IMG/VR virus record: IMGVR_UViG_3300031839_001451
Coordinates: 1 to 37,693 of that record
DNA: 37,693 bases
Source of the DNA: a virus
Strand: one strand, 5' to 3'
The translations under genes were made by a program, and so were the position numbers. Below the pieces are notes generated by a model, which saw only the letters and a list, made by a program, of their open reading frames with translations, made no database searches and was not told the DNA's origin. Below, one piece after another: positions 1 through 37,693 of the stretch. How positions within the stretch are numbered: the stretch's first letter is position 1; each line of letters starts with the position of its first letter.

Positions 1-592
1 CGTTACACCATCCAGTGTAGTTATGGTGCTGGCAATATTAATATCAGCCGTACCAGTTAGGTGACCCGTACGACCACCACCACCACCCATCAAGCTGACT
101 AGAGTGGCAGGCGCATTGTTTTTGTACACATACCCTTTATTGTCAGCGTTACCATCATCACGCAGCGCAATAGTAACCATCGTTGGGTTTTTGTTGCCTG
201 TTGCGTCATATGTGAAATCATGCGCTGGCACTGCTGTAGATCCTGCCTGGCCGTACGTGTAATAACTAAGAATCTTGCCGCCGGCACTACCACCGGTACG
301 CGCTATCTTGATTAGACCCGGATCTGGCGTCATACCAACGTTATTGGGCACAACGAGATATAAAATCATTGTGTTAGCGTTGGTGGGGGTGATGGCTGGC
401 GCCGTCCCCTTATTCGCACCTGCGCTTGCTCTAGATGTAGCCGTGACGTCGAAAGCCGTGGTTGTATCTACACCTTTGATAACAACTAGCTGTACGTCGT
501 GGTTTCCCGTAGATGTTGTGACTGTGACACTTGTTGGCTCTGATGCTGTAGCACGCCGATACCAGATCTTATTTGCGTAACCTAGTTCTACG
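1..592. repeat. Imperfect terminal direct repeat, left copy
   Basis: These bases align without gaps to 37102-37693; I count 41 mismatches by hand, about 93 percent identity. The match begins at the first base and ends at the last base of the window. Differences are mostly silent in the fibre reading frame and cluster at about 60-160. True terminal redundancy from headful packaging would be identical, so this looks like the two ends of a circular assembly taken from related strains. Confidence 0.9.
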
Positions 593-753
593 GTTGCTGT
601 ATATGATAGTGCCGTCCAGCCTGATGGGGTTGAGGGTGCCGATCCATACTTATTAACAGCAATCAAAAACATAAAATCGTTTTCTACTGCTGAGTAATTT
701 ACTGTCTGTGCAGCGTTACCATCGCCGGAAAAAACACCACTAACGCGCGGCAT
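1..753 (-). CDS. Giant tail fibre, N-terminal part (runs off left edge)
   Basis: An open frame starts at the ATG at 753 (MPRVSGVFSGDGNAAQ) and stays open to base 1, about 250 codons, with no stop. It is rich in Thr, Ser, Gly and Ala with short beta-type stretches, as in phage fibre and appendage proteins. Residues from about 55 onward repeat almost exactly the start of the long fibre gene at the right end of the window, in the same frame. Joining the right end at 37693 to base 593 gives one continuous gene of about 1493 codons. I read it as the N-terminus of that fibre. It overlaps the sulfotransferase-like gene by 14 bases. A second, truncated paralogue is possible but less likely. Confidence 0.8.
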   Translation of the reverse strand, partial: MPRVSGVFSGDGNAAQTVNYSAVENDFMFLIAVNKYGSAPSTPSGWTALSYTATVELGYANKIWYRRATASEPTSVTVTTSTGNHDVQLVVIKGVDTTTAFDVTATSRASAGANKGTAPAITPTNANTMILYLVVPNNVGMTPDPGLIKIARTGGSAGGKILSYYTYGQAGSTAVPAHDFTYDATGNKNPTMVTIALRDDGNADNKGYVYKNNAPATLVSLMGGGGGRTGHLTGTADINIASTITTLDGVT

Positions 754-1246
754 CGTATAGCCCTATATCAGATTCGTATAAGCTCATTATATCATCATTG
801 CGATAATCCGTTATCTTTGCCGGCCTAGAGCATGAATTTAAGCGGGGCATCTTATGCCCTAGGATTGGCTCCATAACCTTGTTGAGGTTTTCCAGTTTGT
901 GTAATTCGCCATCGCAATGGCTTACAAACATATGCTGTGGTAGTAAGTGCTCGTCCTCATAACCACCATCAATAACCCAATCAACAAATGCCTTATAGTC
1001 ACCTCTAGGCACCTCTGATTGATACCTACTTTTGTCAGTCATAAATCGATATGCGGTTTTGAACCGCTTCATCGGACAATTAACAAATATTAGTGTTCTG
1101 TCAAAATTGCTTTTGTATTTTATGTATTTTGGTAGGTCTATCTGTGCTAACTGACAGCTTCTAAGCGATGTTGAGCCATTTTTAGGTATTTGCAGGACTG
1201 CTACCCGATTGAAAACACTAAAATGAACATTCCCGTGTCCGTTCAA
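740..1246 (-). CDS. Sulfotransferase-like protein
   Basis: A 168-residue protein with the two PAPS-binding signatures of sulfotransferases. Residues 20-29, IPKNGSTSLR, match the 5'-phosphosulfate loop, and residues 54-68, FVNCPMKRFKTAYRF, match the 3'-phosphate loop (family pattern like VRDPxxRxxSAYR). Family members transfer sulfate from PAPS to a sugar, lipid or protein. It is shorter than usual (200-300 residues) and looks like a minimal domain. It starts at a TTG that overlaps the stop of the upstream membrane protein, and it overlaps the fibre start. An APS-kinase-like gene elsewhere in the window could supply PAPS. The substrate is unknown: host surface glycan, phage fibre or other. The fold is fairly confident, activity is inferred. 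Confidence 0.7.
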   Translation of the reverse strand: MNGHGNVHFSVFNRVAVLQIPKNGSTSLRSCQLAQIDLPKYIKYKSNFDRTLIFVNCPMKRFKTAYRFMTDKSRYQSEVPRGDYKAFVDWVIDGGYEDEHLLPQHMFVSHCDGELHKLENLNKVMEPILGHKMPRLNSCSRPAKITDYRNDDIMSLYESDIGLYDAAR

Positions 1247-1665
1247 TTAATATACACGAGATAAGTAAGAGAGAAAAAGCTAGCAAGGCTCATATACCAA
1301 TACACTTTTGGCATTTTAACACCACCCCGGCGATGCATCATTTGAGCAGCTATAACATGCTCTCTTGCCGCATAAATTCCGCCGATCTGACGAAAAAATA
1401 TATTTGCTAGCGAACCCATAGCAACCATAAACAATCCAACATCATTATTAAATAGAACAAGAAGCCAGGTCACGCCCCAATATAAATTATCAAACCCGCT
1501 TGCTGTAAAGCCATAGAATATACCTCTCGCCAACCGTTTAGACGGCTCTTTATCATCATCCAGAGAGGGTTTCCAGAACTTAGCTATATCTATGCAATAA
1601 CATAAATAAGGAACTGTCAAAGATAATGAAATGATAATCGCAAGATTACCTAGATGCTCCATCAT
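1243..1665 (-). CDS. Small multi-pass membrane protein
   Basis: 140 residues with about four hydrophobic segments: residues 6-25, 55-72, 74-92 and near the C-terminus (YWYMSLASFFSLTYLVYI). I do not recognise the family. It starts ATG-ATG behind an AGGCG-like ribosome site, and overlaps both neighbours (TTG/TGA with the sulfotransferase-like gene and 20 bases with the gene before it), so it is translated in the same unit. The cluster of four membrane proteins here could be a second lysis or envelope-remodelling module, or could present the substrate of the sulfotransferase. That is only context. Confidence 0.7.
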   Translation of the reverse strand: MMEHLGNLAIIISLSLTVPYLCYCIDIAKFWKPSLDDDKEPSKRLARGIFYGFTASGFDNLYWGVTWLLVLFNNDVGLFMVAMGSLANIFFRQIGGIYAAREHVIAAQMMHRRGGVKMPKVYWYMSLASFFSLTYLVYIN

Positions 1666-1957
1666 TTCTATACAACGCCTCTTTTAAAGTCTTCTCGTTT
1701 AACTCCCTTAGCGCCTTTACTTCGTTTGTCACGTTTTTCAACGTTTTAACCTCGGCTGCCAATCCTCCCAACTCCTTATTCATTGCTGCGCGCTCCTTTG
1801 CATCATCGAGTCGAGCCTCCTCACAGCTACGACCCTGCTCATAAATCTTTTTTAACATCCAAGATAACGCCATTATGATAATAATCAGTATAGCAACAAC
1901 GCCTAATTTTTCCGCGTTAGCTACAACCCAATCCAGAGCTGTTTTATTTGGTAGCAT
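1646..1957 (-). CDS. One-pass membrane protein with coiled coil
   Basis: 103 residues. One membrane helix (about residues 17-34, VVAILIIIIMALSWML) is followed by a basic stretch and a long charged helix with heptad character (EEARLDDAKERAAMNKELGG onward). This layout resembles inner-membrane spanins and XhlA-type lysis accessory proteins, but no family motif is decisive. It overlaps both flanking genes. No Rz1-like gene is nested inside it that I can see. Confidence 0.65.
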   Translation of the reverse strand: MLPNKTALDWVVANAEKLGVVAILIIIIMALSWMLKKIYEQGRSCEEARLDDAKERAAMNKELGGLAAEVKTLKNVTNEVKALRELNEKTLKEALYRNDGASR

Positions 1958-2231
1958 TTAAGTGCCTAGAGTTACTTTTTATGTTTGCTTCATTCCTAGA
2001 AATTGCTAGCTTTTGCCATTCCGTCTGTATTTGATACGCTCTGACATCGCCTTTTATCTCAGATAGAGCTGCGTTTAACTCATCAGTCTTACTAATTAAA
2101 GACTCTTGATTACTTTCTAAGACGTTTAATTGATGATATGCAATACCAATAGTGATCATAACACTAGAAAGTGTTATCGAAAGGCTAATAATCGATACCC
2201 AAATTCTTAAATCTAGATTCACATCATGCAA
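1944..2231 (-). CDS. XhlA-like one-pass membrane protein
   Basis: 95 residues. A membrane helix lies at about residues 9-32 (IWVSIISLSITLSSVMITIG), then a helical region with regular Leu/Ile spacing. The order resembles haemolysin XhlA-type phage lysis accessory proteins with opposite topology. The frame has no ATG near its start: TTG at 2231 or GTG at 2222 must be used, and neither has a strong ribosome site, so translation is probably coupled to the 36-residue peptide whose stop overlaps here. Confidence 0.6.
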   Translation of the reverse strand: MHDVNLDLRIWVSIISLSITLSSVMITIGIAYHQLNVLESNQESLISKTDELNAALSEIKGDVRAYQIQTEWQKLAISRNEANIKSNSRHLNATK

Positions 2232-2329
2232 CTTAAATAATATTTTGTAATAAACAGCCAGGAGATTGTTCCAAACGGGATGGTCATAAGAACGATTATT
2301 AAAATAATATTTTTAAGTGGCCGTTTCAT
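2219..2329 (-). CDS. 36-residue membrane peptide
   Basis: Reads MKRPLKNIILIIVLMTIP at its start and ends YLSCMM: a basic N-terminus then one long hydrophobic helix (residues 7-28). Its stop overlaps the start of the XhlA-like gene, and it begins just after the operator-like palindrome at 2338-2355. Size and shape fit a small holin-like or membrane-toxin-like peptide, but there is no family evidence. It fills what would otherwise be an unexplained gap. Confidence 0.5.
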   Translation of the reverse strand: MKRPLKNIILIIVLMTIPFGTISWLFITKYYLSCMM

Positions 2330-2337
2330 AATATGAA

Positions 2338-2355
2338 TGTAACATACGTTTTACG
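2338..2355. promoter_or_regulatory. Operator-like palindrome, third site
   Basis: TGTAACATACGTTTTACG matches the palindrome TGTAAAA-N4-TTTTACA found at the regulator promoter and the early promoter in 12 of 14 defined positions. It lies nine bases ahead of the 36-residue membrane peptide. I cannot find a convincing promoter beside it, so it may be a weaker binding site or chance. Confidence 0.35.
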
Positions 2356-2548
2356 CCTTTGCATAGAATCTTGACGTATTTTGTGGGGTGTACAGGGTTT
2401 TTAGGTTGTATGCCCAGGCATGATCTTTAGGTATCAATTCACCCTCTAGAACATCGCTCTCAGGGTCTCGATTGTCTTCTCTCCGATCTTTCTGGATTTC
2501 GCCGTGGGTTTGGGCTTGGGTAATGCTTCTTGTTCTGTATGTTCGCAT
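2351..2548 (-). CDS. Possible small gene overlapping the helicase loader
   Basis: An open frame of 65 codons, the first 34 of which lie inside the end of the helicase-loader gene in another frame. The part beyond the loader stop (GELIPKDHAWAYNLKTLYTP) has protein-like composition and fills the gap to the next gene. A TTG just before IPKDHAW is preceded by AGAGGG and may be the true start, giving about 28 residues. No known family; it could be spurious. Confidence 0.3.
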   Translation of the reverse strand: MRTYRTRSITQAQTHGEIQKDRREDNRDPESDVLEGELIPKDHAWAYNLKTLYTPQNTSRFYAKA

Positions 2549-3081
2549 AATGGTTGTCCTAATTCTATTTGTGCTTGTGTGGCTCTGAAGGCGACATTAA
2601 AAGCTCTGCGCGCCTCATCAATGCTCATCTGTCTAAATGTGTACGCATCTAGGTTCTGCGTGTAGGTGTGATAAACCATAGGGCTTAAATTGCCTGGCTT
2701 TCGCCTGTGTTCTGGCTCAGACATGTATTTCATAAGCTCTGTGTATGCCAAATCTCGATCTGGTGATGGCGGCTCAGAATAACCGACAAACTCTATGTAG
2801 CTCGGCGGCCACAACTCTGTCCTATCTCGCGCCGCTCTAACCGCATTACTCTTGCATCTAGATAAAGCTCTTTGCCAACCATCAACATCTAAGTGTAGAG
2901 TTTCCCTTATCCACTCTTTTTTAACATCCTCATTTACTTCATCAAAAGATTCCCCATTAACGCTTGTCCACTTGTAAGAATAAATTTTCGCCATCTCCGG
3001 CCATAATGTCGTCAAGTATGAGATTGTTTGATTTAATTGATTCTTTTGCTTTTCTTGTTGTTCTTTCAATGAGTGACTCAC
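2446..3081 (-). CDS. P: Helicase loader, lambda P-like
   Basis: 211 residues. The central region, with W28-P near LTTLWPEMAKIYSYKW, then GWQRALSRCK and WPPSYIEFVGY, has the spacing of Trp, Leu and Pro-Pro-Ser seen in lambda P-type replication proteins (lambda: RPFLPSPGQFVAWC). These recruit the host DnaB helicase to the origin-bound initiator. The C-terminus is basic and charged. The start overlaps the end of the replication gene before it by 125 bases, like the closely packed O-P arrangement. The family call is by pattern, so moderate. Confidence 0.65.
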   Translation of the reverse strand: MSHSLKEQQEKQKNQLNQTISYLTTLWPEMAKIYSYKWTSVNGESFDEVNEDVKKEWIRETLHLDVDGWQRALSRCKSNAVRAARDRTELWPPSYIEFVGYSEPPSPDRDLAYTELMKYMSEPEHRRKPGNLSPMVYHTYTQNLDAYTFRQMSIDEARRAFNVAFRATQAQIELGQPLCEHTEQEALPKPKPTAKSRKIGEKTIETLRAMF

Positions 3082-3484
3082 GCTTTACCTCTTTTGGTTT
3101 CTCTGCTTTTCTTTTAACCCACGTCCTTATGCATGCTCTCCAGTCTTTCATACTGTTTTTGCCAACCTTCCAGCCGTTGGACTCGTAATAATCTATAAAG
3201 CCCTGAGCATCTATATCGAAATTGTTCTCAGAGCAATATATCTCCACCTCTTGAGTAGATGGCCTAACAAACCTCGCACCCTTATTGTCAGTTTTACCCG
3301 GCGACTTAGGGGGCGACTGGGGGCGACTAGGGGGGCGACTTTTAGAGGGCTTCACACCGCCTTGCCTGTCCAAGTATTCCCTTAAAGCCAAAACTACGTG
3401 GTCAGTCATCCTACCGATAGGTATCGCCTCCAAACCCTCTACAACATCCTCCGGCAACCTATAAGATCTCAGTATCTTGTTCAT
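2957..3484 (-). CDS. Replication/DNA-binding protein with RHH N-terminus
   Basis: 175 residues in three parts. Residues 1-40 (RSYRLPEDVVEGLEAIPIGR onward) look like a ribbon-helix-helix DNA-binding domain. Residues 44-65 are a Pro/Ser/Lys linker. Residues 72-125 (RPSTQEVEIYCSENNFDIDA then GWKVGKNSMKDWRACIRTW) match a domain common at the C-terminus of phage replication initiators. By position before the P-like loader it should be the origin-binding O analogue. The linker is encoded by GGCGACT repeats, and decamer repeats lie just before the start. The ATG follows AAGG at suitable spacing. Confidence 0.65.
   Translation of the reverse strand: MNKILRSYRLPEDVVEGLEAIPIGRMTDHVVLALREYLDRQGGVKPSKSRPPSRPQSPPKSPGKTDNKGARFVRPSTQEVEIYCSENNFDIDAQGFIDYYESNGWKVGKNSMKDWRACIRTWVKRKAEKPKEVKRESLIERTTRKAKESIKSNNLILDDIMAGDGENLFLQVDKR
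3300..3340. repeat. Four GGCGACT repeats inside the replication gene
   Basis: GGCGACT occurs at 3300, 3312, 3322 and 3334, separated by G-rich spacers, so the repeat period is 12, 10 and 12 bases, close to one helical turn. In lambda the origin iterons also lie inside the O gene. They encode the Pro/Ser/Lys linker, so they may simply reflect low-complexity coding. Confidence 0.6.
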
Positions 3485-3493
3485 AGCTTATCC

Positions 3494-3543
3494 TTAATAT
3501 ACGTTTATATACATTGATGTACGTTTATATACAAATATATACA
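3494..3543. repeat. Five tandem 10-bp repeats before the replication gene
   Basis: Read in tens from 3494: TTAATATACG, TTTATATACA, TTGATGTACG, TTTATATACA, AATATATACA. All share ATATAC or ATGTAC at the same place, with exact 10-base spacing. The array ends ten bases ahead of the start codon at 3484. Helically phased repeats before a ribbon-helix-helix gene suggest a cooperative operator for self-control, or origin iterons. Confidence 0.7.
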
Positions 3544-3547
3544 CTTA

Positions 3548-3712
3548 TTATTTGATGTCAACTGCTTCTGTGTAGTCTTCTCGCATCTCTAGTTTGATCT
3601 GCTCTACCGTATAGCCTTGCTCTAGCATGCTGGTTACTTGATCTCTTAGCATTGGCATGATTAAAGCTATTGCGTAAGCTGTGGCGTGGTCTATATCTTC
3701 TTGTTCAATCAT
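3548..3712 (-). CDS. 54-residue hypothetical protein
   Basis: Reads MIEQEDIDHATAYAIALIMP at the start; acidic and helical, with a Gln-Gly-Tyr-Thr turn followed by VEQIKLEMRED. It overlaps the previous gene by eight bases, which argues that it is real. Its stop is just beyond the decamer array, so that array lies between this gene and the replication gene. Function not recognised. Confidence 0.55.
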   Translation of the reverse strand: MIEQEDIDHATAYAIALIMPMLRDQVTSMLEQGYTVEQIKLEMREDYTEAVDIK

Positions 3713-3890
3713 CTATCCGCCCATTTTTAGTTTTTAGCAATTGATCAACACCATTAATCAGCGTCTGAATTCGATCTATGAATTTATCTGAACTCTCATC
3801 GTTCTTGCCAAGCAAGAACGGCCACTGTGTGGCCTCCATGAGCTGTGCGTACTCTATTTCAATGTCTCCTGCTTTAACTCTTATATTCAT
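3705..3890 (-). CDS. 61-residue hypothetical protein
   Basis: Starts MNIRVKAGDIEIEYAQLMEA. I chose the ATG at 3890 rather than the GTG at 3899 because AAAGG lies eight bases ahead of it. The first half is beta-like and the second helical (DKFIDRIQTLINGVDQLLKT). It overlaps the next gene. No family recognised; probably an accessory of the replication operon. Confidence 0.6.
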   Translation of the reverse strand: MNIRVKAGDIEIEYAQLMEATQWPFLLGKNDESSDKFIDRIQTLINGVDQLLKTKNGRIDD

Positions 3891-3949
3891 AATCTTCACC
3901 TTTCTTTAAGCAATAGTTGTCATTAGAGAGCGTTTGTCAGGGATGGGGT

Positions 3950-4150
3950 TTAGCCCTCCTGCAATCTCTCTTGGTTTACGATATCACTAGCAGTATGCAG
4001 CACCTGTTCACATCCATATTGGTAGGCCAACCATTTGCCCTGACTTAGCGCTGCTTTATCCCCGCCCTCAAAGGTCACATAGTAATAAAGTACAAATTGT
4101 GTTCTTAGTTTCGGTAGCGCTTGTGTTTTACGTCGGAAGCCTTGCCGCAT
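3950..4150 (-). CDS. 66-residue hypothetical protein
   Basis: Starts MRQGFRRKTQALPKLRTQFV and contains YYYVTFEGGDKAALSQGKWL. The basic N-terminus and central aromatic strand could bind nucleic acid, but no family is recognised. There is no clear ribosome site ahead of the ATG, so the true start may be later. The gene lies directly after the structured element at 4164-4280. Confidence 0.45.
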   Translation of the reverse strand: MRQGFRRKTQALPKLRTQFVLYYYVTFEGGDKAALSQGKWLAYQYGCEQVLHTASDIVNQERLQEG

Positions 4151-4163
4151 CTAAACAGACGAA

Positions 4164-4280
4164 GCCGAAGGTGTTGGAAACAGTAAGCAAGGTAGGTTAT
4201 AATTTCTTCATGCCGTGAATGGCGAACCGTAGGCTTGTACTGTTTACCAAAGGTGTTGTAGCACCGCTCGGCAATTTTTT
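4164..4280 (+). ncRNA. Structured intergenic element, possible RNA with U-tract end
   Basis: Nested pairing fills the gap between two minus-strand genes: GCCGA (4164-4168) with TCGGC (4268-4272), GGTG (4170-4173) with CACC (4262-4265), TTGG (4174-4177) with CCAA (4247-4250), AAACAGTA (4178-4185) with TACTGTTT (4238-4245), and a small GCC/GGC hairpin at about 4212-4223. Six Ts follow the outer stem on the plus strand. A local GGTG/CACC hairpin near the 3' end competes with the outer stem. TATAAT at 4198-4203 could instead start a short transcript. Strand and function are inferred. Confidence 0.4.
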
Positions 4281-4284
4281 AATA

Positions 4285-4539
4285 CTAAACCCGTTGTTCA
4301 GAGATGTCCAGCGGGGTTTTTATATCACGATCTAAAGCATCCTTTACTGCCAGATCGTGAGCTTCCTTTATGTTAAGCCATTTGACTCCATCCCAGAATA
4401 AAACATTTCCGTTTTCATGTTTGACCAAGTCATGCTGACCTAGAACGTACATCAACACCTCTTCTCTTGAGAGTGTCGGCTTCCTGCATAGGCAAAACCT
4501 TTTATTCCCTCTATCGCAATCTGCGTCACCGCAATTCAT
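4285..4539 (-). CDS. Cys-rich hypothetical protein
   Basis: 84 residues. The N-terminus carries five cysteines in 18 residues (C3, C8, C16, C18 in MNCGDADCDRGNKRFCLCRK plus acidic residues), suggesting a small metal site, followed by a helix and a Trp-rich segment (GNVLFWDGVKWLNIKEAHDL). The ATG has AGGAG ahead of it at good spacing. It is divergent from the gp49/gp66-family gene across 54 bases. No family recognised. Confidence 0.65.
   Translation of the reverse strand: MNCGDADCDRGNKRFCLCRKPTLSREEVLMYVLGQHDLVKHENGNVLFWDGVKWLNIKEAHDLAVKDALDRDIKTPLDISEQRV
4287..4321 (+). terminator. Candidate intrinsic terminator
   Basis: AAACCCGTTG (4287-4296) pairs with CAGCGGGGTTT (4309-4319) with one bulged G and one G-U pair, loop of 12, then further Ts. 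It lies inside the last codons of the minus-strand gene and would stop plus-strand transcription leaving the structured element. It could also only be an RNA fold of the coding region. Confidence 0.35.
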
Positions 4540-4593
4540 GTTAATATACTCCTGCCAATTAAGGCATTAGACTGATAAATAAGGTAGAAAACT

Positions 4594-4893
4594 ATGAATG
4601 ATCAAAAGATTGAAAAAGAGATACAAGACAAAGGATTAACCGCACCTCGCGTTACTCCAGAACGACTAGAAGAAGTAGTCGTATCTGAGCAGTACCATGT
4701 TTTCCAAAATTCAACTTTTACCGCATGTTTACTTACCCTTGACAACGGTTACACCGTGCTTGGCGAATCAGCTTGTGCCAGCCCTGAAAACTTCAACGCC
4801 GAGCTAGGCCGAAAGATCGCCCGCGATAATGCCAAGAATAAGATCTGGGCGCTTGAGGGCTATTTACTGCGCCAAAGACTTCACGACGCTTAA
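4594..4893 (+). CDS. gp49/gp66-family phage protein
   Basis: 99 residues that match the pattern of the N4 gp49 / Sf6 gene 66 family: SEQYHVF then TFTACLLTLDNGYTVLGESA, a Cys, then NFNAELGRKIARDNA and IWALEGYLLRQRL. Family function is not established, though members usually sit near early genes. It is the only plus-strand gene in its area and has its own terminator right after it, so it is a one-gene unit lying back to back with the Cys-rich gene. Confidence 0.85.
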   Translation: MNDQKIEKEIQDKGLTAPRVTPERLEEVVVSEQYHVFQNSTFTACLLTLDNGYTVLGESACASPENFNAELGRKIARDNAKNKIWALEGYLLRQRLHDA

Positions 4894-4900
4894 TCTATCC

Positions 4901-4932
4901 GGGCTTGTTACTCCTCGTTCAAGCCCTTTTTA
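4901..4932 (+). terminator. Intrinsic terminator after gp49/gp66 gene
   Basis: GGGCTTG (4901-4907) pairs perfectly with CAAGCCC (4920-4926), loop of 12 bases, then TTTTTATTT. It works on the plus strand only; the other strand has no T run after the stem. Confidence 0.9.
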
Positions 4933-5091
4933 TTTCTCTAAGTCCTCCATTATCCGTTTAACCTCACGAACCACATAGTCTTTATGCTGCTCTAGCGGCC
5001 ATATCTCCACTCTAACCCTGCCTTCCTTCTTCTTTCGCTCCACGTAAGCGGCTTGGTTTCTACGCTTCCTAGCCTTGTAGTCATCGCTCAT
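4930..5091 (-). CDS. Small RHH-like protein
   Basis: 53 residues: MSDDYKARKRRNQAAYVERK, then GRVRVEIWPLEQHKDYVVRE. A basic helix is followed by a short strand (RVRVEIW) and two helices, as in small ribbon-helix-helix phage regulators. AGGAAGG precedes the ATG. It overlaps the previous gene by 11 bases and its stop sits at the T-tract of the opposing terminator. It is a candidate binder of the palindrome at 5352-5365, which would make this two-gene unit self-regulated; that is inference. Confidence 0.6.
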   Translation of the reverse strand: MSDDYKARKRRNQAAYVERKKKEGRVRVEIWPLEQHKDYVVREVKRIMEDLEK

Positions 5092-5317
5092 GCAAGCCCT
5101 TCCTAATGTATTTGACCAACTGGTCTTCTATTCGCCTGATAATAACAGCGCCCAACGCCGCTCTCTGTCCACCAAGTATAACCCTGTCCACCAAGTTTCT
5201 TTGTAGCTCCATATCCCTTAAAAGCCCCTCCAGAGCGAAATCAACCATGCTGTCGTCCTTGATGTTAAGTGCGGCCTCTTCTAGCGCCTGATCTTTTGTA
5301 AAATGTTCGTAGCTCAT
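5081..5317 (-). CDS. Helical hypothetical protein
   Basis: 78 residues, almost entirely helical, with acidic and Leu-rich stretches (MSYEHFTKDQALEEAALNIK, then FALEGLLRDMELQRNLVDRV). A GGAGA ribosome site stands ahead of the ATG, and a clear sigma70-type promoter lies just upstream. No family recognised. Confidence 0.65.
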   Translation of the reverse strand: MSYEHFTKDQALEEAALNIKDDSMVDFALEGLLRDMELQRNLVDRVILGGQRAALGAVIIRRIEDQLVKYIRKGLHER

Positions 5318-5343
5318 AACTGTTCTCCGTTGTGTATGATGTA

Positions 5344-5373
5344 ACTATAGTGGACACCGGTGACCTATGCCAA
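5344..5373 (-). promoter_or_regulatory. Promoter with palindromic operator in spacer
   Basis: On the minus strand TTGGCA (5373-5368) and TATAGT (5349-5344) are 18 bases apart. The spacer holds GGTCACCGGTGTCC, an imperfect palindrome around CACCGGTG at 5352-5365. Upstream, GATATTAAATATC (5389-5401) is another perfect palindrome in AT-rich DNA. The promoter should drive the genes at 5317 and 5091. Confidence 0.6.
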
Positions 5374-5446
5374 TTGTATTTATCTATCGATATTAAATAT
5401 CTAATAGATTTTATTAATAGCTACCCAGAAAGTAGTGGAGTATGAA

Positions 5447-5470
5447 GAAAAGCGCCAAAACCATGGCGCA
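5447..5470 (-). terminator. Intrinsic terminator after regulator operon
   Basis: On the minus strand GCGCC and GGCGC (5469-5465 and 5456-5452) pair around an 8-base loop, followed by TTTTCTTC. It lies 15 bases past the stop of the small membrane protein and ends the HTH regulator unit. Confidence 0.7.
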
Positions 5471-5484
5471 TGATATGAAGGCTC

Positions 5485-5691
5485 TCACTTAAAACCACCA
5501 AGATGTGCGACGTAACTTTGACGCTTACGTCTATCTGCTGGTATAACTGCTGATAAGCCGATGTGAATCAAAAAAGCGGCGAGCGCGAAACCCGCCGAAA
5601 AGCCCACTACCGTGAGCGGAGAGTGAATAATTTCAGCTGCATATAAGTCATATAGCAGCGAAGCATATAAAGCTATGATCGTTAATTTCAT
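5485..5691 (-). CDS. Small two-helix membrane protein
   Basis: 68 residues with two hydrophobic segments, about residues 2-20 and 26-50 (LTVVGFSAGFALAAFLIHIG), and a basic C-terminal tail. It overlaps the HTH gene by four bases (ATGA) and has AAAGGTG as ribosome site, so it is made with the regulator. Function not recognised; by its place in the immunity unit it might be a superinfection-exclusion-type membrane protein, which is inference from context. Confidence 0.6.
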   Translation of the reverse strand: MKLTIIALYASLLYDLYAAEIIHSPLTVVGFSAGFALAAFLIHIGLSAVIPADRRKRQSYVAHLGGFK

Positions 5692-5924
5692 AAAGCACCT
5701 TTGTAACCCCCATCAACCCACTCTAGACCCATGCAACCCAACATCACAACGTCGGGCCTAGATTCGCCATTAATAACACTCCTAACGGTCTTTATGCTCT
5801 TCCCTGTTCTCTCTGCCATATCTTCCACTGTTAACTTTCTTCGGCGCATATAAAACCGTAACCAAATATCAAAATGGTCAGCCGGTATCATTCCGCCATA
5901 AAAAATCAGTGCATACTTGAGCAT
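5688..5924 (-). CDS. Cro/C1-type HTH regulator
   Basis: 78 residues with an HTH of the XRE/Cro type at about residues 26-57: RRRKLTVEDMAERTGKSIKT then VRSVINGESRP, with the usual Ala-Glu-x-Thr-Gly turn. It is too short to carry a C-terminal oligomerisation or LexA-like cleavage domain, so it is Cro-sized. A start at Met12 (MIPADHF) is also possible, and the ribosome site is weak. An 18-base palindrome lies in its own promoter and two more at the divergent early/lysis promoters, so it probably represses itself and both operons. Confidence 0.75.
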   Translation of the reverse strand: MLKYALIFYGGMIPADHFDIWLRFYMRRRKLTVEDMAERTGKSIKTVRSVINGESRPDVVMLGCMGLEWVDGGYKGAL

Positions 5925-5942
5925 ATGTATCTTTTATCTTTA

Positions 5943-5971
5943 ATTGTAAAAGATATTTTACAGAACACAAA
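5943..5971 (-). promoter_or_regulatory. Regulator promoter with operator TGTAAAA-N4-TTTTACA
   Basis: The perfect palindrome TGTAAAAGATATTTTACA covers 5945-5962. On the minus strand TACAAT (5948-5943) makes a good -10 box, with a poor -35 (TTTGTG at 5971-5966) 17 bases away, so the operator sits in the core promoter. A second inverted pair, TATCTTTTA and TAAAAGATA at about 5927-5955, partly overlaps it. This fits autorepression. Confidence 0.7.
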
Positions 5972-5983
5972 GAATATAAGCGA

Positions 5984-6007
5984 ATAAAAAAGGACCTTTA
6001 TGGCCCT
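5984..6007 (-). terminator. Intrinsic terminator of the lysis operon
   Basis: On the minus strand AGGGCC (6007-6002) pairs with GGTCCT (5996-5991), one G-U pair, 5-base loop, followed by TTTTTATT. It stops the leftward lysis operon just before the regulator promoter. Confidence 0.8.
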
Positions 6008-6046
6008 AAAATACCTAAAACACTTTCTAGCTCATTTATAGAGACT

Positions 6047-6388
6047 CTAAGCTGCGTTCGATTCCGCTTCTTTTTCTTCTTCTGCGAGCGTGAAAGAGAA
6101 TGTCGATGCGAATTCTTCGATGTGCCTTCGAAAACCAGAGGGGTCGGGATTTGTGAGTACATCCATATACATGTTGTTGATTTTGGATTCCATTTCATTG
6201 CGAAGCTCTTGTCGCTCTGCATCAAAGATACGTATAGCATCTGTAGCCATCTTGACGCTTTGAGCTAAATCAACCGCTTTCTTGCGCAGCTCCTGGGCCT
6301 CTGCCTCTTTCTGGTCTGCTTGCTCGTGTAGTGCGTTGATTTGGTCTTGGATATCCTGGACTTGCTTGATTAAATCTTGAGAATTCAT
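6047..6388 (-). CDS. Coiled-coil protein of the lysis operon
   Basis: 113 residues, nearly all heptad-rich helix (DLIKQVQDIQDQINALHEQA onward), ending in an Ala/Glu-rich tail. I chose the ATG at 6388 because AAAGAGG precedes it and it overlaps the stop of the lipoprotein gene (ATGA); an ATG at 6409 lacks a ribosome site. It has no signal or membrane helix, so it does not itself look like a spanin. Last gene before the terminator. Unknown role. Confidence 0.65.
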   Translation of the reverse strand: MNSQDLIKQVQDIQDQINALHEQADQKEAEAQELRKKAVDLAQSVKMATDAIRIFDAERQELRNEMESKINNMYMDVLTNPDPSGFRRHIEEFASTFSFTLAEEEKEAESNAA

Positions 6389-6492
6389 GCGTAACACCTC
6401 TTTAAACATTCAATTTTTTTATCCATCTTCTGCTCTAAAGTAGGGCTAGCGCATGATGGGATTAGTAAAACTAGAATTAATATATATTTCAT
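6385..6492 (-). CDS. Tiny lipoprotein, candidate outer-membrane spanin
   Basis: 35 residues: MKYILILVLLIPSCASPTLE then a charged tail ending KRCYA. The signal helix followed by Ile-Pro-Ser-Cys is a plausible lipobox with Cys14 as acylation site, leaving a mature peptide of about 22 residues. This is the shape of Rz1-type outer-membrane spanins, though shorter and not Pro-rich. It is joined by ATGA overlaps to the holin before it and the coiled-coil protein after it. A partner inner-membrane spanin is not obvious in this operon. Confidence 0.6.
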   Translation of the reverse strand: MKYILILVLLIPSCASPTLEQKMDKKIECLKRCYA

Positions 6493-6923
6493 ATCTTGTC
6501 AGTCTGAGTGCCTTTCATCTTATCGAAAGACCTGGCAACAGTTAGACCAAGCATGCCCATTAAAACCTGCAAGGTGATCGTGGTATCTATCTGAGGGAAA
6601 GGCCCTTCATATCCCTGTAGCGTCGCTATAAGGCGCGATAACGGCTCTACAATGGCAATATAGAAAAGACTCAACGCACATATCCAACCAACACCAGGAC
6701 GCCAACCAGCTACGAATATGGACTTACTCTTAGCCTCTTCTTTGTTAATCTCGATCTGACCAAGCATTAACTTTACATGCGCATCCAAAACAGCCAAATC
6801 ACCCTTTTGCTTTAGGGTTTCAAGCTTCCGTAGTTCTTGTGCGCGCTTTGTGGGATCCGGCCATATCTTCTCAATAGCAGTTTTACCCAGTTCAAACAGT
6901 GCTGTTGCGGGATCAAATGACAT
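6489..6923 (-). CDS. Holin, GTA-type with three membrane helices
   Basis: 144 residues. A charged N-terminal helical half is followed by FVAGWRPGVGWICALSLFYI, a second hydrophobic stretch and TLQVLMGMLGLTVARSFDKM, which match the pattern of the 3-TM holin family known from gene transfer agents (AGWRP...MLGL...R). It would form the inner-membrane lesion releasing the endolysin encoded just before it. It overlaps the endolysin by 11 bases and the lipoprotein by four. Confidence 0.8.
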   Translation of the reverse strand: MSFDPATALFELGKTAIEKIWPDPTKRAQELRKLETLKQKGDLAVLDAHVKLMLGQIEINKEEAKSKSIFVAGWRPGVGWICALSLFYIAIVEPLSRLIATLQGYEGPFPQIDTTITLQVLMGMLGLTVARSFDKMKGTQTDKI

Positions 6924-7329
6924 TTCCGGTCCTCATTATCTCAGCGTTGCGCATAGCTCTATTAGGCGTCTGCTTAGCCCACTTACTATCTAGCATCTCA
7001 GACGCAGCTTTCTCAAAATTCTTCTGTGATGCAGCGGTAATCATGCGCCTGAACTTGAGTAGCCCCCAAGGCCCCATTTGATACGCCATATCTAATATCG
7101 CTATCTTGCGATTATCATCCAACTCTCTAAACCACGGGTATGTTTCAAACTGAGATGATAGCTTTTCAAGAACCAAGCCCAGCCACAGATCTGCAACTTC
7201 CTGCGGCATTGTTAGTTTTTCTAGATTAAAACCGTAGCCAATTGTCCAATAATCAGCTGGGCACTTATACATGATGTCTTTAAATCCTTCTTCAGACTTG
7301 ACCTTAGAAACTAGCTTTTCTGAAACCAT
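6913..7329 (-). CDS. Endolysin, T4-lysozyme type (GH24)
   Basis: 138 residues. The catalytic pattern Glu-x8-Asp/Cys-x5-Thr of phage muramidases is present as E14, C23 and T29 around SEEGFKDIMYKCPADYWTIG; Cys at the Asp position is a known natural variant. The C-terminal half (ILDMAYQMGPWGLLKFRRMI) fits the family helices. It cuts the glycan strands of peptidoglycan. There is no signal or SAR helix, so it depends on the holin that follows. It overlaps the preceding gene by 19 bases. Confidence 0.85.
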   Translation of the reverse strand: MVSEKLVSKVKSEEGFKDIMYKCPADYWTIGYGFNLEKLTMPQEVADLWLGLVLEKLSSQFETYPWFRELDDNRKIAILDMAYQMGPWGLLKFRRMITAASQKNFEKAASEMLDSKWAKQTPNRAMRNAEIMRTGNVI

Positions 7330-7541
7330 TTGACCCCCTTGAGGCTGTAGTAACGCTTATCTGCTGGGTTTTTAGGATTAGTAAATACAATCTCTTTGCG
7401 ACCTTTAAAGATCTCAACAGTCCACCCCTTAGCCTTTCTAGACCACATCTTCTGTCTGTACTCGCCAAGGGACTCAGAGAAAGCGGTTAAGCTAATTCCG
7501 TACTCTTCTAGTATTTCATCTATAAGTTTTTCATCTTTCAT
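7311..7541 (-). CDS. Hypothetical first gene of lysis operon
   Basis: 76 residues: MKDEKLIDEILEEYGISLTA, then a basic region with KGWTVEIFKGRKEIVFTNPK. Not recognised. It has no ribosome site: the putative leftward -10 box (TAAAAT, 7553-7548) is placed so that transcription would begin at about the A of its ATG, so the mRNA may be leaderless. It might be an early regulator or simply an accessory of lysis. Confidence 0.6.
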   Translation of the reverse strand: MKDEKLIDEILEEYGISLTAFSESLGEYRQKMWSRKAKGWTVEIFKGRKEIVFTNPKNPADKRYYSLKGVKWFQKS

Positions 7542-7542
7542 T

Positions 7543-7607
7543 TGTAAATTTTATTTGACAACTTCAAATTAGTCAATATACTTCGGTTATGTAAAACGTA
7601 TTTTACA
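7543..7607. promoter_or_regulatory. Overlapping divergent promoters with two operators
   Basis: Rightward: TTGACA (7555-7560), 16 bases, TATACT (7577-7582). Leftward on the minus strand: TTGACT (7576-7571), 17 bases, TAAAAT (7553-7548). The two promoters occupy the same 35 bases. Operator copies are TGTAAATTTTATTTGACA at 7543-7560 (12 of 14 defined positions) and the perfect TGTAAAACGTATTTTACA at 7590-7607 at the rightward start site. Binding at the first blocks one -10 and the other -35; binding at the second blocks the rightward start. Confidence 0.8.
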
Positions 7608-7620
7608 GAAAGAGGCGAAA

Positions 7621-7734
7621 ATGGTACAATCAATTCATACTTTAGACAGGTTAGAAATAGCTCTTTTCTTGCGTGATAACTGGCATAGATTGTCAAAATC
7701 TATAAGAGCGAGGTTGCACAATGAAATATTCTGA
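7621..7734 (+). CDS. 37-residue early peptide
   Basis: MVQSIHTLDRLEIALFLRDN then a basic helix ending LHNEIF. First gene of the rightward operon, with AAGAGG ahead of the ATG and the operator 14 bases upstream. Its end overlaps the next gene. Small basic helical peptide, function unknown; as the first early product it could be a regulator or host-takeover peptide. Confidence 0.5.
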   Translation: MVQSIHTLDRLEIALFLRDNWHRLSKSIRARLHNEIF

Positions 7735-7858
7735 GGCCGAGAAGAAAAAGAAATCTAAGGAGCTGGACATGTTATCAGCTTACTTGCTTAAAACTGGCGC
7801 ACCAATAAGTGGCTCTCTTAAAACTTGGATTAAAAAGCAGCAGGGGAAACTACGATGA
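7721..7858 (+). CDS. 45-residue basic early peptide
   Basis: MKYSEAEKKKKSKELDMLSA then AYLLKTGAPISGSLKTWIKK and a basic end. A GAGG ribosome site lies inside the preceding gene, and the stop overlaps the next start by ATGA. Strongly basic, so nucleic-acid binding is possible. No family recognised. Confidence 0.55.
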   Translation: MKYSEAEKKKKSKELDMLSAYLLKTGAPISGSLKTWIKKQQGKLR

Positions 7859-7995
7859 GTAAATCTGTTTTTTATGGCTCGCTTATAGCGATTTGGGTGG
7901 GTGGTTTTCTTGTCGGTATGTGTGTTGGCAGCATGCATTCTATGGATATAGAGCAGAAAGAGATCACCATTAGATGCTTGCAGGGTGCGAAGTGA
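7855..7995 (+). CDS. 46-residue membrane peptide
   Basis: MSKSVFYGSLIAIWVGGFLV then a short polar tail ending CLQGAK. One membrane helix (residues 5-27) with Gly repeats. Stop and next start overlap as GTGA. Unknown; early membrane peptides of this kind are common in phages. Confidence 0.55.
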   Translation: MSKSVFYGSLIAIWVGGFLVGMCVGSMHSMDIEQKEITIRCLQGAK

Positions 7996-8309
7996 AACAC
8001 TATTACAGACGCAAGGACGGTACGGTATTCGCTCTGACATGCAGGATAAACTGTTATGACGAAGTGACATCGACATTAAAATATATCGGTGATGAAAAGA
8101 CTCTAATCACGAGATTAAAGCAAAGACGAAAGACGAAAGAGGTTGAAATGCTATTAGATGCATATGAAGAAGATATGAAAGAGCCTGAGTTTAGGCAGGG
8201 ATTTGAGCACGCACAGGAAGGCGTGAAGCCACAAAAGCAAGATGGTTTGTATTATGACGGGTATTCGCTTTGTGAGTCATACGAGCGAGCTATGGCGGGC
8301 ATACTATGA
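7992..8309 (+). CDS. Hypothetical early protein
   Basis: 105 residues from the GTG at 7992, which overlaps the previous stop (GTGA) and has AGGG ahead; an ATG at 7974 would add six residues. The sequence (KHYYRRKDGTVFALTCRINC, then LKQRRKTKEVEMLLDAYEED) is mixed alpha/beta and ends YERAMAGIL. No family recognised. Its stop overlaps the ERF start by ATGA, so the two are translationally coupled. Confidence 0.65.
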   Translation: MKHYYRRKDGTVFALTCRINCYDEVTSTLKYIGDEKTLITRLKQRRKTKEVEMLLDAYEEDMKEPEFRQGFEHAQEGVKPQKQDGLYYDGYSLCESYERAMAGIL

Positions 8310-9058
8310 ATATTAGCGAGCGACTGGCAAAGATACAGCGAGAGCTGAATGCGCCTAAAGGTCAATTCAATAGCTTCGGCAAGTATAAGTACCGAAATTG
8401 CGAAGATATTTTAATGGCGCTTAAGCCGCATTTAGATGGATGCCACATACTTATATCTGATGATATACAGTTAGTTGGTGACCGGTATTACATACGCGCT
8501 ACTGCAACTATATCTGATGGCACTCAGGCGTTAAGCGCTACTGCTTATGCGAGAGAGCCGCTAGACAAGAAAGGCATGGATTCATCTCAAATAACAGGTG
8601 CAGCATCTAGCTACGCAAGAAAGTACGCTTTAGGTGGGCTACTACTAATTGATGACAATAAAGATGCTGACTCTAAAGCGCCGGAAGATAACGAAGTACA
8701 ACTTGTGACTGATGCTCAGATAGCCACTTATCATACTCTGATCGATCATAGTAATGCATTGGGCCTGCTAGCATTCACAAAATCCCTAAGTGAGGATCAG
8801 GCCGCTGCCTTGCCGCATCCGTTTAAGTCTGGCGAGATAGTGAAAGGCAGAGAAAAGATAAGGGAGCTTTTAAGGCGTGGCGAAATGATGGCTGACGAGA
8901 TATTCACAAACGTAACCGAGCTTGTGAGAACCGACGACCCATCAGCGCTTGAATGGGTAGAAGGATTGTCAGACACAGAAAAAAAATACATTGCTAGCAT
9001 TCTTCACAAAGATGACCTGGCAAAATTAAAGCAAATGAAGGAAAAATCAAATGGCTAA
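8306..9058 (+). CDS. erf: ERF-family single-strand annealing protein
   Basis: 250 residues. The N-terminal 120 carry ERF-superfamily signatures: FNSFGKYKYRNCEDILMALK, then KKGMDSSQITGAASSYARKY and ALGGLLLIDDNKDADS. ERF proteins anneal complementary single strands in recombination-dependent replication and circularisation. The C-terminal part is charged and helical, variable in the family. It overlaps the SSB-like gene by eight bases, the usual pairing of annealing protein and SSB. Confidence 0.9.
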   Translation: MNISERLAKIQRELNAPKGQFNSFGKYKYRNCEDILMALKPHLDGCHILISDDIQLVGDRYYIRATATISDGTQALSATAYAREPLDKKGMDSSQITGAASSYARKYALGGLLLIDDNKDADSKAPEDNEVQLVTDAQIATYHTLIDHSNALGLLAFTKSLSEDQAAALPHPFKSGEIVKGREKIRELLRRGEMMADEIFTNVTELVRTDDPSALEWVEGLSDTEKKYIASILHKDDLAKLKQMKEKSNG

Positions 9059-9317
9059 AAAATACGACGTTGCTGCAAAAGTTGGCACATACGAAAAGAA
9101 CGGGCAAACCAAAGGTATCTATAAAAATGTTGGGTCTGTTTTTGAGACTAAGAACGGATTAAGCATGAAGCTGGCAGCTTGGTTTAATCCATCTGCATTA
9201 GAGGTAGATTCGCAAGGCGAGGTGTGGCTTAGCTTGTTTGAGCCTAAACAAAATAATCAGCAAGCTCCAAGTTCACCGGTACAACAAGATATACCGAACG
9301 ACGATATACCGTTTTAG
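9051..9317 (+). CDS. Single-strand DNA-binding-like protein
   Basis: 88 residues. A short beta-rich body (YDVAAKVGTYEKNGQTKGIY, then MKLAAWFNPSALEV) is followed by a Gln/Pro linker and the acidic tail IPNDDIPF. That tail is the classic C-terminal tip by which SSB proteins recruit partners. The body is shorter than an E. coli-type OB fold (about 110 residues), so it is a reduced or diverged form. Location after erf supports the call. Confidence 0.7.
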   Translation: MAKKYDVAAKVGTYEKNGQTKGIYKNVGSVFETKNGLSMKLAAWFNPSALEVDSQGEVWLSLFEPKQNNQQAPSSPVQQDIPNDDIPF

Positions 9318-9366
9318 GGTTAGATATAGATGATTTTATTGATTAAACATAGAGAGTGAGGGGATT

Positions 9367-9663
9367 ATGAGCTTACAGGCATCAATTGTCATAGCTGCGT
9401 TGAGTGGAGTTAAGCTGATCGCAACGGATGCAGGGCCGTCTCAAACAAATTGTTTTAAGTGTATCAACCGTCGGGATGTGCCCGGCAACGCCCACATAGA
9501 ATGCGCCAAGCCATGGCATCGTGTGAGTGCAAATAGGCATGGCATAGAAAATGGGTGGTTTATGTATCCGAAGCTGTTTGATCCAGTATGGATGACCTCT
9601 GAATGTCCAAACTTTTCTGAGAAAGAAAACCTCGCAGTAGAGTCTGTCGGTAAGCCTATGTAA
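9367..9663 (+). CDS. Conserved phage protein with Cys pairs
   Basis: 98 residues with TNCFKCINRRDVPGNAHIEC, then HGIENGWFMYPKLFDPVWMT and a final Cys. This spacing (CxxC, later C, and NGWFxxPxxFDPVW) is found in a widespread phage family without assigned function, and would suit a small zinc site. GGGG lies just ahead of the ATG. It is followed directly by the structured non-coding region. Confidence 0.75.
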   Translation: MSLQASIVIAALSGVKLIATDAGPSQTNCFKCINRRDVPGNAHIECAKPWHRVSANRHGIENGWFMYPKLFDPVWMTSECPNFSEKENLAVESVGKPM

Positions 9664-9664
9664 G

Positions 9665-9713
9665 GCCCAACACATATAGAATCAGTAGGCTATAAGCTGA
9701 AATTCTATCGGGC
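9665..9713 (+). other. Large hairpin just past a stop codon
   Basis: GCCC (9665-9668) pairs with GGGC (9710-9713); inside it ATAGAATCAG pairs with CTG-AA-ATTCTAT with an AA bulge, loop of 11. It begins two bases after the TAA of the preceding gene. No T-tract follows, so it is not a standard terminator; it may be an mRNA-end or processing structure, or the 5' domain of the structured element that follows. Confidence 0.5.
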
Positions 9714-9780
9714 AATAGCAGTAAGTACAGCAGTTAGACGAGTTAGTTTTTTGAAGATAAGTTGGAACATAAGAGCAATG

Positions 9781-9958
9781 ACCGGTGGGGGCGTTGACGT
9801 GGTGGCACGTCTCTGCTGGTCTCCAAGCAATGGCGAGAATGCGCAGTGGTGATGCGCAAGAGGTTTCGATGCAAAAGTGTATCGAGGGGAAGGCCCCAAG
9901 GGCGCTGTCAAAGGGCTGAACACCCTTCAAGCCGGAGATCACTACCGGCCTCGCCACC
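9781..9958 (+). ncRNA. Multi-hairpin structured RNA candidate
   Basis: No plus-strand frame covers 9664-9976. TGGCGAG (9831-9837) pairs with CTCGCCA (9950-9956) and encloses five hairpins: TGCGCA/TGCGCA (9840-9858), TCGATGC/GTATCGA (9866-9885, one G-U), GGGG/CCCC (9886-9897), AAGGG/CCCTT with a 7-base loop (9911-9927) and GCCGG/CCGGC (9931-9949). Two more precede it: GACGT/ACGTC (9796-9811) and GCTGG/CCAAGC (about 9815-9828). The G-U pairs favour the plus strand. The 3' end resembles a tRNA (A-CCA end, 5-bp/7-base arm, 4-base linker) but the T-loop is not canonical. Family unknown. Confidence 0.6.
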
Positions 9959-9976
9959 AATTAGAGGGTAGAGAGA

Positions 9977-10135
9977 ATGAAGTTTCACATACGTTATGAG
10001 CCAATGGGTGGAGAATGGTATTACATGATTTATGTAAAAGTGTTTTTCTTTCTGCCTTGGTATTTTTATGAGCGCTGGAACACTCCGGAGTCTGCCATTA
10101 AGAGGCTTGCGGAATTAAGGGTAGACCATGACTAA
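9977..10135 (+). CDS. 52-residue aromatic small protein
   Basis: MKFHIRYEPMGGEWYYMIYV then a very aromatic stretch (FFFLPWYFYERW) and a basic helix (ESAIKRLAELRV). GAGGG lies nine bases upstream. It overlaps the DUF551 gene by eight bases. No family recognised; the aromatic patch could be a strand or a membrane-associated region. Confidence 0.6.
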   Translation: MKFHIRYEPMGGEWYYMIYVKVFFFLPWYFYERWNTPESAIKRLAELRVDHD

Positions 10136-10355
10136 CTGGATAGATGTGAATGATCGGCTGCCAGACACAAACAGACAGGTATTAGTCTGGACAGTCTTCG
10201 GCTTTGGCTTGGATCAATGGGATGAAATTAATGAAGCGCCCGTTTCTTTCAGCAGTCAAACAATATGTGTTGGTGAGGGATGGCTAGAACACGACTTTGA
10301 TCAGGTAACCCACTGGGCCGAAATAACCACACCAACAGAGAGGGCGGAAGGGTGA
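10128..10355 (+). CDS. DUF551 protein
   Basis: 75 residues with the DUF551 pattern: NWIDVNDRLPDTNRQVLVWT at the start, a Gly-Trp in the middle, and VTHWAEITTPTE near the end. DUF551 is frequent in phage early regions and of unknown function. It overlaps the neighbours on both sides (eight bases and GTGA). Confidence 0.8.
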   Translation: MTNWIDVNDRLPDTNRQVLVWTVFGFGLDQWDEINEAPVSFSSQTICVGEGWLEHDFDQVTHWAEITTPTERAEG

Positions 10356-10534
10356 GCTGGATCAAGATGCATGGAATTAAACATCTTATAGCCCACTGGC
10401 TAGGCCTAAACGGCGGGCGCGTCATTTCAGGATATGACGAAAAAGGTTCCTGGGTGGCGTTTAGATGTTCGGCATGCGGTCATATGCAGGGTAAATCATA
10501 TATTGGCCCCACATGCGTGGAGGGTGAAGGGTGA
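10352..10534 (+). CDS. Small zinc-ribbon-like protein
   Basis: 60 residues from a GTG that overlaps the previous stop. Contains RVISGYDEKGSWVAFRCSAC then GHMQG, a CxxC-G motif, with a later Cys near the end: half of a zinc-ribbon plus a possible fourth ligand from His. Similar short phage proteins are common; role unknown. Confidence 0.6.
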   Translation: MSWIKMHGIKHLIAHWLGLNGGRVISGYDEKGSWVAFRCSACGHMQGKSYIGPTCVEGEG

Positions 10535-10650
10535 GTGAATTTCTGATTAACCTAGCATTATTATGCATTGGCATTGCGCTAATCCTGATTGATCTGAAAC
10601 TAAAGAAGTTAGAACAACCAAAAGGCGGGGACGATGAGACAAATGATTGA
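10531..10650 (+). CDS. 39-residue membrane peptide
   Basis: Starts at a GTG overlapping the previous stop: MSEFLINLALLCIGIALILI, then a Lys-rich tail. One membrane helix. GAAGG lies upstream. It overlaps the next gene by 17 bases. Unknown function. Confidence 0.5.
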   Translation: MSEFLINLALLCIGIALILIDLKLKKLEQPKGGDDETND

Positions 10651-10990
10651 GATACCAGAATTTTTGCTAGAAATGTCAAAGCAGATGCACGAGCAGGATA
10701 ACCGGCTTACTGCTGACCCCGTGTGGCAGGTTAGGTGCAATAGATTCAGAGTTACGGATAGCGAATACAGTGACCACTATCAAATCATTAAAAACGATGA
10801 GGGCTATGTAGTTTTTGACAGCGAAAGTGATGATGATTTACAGGAATGTCTTGATGATTATAGATCAGAATTTTCACGCGACTGGGAAGAGGTCAACGAA
10901 AAGGCGCTGTCATTTTTCAAGCGCTCAATGCTCTGCGGTGACGATTGGAGTGAAACACACGAGAAACAAAGGAGCGAGAGTGATGGGTAG
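10634..10990 (+). CDS. Acidic hypothetical early protein
   Basis: 118 residues; MRQMIEIPEFLLEMSKQMHE, then a beta-like segment and a very acidic region (VVFDSESDDDLQECLDDY). GGCGGGG precedes the ATG. The stop overlaps the next start. Acidity could indicate a DNA-mimic or nucleoid-binding role, but there is no family evidence. Confidence 0.6.
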   Translation: MRQMIEIPEFLLEMSKQMHEQDNRLTADPVWQVRCNRFRVTDSEYSDHYQIIKNDEGYVVFDSESDDDLQECLDDYRSEFSRDWEEVNEKALSFFKRSMLCGDDWSETHEKQRSESDG

Positions 10991-11291
10991 TTTTATCAAA
11001 AGGCTCGAAGAAGCTCTAGACCCAAGATCAGAAAAGCAAAGAGGCATGAGAGAGAATGCCCTCGTCTTACGAAAAGACCTTGATGAGATTGTTTACCATT
11101 TCAAGAGGCTTGATCGTGATGCTAGAACCAATTACTACAATAAACAGAATGAAATAGAACAACTCAAAAAGCGCAATGCGGAGCTGGAAAGCTTGATTAA
11201 ATCAGCACTAGACGACGAAGACTGTAATTTAGATGTTTCGCTTATAGAGCTTATGGCAAATGCTATTTACAAAACAAGGGAGCGAGAGTGA
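10983..11291 (+). CDS. Charged coiled-coil protein, repeat-sharing
   Basis: 102 residues from the ATG at 10983 (MGSFIKRLEEALDPRSEKQR), chosen because AAGGAG lies ahead; the longer frame from 10815 would bury it in the previous gene. A long helical region includes QLKKRNAELESLIKSALDDE, encoded by a 29-base stretch identical to one in the next gene. Ends one base before the next start. Unknown role. Confidence 0.6.
   Translation: MGSFIKRLEEALDPRSEKQRGMRENALVLRKDLDEIVYHFKRLDRDARTNYYNKQNEIEQLKKRNAELESLIKSALDDEDCNLDVSLIELMANAIYKTRERE
11157..11185 (+). repeat. 29-bp exact repeat, copy 1
   Basis: Begins GAACAACTCAAAAAGCGCAA and is identical to 11430-11458. Both copies encode the same coiled-coil segment (EQLKKRNAEL) in adjacent genes, in the same frame, so a short module was copied between them. 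Confidence 0.95.
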
Positions 11292-11585
11292 ATGATAAGA
11301 GATGGTAAGCACTGGGTCAGCAGCGAGCGCCACGAAGAAAAACTGCAAGAACTGCAAAAAGAACTCGAACAGCAACAATCCCAGCACTCTAAATACATGG
11401 ATATATGCGAGAAGCTAAGCGCTAGTAATGAACAACTCAAAAAGCGCAATGCGGAGCTTGATAAAGAGATTAAAGAGATTAAAGGTTTTGAGCGGTGGGC
11501 AAACAAGCTTCAAGAAATGTCAGAAGAGGAGAAACATGATTTCATAAACGGCAAATTTGAATCGGAGGCCAAAGACAGTGAGTGA
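11292..11585 (+). CDS. Coiled-coil protein, repeat-sharing
   Basis: 97 residues. MIRDGKHWVSSERHEEKLQE leads into a long coiled coil (KELEQQQSQHSKYMDICEKL, then EQLKKRNAELDKEIKEIKGF). Starts immediately after the previous stop. It shares the EQLKKRNAEL segment with its neighbour. Similar phage early proteins combine such coiled coils with short modules; function unknown. Confidence 0.65.
   Translation: MIRDGKHWVSSERHEEKLQELQKELEQQQSQHSKYMDICEKLSASNEQLKKRNAELDKEIKEIKGFERWANKLQEMSEEEKHDFINGKFESEAKDSE
11430..11458 (+). repeat. 29-bp exact repeat, copy 2
   Basis: Identical to 11157-11185; the flanks differ, so the copying was confined to this short block within the coiled-coil coding region. Confidence 0.95.
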
Positions 11586-11589
11586 ATTA
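11564..11589 (+). repeat. 26-bp start-site repeat, copy 1
   Basis: Begins GGAGGCCAAAGACAGTGAGT and is identical to 11845-11870. It contains the ribosome site GGAGG, the GTG start and the first codons (SEL) of the gene, so a whole translation-start cassette is duplicated. Confidence 0.95.
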
Positions 11590-11841
11590 TACGAAGATCA
11601 GATAATAGAATTTGAAGCCGCTATGGTAGACGCACAAGAAAGATGGTTCAAGGCCAGGGATCATATAGACCGGGATATTTTAAACGAACGAATATTTGAG
11701 GGAGGCTTTCGTATGGCATGGAACACCCGTGCCCAACCCAAACAACCGAGCGATGAGGAGCTATTTAGAATAGCTCAGAAAAATAAAATAAGCACTGCGC
11801 ACCTAGAGTCAATCATTCGTGACTTGCGCAGCACTAGATAA
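11578..11841 (+). CDS. Hypothetical protein with NTRAQ-QPSDEEL module
   Basis: 87 residues from the GTG at 11578 (MSELYEDQIIEFEAAMVDAQ). This start is chosen because the same leader (GGAGG, then GTGAGTGAATTA) begins the next gene; the frame also extends upstream to 11557. It carries WNTRAQPKQPSDEELFRIAQ, a motif shared with the next gene. It overlaps the preceding gene by eight bases. Function unknown. Confidence 0.65.
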   Translation: MSELYEDQIIEFEAAMVDAQERWFKARDHIDRDILNERIFEGGFRMAWNTRAQPKQPSDEELFRIAQKNKISTAHLESIIRDLRSTR

Positions 11842-11844
11842 ACT

Positions 11845-11870
11845 GGAGGCCAAAGACAGTGAGTGAATTA
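11845..11870 (+). repeat. 26-bp start-site repeat, copy 2
   Basis: Identical to 11564-11589, including ribosome site, GTG start and first codons, at the head of the gene at 11859. Confidence 0.95.
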
Positions 11871-12224
11871 AAAGAACCATATTTCTTCGTAGGTGAGCAC
11901 GGCGAAACAAGTCATGACGATACTATTCCAAGACGCATTGGCGGCTGGCCTGTTTTTGCTACATATGACCGATCAAACCCTGACGAGAAACACTATTTTG
12001 CACGATTTTGCCATCTTGAGCACGCAGAAGAATGGGCCTTTATGATGAACACCCGCGCCCAACACGAACAGCCGAGCGATGAGGAGTTGATAGCACTTTA
12101 TAAGAAGTCGGTATGTGAGTGCGAAGATCAAGAATCTCTGAATAGCGACCTAAGAATGAATCAAGCATGCCTTGCTTATTTTATACGTGGGTTCAATGCA
12201 GCATTAGATAAATGGGGGCGGTGA
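11859..12224 (+). CDS. Hypothetical protein with NTRAQ-QPSDEEL module
   Basis: 121 residues from GTG behind the duplicated GGAGG leader. The N-terminal half (GGWPVFATYDRSNPDEKHYF) is a separate domain; the centre has MNTRAQHEQPSDEELIALYK, matching the previous gene, and the end (LAYFIRGFNAALDKWG) is helical. The two genes look like different heads joined to a shared module. No function known. Confidence 0.65.
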   Translation: MSELKEPYFFVGEHGETSHDDTIPRRIGGWPVFATYDRSNPDEKHYFARFCHLEHAEEWAFMMNTRAQHEQPSDEELIALYKKSVCECEDQESLNSDLRMNQACLAYFIRGFNAALDKWGR

Positions 12225-12225
12225 T

Positions 12226-12522
12226 GTGAACTATCAGTCGGAAAATCTACAGCAGCTCGATAAGAGTTTGGCGGCACAATTGATAAAAAACAGGTATTTC
12301 AAGGATGACGAAATGCCGCAAAGCTACATTGAATCTCAGCTAAGCTATTACGCCTGGCCGCAAGTGTTTGGCAGCACAGCGGGTCCGTTTGGCGGCATCG
12401 GTGGTCAGTCAATCTCAACATTTACAATAGAGGCTTGGGAATTTATGGGCCATGCATTCTTGTTTTGTCAGCACAAATCTATAAAGACTACCGACAAGTT
12501 TCAAATGGGTATGCGCGTATGA
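12226..12522 (+). CDS. Conserved phage hypothetical protein
   Basis: 98 residues from a GTG at 12226, one base past the previous stop. Contains WPQVFGSTAGPFGGIGGQSI then STFTIEAWEF, a Gly-rich pattern seen in small phage proteins that I cannot tie to a function. Its stop overlaps the next start (ATGA). Confidence 0.6.
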   Translation: MNYQSENLQQLDKSLAAQLIKNRYFKDDEMPQSYIESQLSYYAWPQVFGSTAGPFGGIGGQSISTFTIEAWEFMGHAFLFCQHKSIKTTDKFQMGMRV

Positions 12523-12674
12523 CTAACTGCAAGCACGAGAATATAACGCTGGATATTTACCCTGCTGTAGGGCGGTATGGCGATGTTTTTTTACAGTGCC
12601 CTGACTGCTGTGAATATATCGATTTTTTGGATCTCGCAGAAATGGGTTACAAGCTGGTGAAAGATGATGAGTAG
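12519..12674 (+). CDS. Small zinc-finger-like protein
   Basis: 51 residues from the ATG at 12519 (MTNCKHENITLDIYPAVGRY), coupled by ATGA to the gene before. C4-x-H6 near the start and CPDCCEYI later could form one zinc site. It overlaps the APS-kinase-like gene by 11 bases. Function unknown. Confidence 0.55.
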   Translation: MTNCKHENITLDIYPAVGRYGDVFLQCPDCCEYIDFLDLAEMGYKLVKDDE

Positions 12675-13125
12675 GATTTATTGGCTTACAGGCCCAAGTG
12701 GTTCAGGTAAGAGCACTATCGCTGTAGAGGCTCAGAATCTCATTGGTGGTGTGATACTTGACGCTGATGACATCAGGAAAGGATTGAATCGAGACTTAAG
12801 TTTTAAGCGAATGGATGTCAAAGAGAATGTCAGGCGTATTGCTCACTTAGCTAAGATTTTTTCAGAGCATCATGATGTTGTTATCGTATCTTGTATAGCG
12901 CCATATCTGGCAGACCGACAGATGGCACAAAGGGTAGTTAAGTTTAAAGAGATCTATGTTCACACAAGAATGGGTGTGATATTAAACAGAGAAACAGGTC
13001 TGTATACTAACTATACTAGGGATGTTGCTGGTAAGGACTTTTGCTATGAGGTTAACCCTAAAGCGGTTGTTTTTGACAACAACAAAGCTATTGATTCGAA
13101 TCAATTAAATGAGGTTTTAAAGTGA
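12664..13125 (+). CDS. APS kinase-like P-loop protein
   Basis: 153 residues. P-loop GPSGSGKST at 10-18; then LDADDIRKGLNRDLSF at 32-47 and ENVRRIAHLAKIF at 54-66, which follow adenylylsulfate kinase (CysC) closely (LDGDNxRxGLNxDLxF, ENIRRxxEVAKLF), then VIVSCIAPYLADRQ at 73-86 (ISPxxxxR). APS kinase phosphorylates APS to PAPS, the universal sulfate donor. The C-terminal lid is shorter than usual (GLY then AGKDFCYEVNP), and Asp-Ala-Asp replaces Asp-Gly-Asp, so specificity could have changed to another nucleotide or small molecule. It overlaps both neighbours. A sulfotransferase-like gene occurs elsewhere in the window. Confidence 0.7.
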   Translation: MMSRIYWLTGPSGSGKSTIAVEAQNLIGGVILDADDIRKGLNRDLSFKRMDVKENVRRIAHLAKIFSEHHDVVIVSCIAPYLADRQMAQRVVKFKEIYVHTRMGVILNRETGLYTNYTRDVAGKDFCYEVNPKAVVFDNNKAIDSNQLNEVLK

Positions 13126-13484
13126 AAAATTTAATTTTCTTCTTTTTATTTTTACCGTGCTTGGCTTTTGCAGATGATATCTTCATGACTTGGGACGTAC
13201 CGAGCGGTCCGATTCGTGAGTACAGAATTGAGTTTGAAGCCAGTAATGCGGGGGTGATCTTGGCATCTGAGGTGATCCCAATAGCACATGAGTCTGTGAA
13301 CTTTACTTATGCATTAGATACACCCCCTCTAGAAACGCCATATTTCGCTCGTGCTCGCATTCAATGGGTAAGAGATAGTGATGGTCTAGTGAGTCCTTGG
13401 ACTGACTGGCAGAACGTTGATTTTAGCGTTGTAGATGGGTCTTTGCCTGAGATGATAACTAACTTCACTATTCAGGTACTTTAA
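13122..13484 (+). CDS. Secreted protein with fibronectin-III-like fold
   Basis: 120 residues from a GTG coupled to the previous stop (GTGA). Residues 1-17 (MKNLIFFFLFLPCLAFA) are a clear signal peptide with cleavage after AFA. The rest is beta-type: MTWDVPSGPIREYRIEFEAS, then FARARIQWVRDSDGLVSPWT, resembling one fibronectin type III domain. An exported early phage protein next to an APS-kinase-like gene is unusual. It could act in the periplasm or on the envelope. Not lipidated. Confidence 0.6.
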   Translation: MKNLIFFFLFLPCLAFADDIFMTWDVPSGPIREYRIEFEASNAGVILASEVIPIAHESVNFTYALDTPPLETPYFARARIQWVRDSDGLVSPWTDWQNVDFSVVDGSLPEMITNFTIQVL

Positions 13485-13834
13485 TGCAGCGTAAGCCGAC
13501 TAAGAACACGCGGGGGCCTAATAATGATGAAAAGCAGTTTGCTGCTTGGTGTAAGCATCGCCCCTGTATCGTTTGTGGCTCTTTTGGTGTCGTAGTCCAT
13601 CATGCTATGGGAGCAACATATAAGCATAATAAGACGCTTGTAGGCCATTGGTTCTTGCTTCCGCTATGTGTTGATTGTGATAACGTTGTGACGTATGGAA
13701 GCCGTAAGAAGTTTAGGCAGTTGTTTGGCAAACAGGGGCATTACTTTGCTCTTGCACACAAGGATTACAGTCTACACACTGGCAGAAGCGCACCACTCGA
13801 GGTTTTGTTAGCTATTGAGGATTGTCGAGAATGA
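13484..13834 (+). CDS. HNH/Ref-like zinc nuclease candidate
   Basis: 116 residues. CIVCG, VVVHHA, LLPLCVDC and a following GSRKKFRQLFGKQG fit zinc-bound beta-beta-alpha (HNH) proteins of the phage Ref/DUF968 type, which cut DNA in recombination. The usual final His after LPLC is replaced (CVDCDN), so the zinc site may be CxxC...CxxC and the catalytic residue the HH pair. It lies directly before the RusA gene, consistent with a recombination role. Confidence 0.65.
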   Translation: MQRKPTKNTRGPNNDEKQFAAWCKHRPCIVCGSFGVVVHHAMGATYKHNKTLVGHWFLLPLCVDCDNVVTYGSRKKFRQLFGKQGHYFALAHKDYSLHTGRSAPLEVLLAIEDCRE

Positions 13835-14160
13835 TCGGAATTAAGGTAAAGCCGTTATCTGTGAATGAAGCATGGCAGGGTAAGCGCTACAAAACGCCGA
13901 AGTATAAAGTTTATGAGAGCGAGGTTTTGTATCTGCTTCCGAAAATCGATATACCTGATGGCAAACTTAAAATTAAGTTAGAGTTTGGGCTTAGTTCTTC
14001 TTTGGCTGATTGGGATAATCCTATCAAGCCTTTTGTTGATATCCTGCAAACGAAATACGGGTTTAATGATTCTCGAATATATGAAGCAGAGGTTAAAAAA
14101 ACGGTATGTGCGAAAGGGGCGGAATACATAATGTTCTCATTGGAGTCTCTAGATGGTTAG
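13831..14160 (+). CDS. rusA: Holliday junction resolvase RusA
   Basis: 109 residues from the ATG at 13831 (MIGIKVKPLSVNEAWQGKRY), with GAGG ahead; a TTG at 13822 also fits. RusA signatures: KPLSVNEAWQGKRYKTPKY at the start and DWDNPIKPFVDILQTKYGFN then DSRIYEAEVKK, which contain the essential Asp residues of the active site. It resolves four-way junctions formed during phage recombination, fitting the ERF and SSB-like genes upstream. It overlaps both neighbours. Confidence 0.9.
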   Translation: MIGIKVKPLSVNEAWQGKRYKTPKYKVYESEVLYLLPKIDIPDGKLKIKLEFGLSSSLADWDNPIKPFVDILQTKYGFNDSRIYEAEVKKTVCAKGAEYIMFSLESLDG

Positions 14161-14395
14161 AGGAACACACCCAGAGCGTAGGCGGAAAGTGTGTGATAGG
14201 ATTCTTGACGGGATTCCTGGGCGCACTGACGTTGATAATATTCATGTCGTTGATCTGCAAGATTGCTTGACTGGGAAGGTGATAAGAAAGACTAAGGGCG
14301 GTTATTTTCTAGTTGAGTGGCATCATCACAAGTTTGAAGAATACATTAAGCCGGAGGGTAGATATGAATTCTATTGTCATCACAAAACCGTCTGA
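14153..14395 (+). CDS. Hypothetical basic protein
   Basis: 80 residues: MVRGTHPERRRKVCDRILDG, later VIRKTKGGYFLVEWHHHKFE and an aromatic end. Basic with a His-rich turn. No family recognised. It overlaps RusA by eight bases and the next gene by 32. Confidence 0.55.
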   Translation: MVRGTHPERRRKVCDRILDGIPGRTDVDNIHVVDLQDCLTGKVIRKTKGGYFLVEWHHHKFEEYIKPEGRYEFYCHHKTV

Positions 14396-14792
14396 TATAG
14401 ATAACGCTTTTTGTGTTCTAGATAGACTAGCAACGGATGCAATAAATGATGGCAAGTGCCTTTATATCGATGCAGTAGATGAGAAGCCGGAACGCTATCA
14501 AACACCCAAACAGAGGTCTGCTTTGCACGTATGGCTAAGGCATCTCGCTAAGAATCTGAATGGTGCTGGCTTCACTAGAAAGCACGTCATGATTACAACA
14601 GGCGAGATCATAGACTTAGACTGGTGTGAGGATAGCGCCAAGCTTTTGATCTGGAAGCCGATCTTATCAGCGCTTAAAAGTAAGAGTTCTACGGAAAGTC
14701 AGAGTACAACAGACCATGATCTGGTTTATCGTCATATCGTTAGGTTCTTTGGTGAGAAAGGTATTGAGTGCCCTCCATGGCCTAGCCGTTAA
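14364..14792 (+). CDS. NinB-like recombination protein
   Basis: 142 residues from the ATG at 14364 (MNSIVITKPSDIDNAFCVLD), with GGAGGG ahead; the frame is open back to 14313. Contains PKQRSALHVWLRHLAKNLNG, then WCEDSAKLLIWKPILSALKS and ECPPWPS. The QxxALHxxxxxLA pattern and position among recombination genes suggest the NinB group of lambdoid recombination proteins, but the C-terminal half belongs to a related phage family without defined function. The last early gene; its stop overlaps the tailspike stop. Confidence 0.55.
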   Translation: MNSIVITKPSDIDNAFCVLDRLATDAINDGKCLYIDAVDEKPERYQTPKQRSALHVWLRHLAKNLNGAGFTRKHVMITTGEIIDLDWCEDSAKLLIWKPILSALKSKSSTESQSTTDHDLVYRHIVRFFGEKGIECPPWPSR

Positions 14793-16588
14793 ATCTCTAT
14801 CCATCCTTTTATTTCTATTGACCCCGATGCTCTTGATGAGTCTAAACTACCGAAAGTCAGGTAGTAGCTTGACTGATCGAACCCAAACGGTAGCGTAATG
14901 TTATCACTTACATGAGTCGTTGTGGCGGTCGCTTCCTTCTGGGTGAATGTCTGCTCAATCTCATGGCTTCCGCTGTCATGCCAGAATGCGGTGGCGCACT
15001 GTCCAAGCGATGCGGTGCTTAGGCTAAATGTATCTTTAACGATGGCCGCCGTTGCCAATGGGCATATATAACCACCCCATCTAAGCTGAACGGCTGATGC
15101 AATTGAGCCGGAAGCTGAATAATTCGGGTCAGCAGAATTTATCATTTTAGCTTTAACAGCAGACCCTGTGTCTGCAATATTCCTAACTTCTGCGGTGTCA
15201 TAATAAAACGACCCTAGATATACATAATGATCATACCCTGGAGGCGCTGGCAGAAGGAAATCTAAGGCGGCCACAGTACCTTCATCTGAGAGGGTGACAG
15301 TTGTGCTGGTATTGGCTGTTATTGTTGTTACGCGGCCACTAAATGAGTTTGCGCGAGAGTTTATTGTTTCATTGATGATGAGGCAGTCAGTGCCGGCAAG
15401 ATTATCGGTTGACGACCAAGAATAAGTGGCTGCTGAAGTTGTGTGCACGCCCTCTCCCGCTGCGTTCAGAGTCACTACATCTGAGGCGATAGATCCCACT
15501 CTCAAAAAAGGCATCAACTTATAAGCAATGGTTCCGCCATCATCTGCGCAAGCAAAGATACCGTACCAGTTCTCAACCTTAACAGCTGACTCAGCACCTA
15601 GATCTGAGGCTGTGGTGACAGTCTTAATTGACGATGCTGCACCTGATGCAAAGAGAGGGACTCTAGATTTTTTATAACTACCAGCAAATCTAAACCCAGC
15701 CATCGGTACGTTTTCGGGAACATTAACATGTACGCTTGTCGCATTTACATACGTGACCCTGGATCTGCTAAAGCCCGTAGTGGTTAAGACCGCATCTTTG
15801 ACGCTTAGCGCACTAACCTCACCGGTAGGTGTTAACCTGGATGTAAGCTCGCCACTTGAATCGCTTAATGTTGCAATGTAATTTACTGTACCCGTTGTGA
15901 TTGTAACGGTACCGTCTGAGACAAAATTACCTGTTACCGTTCCTGTAATATCATAAGTGCCATCAGGCACGAATGCTGTGCCACTAACAGCTTTTGCGGC
16001 ATTAAACGCTGCTGTAGAGTCTGAAACACCGGCTTTGTCAGCACCAAACCATTCAACAGAAACATATCCGGAATAAATCCTTTCCCAATGCTTGCTGGCA
16101 GCGTTCCATGTTGCGTTTGTTATTATAGTTCCGCCGTCATCGGTAGCTGATCCCGATGAAACCTTAAATACACCACCAATACCGGAATCTGTGACAATAA
16201 CGCTATTTCCTACCACAAAATCATTTGGAGAGTACGCCCTTAAATCATCATAATCACCCGCAGCCTCTTCTGGAAATGGATTAATCTTTACATCATCAAA
16301 AAAACCATACAGAGCTGGAGTGTCGGCGGCAGCATGAGTAGCATTGGCAAATATTGCCCATTTATGATCCCTATCGATATACGGTACAACCTCGTTCCCA
16401 CTTACTTCGGGAACGCCATTTGCATTTAGAGTAATCGAAGCCTGAGGGGATGACCCTAGAGCATCTATAGCAATAGATACAGGCGTTGTAGTGCCTACCT
16501 CATAGACTTTTAGCACCCCACCGCTTAAAGGATCGCCGTTAGCATCAAACCATTGGCGATCTATACCCATTTCCACCCATGTAGTCAT
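14789..16588 (-). CDS. Tailspike with P22-like head-binding region
   Basis: 599 residues. The N-terminus (RQWFDANGDPLSGGVLKVYE, then VGTTTPVSIAIDALGSSPQA, PYIDRDHKWAIF) matches the virion-binding domain common to tailspikes. At about 175-205 VSVEWFGADKAGVSDSTAAF then FVPDGTYDIT marks the start of a right-handed beta-helix. The rest is Thr/Ser-rich beta structure. It should bind and possibly degrade a surface polysaccharide. It takes the place of P22 gene 9 at the end of the virion operon. No catalytic residues can be named with confidence. Confidence 0.8.
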   Translation of the reverse strand: MTTWVEMGIDRQWFDANGDPLSGGVLKVYEVGTTTPVSIAIDALGSSPQASITLNANGVPEVSGNEVVPYIDRDHKWAIFANATHAAADTPALYGFFDDVKINPFPEEAAGDYDDLRAYSPNDFVVGNSVIVTDSGIGGVFKVSSGSATDDGGTIITNATWNAASKHWERIYSGYVSVEWFGADKAGVSDSTAAFNAAKAVSGTAFVPDGTYDITGTVTGNFVSDGTVTITTGTVNYIATLSDSSGELTSRLTPTGEVSALSVKDAVLTTTGFSRSRVTYVNATSVHVNVPENVPMAGFRFAGSYKKSRVPLFASGAASSIKTVTTASDLGAESAVKVENWYGIFACADDGGTIAYKLMPFLRVGSIASDVVTLNAAGEGVHTTSAATYSWSSTDNLAGTDCLIINETINSRANSFSGRVTTITANTSTTVTLSDEGTVAALDFLLPAPPGYDHYVYLGSFYYDTAEVRNIADTGSAVKAKMINSADPNYSASGSIASAVQLRWGGYICPLATAAIVKDTFSLSTASLGQCATAFWHDSGSHEIEQTFTQKEATATTTHVSDNITLPFGFDQSSYYLTFGSLDSSRASGSIEIKGWIEI

Positions 16589-18558
16589 TGTTCTGTACTC
16601 TCTGCTGCGGCCTGCCCTGCGGCCAATGGTGCTGCTAATGCAGCGGACTGGGTTAATCTATCTTTTAAAGCTTTAGAAATAGCAGTATTCACTAGTTCAA
16701 CCTGATCATCTGGAAGTCCAGCGAGAATCTTGGCTGCAACATCAAGGTTTGATGCAAGGCTTTTTTGTAGTCGGTCAATGTTCAAATCTGGTCGCATTAA
16801 CACAGCCGCTAAATCGTCAGCAGATCTCTCTGCTTTGGCGGTATTTCTTAGGTAAATCTTGGCGATCTCTTTAGCATCGGAACCAGCTCTGATTAACTGA
16901 TTAGCCATAGCAGCTTTATTTTGAGTTAGTCGTCTCGCAAGCTTTCCTGAAATCGTTGCTGCTGCCGGAAATAGCAATACACTAATCCCCATACCAAGGC
17001 CGGAGCCACCAACAGCCGCCACGCCAGCTCCGCCCACGCCGCCAGACACAAGTGCATTAAGGACTGTGTTTTGCTTTCCTTCGCCCCATCCCATTTTACC
17101 TATGCGCCTTAAAGTGTTAGCTGTGACCGTGCCCTGCTCTACTGCTTTTATTGCTTCTAACTCCTCAGGCTTAAAGAATCTCTGCAGCTTCTTGTTTTTT
17201 GCTATTCTCTCAAACTGGATTCTGATTCCGTTTTCAAAACCACTCTTTTGACTTCTGGCAAGCGTTATAGCCTCATCCAGTAATTCCGCCTTTCTAGCTC
17301 TACCCCACAAACCTCTTGCGGTAGCAGCCTCTCTACCCAGATTAACTCCAGGCGGGACACCAGTGAAATCCTTGCTACTTGTAGATAAAAGATAATCATC
17401 TATATCATCGACAATACCATTCAATATAGATGCATCTTGATTATTGCCAGCTCTAGACGCAATAGATGCGGAGTTCTGCGCAGACTTTCGGATTGATTCA
17501 ATTTCATCAAAATCAATAACTCCAGCCTTAGACTCTTCTAAAAGATCGAATATCTCTTTCGATTTTGGCGTCAACTTCAACGCTGCTGGCGTTTCTTTAT
17601 AACCAACACGCTTAGCGCTTTGCCTAGCCGACCTGATTAATCTATTAACACTCTTATCACTAAAGGTAGCACCAGTTTCACTTAGCGAATCGTATATCTC
17701 TTTTGACGCTGTTCTCAATTGCTCAGATGATGGTGCAGCCTCAGAGATTGCCTGTGATATCTCTTTTGAGGTAGGCTCTTTTAGTAACTTCCTACCCTGC
17801 TCTACGGACCTGTCAAGCTTGTTGCGAATGCCACGAGTAGCAGCGGGAGCCAAAGGAGCAGCACCCCCAACAAGCCCTCCCAGAGCCGCACCAGTAGCGA
17901 TTTGCTTGGCGTCACCGCCTCTTCCTGCTGTAAGTACACCACCTTCGACTGCCCCAAGAACACCTCCCGCTATTGCTTTTTGCGCTGTTGTTTTAGCTAG
18001 GCCGGCAGCAGGGCCGCCTATTGCCAAGAATGGAGCTGTTTCGCCAACAATCTCCCCACCAGTGGCCGCCGCTGTTTGAGACTTTAAACCCTCTACTGCT
18101 TGTCGCTGGGTATCATCTTCTTGCTCTGCAAGGCCAACACCGCGTGCTACATTAGTTAATCCACGACCCGCACCAATTAAGAATGCATCAACATCACCAG
18201 TTTCCTCAATAAGGGACGCCAGATCTGGATTTACTTGCCTGATTCTTTCAAGCTCTGCCGCCTTCTCCCTTCTGGATTGAACACCGATACGCTGGCCACC
18301 TCTAACTCTATCACCAGTTGGCAGTGGTATTTCTTGTTCTATCTTGGCAATTGTTTCTTGCGGTAGGCCCTCAAAAGGATCCGAAGGCTGAGCTAATGGC
18401 CGAACCGTCCTACTTCTACCAGAAACCCTTGTTTGGACAGATGCTTGAGCTGGCTGTTCAGGCTGTTGAAACTGCTGCTGAAGAACAGCACCAATCTCTT
18501 CCTGACTCATTGAATCAGGAAATTTTATTCTCTGCTCACCAACCTTAACGATAGGCAT
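16585..18558 (-). CDS. Internal ejection protein, gp16-like position
   Basis: 657 residues. Opens with MPIVKVGEQRIKFPDSMSQE, the short KFPDxMxxEEI motif that begins many phage ejection proteins. A Gln/Pro/Arg-rich stretch follows, then Gly/Ala-rich hydrophobic regions at about 190-235 and 490-530 that could insert in a membrane, and helical segments up to the end. Position matches P22 gene 16, whose product enters the cell with DNA. It overlaps the tailspike by four bases. Confidence 0.7.
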   Translation of the reverse strand: MPIVKVGEQRIKFPDSMSQEEIGAVLQQQFQQPEQPAQASVQTRVSGRSRTVRPLAQPSDPFEGLPQETIAKIEQEIPLPTGDRVRGGQRIGVQSRREKAAELERIRQVNPDLASLIEETGDVDAFLIGAGRGLTNVARGVGLAEQEDDTQRQAVEGLKSQTAAATGGEIVGETAPFLAIGGPAAGLAKTTAQKAIAGGVLGAVEGGVLTAGRGGDAKQIATGAALGGLVGGAAPLAPAATRGIRNKLDRSVEQGRKLLKEPTSKEISQAISEAAPSSEQLRTASKEIYDSLSETGATFSDKSVNRLIRSARQSAKRVGYKETPAALKLTPKSKEIFDLLEESKAGVIDFDEIESIRKSAQNSASIASRAGNNQDASILNGIVDDIDDYLLSTSSKDFTGVPPGVNLGREAATARGLWGRARKAELLDEAITLARSQKSGFENGIRIQFERIAKNKKLQRFFKPEELEAIKAVEQGTVTANTLRRIGKMGWGEGKQNTVLNALVSGGVGGAGVAAVGGSGLGMGISVLLFPAAATISGKLARRLTQNKAAMANQLIRAGSDAKEIAKIYLRNTAKAERSADDLAAVLMRPDLNIDRLQKSLASNLDVAAKILAGLPDDQVELVNTAISKALKDRLTQSAALAAPLAAGQAAAESTEQ

Positions 18559-19607
18559 TATCTAAATGTCCCTGTTGCTGGATCATACTCAAGGTCAAAA
18601 TCTTGCTGAGGTTGTTGTATCTGACCCTCTTTCATTCTTAGGAAGCCCGCAATAGTCCCACCTTGATCCAAGAACTGGATTTGCTCGTCATAGTAAGACC
18701 TGAGCTTTTGTTGAGCCTCTTTCTTCCTGTTGAGAAAAGAAATCAAATCATCCTTTTCCAGTTTTGTAGGAAGCGCAACCTCTCTCGCTAAGTCTAATTC
18801 ACCTTTGGACAAAGCACCAAAAGTAGTGGCACCAACAACATCCAGAGCAAGCTCACCTTGGATGTTATCCAGCTCCACGCTCGCCGCCTTGATTGAGGGG
18901 AAGAACCTACTCTCAATTGCACCAGTGCCTGCGCCAGCCTGGAGAGCCGCGATAGCTCGGTCTATGTTTCTTAGGTTCTTATCTATACCGGCTATTTGAT
19001 CGAAGCCAGAGTCTATCTTCTTGGCTCTAGATGAGCCTGTGAGCTTGCCGAACTCCTCTCTCTCTTTAATCGTAGCTTGAGAATCGCCAACACTTTCAGC
19101 TGTGCCACTTTCCGCAATAGTTTGTGCTGCTGAGCCTACTGCCCTGCCCTTTATACCTGCTTTAACCCTTCTAGCAAGATCAACCTCTTCTGGTGTAAAT
19201 CCTTCCGTTAAACTTCTAAACTCTCTTTGTGCGCCAGTCAGTTGTTCTGGCCCTTGAGCAAATCCAGCAAGGGAAGCTTCTAAAGGTGCCAAACCTTCAT
19301 CTGTCACACTCTCAAGTGTTAGATTTGTCGGTATCTCAATATCAAATTGAGCGAGTTCTGGCCTAGCCATTTCGAATGTTTGAAGTCTCTGCGCTGGGTC
19401 AGGCATAGCCTTTACTTTAGCCAGGAAATTACCAAACAACTGCGCAGACTGTATTTGTCTTTGTCTTTGATCAGAACCTAGTGCAAGCTTTTGACGCTCT
19501 AGATTCACATCTCTTTGTGCTGCAATCTGTGGTCTAGCTTGCCTCTCTGCCAGAATGTTTCCTGATCGCTCTTGAGCGCTTAGAAACGAACCCAATGGAC
19601 TAACCAT
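18558..19607 (-). CDS. Internal ejection protein, gp20-like position
   Basis: 349 residues, helical, Gln- and Ala-rich (RQARPQIAAQRDVNLERQKL, then EFRSLTEGFTPEEVDLARRV). Position second in the ejection block, as P22 gene 20. It shares one-base junctions with its neighbours, so all three ejection genes are coupled. Such proteins form the trans-periplasmic conduit during infection; that role is from family context. Confidence 0.65.
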   Translation of the reverse strand: MVSPLGSFLSAQERSGNILAERQARPQIAAQRDVNLERQKLALGSDQRQRQIQSAQLFGNFLAKVKAMPDPAQRLQTFEMARPELAQFDIEIPTNLTLESVTDEGLAPLEASLAGFAQGPEQLTGAQREFRSLTEGFTPEEVDLARRVKAGIKGRAVGSAAQTIAESGTAESVGDSQATIKEREEFGKLTGSSRAKKIDSGFDQIAGIDKNLRNIDRAIAALQAGAGTGAIESRFFPSIKAASVELDNIQGELALDVVGATTFGALSKGELDLAREVALPTKLEKDDLISFLNRKKEAQQKLRSYYDEQIQFLDQGGTIAGFLRMKEGQIQQPQQDFDLEYDPATGTFR

Positions 19608-20599
19608 TAAAACCCACCCCCGCTTGTACCTGGCACCGGAGAGCTTACCGCCCCCGTAGCAAAATCTGTTTGTGTGCCAGTATTAAAACTGCCACCCTGA
19701 ACCGTCGATGGTGGCCTACTAAATAACCCAGCTTGCTGAGCACCAAGCACGCCCGTTAGATCGCTAATGCCTTGCCCAATCGCCTGACCTTGCGCTATCT
19801 GACCAGCTGCCCTTGCAGAACCTGCCTGACCTAGCAGATTACCTATATTCGAAGCTGTGCTTAATGCCGCTGAACCTTGGCCTACCGCTGCGTTTTGCCC
19901 TAGACCCAACACACTAAACAGCTGATTAAATCGCTGCTGTTGTAGTTGTGGGACAACTGTAGATGCCAATTGAGTATTAAATCTGGTTAGATCCTCAAGA
20001 GTACCGCCAGATCTTAATCTGCCCCTAGCGGCGGCACTCTCTTGGATATCTTCAAAACCTTCATCACGTAAAAACGAAACCAAAGGGTTAACTCTGGCTA
20101 GTTCAGACTCTGGAAGCCCAGGAGCGGCCTGCTGTGGTGCCTGTTGCGGTGCCTGGGTTAACTCGGCTTGCGTGAACTGGTCTAATTGGCCTTGCAGGGC
20201 TTCTCTCTGCGCAATTAAATCCCCCCTTTGTGCATCATGATCTGTTGCACTCTGACCTCTTTTTCTGGGCTGGAAATTAGCAATCTGACTATCAAGGTCA
20301 CCTATTTGATCTTGAAGTCTAGCGGCCTCCTCCGTAACAACCTGGCCTGGAGTTATCGACCTAGTAAAATCAGCAGGAATCTCTATGCCAAGCGACTGAA
20401 GCAAAGGCACCGCTGCTGAAAGGCCAACCTGTCTAAATGGCTCCGTTCTACGCTGGAAGTCTTCTCTGGCTGCTTGCTGTTCAGAGATGCCCGCCCGGCT
20501 AGATGACTCTACCGCTTTAGCCCCTTTTTTGGCCGAATTAGAGGATACTGCTGCATTAAGGACCGCCGCTCCTGCAATTGCTACCGCTACCCAACTCAT
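19607..20599 (-). CDS. Internal ejection protein, gp7-like
   Basis: 330 residues. A hydrophobic Ala-rich N-terminus (MSWVAVAIAGAAVLNAAVSS) is followed by a Gln-rich helical region and an extended Gly/Ala/Gln region ending SPVPGTSGGGF. This composition, with a hydrophobic start and low-complexity end, is typical of P22 gp7-type DNA-transfer proteins. It overlaps the cupin gene by four bases. Confidence 0.7.
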   Translation of the reverse strand: MSWVAVAIAGAAVLNAAVSSNSAKKGAKAVESSSRAGISEQQAAREDFQRRTEPFRQVGLSAAVPLLQSLGIEIPADFTRSITPGQVVTEEAARLQDQIGDLDSQIANFQPRKRGQSATDHDAQRGDLIAQREALQGQLDQFTQAELTQAPQQAPQQAAPGLPESELARVNPLVSFLRDEGFEDIQESAAARGRLRSGGTLEDLTRFNTQLASTVVPQLQQQRFNQLFSVLGLGQNAAVGQGSAALSTASNIGNLLGQAGSARAAGQIAQGQAIGQGISDLTGVLGAQQAGLFSRPPSTVQGGSFNTGTQTDFATGAVSSPVPGTSGGGF

Positions 20600-21204
20600 A
20601 AATCACCACCGTTTTTTTGGTTTGATTCCATCTCATCAAAAGAAGTTAGAATTAACTCCTCTTCGATCTCTTTTATATCTGTTTTAGTTGTCGCGTGTAC
20701 CGTCACAAAGACGCATTCCGTATGACAAAAGATCATTCTTTTTGTGCCTGCTGTGGTTATGCCGTAATGCGGAGCTATAAGTCTTTTTTCACCATCCTCT
20801 GACATTATAGACATATCACCTTTCATTAAAAAAAATGGGTGGTCGTGCTTATGTATCTTTGTCACAACCAAGGCGCCAGCAGGGTTATAAACCTCTCTAA
20901 TATATTGCCCTTTAGCGAAAGAGTGTCTGAGCGGATTCATACTACTAACAGCATCACCAGAAACACCCTTCTCGGACTCCTTTATTTTTAATTCAACATC
21001 AGATATAAAAGCCCTAAAAGCATCTTTTGAATAGTTTGCCGGCAATACTTCGTGAGGCGTAGTTACACCCGTAACGACTTTTTTATACTCAACAAAAGAC
21101 CAGGCCTCATCAAACGAAAAACTATGGACAAGATCCAGCTCTTTCGTTTTCTCTGTGAACTGCTTGCGCGCAAACTCTTTATCTAAACCAGCTAAATCAC
21201 TCAT
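20596..21204 (-). CDS. Cupin-domain protein in virion operon
   Basis: 202 residues. The second half has the cupin pattern: KGQYIREVYNPAGALVVTKI, then HKHDHPFFLMKGDMSIMSED and PHYGITTAGTKRMIFCH. His residues at HKHDH and the later GTKRMIFCHTE would make a metal site, Zn or Fe. Cupins can be enzymes or structural modules. It lies between the structural gene at 21232 and the ejection genes. Similar proteins occur in structural regions of podophages. The first half is helical. Confidence 0.65.
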   Translation of the reverse strand: MSDLAGLDKEFARKQFTEKTKELDLVHSFSFDEAWSFVEYKKVVTGVTTPHEVLPANYSKDAFRAFISDVELKIKESEKGVSGDAVSSMNPLRHSFAKGQYIREVYNPAGALVVTKIHKHDHPFFLMKGDMSIMSEDGEKRLIAPHYGITTAGTKRMIFCHTECVFVTVHATTKTDIKEIEEELILTSFDEMESNQKNGGDL

Positions 21205-21231
21205 TTTATCACCTAAACCGTTCAGCCTTGG

Positions 21232-21570
21232 TTACGTTATATTAACACCTGAACAATTAACATTCACGTCGGTGCCGGCATCCTGAATAGCTTGGACTTT
21301 CATTCCAACCTCTAACACCTCCCCCTGAAGCTCTATGCAGTTCCAAGTTTTACCTGGAGCTATGGACTTTTTAACCAAGATATTTGTTGTGCCAGCCGTT
21401 CCGCCAGAAGCTATAACGTAGATCGTCACAGCTCTATTTGATGATCCAGAATTGTAGAATGATGCCTTCCTAATTACTGATTTAGTGCTGGTTGGCACCA
21501 CCCCCACAACATCCGAAGCCGATGAGCTAAGCTGTGTTGTGTTTGTAAAGTTGCTCGGATCTCTAGCCAT
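21232..21570 (-). CDS. Small beta-type virion protein
   Basis: 112 residues: a Thr/Ser-rich start (MARDPSNFTNTTQLSSSASD), then short strands (SFYNSGSSNRAVTIYVIASG) and GKTWNCIELQGEVLEVG. Similar to small baseplate or fibre-adaptor beta-sandwich proteins that phages place near tail genes. Family not fixed. Lies nine bases after the gene upstream. Confidence 0.6.
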   Translation of the reverse strand: MARDPSNFTNTTQLSSSASDVVGVVPTSTKSVIRKASFYNSGSSNRAVTIYVIASGGTAGTTNILVKKSIAPGKTWNCIELQGEVLEVGMKVQAIQDAGTDVNVNCSGVNIT

Positions 21571-21578
21571 ACCTATTC

Positions 21579-22739
21579 CTATGCGTTTTTGTACAAATTT
21601 AGACTAAATCTAATAGCACCTACTGATGCGTTATTCGTGTTTGTTTCAGCCGTAAACCACAACACATCTCCAGAGCTAAGAGGGAAATTACAAGCATCAG
21701 TGAATGACATAGTGTTTTCCACAGAGGTATCCATAATATACCTAAATATCTCAAACTTAGTCTCTATAGCCCTATTCCACACCCACCCCTTAAAAGTTAT
21801 AGTTGGAGATGACCCACCAGAAAGTTTTGTTGCATTAACAAAAAGACTTTTTGCAACAGCCCTGGAATCTGACGGGGTAAAGAAAATAGCTTGTTGAGTT
21901 GTACCCTGACCACCAGGAATAAAACCTGCAACTCCTGTATTTGTAGTATGGGTTATTGTTATATCGTTCACATTAACACCAGAACTTCCAGAAGACCCCA
22001 AAGAGCACCTATTTATCCCAAGACCACTAAATGAGGTAGTATCGCTACCAGTTGATCCTAAGGTATGAACCTCGATAACCTCCTCTTCATTCTCATCCAG
22101 ATGAAAGAAATATAAATTTATCGCGCCGGTTGCGCTGCCTCCAGCTCCGTCAGTGGTCGAATTGTAGGTAATAGTGTAGGTTTCAGCTGTTGTTAGTAGA
22201 GTAGGGTTGTTCGTTGTAGAGTCTGCAATTATTAATGCGTCTCCATCTGCTGTATCCAGGTCCGGTCTATTGGAGAATTTATTAAATTGAGCCACTCCAC
22301 CACTTAAACCTAGGGAAATATAATCCTGAGCAATCGCCGGCCTAGTCACTATAGCATCCGAATCAATACCAATCGCCTGATTCAAAGGAGATGACGGCTG
22401 CCTAAATACACCATAATACGTATACAACTGGAGTGTTGTGGCGGATGAAGTCGAGGTAAATCTAACCCTAAAGTATCTTGGACCCTTAACTGCAGTATGA
22501 AATTCATGGATACCTGCCGAAACAGCAAACCCGGATGATGGGAACGTTCTCCAGTCAGTTCCATTTACAGAAAAATCGAAATATAGAACACCATCCTGGT
22601 CGTCCGAATAGCAAGAGACCATAACGTCTGGTCTGGCGTTTTGCTCTGCCGTACCAGTGAATGAGGTTGTAGGTGTAATTGTTGAATTACTCCCTATCTC
22701 GCTCATCTCTCCAAAAGCAGCATCACCAAAATAGCTCAT
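21579..22739 (-). CDS. Virion protein, beta-rich, fibre-like
   Basis: 386 residues from the ATG at 22739 (MSYFGDAAFGEMSEIGSNST), which overlaps the previous stop as ATGA; an ATG four codons upstream is possible. Contains DVMVSCYSDDQDGVLYFDFS, then GTDWRTFPSSGFAVSAGIHE, which look like a beta-sandwich, and a later Gly/Thr-rich region. Probably a tail appendage or head-surface component. Confidence 0.6.
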   Translation of the reverse strand: MSYFGDAAFGEMSEIGSNSTITPTTSFTGTAEQNARPDVMVSCYSDDQDGVLYFDFSVNGTDWRTFPSSGFAVSAGIHEFHTAVKGPRYFRVRFTSTSSATTLQLYTYYGVFRQPSSPLNQAIGIDSDAIVTRPAIAQDYISLGLSGGVAQFNKFSNRPDLDTADGDALIIADSTTNNPTLLTTAETYTITYNSTTDGAGGSATGAINLYFFHLDENEEEVIEVHTLGSTGSDTTSFSGLGINRCSLGSSGSSGVNVNDITITHTTNTGVAGFIPGGQGTTQQAIFFTPSDSRAVAKSLFVNATKLSGGSSPTITFKGWVWNRAIETKFEIFRYIMDTSVENTMSFTDACNFPLSSGDVLWFTAETNTNNASVGAIRFSLNLYKNA

Positions 22740-23320
22740 ACTATCGCCCACTCACCAGCATCAAGTGAATATTTAAAATGTGGTGCATCATATATTGAAG
22801 GTATGACCAAAGAGCTACCTCCATTTATTGATCCAACAACTGTTACTGCGGCGGCACCTCGCCAAATTATAACGTCTTCACCATCTTCTGGCTCCAGGTT
22901 AAGTGTTATCGTTGCAGTAGCTGTATTTAAACAGCTTACAAACTGATCTGCTGTGGTTGTAAAAGATGTATCACCAGCTTGTACCGTGTAAGACTCTAGT
23001 TTTTTAATGTCTAAGTCGGTGGTCTGGGCTGCCTCCAGCTCTTCAACACGCTCTAAAAGGTCTTGTATTAATTGCATCTCTTGGGATACTTCAAGCCCCT
23101 CAATCAACTCGTCCGAATTGGATGTTTGAATTCCGGGCTCATATAACTCCCCTATCTGAGACTCTACCACCGCATCATCCCCGCCGCCGGTTCTTATCCA
23201 AATATCATGCTTCCAGCGATTATCATAATTAAGCCAGGCCCTAAACTCCTCTGAAGGGCGGCCATTACTATCTGTAATAACGTCTGGAAGTTTGATTACA
23301 TAAGGATCTACAGTAGCCAT
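22736..23320 (-). CDS. Virion protein at tail-needle position
   Basis: 194 residues. N-terminal strand-rich part (MATVDPYVIKLPDVITDSNG, then EEFRAWLNYDNRWKHD), a coiled coil near 75-100 (MQLIQDLLERVEELEAAQTT), and a beta-rich end (TITLNLEPEDGEDVIIWRG). It sits after the gp10-like gene where P22 has gene 26, the needle that plugs the tail. Coiled coil plus tip fits, but homology is not shown. Confidence 0.5.
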   Translation of the reverse strand: MATVDPYVIKLPDVITDSNGRPSEEFRAWLNYDNRWKHDIWIRTGGGDDAVVESQIGELYEPGIQTSNSDELIEGLEVSQEMQLIQDLLERVEELEAAQTTDLDIKKLESYTVQAGDTSFTTTADQFVSCLNTATATITLNLEPEDGEDVIIWRGAAAVTVVGSINGGSSLVIPSIYDAPHFKYSLDAGEWAIV

Positions 23321-24720
23321 TAGATGCCCACCGATATATCAGCATTTGCAGAAATCAGAGCAACTTTAACTGGATCACTCACCTTGAACCTGAACTGTCT
23401 TTCACGGAAAGAACCCAAGTCGTGCCACTCTACTCTTTGTGTATAGTCGCCCTGAGCACCAAGATAACCCCACCGCTCTCTTGACCAGGTTCTACCCCCG
23501 TCATCTGAGTAGCTCATCATAATCCTAGGGTTGGATCCCTGGCCTGTAAGCAAGCCAATGCCAGCCTCAACCACCAGCTCAAGCCGATCCATAAATATCT
23601 CTTTTCCAGGGAATCCAAATTCCTTACCACTCAGTTTGGCCGTGTCTCTCTGGCGAATAATAGTCGCGCCATTATCATCAAAGGTATCGAAATCTAACTC
23701 GTATACATTACCGCTGCTTCTATCTGCAACCAGGTGCTTGCCATAAGCGTACACATAGCTACTTATCAGGCTTGGTGCATCAGTCACACCATAAGATAGG
23801 TTTGTCCAGCCAGCACCCTCCGAGAATAACCAGCTTGTTCCAGCAGGAAAGCTCAATAAATAAAAGTTCTGGTTATGGAATGAGAAGCACATACCAATGG
23901 CATTTGATGTTTCTAAGTAGCCCGCAATAGCCTGCCCGATAGCTGGGTTACCAATTGGTTGCGGTTGGATGCCTGACATCCGATAAACCATCAAATCACT
24001 ACCCAGGAAGTAAACACCGTTATTATTTGATGCTATAGAGTGGATGGCGCCCAAGCCAACCTCTTGTGTAGCATTCTGAATAATGTCATAAGGGGGTGAT
24101 CCCGCCCCAGATGGGTAGTAGGGGACTATAGACTCCTCACCAAAAGCAAACATCTGCTGTTTGTAAGCATACACTGCCAATATATCGTCTGGCTTAACAT
24201 CTGAGGATGTGATATTCGCACTATCGACAGATAGTGGTGATCCTAAGTCGGCAAAGGCAACATCGGAATTATTGCCATCATACACAACCCTATTGCCGAT
24301 ATAGGTGGATGTGGACGCTAGGGGTAGGTCTGTGTCAGTACCAACTGTAAGTGTTGTGCCGTCATAGGTATATGGCTTAGATGTTCCTGTGGTAATAACC
24401 AAGCTACTACTGGCTTCTTCTAGCTTACATCGACCGCTACCAGGAATTGTTCCAATACTAGTCGCCACTCCTGCGGATGAAACGCTATAAAGCAAACTAC
24501 CAGTTACTGTGTAGTAAGTGTTATTAAATATGCCACTACCACGATTAACCCCATTTCCCGTTGTAGCGAAGCTTTTTAAACCAGGAAAGGACTGAAAAGC
24601 AGAAATATTTTCACTTACTTGGCTTATTTCAATGTAAAAACCTTTTGTCTGTTGCGCAGATACAGGCTTAGACCTTGATGTATAAGTGGGTCCAACTATA
24701 GGTACGGGTACGTTTGGCAT
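23320..24720 (-). CDS. Packaged-DNA stabilisation protein, P22 gp10-like
   Basis: 466 residues. Matches the pattern of P22 gp10: VPIVGPTYTSRSKPVSAQQT at the N-terminus, repeated Gly-rich beta blades, and near the C-terminus RIMMSYSDDGGRTWSRERWG followed by RQFRFKVSD. gp10 is the tail hub that binds gp4 and holds the needle. It shares single-base junctions with both neighbours. Length matches P22 gp10 (about 472). Confidence 0.85.
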   Translation of the reverse strand: MPNVPVPIVGPTYTSRSKPVSAQQTKGFYIEISQVSENISAFQSFPGLKSFATTGNGVNRGSGIFNNTYYTVTGSLLYSVSSAGVATSIGTIPGSGRCKLEEASSSLVITTGTSKPYTYDGTTLTVGTDTDLPLASTSTYIGNRVVYDGNNSDVAFADLGSPLSVDSANITSSDVKPDDILAVYAYKQQMFAFGEESIVPYYPSGAGSPPYDIIQNATQEVGLGAIHSIASNNNGVYFLGSDLMVYRMSGIQPQPIGNPAIGQAIAGYLETSNAIGMCFSFHNQNFYLLSFPAGTSWLFSEGAGWTNLSYGVTDAPSLISSYVYAYGKHLVADRSSGNVYELDFDTFDDNGATIIRQRDTAKLSGKEFGFPGKEIFMDRLELVVEAGIGLLTGQGSNPRIMMSYSDDGGRTWSRERWGYLGAQGDYTQRVEWHDLGSFRERQFRFKVSDPVKVALISANADISVGI

Positions 24721-25064
24721 CAGTAATCCGTATACTCACGTGGATTAGTCCAACGACCGGATATAGTCGATGAGATATTAATAAACGCCCTTTGAGCATC
24801 ATCTCTTATGCGTGCATACCGACTATCCGGAATACCTTCTGATCTCTCAAACGCCATTAGCGAGGTTACATCCTCGACAAACTCATCAGGTACAGACCCA
24901 GTGCTTGACCATGTCACCATACCTTTAGATTTAAGCCTCGCATAAACCTGATCGTATGCGTCCTCAAGCTCATCAGCTAGGGCGCTATCAGGGGTGCCAC
25001 CAATATCTAATTTACCCAGCTTAATTAGTGCTCGATTTCTGCATTCTGCTTTAGTTTTAGCCAT
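24720..25064 (-). CDS. Head-completion/connector protein, P22 gp4-like
   Basis: 114 residues: ECRNRALIKLGKLDIGGTPD, then DAYDQVYARLKSKGMVTWS and VPDEFVEDVTSLMAFERSEG, the helical pattern of gp4/gp6-like connector proteins that bind under the portal. Shorter than P22 gp4 (166) because the C-terminal muramidase-like extension is missing. Followed immediately by the gp10-like gene. Confidence 0.75.
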   Translation of the reverse strand: MAKTKAECRNRALIKLGKLDIGGTPDSALADELEDAYDQVYARLKSKGMVTWSSTGSVPDEFVEDVTSLMAFERSEGIPDSRYARIRDDAQRAFINISSTISGRWTNPREYTDY

Positions 25065-25516
25065 TACACCAACGCCGTTGCTATTAACGCTATTCTTTTG
25101 TCTTGGCCTTTATGCTTGTGTACGCCATGAATAACGTTATTTTTAAAGAAAACTGTTAGGCCATCTTTTGGGGTGATTGTCTCAACAACCTGGCCAGACT
25201 TGAATATATCTAGTTTAGCAGGATTCGACCCTGCGTGCAGATAGTGAACTAATGTGTACGCTTTGTGCGGATGATGATAGTGGGGATGACCATCAATATA
25301 ACCCTCACCTTCTTCGCTCTCCTGGACACACAAATACGTCTTAAGAAACTTAACGTTAACCCCTAGATTAGAAAAAGCCCCCGTTGCTTTATCAGCAAAA
25401 GAGGCTCTCTCCGTAGAATCGTCATTTACTAGCTCGACCCTACCTTGTCCTAGCCAGGACCGACTCACATAATCGAGCCAATCCTGCCTAAGTTCCCACT
25501 GCTCAATATGAACCAT
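25064..25516 (-). CDS. 2-oxoglutarate/Fe(II) oxygenase-like protein
   Basis: 150 residues. HPHYHHPHKAYTLVHYLHAG then PKDGLTVFFKNNVIHGVHK and KRIALIATA follow the order of 2OG-Fe(II) oxygenases of the prolyl-hydroxylase type: first metal His, then strand, distal His (NVIHGVH) and the Arg that holds 2-oxoglutarate (KRIAL). The acidic metal ligand expected two residues after the first His is not obvious, so activity is uncertain. It lies in the virion operon, between the decoration-like gene and the gp4-like gene, with one-base junctions. Confidence 0.6.
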   Translation of the reverse strand: MVHIEQWELRQDWLDYVSRSWLGQGRVELVNDDSTERASFADKATGAFSNLGVNVKFLKTYLCVQESEEGEGYIDGHPHYHHPHKAYTLVHYLHAGSNPAKLDIFKSGQVVETITPKDGLTVFFKNNVIHGVHKHKGQDKRIALIATALV

Positions 25517-26010
25517 TAAACAGTGAAGTTTGGATCCACAAAAAAGTAGACGACAACGCTTACCGTTCCAGTTCCGCCAGTGGCCGCAGCCGCATTAGCT
25601 TCAATCTGTACAGTAGTGGTTGCAGAGAACTTTTGTGGGCCTGTAGTCAACAGAACACCTTGGAATGGATACATAATGCCAGCAACTGGTTTCCAGTCAG
25701 TGATAGCATCGCCAGTCCACACACCAAGGTTACCAAAACCATCAGGATCAGCAGCTTCGGTGCCGTTTGCAGCCCAGCCGATATCCATATCTAAGGTTTC
25801 AATGCCTGTATCAAGGTCATCACCGTAAATCATGCCACCAACTACTACTGCGTTAGGTGGTAATTTACACATTTCAAAAATATCGCCATCTTCAACGTTT
25901 TCGGCAAGCTCATAAGTACCAGTTGCTACGCAAAGTTGTGACGCTAGACCTAAACCACCAACTGGAAAACCAGTAGCAGCACGTGTTGAGGTTAATGTTT
26001 CAGCAACCAT
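25516..26010 (-). CDS. Head decoration-like protein
   Basis: 164 residues, beta-rich: FEMCKLPPNAVVVGGMIYGD, then TLDMDIGWAANGTEAADPDG and TTVQIEANAAAATGGTGTVS. It directly follows the coat gene with a 3-base gap, the place of minor capsid or decoration proteins, and similar proteins are found after DUF4043-type coats. Role by position. Confidence 0.65.
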   Translation of the reverse strand: MVAETLTSTRAATGFPVGGLGLASQLCVATGTYELAENVEDGDIFEMCKLPPNAVVVGGMIYGDDLDTGIETLDMDIGWAANGTEAADPDGFGNLGVWTGDAITDWKPVAGIMYPFQGVLLTTGPQKFSATTTVQIEANAAAATGGTGTVSVVVYFFVDPNFTV

Positions 26011-26013
26011 GAT

Positions 26014-27090
26014 TTATTCTCCTGTTACGAACACGGAAACTAGACCGTGATCTTTGTTGTTATAAACAAGCTTATCGATATCGTGCTTAAGCTCAACAGC
26101 AACACCAGGCTGGAAACGATAATCTTTGTCGTTATCTGCAACCAAGTTAGGTTTCTGGCCAAGACCATAACCAACTGCTTGAGCACCACACAAGAACGCA
26201 GGCTCTACCTTGGAAGAGGAATTACCAGCAGTAGCGTAGTAAGAAGAGTTAGCAAGCAAAGAGCTAATCTCAGGCACTTCACGAACTACTACGTTATCCC
26301 ACATCAAATCACCCGGCTTGAACAAAGGATTGCCCTCACCACGATTACCGGCGTTACTATGCAAAGTCTCCAAATCTTCCTGCAAATGCAAGAAAGCTTG
26401 AGTACCAACAAACATAACGTAAGTCTCGATACCACCAGCAACACGAATAGGCTTGATGATAGGATCACACGTTCTAGCTATCTTACGAGCCAAACGAACA
26501 ACATCACCGGTCAGCTTATCGTTGGTTGTATCAACGTTAGCCAGAGAAGCGCTGTGGTCGCCTGCTGAGTAGTTAGCTGTAGTAGCACCATACAATACAC
26601 GATCAGTGTTATTTGCTACCCATGCGTCAGCTGCGGTATTAATAGCTGCGGTAGAGTCTTCTACTGTAACAATCGTTCCAGAGTTATTGAATGAACCCAA
26701 GGCTTCAACGATGATATCGTCTCTAACCTTCTCCATTCCCCAGCCTTTCAACATCTCTTTAGCAGCTCTCATCAAATCGATAGCTGGCTTTTCACGCTCT
26801 TCAGCGCTCAAGCGTACAGCGTTACGATGATAAGTAGGTGTCAAAGTGTATGCGTAGTTGGCAAGAATCTCTTCATTACCATCTAGAGTCGCGCTACCTG
26901 TTACACCGTTGCCAGAAAGCTTAGATACCAATGGAATATTGATAAGCTGGCGGCCTTCTTTAACCTGAATCACCTTGTTGGAATCAGAACCCATGTATGG
27001 GAAAAATAGATTCTCCCGGAAATACTCAGCGAAAAAATCGCTTAAAAATTTGGTTACGACTAAATCGCTACCAGTTGTTGTGTTAGCCAT
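26014..27090 (-). CDS. Major capsid protein, DUF4043/N4 gp56 type
   Basis: 358 residues. KVIQVKEGRQLINIPLVSKL, then LSGNGVTGSATLDGNEEILA and YHRNAVRLSAEEREKPAIDL match the DUF4043 capsid family (HK97 fold), including the GVTGxxTLxGNEE segment. It forms the icosahedral shell. Preceded by the scaffold gene at 22 bases. A long plus-strand frame lies inside it and is only a shadow. Confidence 0.85.
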   Translation of the reverse strand: MANTTTGSDLVVTKFLSDFFAEYFRENLFFPYMGSDSNKVIQVKEGRQLINIPLVSKLSGNGVTGSATLDGNEEILANYAYTLTPTYHRNAVRLSAEEREKPAIDLMRAAKEMLKGWGMEKVRDDIIVEALGSFNNSGTIVTVEDSTAAINTAADAWVANNTDRVLYGATTANYSAGDHSASLANVDTTNDKLTGDVVRLARKIARTCDPIIKPIRVAGGIETYVMFVGTQAFLHLQEDLETLHSNAGNRGEGNPLFKPGDLMWDNVVVREVPEISSLLANSSYYATAGNSSSKVEPAFLCGAQAVGYGLGQKPNLVADNDKDYRFQPGVAVELKHDIDKLVYNNKDHGLVSVFVTGE

Positions 27091-27111
27091 GATTAAAGCC
27101 TCATTAATTGA

Positions 27112-27825
27112 TTAACGGGCAAATAAGTCGTCCAAAGTAACACTGTTATGGACTTCTTTATCTGATGCCCTTGCATTTGCCAAAGATGGTGTCAGATTAC
27201 TGGCTTTTTTAGCTTTAACTTGCTGAGTCCCCTTAATTTCTGCCTCGATCTCTGCACGCATTTCGTTACGAAGCTGCTCTTTGTATGCATCAACATCTTG
27301 CACCTTCTGATACTCTTCGTACTTCTTTGCTTGCTGATAAGCGAATTTGGCGGGGTTAGCCTCCTTCATCGCCTGATCTCTTAGCGTTGGGTTCTCTTTC
27401 GCTAGATCTATGAACTTAGCCTCCATTGCTTCGTAATCATCATGAAATTCCATCATCATCGAACGCGCTACTTCTAACTTCGCATTACCCAATTCTTGCT
27501 GAAACTCACTTCTGATCGACTCAACAAAAGCCTTCTGATCATCAAAAACATCAGGTAATTCTTTAGGCTCCTGCTGTTTCTGTTTTAAAGACTCTAGCTC
27601 TTTCTCAAGTTCTTGCCTTTTTCGCCTTTCATCCTTTACCGCTGCGAGTGTCCAGTCTTGCTTTTCAATGTCTTCTTCTTTCGAGGACGTCGTCTCCTCA
27701 ACCTTTTCTTCTTCAACAGCTTCTTCAGTATCTTCAACTGCTTCGACCTCCGTTTCTTCGACCGCTTCTACCTGCTCTTCTACTTCAACAGGCTCATCAC
27801 TAAAGACCTCATCCAAACTAGACAT
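27112..27825 (-). CDS. Scaffolding protein
   Basis: 237 residues. A very acidic N-terminal third (Glu/Val/Thr repeats, residues 10-55), a long helical middle (ELEKELESLKQKQQEPKELP onward) and a basic C-terminal region ending TLDDLFAR. This layout, just before the coat gene, is typical of P22-type scaffolds that guide procapsid assembly and are then released. AAGGTG is the ribosome site. Confidence 0.8.
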   Translation of the reverse strand: MSSLDEVFSDEPVEVEEQVEAVEETEVEAVEDTEEAVEEEKVEETTSSKEEDIEKQDWTLAAVKDERRKRQELEKELESLKQKQQEPKELPDVFDDQKAFVESIRSEFQQELGNAKLEVARSMMMEFHDDYEAMEAKFIDLAKENPTLRDQAMKEANPAKFAYQQAKKYEEYQKVQDVDAYKEQLRNEMRAEIEAEIKGTQQVKAKKASNLTPSLANARASDKEVHNSVTLDDLFAR

Positions 27826-27884
27826 ATACTCACCTTCGACCGTATGGCGTCGTCCCGTTAATCGACCGAAAACCGTCGTCGTTA

Positions 27885-27899
27885 ATAGCTAAAGGCTAT
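27885..27899. other. Hairpin ATAGC-N5-GCTAT at a stop codon
   Basis: Five-base-pair stem at the stop of the small gene at 27899-28114. A nearly inverted copy lies at 28144-28158 at the portal stop; the two bracket that gene. No T-tract. Possibly mRNA-end structures. Confidence 0.5.
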
Positions 27900-28114
27900 C
27901 AATCTAAAAGATTTTCTGTAGCAGGCTTATCTGCTGCCTTCTTACGTGTTTGCTTCTTAACTGTGTAATGCGGATTGGCTTTTGCCTTATCTGCAAAGTG
28001 ACCCTCAAATTCAACTTCCTCACCATTTAAAGCTGACTGACCGTCATAACAATTAGCCGGCCACTCCTTCCCGAGCTCGTCAATTCTATTGGGTCCTACG
28101 TACAAAAACTTCAT
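27899..28114 (-). CDS. Small hypothetical head-region protein
   Basis: 71 residues: MKFLYVGPNRIDELGKEWPA, then a basic end (VKKQTRKKAADKPATENLLD). Lies between portal and scaffold. Similar short proteins occur there in podophages with no known role. Bracketed by two near-identical hairpins. Confidence 0.6.
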   Translation of the reverse strand: MKFLYVGPNRIDELGKEWPANCYDGQSALNGEEVEFEGHFADKAKANPHYTVKKQTRKKAADKPATENLLD

Positions 28115-28143
28115 AGTTAAAACCTATTGTATATTTGATAATC

Positions 28144-28158
28144 ATAGCCTAAAGCTAT
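28144..28158. other. Hairpin ATAGC-N5-GCTAT at portal stop
   Basis: Stem ATAGC (28144-28148) and GCTAT (28154-28158), overlapping the portal stop codon. Its partner is at 27885-27899; relative to the reverse complement the two differ only in the loop. Confidence 0.5.
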
Positions 28159-30020
28159 TTAGTAGGCAATCCTACCATCGAAACGTTCGCTATTCGCTCC
28201 ATTGCGCTCGCTTCTTCGTCTTTTGTTTGGGATGCCTTGAGCTGAACATCGGCCAAGTTCTTCTGTGTCTCAGAGTTTGTCTTCTCAATATCCGCCATGA
28301 TCTGCGCTTGCTGAACCTGCATAGCTTGAGCTTGCTGCTCTTGTTGTGCCTGCTGCGCTTGTGGATCACCTTTAAACTTATCCATGATCTTATCTTTACC
28401 CTTCAGCGTTGATAGCTGAAGCAGTATGTCAAACATCTGTGGATCAGCCCTAGAGCCTGCCAGTTGTGCCAATGTATCAAACTGCTCTTGCTGTATCGTC
28501 GCAGTATCTGGCGCCTCTTCCAGGGTGATATCCATATCAATCTCAGCAACGTTATTTCTAGTCTCTACAACCTGACCTAAAGACGGATCACGAGCTAGAG
28601 CTTGCTCAATAAATTGATCTACTTGATCACCTGCTTGCTGTCTGATATCACTTATATCCTTACCTGACTGCTCTTCCATCATTTTCTCAATACGAGTAAT
28701 GGGTGTATTCAAACCGACAAACTTCATTGCATCTTCTTCATCCGTTACGCGCACCCATTTCTCTTCCGTCCAGAACTGCTTGATCCTAGACCATATCTGG
28801 CGATAAACACGGCGCTTCCACTCTGAATGTCTTGAGAAGACCCTGGCAAGCTCGACCATACCGCCCTGCTGTCTGGCAAGAAATGCCCTGCCTGATATGG
28901 CATTTTCGCTACCGCCTGTAAGCTCTGGATTAATACCTACTGAGTCCATGGCGTTCTGAGCATCTTGATAGAAAGCCAGTTGTGACTGCCCTAGTTCTTG
29001 CTGCTGATCAACAATAACCTCAGTTCCAGGTGTCTTCTCCAAGAAAGACATACCCTTACGCATCTCATCTAGAACAACTTCCCTAGGTACATCAGCAAAG
29101 GCACCACGCTCAGCAATAATACTCTTAGACGACAACATGAATAACGCCTTAGAGCGTCGATGATTGATCTCGTCTTGCGGGTCTTTTAGGCGCTCCGTGT
29201 ATCCATACCGATTGTTGTCTCTATCAGTAAAGTCACTCTGAAGCTCAATAGGACATGTAGGGTCGCCCATCTCATCTAAATAAGGGCTTTCTTTCGGCTC
29301 AATAAGCACTGTGTCGCCAGTGTAGAACACTTGCATCCACTTACCACCCTGTAGAAAGTACTCCTCATTAACTCTGACACGCTTGCGCTTGCGGTCTATC
29401 CAGTTGGTTGGCCTATCCTCAAATGTGGTGCCATCCATACCTTTAGACACCATTAGAGCTTCGATCTTATCCTTGCTGGCTTTGAACCTATCTTCCGCGT
29501 CGCTCTTATCCATCCACAACGTAATGCCGAAATACTTAGCATCTTTAAAGTCTTTGCGCCTTGAATGCGGGTCAAAGTAGATGCGATCCCAATACAATTG
29601 GTTTATCTCTATAACGAAGTCATCTTTCTTCTCTGAGACTTCAATAATGACACCGCCATACCCTTCAACGATCTTATCCTCAAATACTTCTGAGGCTATT
29701 TCATCAAAGTTTGTTCTTGCTTCAACATACCTAAGCGCATCTGTAATAGCATCGCTAGCCTTCTCATGCTTAGGTGTAATCGGCAACGCTTTAGGGTCTG
29801 ACCGTCTTTGTATTTCTAATCCACATATAGCATCAACTTTCTTGCCGAACTGATCAAAAACAATCGGGGCCTGACCTCTAGCTTCTAATGCTGCAGCTTC
29901 CTTTTCTGACCACTGCTTTAAATCTCTATAATCGCGCCTAGCTTCTGCACGCTCACGCTCTTCTTCCGTTGCGTTTACGAAATCCTCGAAATGATCTTTA
30001 AAACTTACATTGTCCGCCAT
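28155..30020 (-). CDS. Portal protein, P22 gp1-like
   Basis: 621 residues. RDYRDLKQWSEKEAAALEAR, then KKVDAICGLEIQRRSD near the N-terminus and DRDNNRYGYTERLKDPQDEI then NHRRSKALFMLSSKSI in the middle follow the P22-type portal. The C-terminal 80 residues are Gln-rich helix, the barrel region. It forms the twelve-subunit gate through which DNA is packaged and ejected. Overlaps the large terminase by 16 bases. Confidence 0.85.
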   Translation of the reverse strand: MADNVSFKDHFEDFVNATEEERERAEARRDYRDLKQWSEKEAAALEARGQAPIVFDQFGKKVDAICGLEIQRRSDPKALPITPKHEKASDAITDALRYVEARTNFDEIASEVFEDKIVEGYGGVIIEVSEKKDDFVIEINQLYWDRIYFDPHSRRKDFKDAKYFGITLWMDKSDAEDRFKASKDKIEALMVSKGMDGTTFEDRPTNWIDRKRKRVRVNEEYFLQGGKWMQVFYTGDTVLIEPKESPYLDEMGDPTCPIELQSDFTDRDNNRYGYTERLKDPQDEINHRRSKALFMLSSKSIIAERGAFADVPREVVLDEMRKGMSFLEKTPGTEVIVDQQQELGQSQLAFYQDAQNAMDSVGINPELTGGSENAISGRAFLARQQGGMVELARVFSRHSEWKRRVYRQIWSRIKQFWTEEKWVRVTDEEDAMKFVGLNTPITRIEKMMEEQSGKDISDIRQQAGDQVDQFIEQALARDPSLGQVVETRNNVAEIDMDITLEEAPDTATIQQEQFDTLAQLAGSRADPQMFDILLQLSTLKGKDKIMDKFKGDPQAQQAQQEQQAQAMQVQQAQIMADIEKTNSETQKNLADVQLKASQTKDEEASAMERIANVSMVGLPTK

Positions 30021-31510
30021 GAGCTACCGCCTTTTGACCTACCCCATAAATCTTTAGGAGCTGGCTTAGAATTAGTTGAGTGTATTATAGCAGGGTGCGC
30101 TTGCTGAATAGCCATTGCTACCAGTGCGCAAACATCTACCGCATCATCGTATTTACCCATTGGAAACTTACATAGCTGGTCGATTAATCTATCACCCCAA
30201 TCACAATACGGTATATGAACATTGCCTGCTGCTGCCATACCTTGGAATGCTCTGGCCATTGCTGCTTTATCACCAGATCGAGTTATCCACTCTAGCCTAG
30301 GGTAGATCTTTCTCTGTCTTGATCTCATCAACTGGAACGGCTCTACTGCTCTACGTATCTGTCCCGTCTCACCAAAAGCTGCATAACAATTATGTTTGTC
30401 ATACTGAGTGAGCTGCTCTTCAATCCAAACGTCCGTCGTTGTTTGTCCGTACCACCAATCCTTAATCCATAACTGATGGTCTTTATCCACACCAATAATA
30501 CCAAGCTCTGTGAAGTCTCCTTCACCCTCTTTGGTCGCAAAGTCTGTCGATTGATAATTGTTAGTTTGTGGTGCCTTCCCTAGTTCATACCTGTTAAACC
30601 ATTCTCTCTTAAAGAACGATCCTTCCTCATCTGAGGGTATCTGCATGTATAACGCATTCCAGTCACGCATATACTTGCCATCCCTAGTAACCACCTTTTT
30701 AGTCTGTGGCCAGAAGTCCTTCTCGAAATACTCCTCCCATAGCCACTCACCCGGCTTTCTACCTAGAATGTCGTTATCCTTAGCTTGAGCTGGCAAACAC
30801 ACAACCTCCCAATCCTCGCCGTCTCTACTAGTTATTGTGCCTGACTCACCATTCCATCCTTCCGGCAATATACGGCCAGCAAGGTCATCTTCATGCCATC
30901 TGGTCTGAATAATAACGATTGATGCGCCTGGCTTGAGTCGTGTTCTAAAGTCGCTGATATACCAATTCCAACAGTTATCTCTAATCAACTGGCTGTCTGC
31001 ATCTTTAGCGCCACGAATAGGATCATCGATAATACCTAAGTCGCCACGCCTGCCTGTCACACCCCCACCAATACCTACTGAGAAATAGAATCCGCCATCT
31101 GATGTCTCCCATTCGCCTTTAGATTGAGAGTCAGCCTTAAGCGCTAAACCAGGGAATAGAGTTTGTGTTTCTGATTGCTTGATTAGGTTTCTTGTCTTGC
31201 GGCCAAACTGAGTAGCTAGGGTATCGTTATAACTGGCGCATATGACGCCTTTCTTCTTAAGCCTGCCTAGATAGAATGAAGGGAATCTTACTGTGGCATA
31301 TGTTGACTTAGCGCTGCCTGGTGGCATTAAGAACATAGCTCTCTTACATGTGCCTTTTACTATCTTGTCGGCAATATCACATATAAGCTCGTGGTGTTTG
31401 GCTGGCGGCTCTTCTGGTGCTACGTATCTACAGAAGTCTGCGAATCCCTGCCTTCCTTTCCGCCTTGCTAGTAACTCCTTTGCTGCTTGGACCCTAGCCG
31501 CCTGTGACAA
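30005..31510 (-). CDS. terL: Terminase large subunit
   Basis: 501 residues. ATPase: Walker A PPGSAKST at 63-70, coupling segment, Walker B LGIIDD at 158-163. Nuclease: FATKEGEGDFTELGIIGVD near 345, with Asp residues of the RNase H-like site, and KYDDAVDVCALVAMA near the end. It pumps and cuts DNA at the portal. Length and motif order fit P22/Sf6-type headful-packaging terminases. Overlaps TerS by 17 bases. Confidence 0.9.
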   Translation of the reverse strand: MSQAARVQAAKELLARRKGRQGFADFCRYVAPEEPPAKHHELICDIADKIVKGTCKRAMFLMPPGSAKSTYATVRFPSFYLGRLKKKGVICASYNDTLATQFGRKTRNLIKQSETQTLFPGLALKADSQSKGEWETSDGGFYFSVGIGGGVTGRRGDLGIIDDPIRGAKDADSQLIRDNCWNWYISDFRTRLKPGASIVIIQTRWHEDDLAGRILPEGWNGESGTITSRDGEDWEVVCLPAQAKDNDILGRKPGEWLWEEYFEKDFWPQTKKVVTRDGKYMRDWNALYMQIPSDEEGSFFKREWFNRYELGKAPQTNNYQSTDFATKEGEGDFTELGIIGVDKDHQLWIKDWWYGQTTTDVWIEEQLTQYDKHNCYAAFGETGQIRRAVEPFQLMRSRQRKIYPRLEWITRSGDKAAMARAFQGMAAAGNVHIPYCDWGDRLIDQLCKFPMGKYDDAVDVCALVAMAIQQAHPAIIHSTNSKPAPKDLWGRSKGGSSWRTM

Positions 31511-31871
31511 TGCGCTCTAGCTCCGCGTCTGATAACCCTTCGATTGATAGCTTAGTTTCTTGCTGTACTTCAGTCTTATCGCTATAACCATGTTTAGTTA
31601 GAATTAGCTTTGTTATACTAGCGTTGAAGTCACCCAATAAGCCTTTTTCCTTCAGAATCTGCTCTTGTAATTCGTTCAAAGCTTCAACAATGTCCGAAAA
31701 CTCCTTCTCCGGATCCTTAGCCCAATCATAAATAGTTGATTTAGAGCGGTTGATTACTCTACATAATCCTACAACACTAGGTATTGTGCTTGAGTGTGAT
31801 TCCCATCCGCCGTCTACGTATTCCCATGCTTTATCGACTAATTCTTGACTGTAATTCGTTGGCCTGGCCAT
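31494..31871 (-). CDS. terS: Terminase small subunit, Sf6 gp1-like
   Basis: 125 residues. MARPTNYSQELVDKAWEYVD, then VGLCRVINRSKSTIYDWAKD (helix-turn-helix) and LLGDFNASITKLILTKHGYS match the Sf6 gp1 type of DNA-packaging protein. It recognises the packaging site and delivers DNA to TerL. A pac site is often inside or near this gene; I cannot point to it. Confidence 0.85.
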   Translation of the reverse strand: MARPTNYSQELVDKAWEYVDGGWESHSSTIPSVVGLCRVINRSKSTIYDWAKDPEKEFSDIVEALNELQEQILKEKGLLGDFNASITKLILTKHGYSDKTEVQQETKLSIEGLSDAELERIVTGG

Positions 31872-31879
31872 TAGATCTC

Positions 31880-32203
31880 CTATGCGTTTGAGTAGTAGTC
31901 TTTGACTCTAAACTTAATTGTAATTGAGAGAGTCTTGCTACCTGTTGTGGTCATCTTTACCTCTAGTTTTACGTTAGAGCTTTCTATGCCGTTGCTTATA
32001 GGTATGGTAACTATGTTGGCAGATGTGGTCGGTGTGCCAGCTGTGATGTTGTTTGCCGTAGTAGTGACTGTGCTTACCGTGTCTGTGCCTAGCTCCCCTG
32101 AGTAATCAATTACAAGATCACCTACATCGTCTTTATCTGCCTCATATATAAGACCTGGATACCAGCGGTTCTTTTGTGTTTTGTATTCAACTGTAATGGT
32201 CAT
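31880..32203 (-). CDS. Small beta-rich virion protein
   Basis: 107 residues: MTITVEYKTQKNRWYPGLIY, later Thr-rich region and TTTGSKTLSITIKFRVKDYY. Resembles phage fibre-tail adaptor-type beta proteins, which would suit its place between the fibre gene and the terminase. Four-base overlap with the gene before it. Confidence 0.55.
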   Translation of the reverse strand: MTITVEYKTQKNRWYPGLIYEADKDDVGDLVIDYSGELGTDTVSTVTTTANNITAGTPTTSANIVTIPISNGIESSNVKLEVKMTTTGSKTLSITIKFRVKDYYSNA

Positions 32204-32499
32204 TTGTTATAAAACACCTTGCCTGGGGTTGTTGCAGCTGATGTGACTGCTGCTCTGTAGTCACCCGGTACGTTAATAAGTCTTTCTGGGTTTGTTGGCG
32301 TTAGCACTACTACTGTGCCGCTATCATCTGTTGCAGGGGTGAACGTACCGTCTGGGCCGTCGTAATACAGTGTGACCTGGCCCGATCCATCCATGTTGGT
32401 AGACCTAAAGGCAGCTACCTCTCCACGCCTCACAGTAAACTTTCTACTTGATGTAGATACTGCTGCTACCTGTGTTGTATCTTCGATCAGGGTCGCCAT
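32200..32499 (-). CDS. Small beta-rich virion protein
   Basis: 99 residues: MATLIEDTTQVAAVSTSSRK, then TLYYDGPDGTFTPATDDSGT and a final YRAAVTSAATTPGKVFYNK. Probably a tail-appendage or fibre-associated protein by position. No named family. Thirteen-base overlap with the coiled-coil gene. Confidence 0.55.
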   Translation of the reverse strand: MATLIEDTTQVAAVSTSSRKFTVRRGEVAAFRSTNMDGSGQVTLYYDGPDGTFTPATDDSGTVVVLTPTNPERLINVPGDYRAAVTSAATTPGKVFYNK

Positions 32500-32954
32500 G
32501 CGTTTTCGACTGCTGCCTTAAGCTCTGATAAGCGTGTTTCGTACTTACGCTTAGCTTTCTGGGCTTCACCTGACTCATCAACAGCTCTTTTCTTAAGAAC
32601 TTCTAAGTCCTTTATTTGGGACTCTAGGTCGGCTTTCAGTTTTTCGTTGTCAGCGATCTTGGCTTTGGCTGTTTGCTCTATTGCTTGTGCTGCAACTCTG
32701 GCCTTTTCTGCGGTTTCTAGTTTTGTCTCAGCCACCTGCATCTTAGCTTCTGCTGACTTAATGATCTTAGCCGCTTCTGCATCAGCGCTATCAATCTTTT
32801 TTTGAGCTTCTGCTTGGGCTACCTCGATACTTCTGCCATTTAAAAACTGCTTGTGCGACTCGTCATAGCTCTTTTTTACAGCTTCCAAAGCTTTGATGTT
32901 CTTAGCTAGATTGTCTGTATCTGATGATACCTTGCTCAACATACCCATTATCAT
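32487..32954 (-). CDS. Long coiled-coil protein
   Basis: 155 residues, almost all Ala/Lys/Glu heptads (VAQAEAQKKIDSADAEAAKI, then ALEAVKKSYDES near the start). The start could be any of three nearby Met codons. Position next to the fibre genes suggests a fibre-chaperone or appendage stalk, but that is context only. Confidence 0.6.
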   Translation of the reverse strand: MIMGMLSKVSSDTDNLAKNIKALEAVKKSYDESHKQFLNGRSIEVAQAEAQKKIDSADAEAAKIIKSAEAKMQVAETKLETAEKARVAAQAIEQTAKAKIADNEKLKADLESQIKDLEVLKKRAVDESGEAQKAKRKYETRLSELKAAVENAWRP

Positions 32955-33226
32955 CGCTCCCTCACTATTTCATAAGCAATCTCACTTGGCGTATCTGCAC
33001 TTAATCTGTGCTTTAATCGCTTAGTTGAAGTGATATGGCTGTTAAATAAAACACCATTACCGACAAAAGTAAGCTCATTACCGCTTTCATCTGTCATTGC
33101 TTCGAATGTGTCACCAAGCTTACGTTCAATAGTTACTGAACCCTCGCCTTTTGCGAAGATATGGCATTGCCCAAAGAACTCAAATTCTTCAGAATACTGC
33201 CTCTCTTTATTTAGTACGTTACCCAT
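32951..33226 (-). CDS. Small beta-type protein near fibre
   Basis: 91 residues from the ATG at 33226 (MGNVLNKERQYSEEFEFFGQ), with AGGTG at good distance; a GTG at 33235 would add three residues. The sequence (CHIFAKGEGSVTIERKLGDT, then NELTFVGNGVLFNSHIT) is strand-rich, like small fibre-associated proteins in similar phages. Overlaps the next gene as ATGA. Confidence 0.55.
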   Translation of the reverse strand: MGNVLNKERQYSEEFEFFGQCHIFAKGEGSVTIERKLGDTFEAMTDESGNELTFVGNGVLFNSHITSTKRLKHRLSADTPSEIAYEIVRER

Positions 33227-33235
33227 ACAATTCAC

Positions 33236-33373
33236 CTATGTTCTAGCATAAATATTAGCATACATGCCTAAGTATAAGCCTTTGTACGCACCAATCAAAA
33301 TTTCGGTAGCCACCGCATCATCAGGCTTCCAGTAGTCGTTATAGTACTTAGCGTTAAAATAATCATTGAACAT
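33236..33373 (-). CDS. 45-residue aromatic peptide
   Basis: MFNDYFNAKYYNDYWKPDDA, then a hydrophobic Gly/Ala/Tyr segment. Its ATG overlaps the fibre stop as TAATG, so it is translated by re-initiation. Very Tyr-rich. Short proteins of this type follow fibre genes in related phages; function unknown. Confidence 0.55.
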   Translation of the reverse strand: MFNDYFNAKYYNDYWKPDDAVATEILIGAYKGLYLGMYANIYART

Positions 33374-36300
33374 TACGTGCCATCCGTTGTAACTGCTGTG
33401 CGTGCGTTACTAGCTACTGTTGCATCAATCCTGTTCTTAGTGTCTGCTGCGTCTCTATACCTGTACGTTCCATCACCACCTGCTGCTGGGGCTGTGCTCT
33501 TACCCGCTACACCTGCACGTATGATCCTAGTCGTCTGTATGAACGTCTCACTACCTTCTGTGGTCTTATTGTGTACGCCATCAATGATATCTGTCTTATC
33601 CTGAGCTGTTACACCTGAGCCTGTAGCCACCGCAAACGCTGGGTTTCGCCAGTTGATCTCTAGGCCATTCCCGCCCGTTGTAGGATCAATAGCCGGTCTT
33701 GCGTCATCATCTCTAAACCATCTAGCGCTGTCTGTCTGCTTAACAAAACCAGCTGATTCGTCAAAGAAAATACTTACAATACTTGTGTTGTTTCTGTAGT
33801 TCGCCACGTCAATCGCCGTTACAGCACCCCAGAATTCATACATGCCAGAGCTTGTGGTTAACTCATAAGCGTAGTATGCGAAAGCCTCTGTGACTTTAAA
33901 GTCCAGATTAGCGTCCATAACGATGTAGTCGTTTGTGTAATCCGCTGTAAATTTATTGGTTACCGCTGTGCTGGACCCATCAATGGCATTAGCTGCATAA
34001 ACACTGTCCGCTTCCTCGTTCACCGCCACACTAAAGCCGCTGGCAGCTGCAATGGCAGTGGTCTCAAACGTCTTAAAGCTGGTGGTGCCGTCTAACTCTG
34101 CAAATCTAATCCTGTATGTGTCGCCACTGCTGAACTCCTCACCATCCGTATAAGTGTCTGCATAGCTTGCTGCGCCTGGGTCTGCGTCATAGTAGAGAAT
34201 TGCGTAGCATGTCCATGTAACTGTACCGTCTGACGTTGTGTTGCCTACTGTGGTATCCCATGTTGGCTCTGTCCCGCCAGATGTGCCGCTTACAGTAGCA
34301 ACGAAATAAAGACCCGCTGTCTGCTCTGTGCCCACACCGGTTGTTCTTAGCACCTTATCGCCATTACTGTACGCTGTTGTCGCCTGCCACGCACTTGCAC
34401 TCTTAGCTGTTTCGTTGTGTATCTGTAATCTGATATTCGCGCCAGCTGTTGGCATACCTGTAATTGAGATGCTAGCCACAACTGCGGGGGTGTAATAGCT
34501 GCCGTCATTAGACTGGAATCGGCTAAAGCCTGGATGATCCGCGCTTGATTGGCTTACATAGATACCATGTAGAGTTGTTGTTGTGTCCTGGCCTTCTACA
34601 AATCCGTACTGTGTTTCATAGTTACCACCAACCTCAATCACCATGTCCGGCCAATTAAATGGATCTTTACTCTGATATGTCGCATCTTGCGCCAAGTTGT
34701 AGTTGATCTCTTTTAAGATATCTTCTGCACTATTTGCACCACCAACAATCTCATAATCAAAACTCTTACCGCCTACAGTGATGGGGCTTGCCGTATGATC
34801 AGTGATCGTAATGGATATAGCAGGGTCACCTGTTGTTATCCCTGTAGCTGTTGGCTGCATAGCAACTACATACAATGACGCAGTAAGAGAACTAATGCCG
34901 TAAGTCGTTAGTACGTCAACTCTCGACTGATAATACCCGTTAACCTGGTACTTAAGTACTAGATGACCTCTATAATCAAAGTTACCATGATCCGCATCAC
35001 CATAGACCTTGATCAGCTCTTGGAAGGCGCCGGTCGCTCTGGCGTCGGTCGTTGTAGAACCGTCGATTTGCTGATACTCACCTTGGAACCCTGTCGCGGT
35101 ACCAATCGAATTAACACCACTCCAGATTGCGACTTGTGTACCTGATAAGTTGACATAGCCCGCTCCGCAATCAATTAAGTTTTCAATATCTGAATCCGCT
35201 TCACCCTCTACGCCATCAACCAGAAACATGGAGCCTGATCCATCCATCTCTAGCTTAAAGGGTAGATTCCTAAGCGCTGTGCGTGTCCTAAACTCCTCTA
35301 AAAGCAAAGAAAAGACATTCTGACCAGTCACGCCAAAAGTGGGAACACTAAGCCCCGACAAAGCTATACCGGCACTTGAGTAAGCTGTATATGCGCTAGA
35401 ATCTACACCTGACAACTCAAATGTGTTTGCGCCTGTGTTGAGGTTGGCGATTGTGTACCGCTTGCCGTTTACCTCTGTCATACCTACAACATCATGTATC
35501 GAGATGATATCGCCATTAGTCCACACATCCGCGCCTGAGTACGTTACAACCGCTGGGTTAGCCTGTGTAATACCTGTGATTATGCTGTAGTTATCATAGA
35601 TGCTAGCGTCTGTTGTGTAGGTCAATCCGTGAGATGTATTAACCTCTCTCGACTTAACTAGAACGACATCTATCGTCACATTGCCTGATAGCGCCGTAGC
35701 TGTCTGTCTGAAAGGGATGTATGTGTCATCCATTGCATACACGACAATATCCACAGTTTCGCTTGAATGCGTGTATGTGAGCGTTGTGGCGGTTGTGGCG
35801 CTATCGATAACAGTCTGTGTATTAGTTGTGAATATTTGTATCTGAGAACTAACGTTTGTATTGATAACCAGATCAAATGTGGGTGTTACGATCGTCAGTG
35901 TGCCAGTTGAGCTGTTATTAACAGTTAGTGTGTTAGCTGACTGAATACTAAAGTCTGTAGTGCCTGAATACTCTATGTCGTAAGTGTTTCCCGATACCGT
36001 CAGGTTGGGATCATCCCAGCTACCGGACTGGTTGCCGGTGATTAAAATTGCATTGGTTGTGTTGTCTTTGAACGTACAATTATGTAGATCTTCAAATGCC
36101 GCTTCTGTTGATACCGAGAACCACTGAGCCTCATTACAATTAACAAACGTATTACCGCCAGACAGGTCTGCTGAGTTCTTTGTGATCTCTTTACAGTTCG
36201 TAAACGTCATCCCGGCGATGGCTCGACCAATCGCTTGCAGGACAACTGTTCCGTTAATTACCTGAGAACCGGTCTCCGTGTATGTGGCGGTTGTGCTTGT

Positions 36301-37693
36301 TCCGCTGACCAACTCCCATCTGTGAAAGTTGCCCATATTAAATACAGCATTGGCAAACTTAACCGTACTACCCGCTGTCGCCTCAATCAAGAATCCGAAC
36401 TTATCCGCCCCCGCAAGTATCTGCACCTTGAGATCAGATTCAGAGCTAGCCGCCGGCCACTCCATTGCGTGCTTTTCTGAATCCCAATAAACATCGAGAG
36501 ACCCATTACCTACTGACACTTTGTGAGCACAGAAAAACTGGGTGTCTGACTGCCTAATTTGATTAGAAACAGTTCTTAATGAGCTTGTTCTAGCCAGATC
36601 AACCGCTGTGATCATGTTAGCCGGCTCGTCTGTGCTACCGCCGACAATCTCCATTGTGTTTAATTTGTACAGAAATCCGACAGAGCTAGATATGTATGTA
36701 TTCTGGCCAGAGCTACCCATAGCGATATGAGTTAAAGCCTGAAGTACACCCGCCGATACAGTACCAACCTCTGTGTCCTCAAAACCACCATCTACCTCAA
36801 TCACACAAGGAATAGCCTGTTCAGCGCCTGATGGGATTGTATCTAAAGCGTCTGTTTTCCAAATGCGGAAATTTGTCCCATCACCTAAACAGAAATGCTT
36901 ACCCAGTGTTGAGTATTCTTTATACGCACCAACATCGCCCTGGCTTGAAAAGCAGATGATATCTGTCTCAAGATCAATTGATGGTGTGCGGGAATGGCAG
37001 ACAATAGAGCAATTTTGAGTAGAGTAACTTGTGGCATAACCAAATGAACCAACACCAGTCTCGAATCCTGCTGTAGGCCCTGTACTAGCCCTGTGTGATG
37101 TCGTTACACCGTCCAATGTAGTTATGGTGCTGGCAATATTAATATCAGCTGTACCTGTTAGGTGCCCCGTACGACCACCACCACCACCCATCAAGCTGAC
37201 TAGAGTGGCCGGTGGGTTATTTTTGTAGACGTAACCCTTGTTTCTTGCATTGCCATCATCACGCAGCGCAATAGTAACCATTGTGGGGTTTTTGTTGCCA
37301 GTTGCGTCATATGTAAAGTCATGCGCCGGCACTGCTGTAGATCCGGCCTGGCCGTACGTGTAATAACTGAGAATCTTGCCGCCGGCACTACCACCAGTAC
37401 GCGCTATCTTGATTAGACCCGGATCTGGCGTCATACCAACGTTATTGGGCACAACGAGATATAACATCATTGTGTTAGCGTTGGTGGGGGTTATGGCTGG
37501 CGCTGTACCCTTATTCGCACCTGCACTTGCTCTAGATGTAGCTGTGACGTCGAAAGCGGTGGTTGTATCTACACCCTTGATAACAACTAGTTGTACGTCA
37601 TGATTTCCCGTAGATGTTGTGACTGTGACACTTGTTGGCTCTGATGCTGTAGCACGCCGATACCAGATCTTATTTGCGTAACCTAGTTCTACG
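33373..37693 (-). CDS. Giant tail fibre (N-terminus continues past right edge)
   Basis: 1440 codons are inside the window; the frame is open to base 37693. The ATG at 37470 is internal, since the homologous copy at the left edge continues 128 codons further upstream. Ser/Thr/Gly-rich beta structure throughout, with repeated Thr-rich strands. The C-terminal 90 residues (DKTDIIDGVHNKTTEGSETF, then YRYRDAADTKNRIDATVASN) match a region found at the end of several phage structural proteins. If circular, the full gene is about 1493 residues. Likely a receptor-binding fibre, additional to the tailspike. Confidence 0.8.
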   Translation of the reverse strand, partial: VELGYANKIWYRRATASEPTSVTVTTSTGNHDVQLVVIKGVDTTTAFDVTATSRASAGANKGTAPAITPTNANTMMLYLVVPNNVGMTPDPGLIKIARTGGSAGGKILSYYTYGQAGSTAVPAHDFTYDATGNKNPTMVTIALRDDGNARNKGYVYKNNPPATLVSLMGGGGGRTGHLTGTADINIASTITTLDGVTTSHRASTGPTAGFETGVGSFGYATSYSTQNCSIVCHSRTPSIDLETDIICFSSQGDVGAYKEYSTLGKHFCLGDGTNFRIWKTDALDTIPSGAEQAIPCVIEVDGGFEDTEVGTVSAGVLQALTHIAMGSSGQNTYISSSVGFLYKLNTMEIVGGSTDEPANMITAVDLARTSSLRTVSNQIRQSDTQFFCAHKVSVGNGSLDVYWDSEKHAMEWPAASSESDLKVQILAGADKFGFLIEATAGSTVKFANAVFNMGNFHRWELVSGTSTTATYTETGSQVINGTVVLQAIGRAIAGMTFTNCKEITKNSADLSGGNTFVNCNEAQWFSVSTEAAFEDLHNCTFKDNTTNAILITGNQSGSWDDPNLTVSGNTYDIEYSGTTDFSIQSANTLTVNNSSTGTLTIVTPTFDLVINTNVSSQIQIFTTNTQTVIDSATTATTLTYTHSSETVDIVVYAMDDTYIPFRQTATALSGNVTIDVVLVKSREVNTSHGLTYTTDASIYDNYSIITGITQANPAVVTYSGADVWTNGDIISIHDVVGMTEVNGKRYTIANLNTGANTFELSGVDSSAYTAYSSAGIALSGLSVPTFGVTGQNVFSLLLEEFRTRTALRNLPFKLEMDGSGSMFLVDGVEGEADSDIENLIDCGAGYVNLSGTQVAIWSGVNSIGTATGFQGEYQQIDGSTTTDARATGAFQELIKVYGDADHGNFDYRGHLVLKYQVNGYYQSRVDVLTTYGISSLTASLYVVAMQPTATGITTGDPAISITITDHTASPITVGGKSFDYEIVGGANSAEDILKEINYNLAQDATYQSKDPFNWPDMVIEVGGNYETQYGFVEGQDTTTTLHGIYVSQSSADHPGFSRFQSNDGSYYTPAVVASISITGMPTAGANIRLQIHNETAKSASAWQATTAYSNGDKVLRTTGVGTEQTAGLYFVATVSGTSGGTEPTWDTTVGNTTSDGTVTWTCYAILYYDADPGAASYADTYTDGEEFSSGDTYRIRFAELDGTTSFKTFETTAIAAASGFSVAVNEEADSVYAANAIDGSSTAVTNKFTADYTNDYIVMDANLDFKVTEAFAYYAYELTTSSGMYEFWGAVTAIDVANYRNNTSIVSIFFDESAGFVKQTDSARWFRDDDARPAIDPTTGGNGLEINWRNPAFAVATGSGVTAQDKTDIIDGVHNKTTEGSETFIQTTRIIRAGVAGKSTAPAAGGDGTYRYRDAADTKNRIDATVASNARTAVTTDGT
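37102..37693. repeat. Imperfect terminal direct repeat, right copy
   Basis: Partner of 1-592, ungapped, 41 mismatches by hand count. Encoded changes are few (for example Asp to Arg and Ala to Pro in the segment NA-D/R-NKGYVYKNN-A/P-PATL), and most differences are silent, as expected of strain variants under purifying selection. Confidence 0.9.

Follow-up and report, generated by a model that had tools for sequence, protein, structure and literature searches.

A structured RNA in a phage early operon belongs to a widespread, previously unannotated family with a kissing-loop frame and a hypervariable interior

The window analysed here is the whole 37,693-nucleotide stretch of a viral record (IMG/VR IMGVR_UViG_3300031839_001451, positions 1 to 37,693), a 37.7-kb record with a P22-like look. 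Among its genes are those for an ERF recombinase (8306-9058), a DUF551 protein (10128-10355), an Ead-like protein (10634-10990) and, on the minus strand, the large terminase (30005-31510). The plus-strand early operon contains a gene-free gap (9664-9976) between the open reading frames at 9367-9663 and 9977-10135, delimited from the open reading frame list and the sequence, with stops in all frames. The list gives it 313 nt, in agreement with an earlier sequence-only reading, which had described about 310 bases without a plus-strand gene. No conserved protein coding was found in the region of the RNA described below, all reading frames of which carry stops, and coding in the gap was rejected because the variable segment of the RNA ranges from 30 to 163 nt across the family, in any frame. 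No match to a plus-strand promoter or terminator was found at the RNA locus of the window, nor did ARAGORN and Rfam find a tRNA or tmRNA in the window. The upstream reading frame (9367-9663) encodes a 98-aa protein with spaced cysteines (CFKC...C), for which no relatives were found in Pfam, PHROGs or the phage collection. Within the gap, 19 of the 20 bases at 9764-9783 match part of the Rfam IscS-1 thermometer consensus (E 3.4), probably by chance.

Positions 9780-9956 of the plus strand form a structured RNA, a member of a widespread and previously unannotated phage RNA family. The stretch 9781-9958, which the sequence-only reading had flagged as a multi-hairpin RNA candidate, brackets the whole RNA, its upstream hairpin included. 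It folds with a minimum free energy of -75.5 kcal/mol (z -2.2 against dinucleotide shuffles; 5 of 200 were as low), and its plus-strand fold beats all 151 sampled 178-nt segments of the same genome. The minus strand of the region is also the lowest among the sampled segments, so that the strand was decided by G-U pairs. At the conserved pairs, family-wide, 24 G-U cells exceed 6 A-C cells, which places the RNA on the plus strand, as the sequence-only reading had proposed from G-U pairs. That reading was also right about a 7-bp closing helix (UGGCGAG, 9831-9837, with CUCGCCA, 9950-9956) and about five ordered hairpins inside it, which the fold places at about 9840-9858, 9866-9885, 9886-9897, 9898-9926 and 9931-9949. 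Its claim of two more hairpins upstream held in part: one strong, G-U-rich hairpin of 14 bp is present, and the second was not confirmed.

The family frame is ordered as an upstream hairpin (D1), the closing helix (P1), a hairpin (P2), a payload (V) and a last hairpin (P3), with the P3 loop pairing with the P2 loop as a kissing helix. In the window, D1 lies at 9780-9821 as a helix with many G-U pairs (9780-9793 with 9808-9821), supported by the fold and by enrichment in the family. Both strands of helix P1 are supported by the fold, by the covariance-model alignment and by double changes in the family. P2 (UGCGCA-GUGGUGA-UGCGCA, 9840-9858), supported by the covariance model and by the pair changes given below, bears in its loop the kissing sequence UGGUGA (9847-9852), which extends to GUGGUGAU (9846-9853). 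V follows at 9859-9930, holds two or three hairpins here and ends in a conserved AA before P3. P3 (GCCGG-AGAUCACUA-CCGGC, 9931-9949), placed by the covariance model and having stem variants in relatives, carries the matching sequence UCACUA (9939-9944), which extends to AUCACUAC (9938-9945); the two loops of the window are thus complementary over 8 nt. The unpaired nucleotides at the junctions and in the P3 loop (AA/AA and AGA) are invariant, partly through preselection by the scan pattern.

Close homologues of the window RNA were found neither by nucleotide search nor via the neighbouring proteins P0001 and P0002. Among 80 contigs fetched with the ERF protein, nhmmer gave one borderline match (L009:398-531, E 0.019), which aligns exactly over the flagged candidate region, and a weak plasmid BLAST match brought up a plasmid of E. 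coli (about 109 kb), in which the element lies between tRNA-Thr and tRNA-Ser. Common to these first relatives are a hairpin near UGCGCA-loop-UGCGC, a final GCCGG-loop-CCGGC hairpin and complementary loops; their closing helix is of unrelated sequence. A scan of 2.9 million viral contigs with the last hairpin, in which the P3 sequence was fixed, returned at least 120 contigs; of 104 distinct matches, nearly all had the full frame. A first P2 pattern with a loose tail gave mostly chance matches and was rejected.

A covariance model (R1) was built from 60 diverse relatives with the window excluded. It matches the window RNA at 58.7 bits (E 4e-15) over model positions 1-134 of 134 and the L009 copy at E 2e-9, so that the first check proposed in the sequence-only reading, a search with a model of relatives, was passed. 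R1 also finds copies in phages P1 (two), P7, HK629, mEp460, IME207, phiEt88, IME10, IME11, Bullseye, HK620, CUS-3, D3, PY54, Bas80, Marin and Acidovorax phage AP1, and it finds none in K-12 CPS-53, the right half of lambda, the 9-24 kb stretch of P22 or the T4 tRNA region. When the window and 14 homologous loci were scanned with Rfam 15, only tRNA and one neighbouring abiF RNA reached the gathering threshold. The family is absent from that release, and the sequence-only reading had likewise recognised no family. The abiF-type RNA (RF03085, L289:1269-1305) starts at the 3' end of a family member.

Across the family, double compensatory changes occur in every one of the nine P1 pairs and the five P2 pairs. 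The observed covariation was reached by none of 500 shuffles on any measure, and slid registers drop to 28-48% paired. The combined covariance-model alignment has 20 of 24 pairs varying on both sides, three kissing pairs and three P3 pairs among them. Because the first scan had fixed the P3 sequence, the kissing interaction was tested independently of it. A scan for altered P3 loops led to matching P2 loops (GUCGAU/AUCGAC, UGCGAU/AUCGCA, UAGUGAU/AUCACUA and UGGCA/UGCCA), and a second scan, which asked for altered P2 loops and placed no constraint on P3, found P2 GGUCGA accompanied by UCGAC in every case with a resolved P3. Among relatives selected on P2 only, new stems of P3 (GCAGG/CCUGC and CUGGC/GCCAG) appeared. 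Moreover, of 28 non-consensus P2 loops, 26 form 5 bp or more with their own P3 loop, whereas 6 do so with the consensus P3 loop. The kissing pair is changed on both sides in about nine forms, for example GCUGAU/AUCAGC, GUCGAU/AUCGAC and UGCGAU/AUCGCA. Some of the aligned sequences come from related phages, and the events are accordingly fewer than the sequences; the roughly nine loop pairs are distinct. Compensatory change, a second check that had been proposed, is strong in every helix. Homology and covariation put the RNA far beyond chance and confirm the overall observation of the sequence-only reading, which had overlooked the pairing of the kissing loops, the hypervariability of the payload and how very widely the family is spread. 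The existence of the RNA family is almost certain.

Tandem family members were observed 4 nt apart on the minus strand of contig L453 (8385-8516 and 8520-8669), with different kissing loops, GUCGAU/AUCGAC and GAUGAU/AUCAUC. Two copies are also present in phage P1 and in L212, L241, L409, L413, L416, L422, L424 and L425.

The upstream hairpin D1 is part of the family design and is usually present. For 95 copies, the best helix ending no more than 14 nt from helix P1 far outscores random positions in the same contigs (p ~1e-12 to 2e-12) and also outscores shuffles. A D1 of the form N5-AUU...AGU-N5, in which a U-G wobble is fixed and the pairs beside it are exchangeable, was found in 40 of 123 copies as opposed to 0 of 128 random windows.

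Between P2 and P3, V measures 30-163 nt in the set analysed, and 81 distinct V sequences were counted among 128 parsed instances. Folded alone, V does barely better than shuffles (mean z -0.5). The interior of helix P1 can be exchanged, and the RNA passes as a single unit from phage to unrelated phage. Identical V is found despite unrelated flanks in P1-type and mEp460-type phages, and the same flanks enclose completely different V in other phages. At the E. coli prophage locus ymfK-yfdP, the flanks and helix P1 (GTTGTGGT/ACCACAAC) are shared to the base, and two strains carry a wholly different interior within the same helix. It is conceivable that the hypervariability of V reflects relaxed peripheral sequence instead of a selected payload. 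The second interior (L437:1537-1640 in E. coli Ecol_732; also in cdtI, Ayreon, Evi and F1055) is a second structured RNA unrelated to the family, is matched in 61 phage records and has complementary segments of its own (GUAUGG/CCAUAC); it gave no Rfam match and no significant R1 match.

A perfect tRNA-type T-arm was found in 5 of the 81 distinct V sequences, where 0.03 were expected from shuffles and 0.34 in random windows. Such modules occur in a minority of V and are absent from the V of the window. The longest antisense match of the window V to its own genome is 11 nt, compared with a maximum of 13 nt in shuffles, and a role of V as antisense to its own phage was rejected, its complementarity not being beyond chance.

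With a core-only query, 200 of 50,697 phage records were matched, the weakest of which rest on one short piece. The matched records belong mostly to phages of Klebsiella, Pseudomonas and Escherichia and also to those of Salmonella, Aeromonas, Yersinia, Hafnia and Acidovorax. Both temperate and virulent phages, differing in head type, carry the family. With a single E. coli copy as query, BLAST gave matches in 1,596 of 5,426 complete E. coli genomes (~29%), partly through shared flanks. A P3 pattern allowing two mismatches gave mostly chance matches in coding sequence across 399 Pseudomonadota genomes and was exact in only about 3 to 5 genomes, and these rare exact matches may fit an occurrence in prophages only.

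The settings of the RNA are diverse. Copies lie inside tRNA clusters (phages P1, P7, D3, Marin and phiEt88, and pECAZ162_2), between pR'/qut and the holin gene S (HK620, CUS-3, IME10 and HK629), after a cI-like repressor gene in E. coli prophages and near small terminase genes in some contigs, and the window copy sits in the early operon. No recurring partner gene was found near the RNA, the largest neighbour cluster comprising 12 of 86 loci, and no integrase linkage was seen among the neighbours. A tRNA lies within 200 nt in 17 of 128 instances, on the same strand in all 17; many copies, that of the window included, are not adjacent to tRNA genes. The RNA forms a unit with tRNA-Met in Bas80 and with tRNA-Ser and tRNA-Arg in IME207, in both cases with mostly opposite-strand neighbours. 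The tRNA-Ser and tRNA-Arg genes of Salmonella phage IME207 (L338:2251-2338 and 2345-2420) lie directly downstream of the RNA and are unannotated. In Klebsiella phage 6991 the RNA opposes its neighbours and has only a tRNA remnant downstream. This remnant, just downstream of the RNA, is an apparent degenerate tRNA 3' half ending in CCA (L335:1639-1687). A match to TTGACA-17-TAGATT lies upstream of the RNA in both Bas80 and 6991. According to the P7 record, the C1 operator Op(ban) governs its tRNA transcript, an indication that tRNA-cluster copies of the P7 type are expressed lytically.

Among known systems, rnaC and rnaD of phage T4 (species 1 and 2) are nearest in kind to the family, yet they lie outside model R1. 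Like the family they are small phage RNAs (about 120-140 nt) beside tRNA genes, and rnaC has a T-arm, as do some family payload domains. Unlike the family they show no P1/P2/P3 kissing frame recognisable by eye, and the R1 search of the T4 tRNA region gave no match at E up to 10. Both are stable RNAs for which, to our knowledge, no function is known. In T4 rnaC (L427:10909-11047, minus strand) the T-arm is clear, CCGGG-UUCGAAU-CCCGG. GOLLD and ROOL are likewise structured non-coding RNAs of phages and bacteria, and they form RNA oligomers, that is, RNA-only complexes (PMC12286853). Some of them lie near tRNA genes, and they are several times longer than the RNA described here; Rfam scans gave no match between them and the family. 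Kissing-loop oligomers are also formed by the pRNA of phi29. The purine riboswitch resembles the family in layout only, with a closing helix and two hairpins with kissing loops; the family differs in its large variable domain between the hairpins and has neither a sequence match nor a riboswitch gene context.

Similar to the family, HK022 put and lambda nut/qut are structured RNAs of phage early or late operons. The family RNA differs from them in being transferable, hypervariable and often upstream of nothing but tRNAs, and the criterion for antitermination, a cis position upstream of controlled genes in every member, is not met in Bas80 and 6991. The c4 RNA of P1/P7 and sar of P22 are regulatory non-coding RNAs of the same or related phages; they are antisense RNAs, whereas no antisense target was found for the window V, and the P22 stretch at 9-24 kb, which includes sar, gave no significant covariance-model match. 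An integron attC site was rejected: the GTTRRRY...RYYYAAC cores are unmet (the window has UGGCGAG/CUCGCCA), and helix P1 varies freely with compensation. Neither the core sequence nor a description of the family was found in the open-access papers searched, which did not cover subscription journals or preprints. The family has likely gone undescribed until now; an earlier description is not excluded.

The function that fits best is that of a trans-acting stable RNA with tRNA-like processing, whose payload titrates or decoys a host factor. This is inferred without expression data, and we hold it tentatively, judging it slightly more apt to fail than to stand. The RNA would be excised from the operon or from a tRNA-type transcript, maturing like the tRNAs that accompany it. 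The kissing-loop frame would provide a nuclease-resistant fold, and the swappable payload would meet a target specific to the host and titrate or decoy it during infection. The most likely target would be a defence enzyme or a host factor that binds RNA or acts on tRNA. Action in trans is inferred because some copies have nothing to control in cis. A payload target that differs between hosts or phages is inferred because divergence and swapping affect the payload and leave the frame intact. Given the link to tRNA, enzymes that act on tRNA, defence nucleases among them, come first as candidates. Of the functions offered in the sequence-only reading, a trans-acting RNA or decoy would fit best; cis antitermination fits poorly, since several copies oppose their neighbours and are then followed only by a tRNA or by nothing.

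Several other explanations were weighed. The RNA could be a base-pairing regulatory or immunity RNA, in which V supplies antisense seeds against transcripts of the host or of rival phages and the frame stabilises them. The swapping of alleles at one locus, and a payload that is hypervariable within a fixed frame, do resemble specificity switching. Nevertheless, this is unlikely, as complementarity of V to its own phage is not beyond chance (host targets were outside the scope) and V is often self-structured rather than single-stranded. Nor is a cis-acting transcript element likely, whether it served antitermination, processing or the control of a late leader, as HK022 put or lambda nut/qut would exemplify. 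In its favour are the operon-leader positions between pR'/qut and S in HK620, CUS-3, IME10 and HK629, the proximity to small terminase genes in some contigs and the position upstream of several genes in the window. Against it, the RNA in Bas80 and 6991 runs counter to its neighbours and has nothing downstream but a tRNA or a tRNA remnant, the downstream genes differ everywhere, and such an element has no need for a hypervariable, transferable payload of 30-163 nt.

A ligand-binding or catalytic RNA, with the conserved unpaired AA/AA and AGA as a putative core and V merely peripheral, would account for the invariant nucleotides; the P1-P2-P3 kissing layout recalls the purine riboswitch, and variable peripheral domains are common in such RNAs. 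We doubt such a putative activity: there is no conserved downstream gene or expression platform, Rfam scans gave no ribozyme or riboswitch match, some copies stand alone or occur twice in a single phage, and the whole interior is replaceable by a different RNA at the ymfK-yfdP locus. An RNA-RNA oligomer or packaging RNA, built as a ring or scaffold by P2 and P3 loops kissing between molecules, is more doubtful still. Being complementary, the loops could pair either in trans or in cis, but the family occurs in temperate and virulent phages with different head types, no single packaging gene is linked to it, and a closed helix P1 with a coaxial P3 would be expected to make cis pairing sterically easy. 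Finally, the exchange of the P1 interior as a block at one E. coli locus could suggest a DNA element, such as a recombination site or an attC-like cassette. This is all but ruled out by the 24 to 6 ratio of G-U to A-C cells, by the lack of a fixed core sequence in helix P1 and of any integrase linkage seen, and by the kissing-loop compensation, which makes sense for a folded single strand.

A bolder form of the trans-acting decoy reading, which can be called no more than possible, is that of a modular anti-host system, in which phages of proteobacterial hosts share a horizontally mobile RNA chassis, made up of the upstream hairpin, the closing helix and a kissing-loop clamp, and swap diversifying payloads into it. 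Each payload would decoy or block a different host defence or tRNA-acting enzyme, and the system, if real, would be an RNA counterpart of anti-defence protein islands. Few RNAs combine so conserved a frame with near-total payload divergence, and the combination points towards an arms race or a specificity role. The carriers include E. coli phages, and the function is therefore open to deletion and pull-down. For RNA structural biology, the family supplies a clean, naturally occurring series of matched kissing loops. Long-studied model phages (P1, P7, HK620, HK629, mEp460, D3 and PY54) carry the RNA, nearly always without annotation.

The annotation under family matches is usually absent or reads hypothetical protein, and the RNA family accounts for many spurious entries of this kind in phage genomes. 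Probably spurious examples, annotated as hypothetical proteins and overlapping the RNA, include orf86 of D3 (L432:1705-2019), 6991_0048 (L335) and Bas80_0055 and Bas80_0056 (L434).
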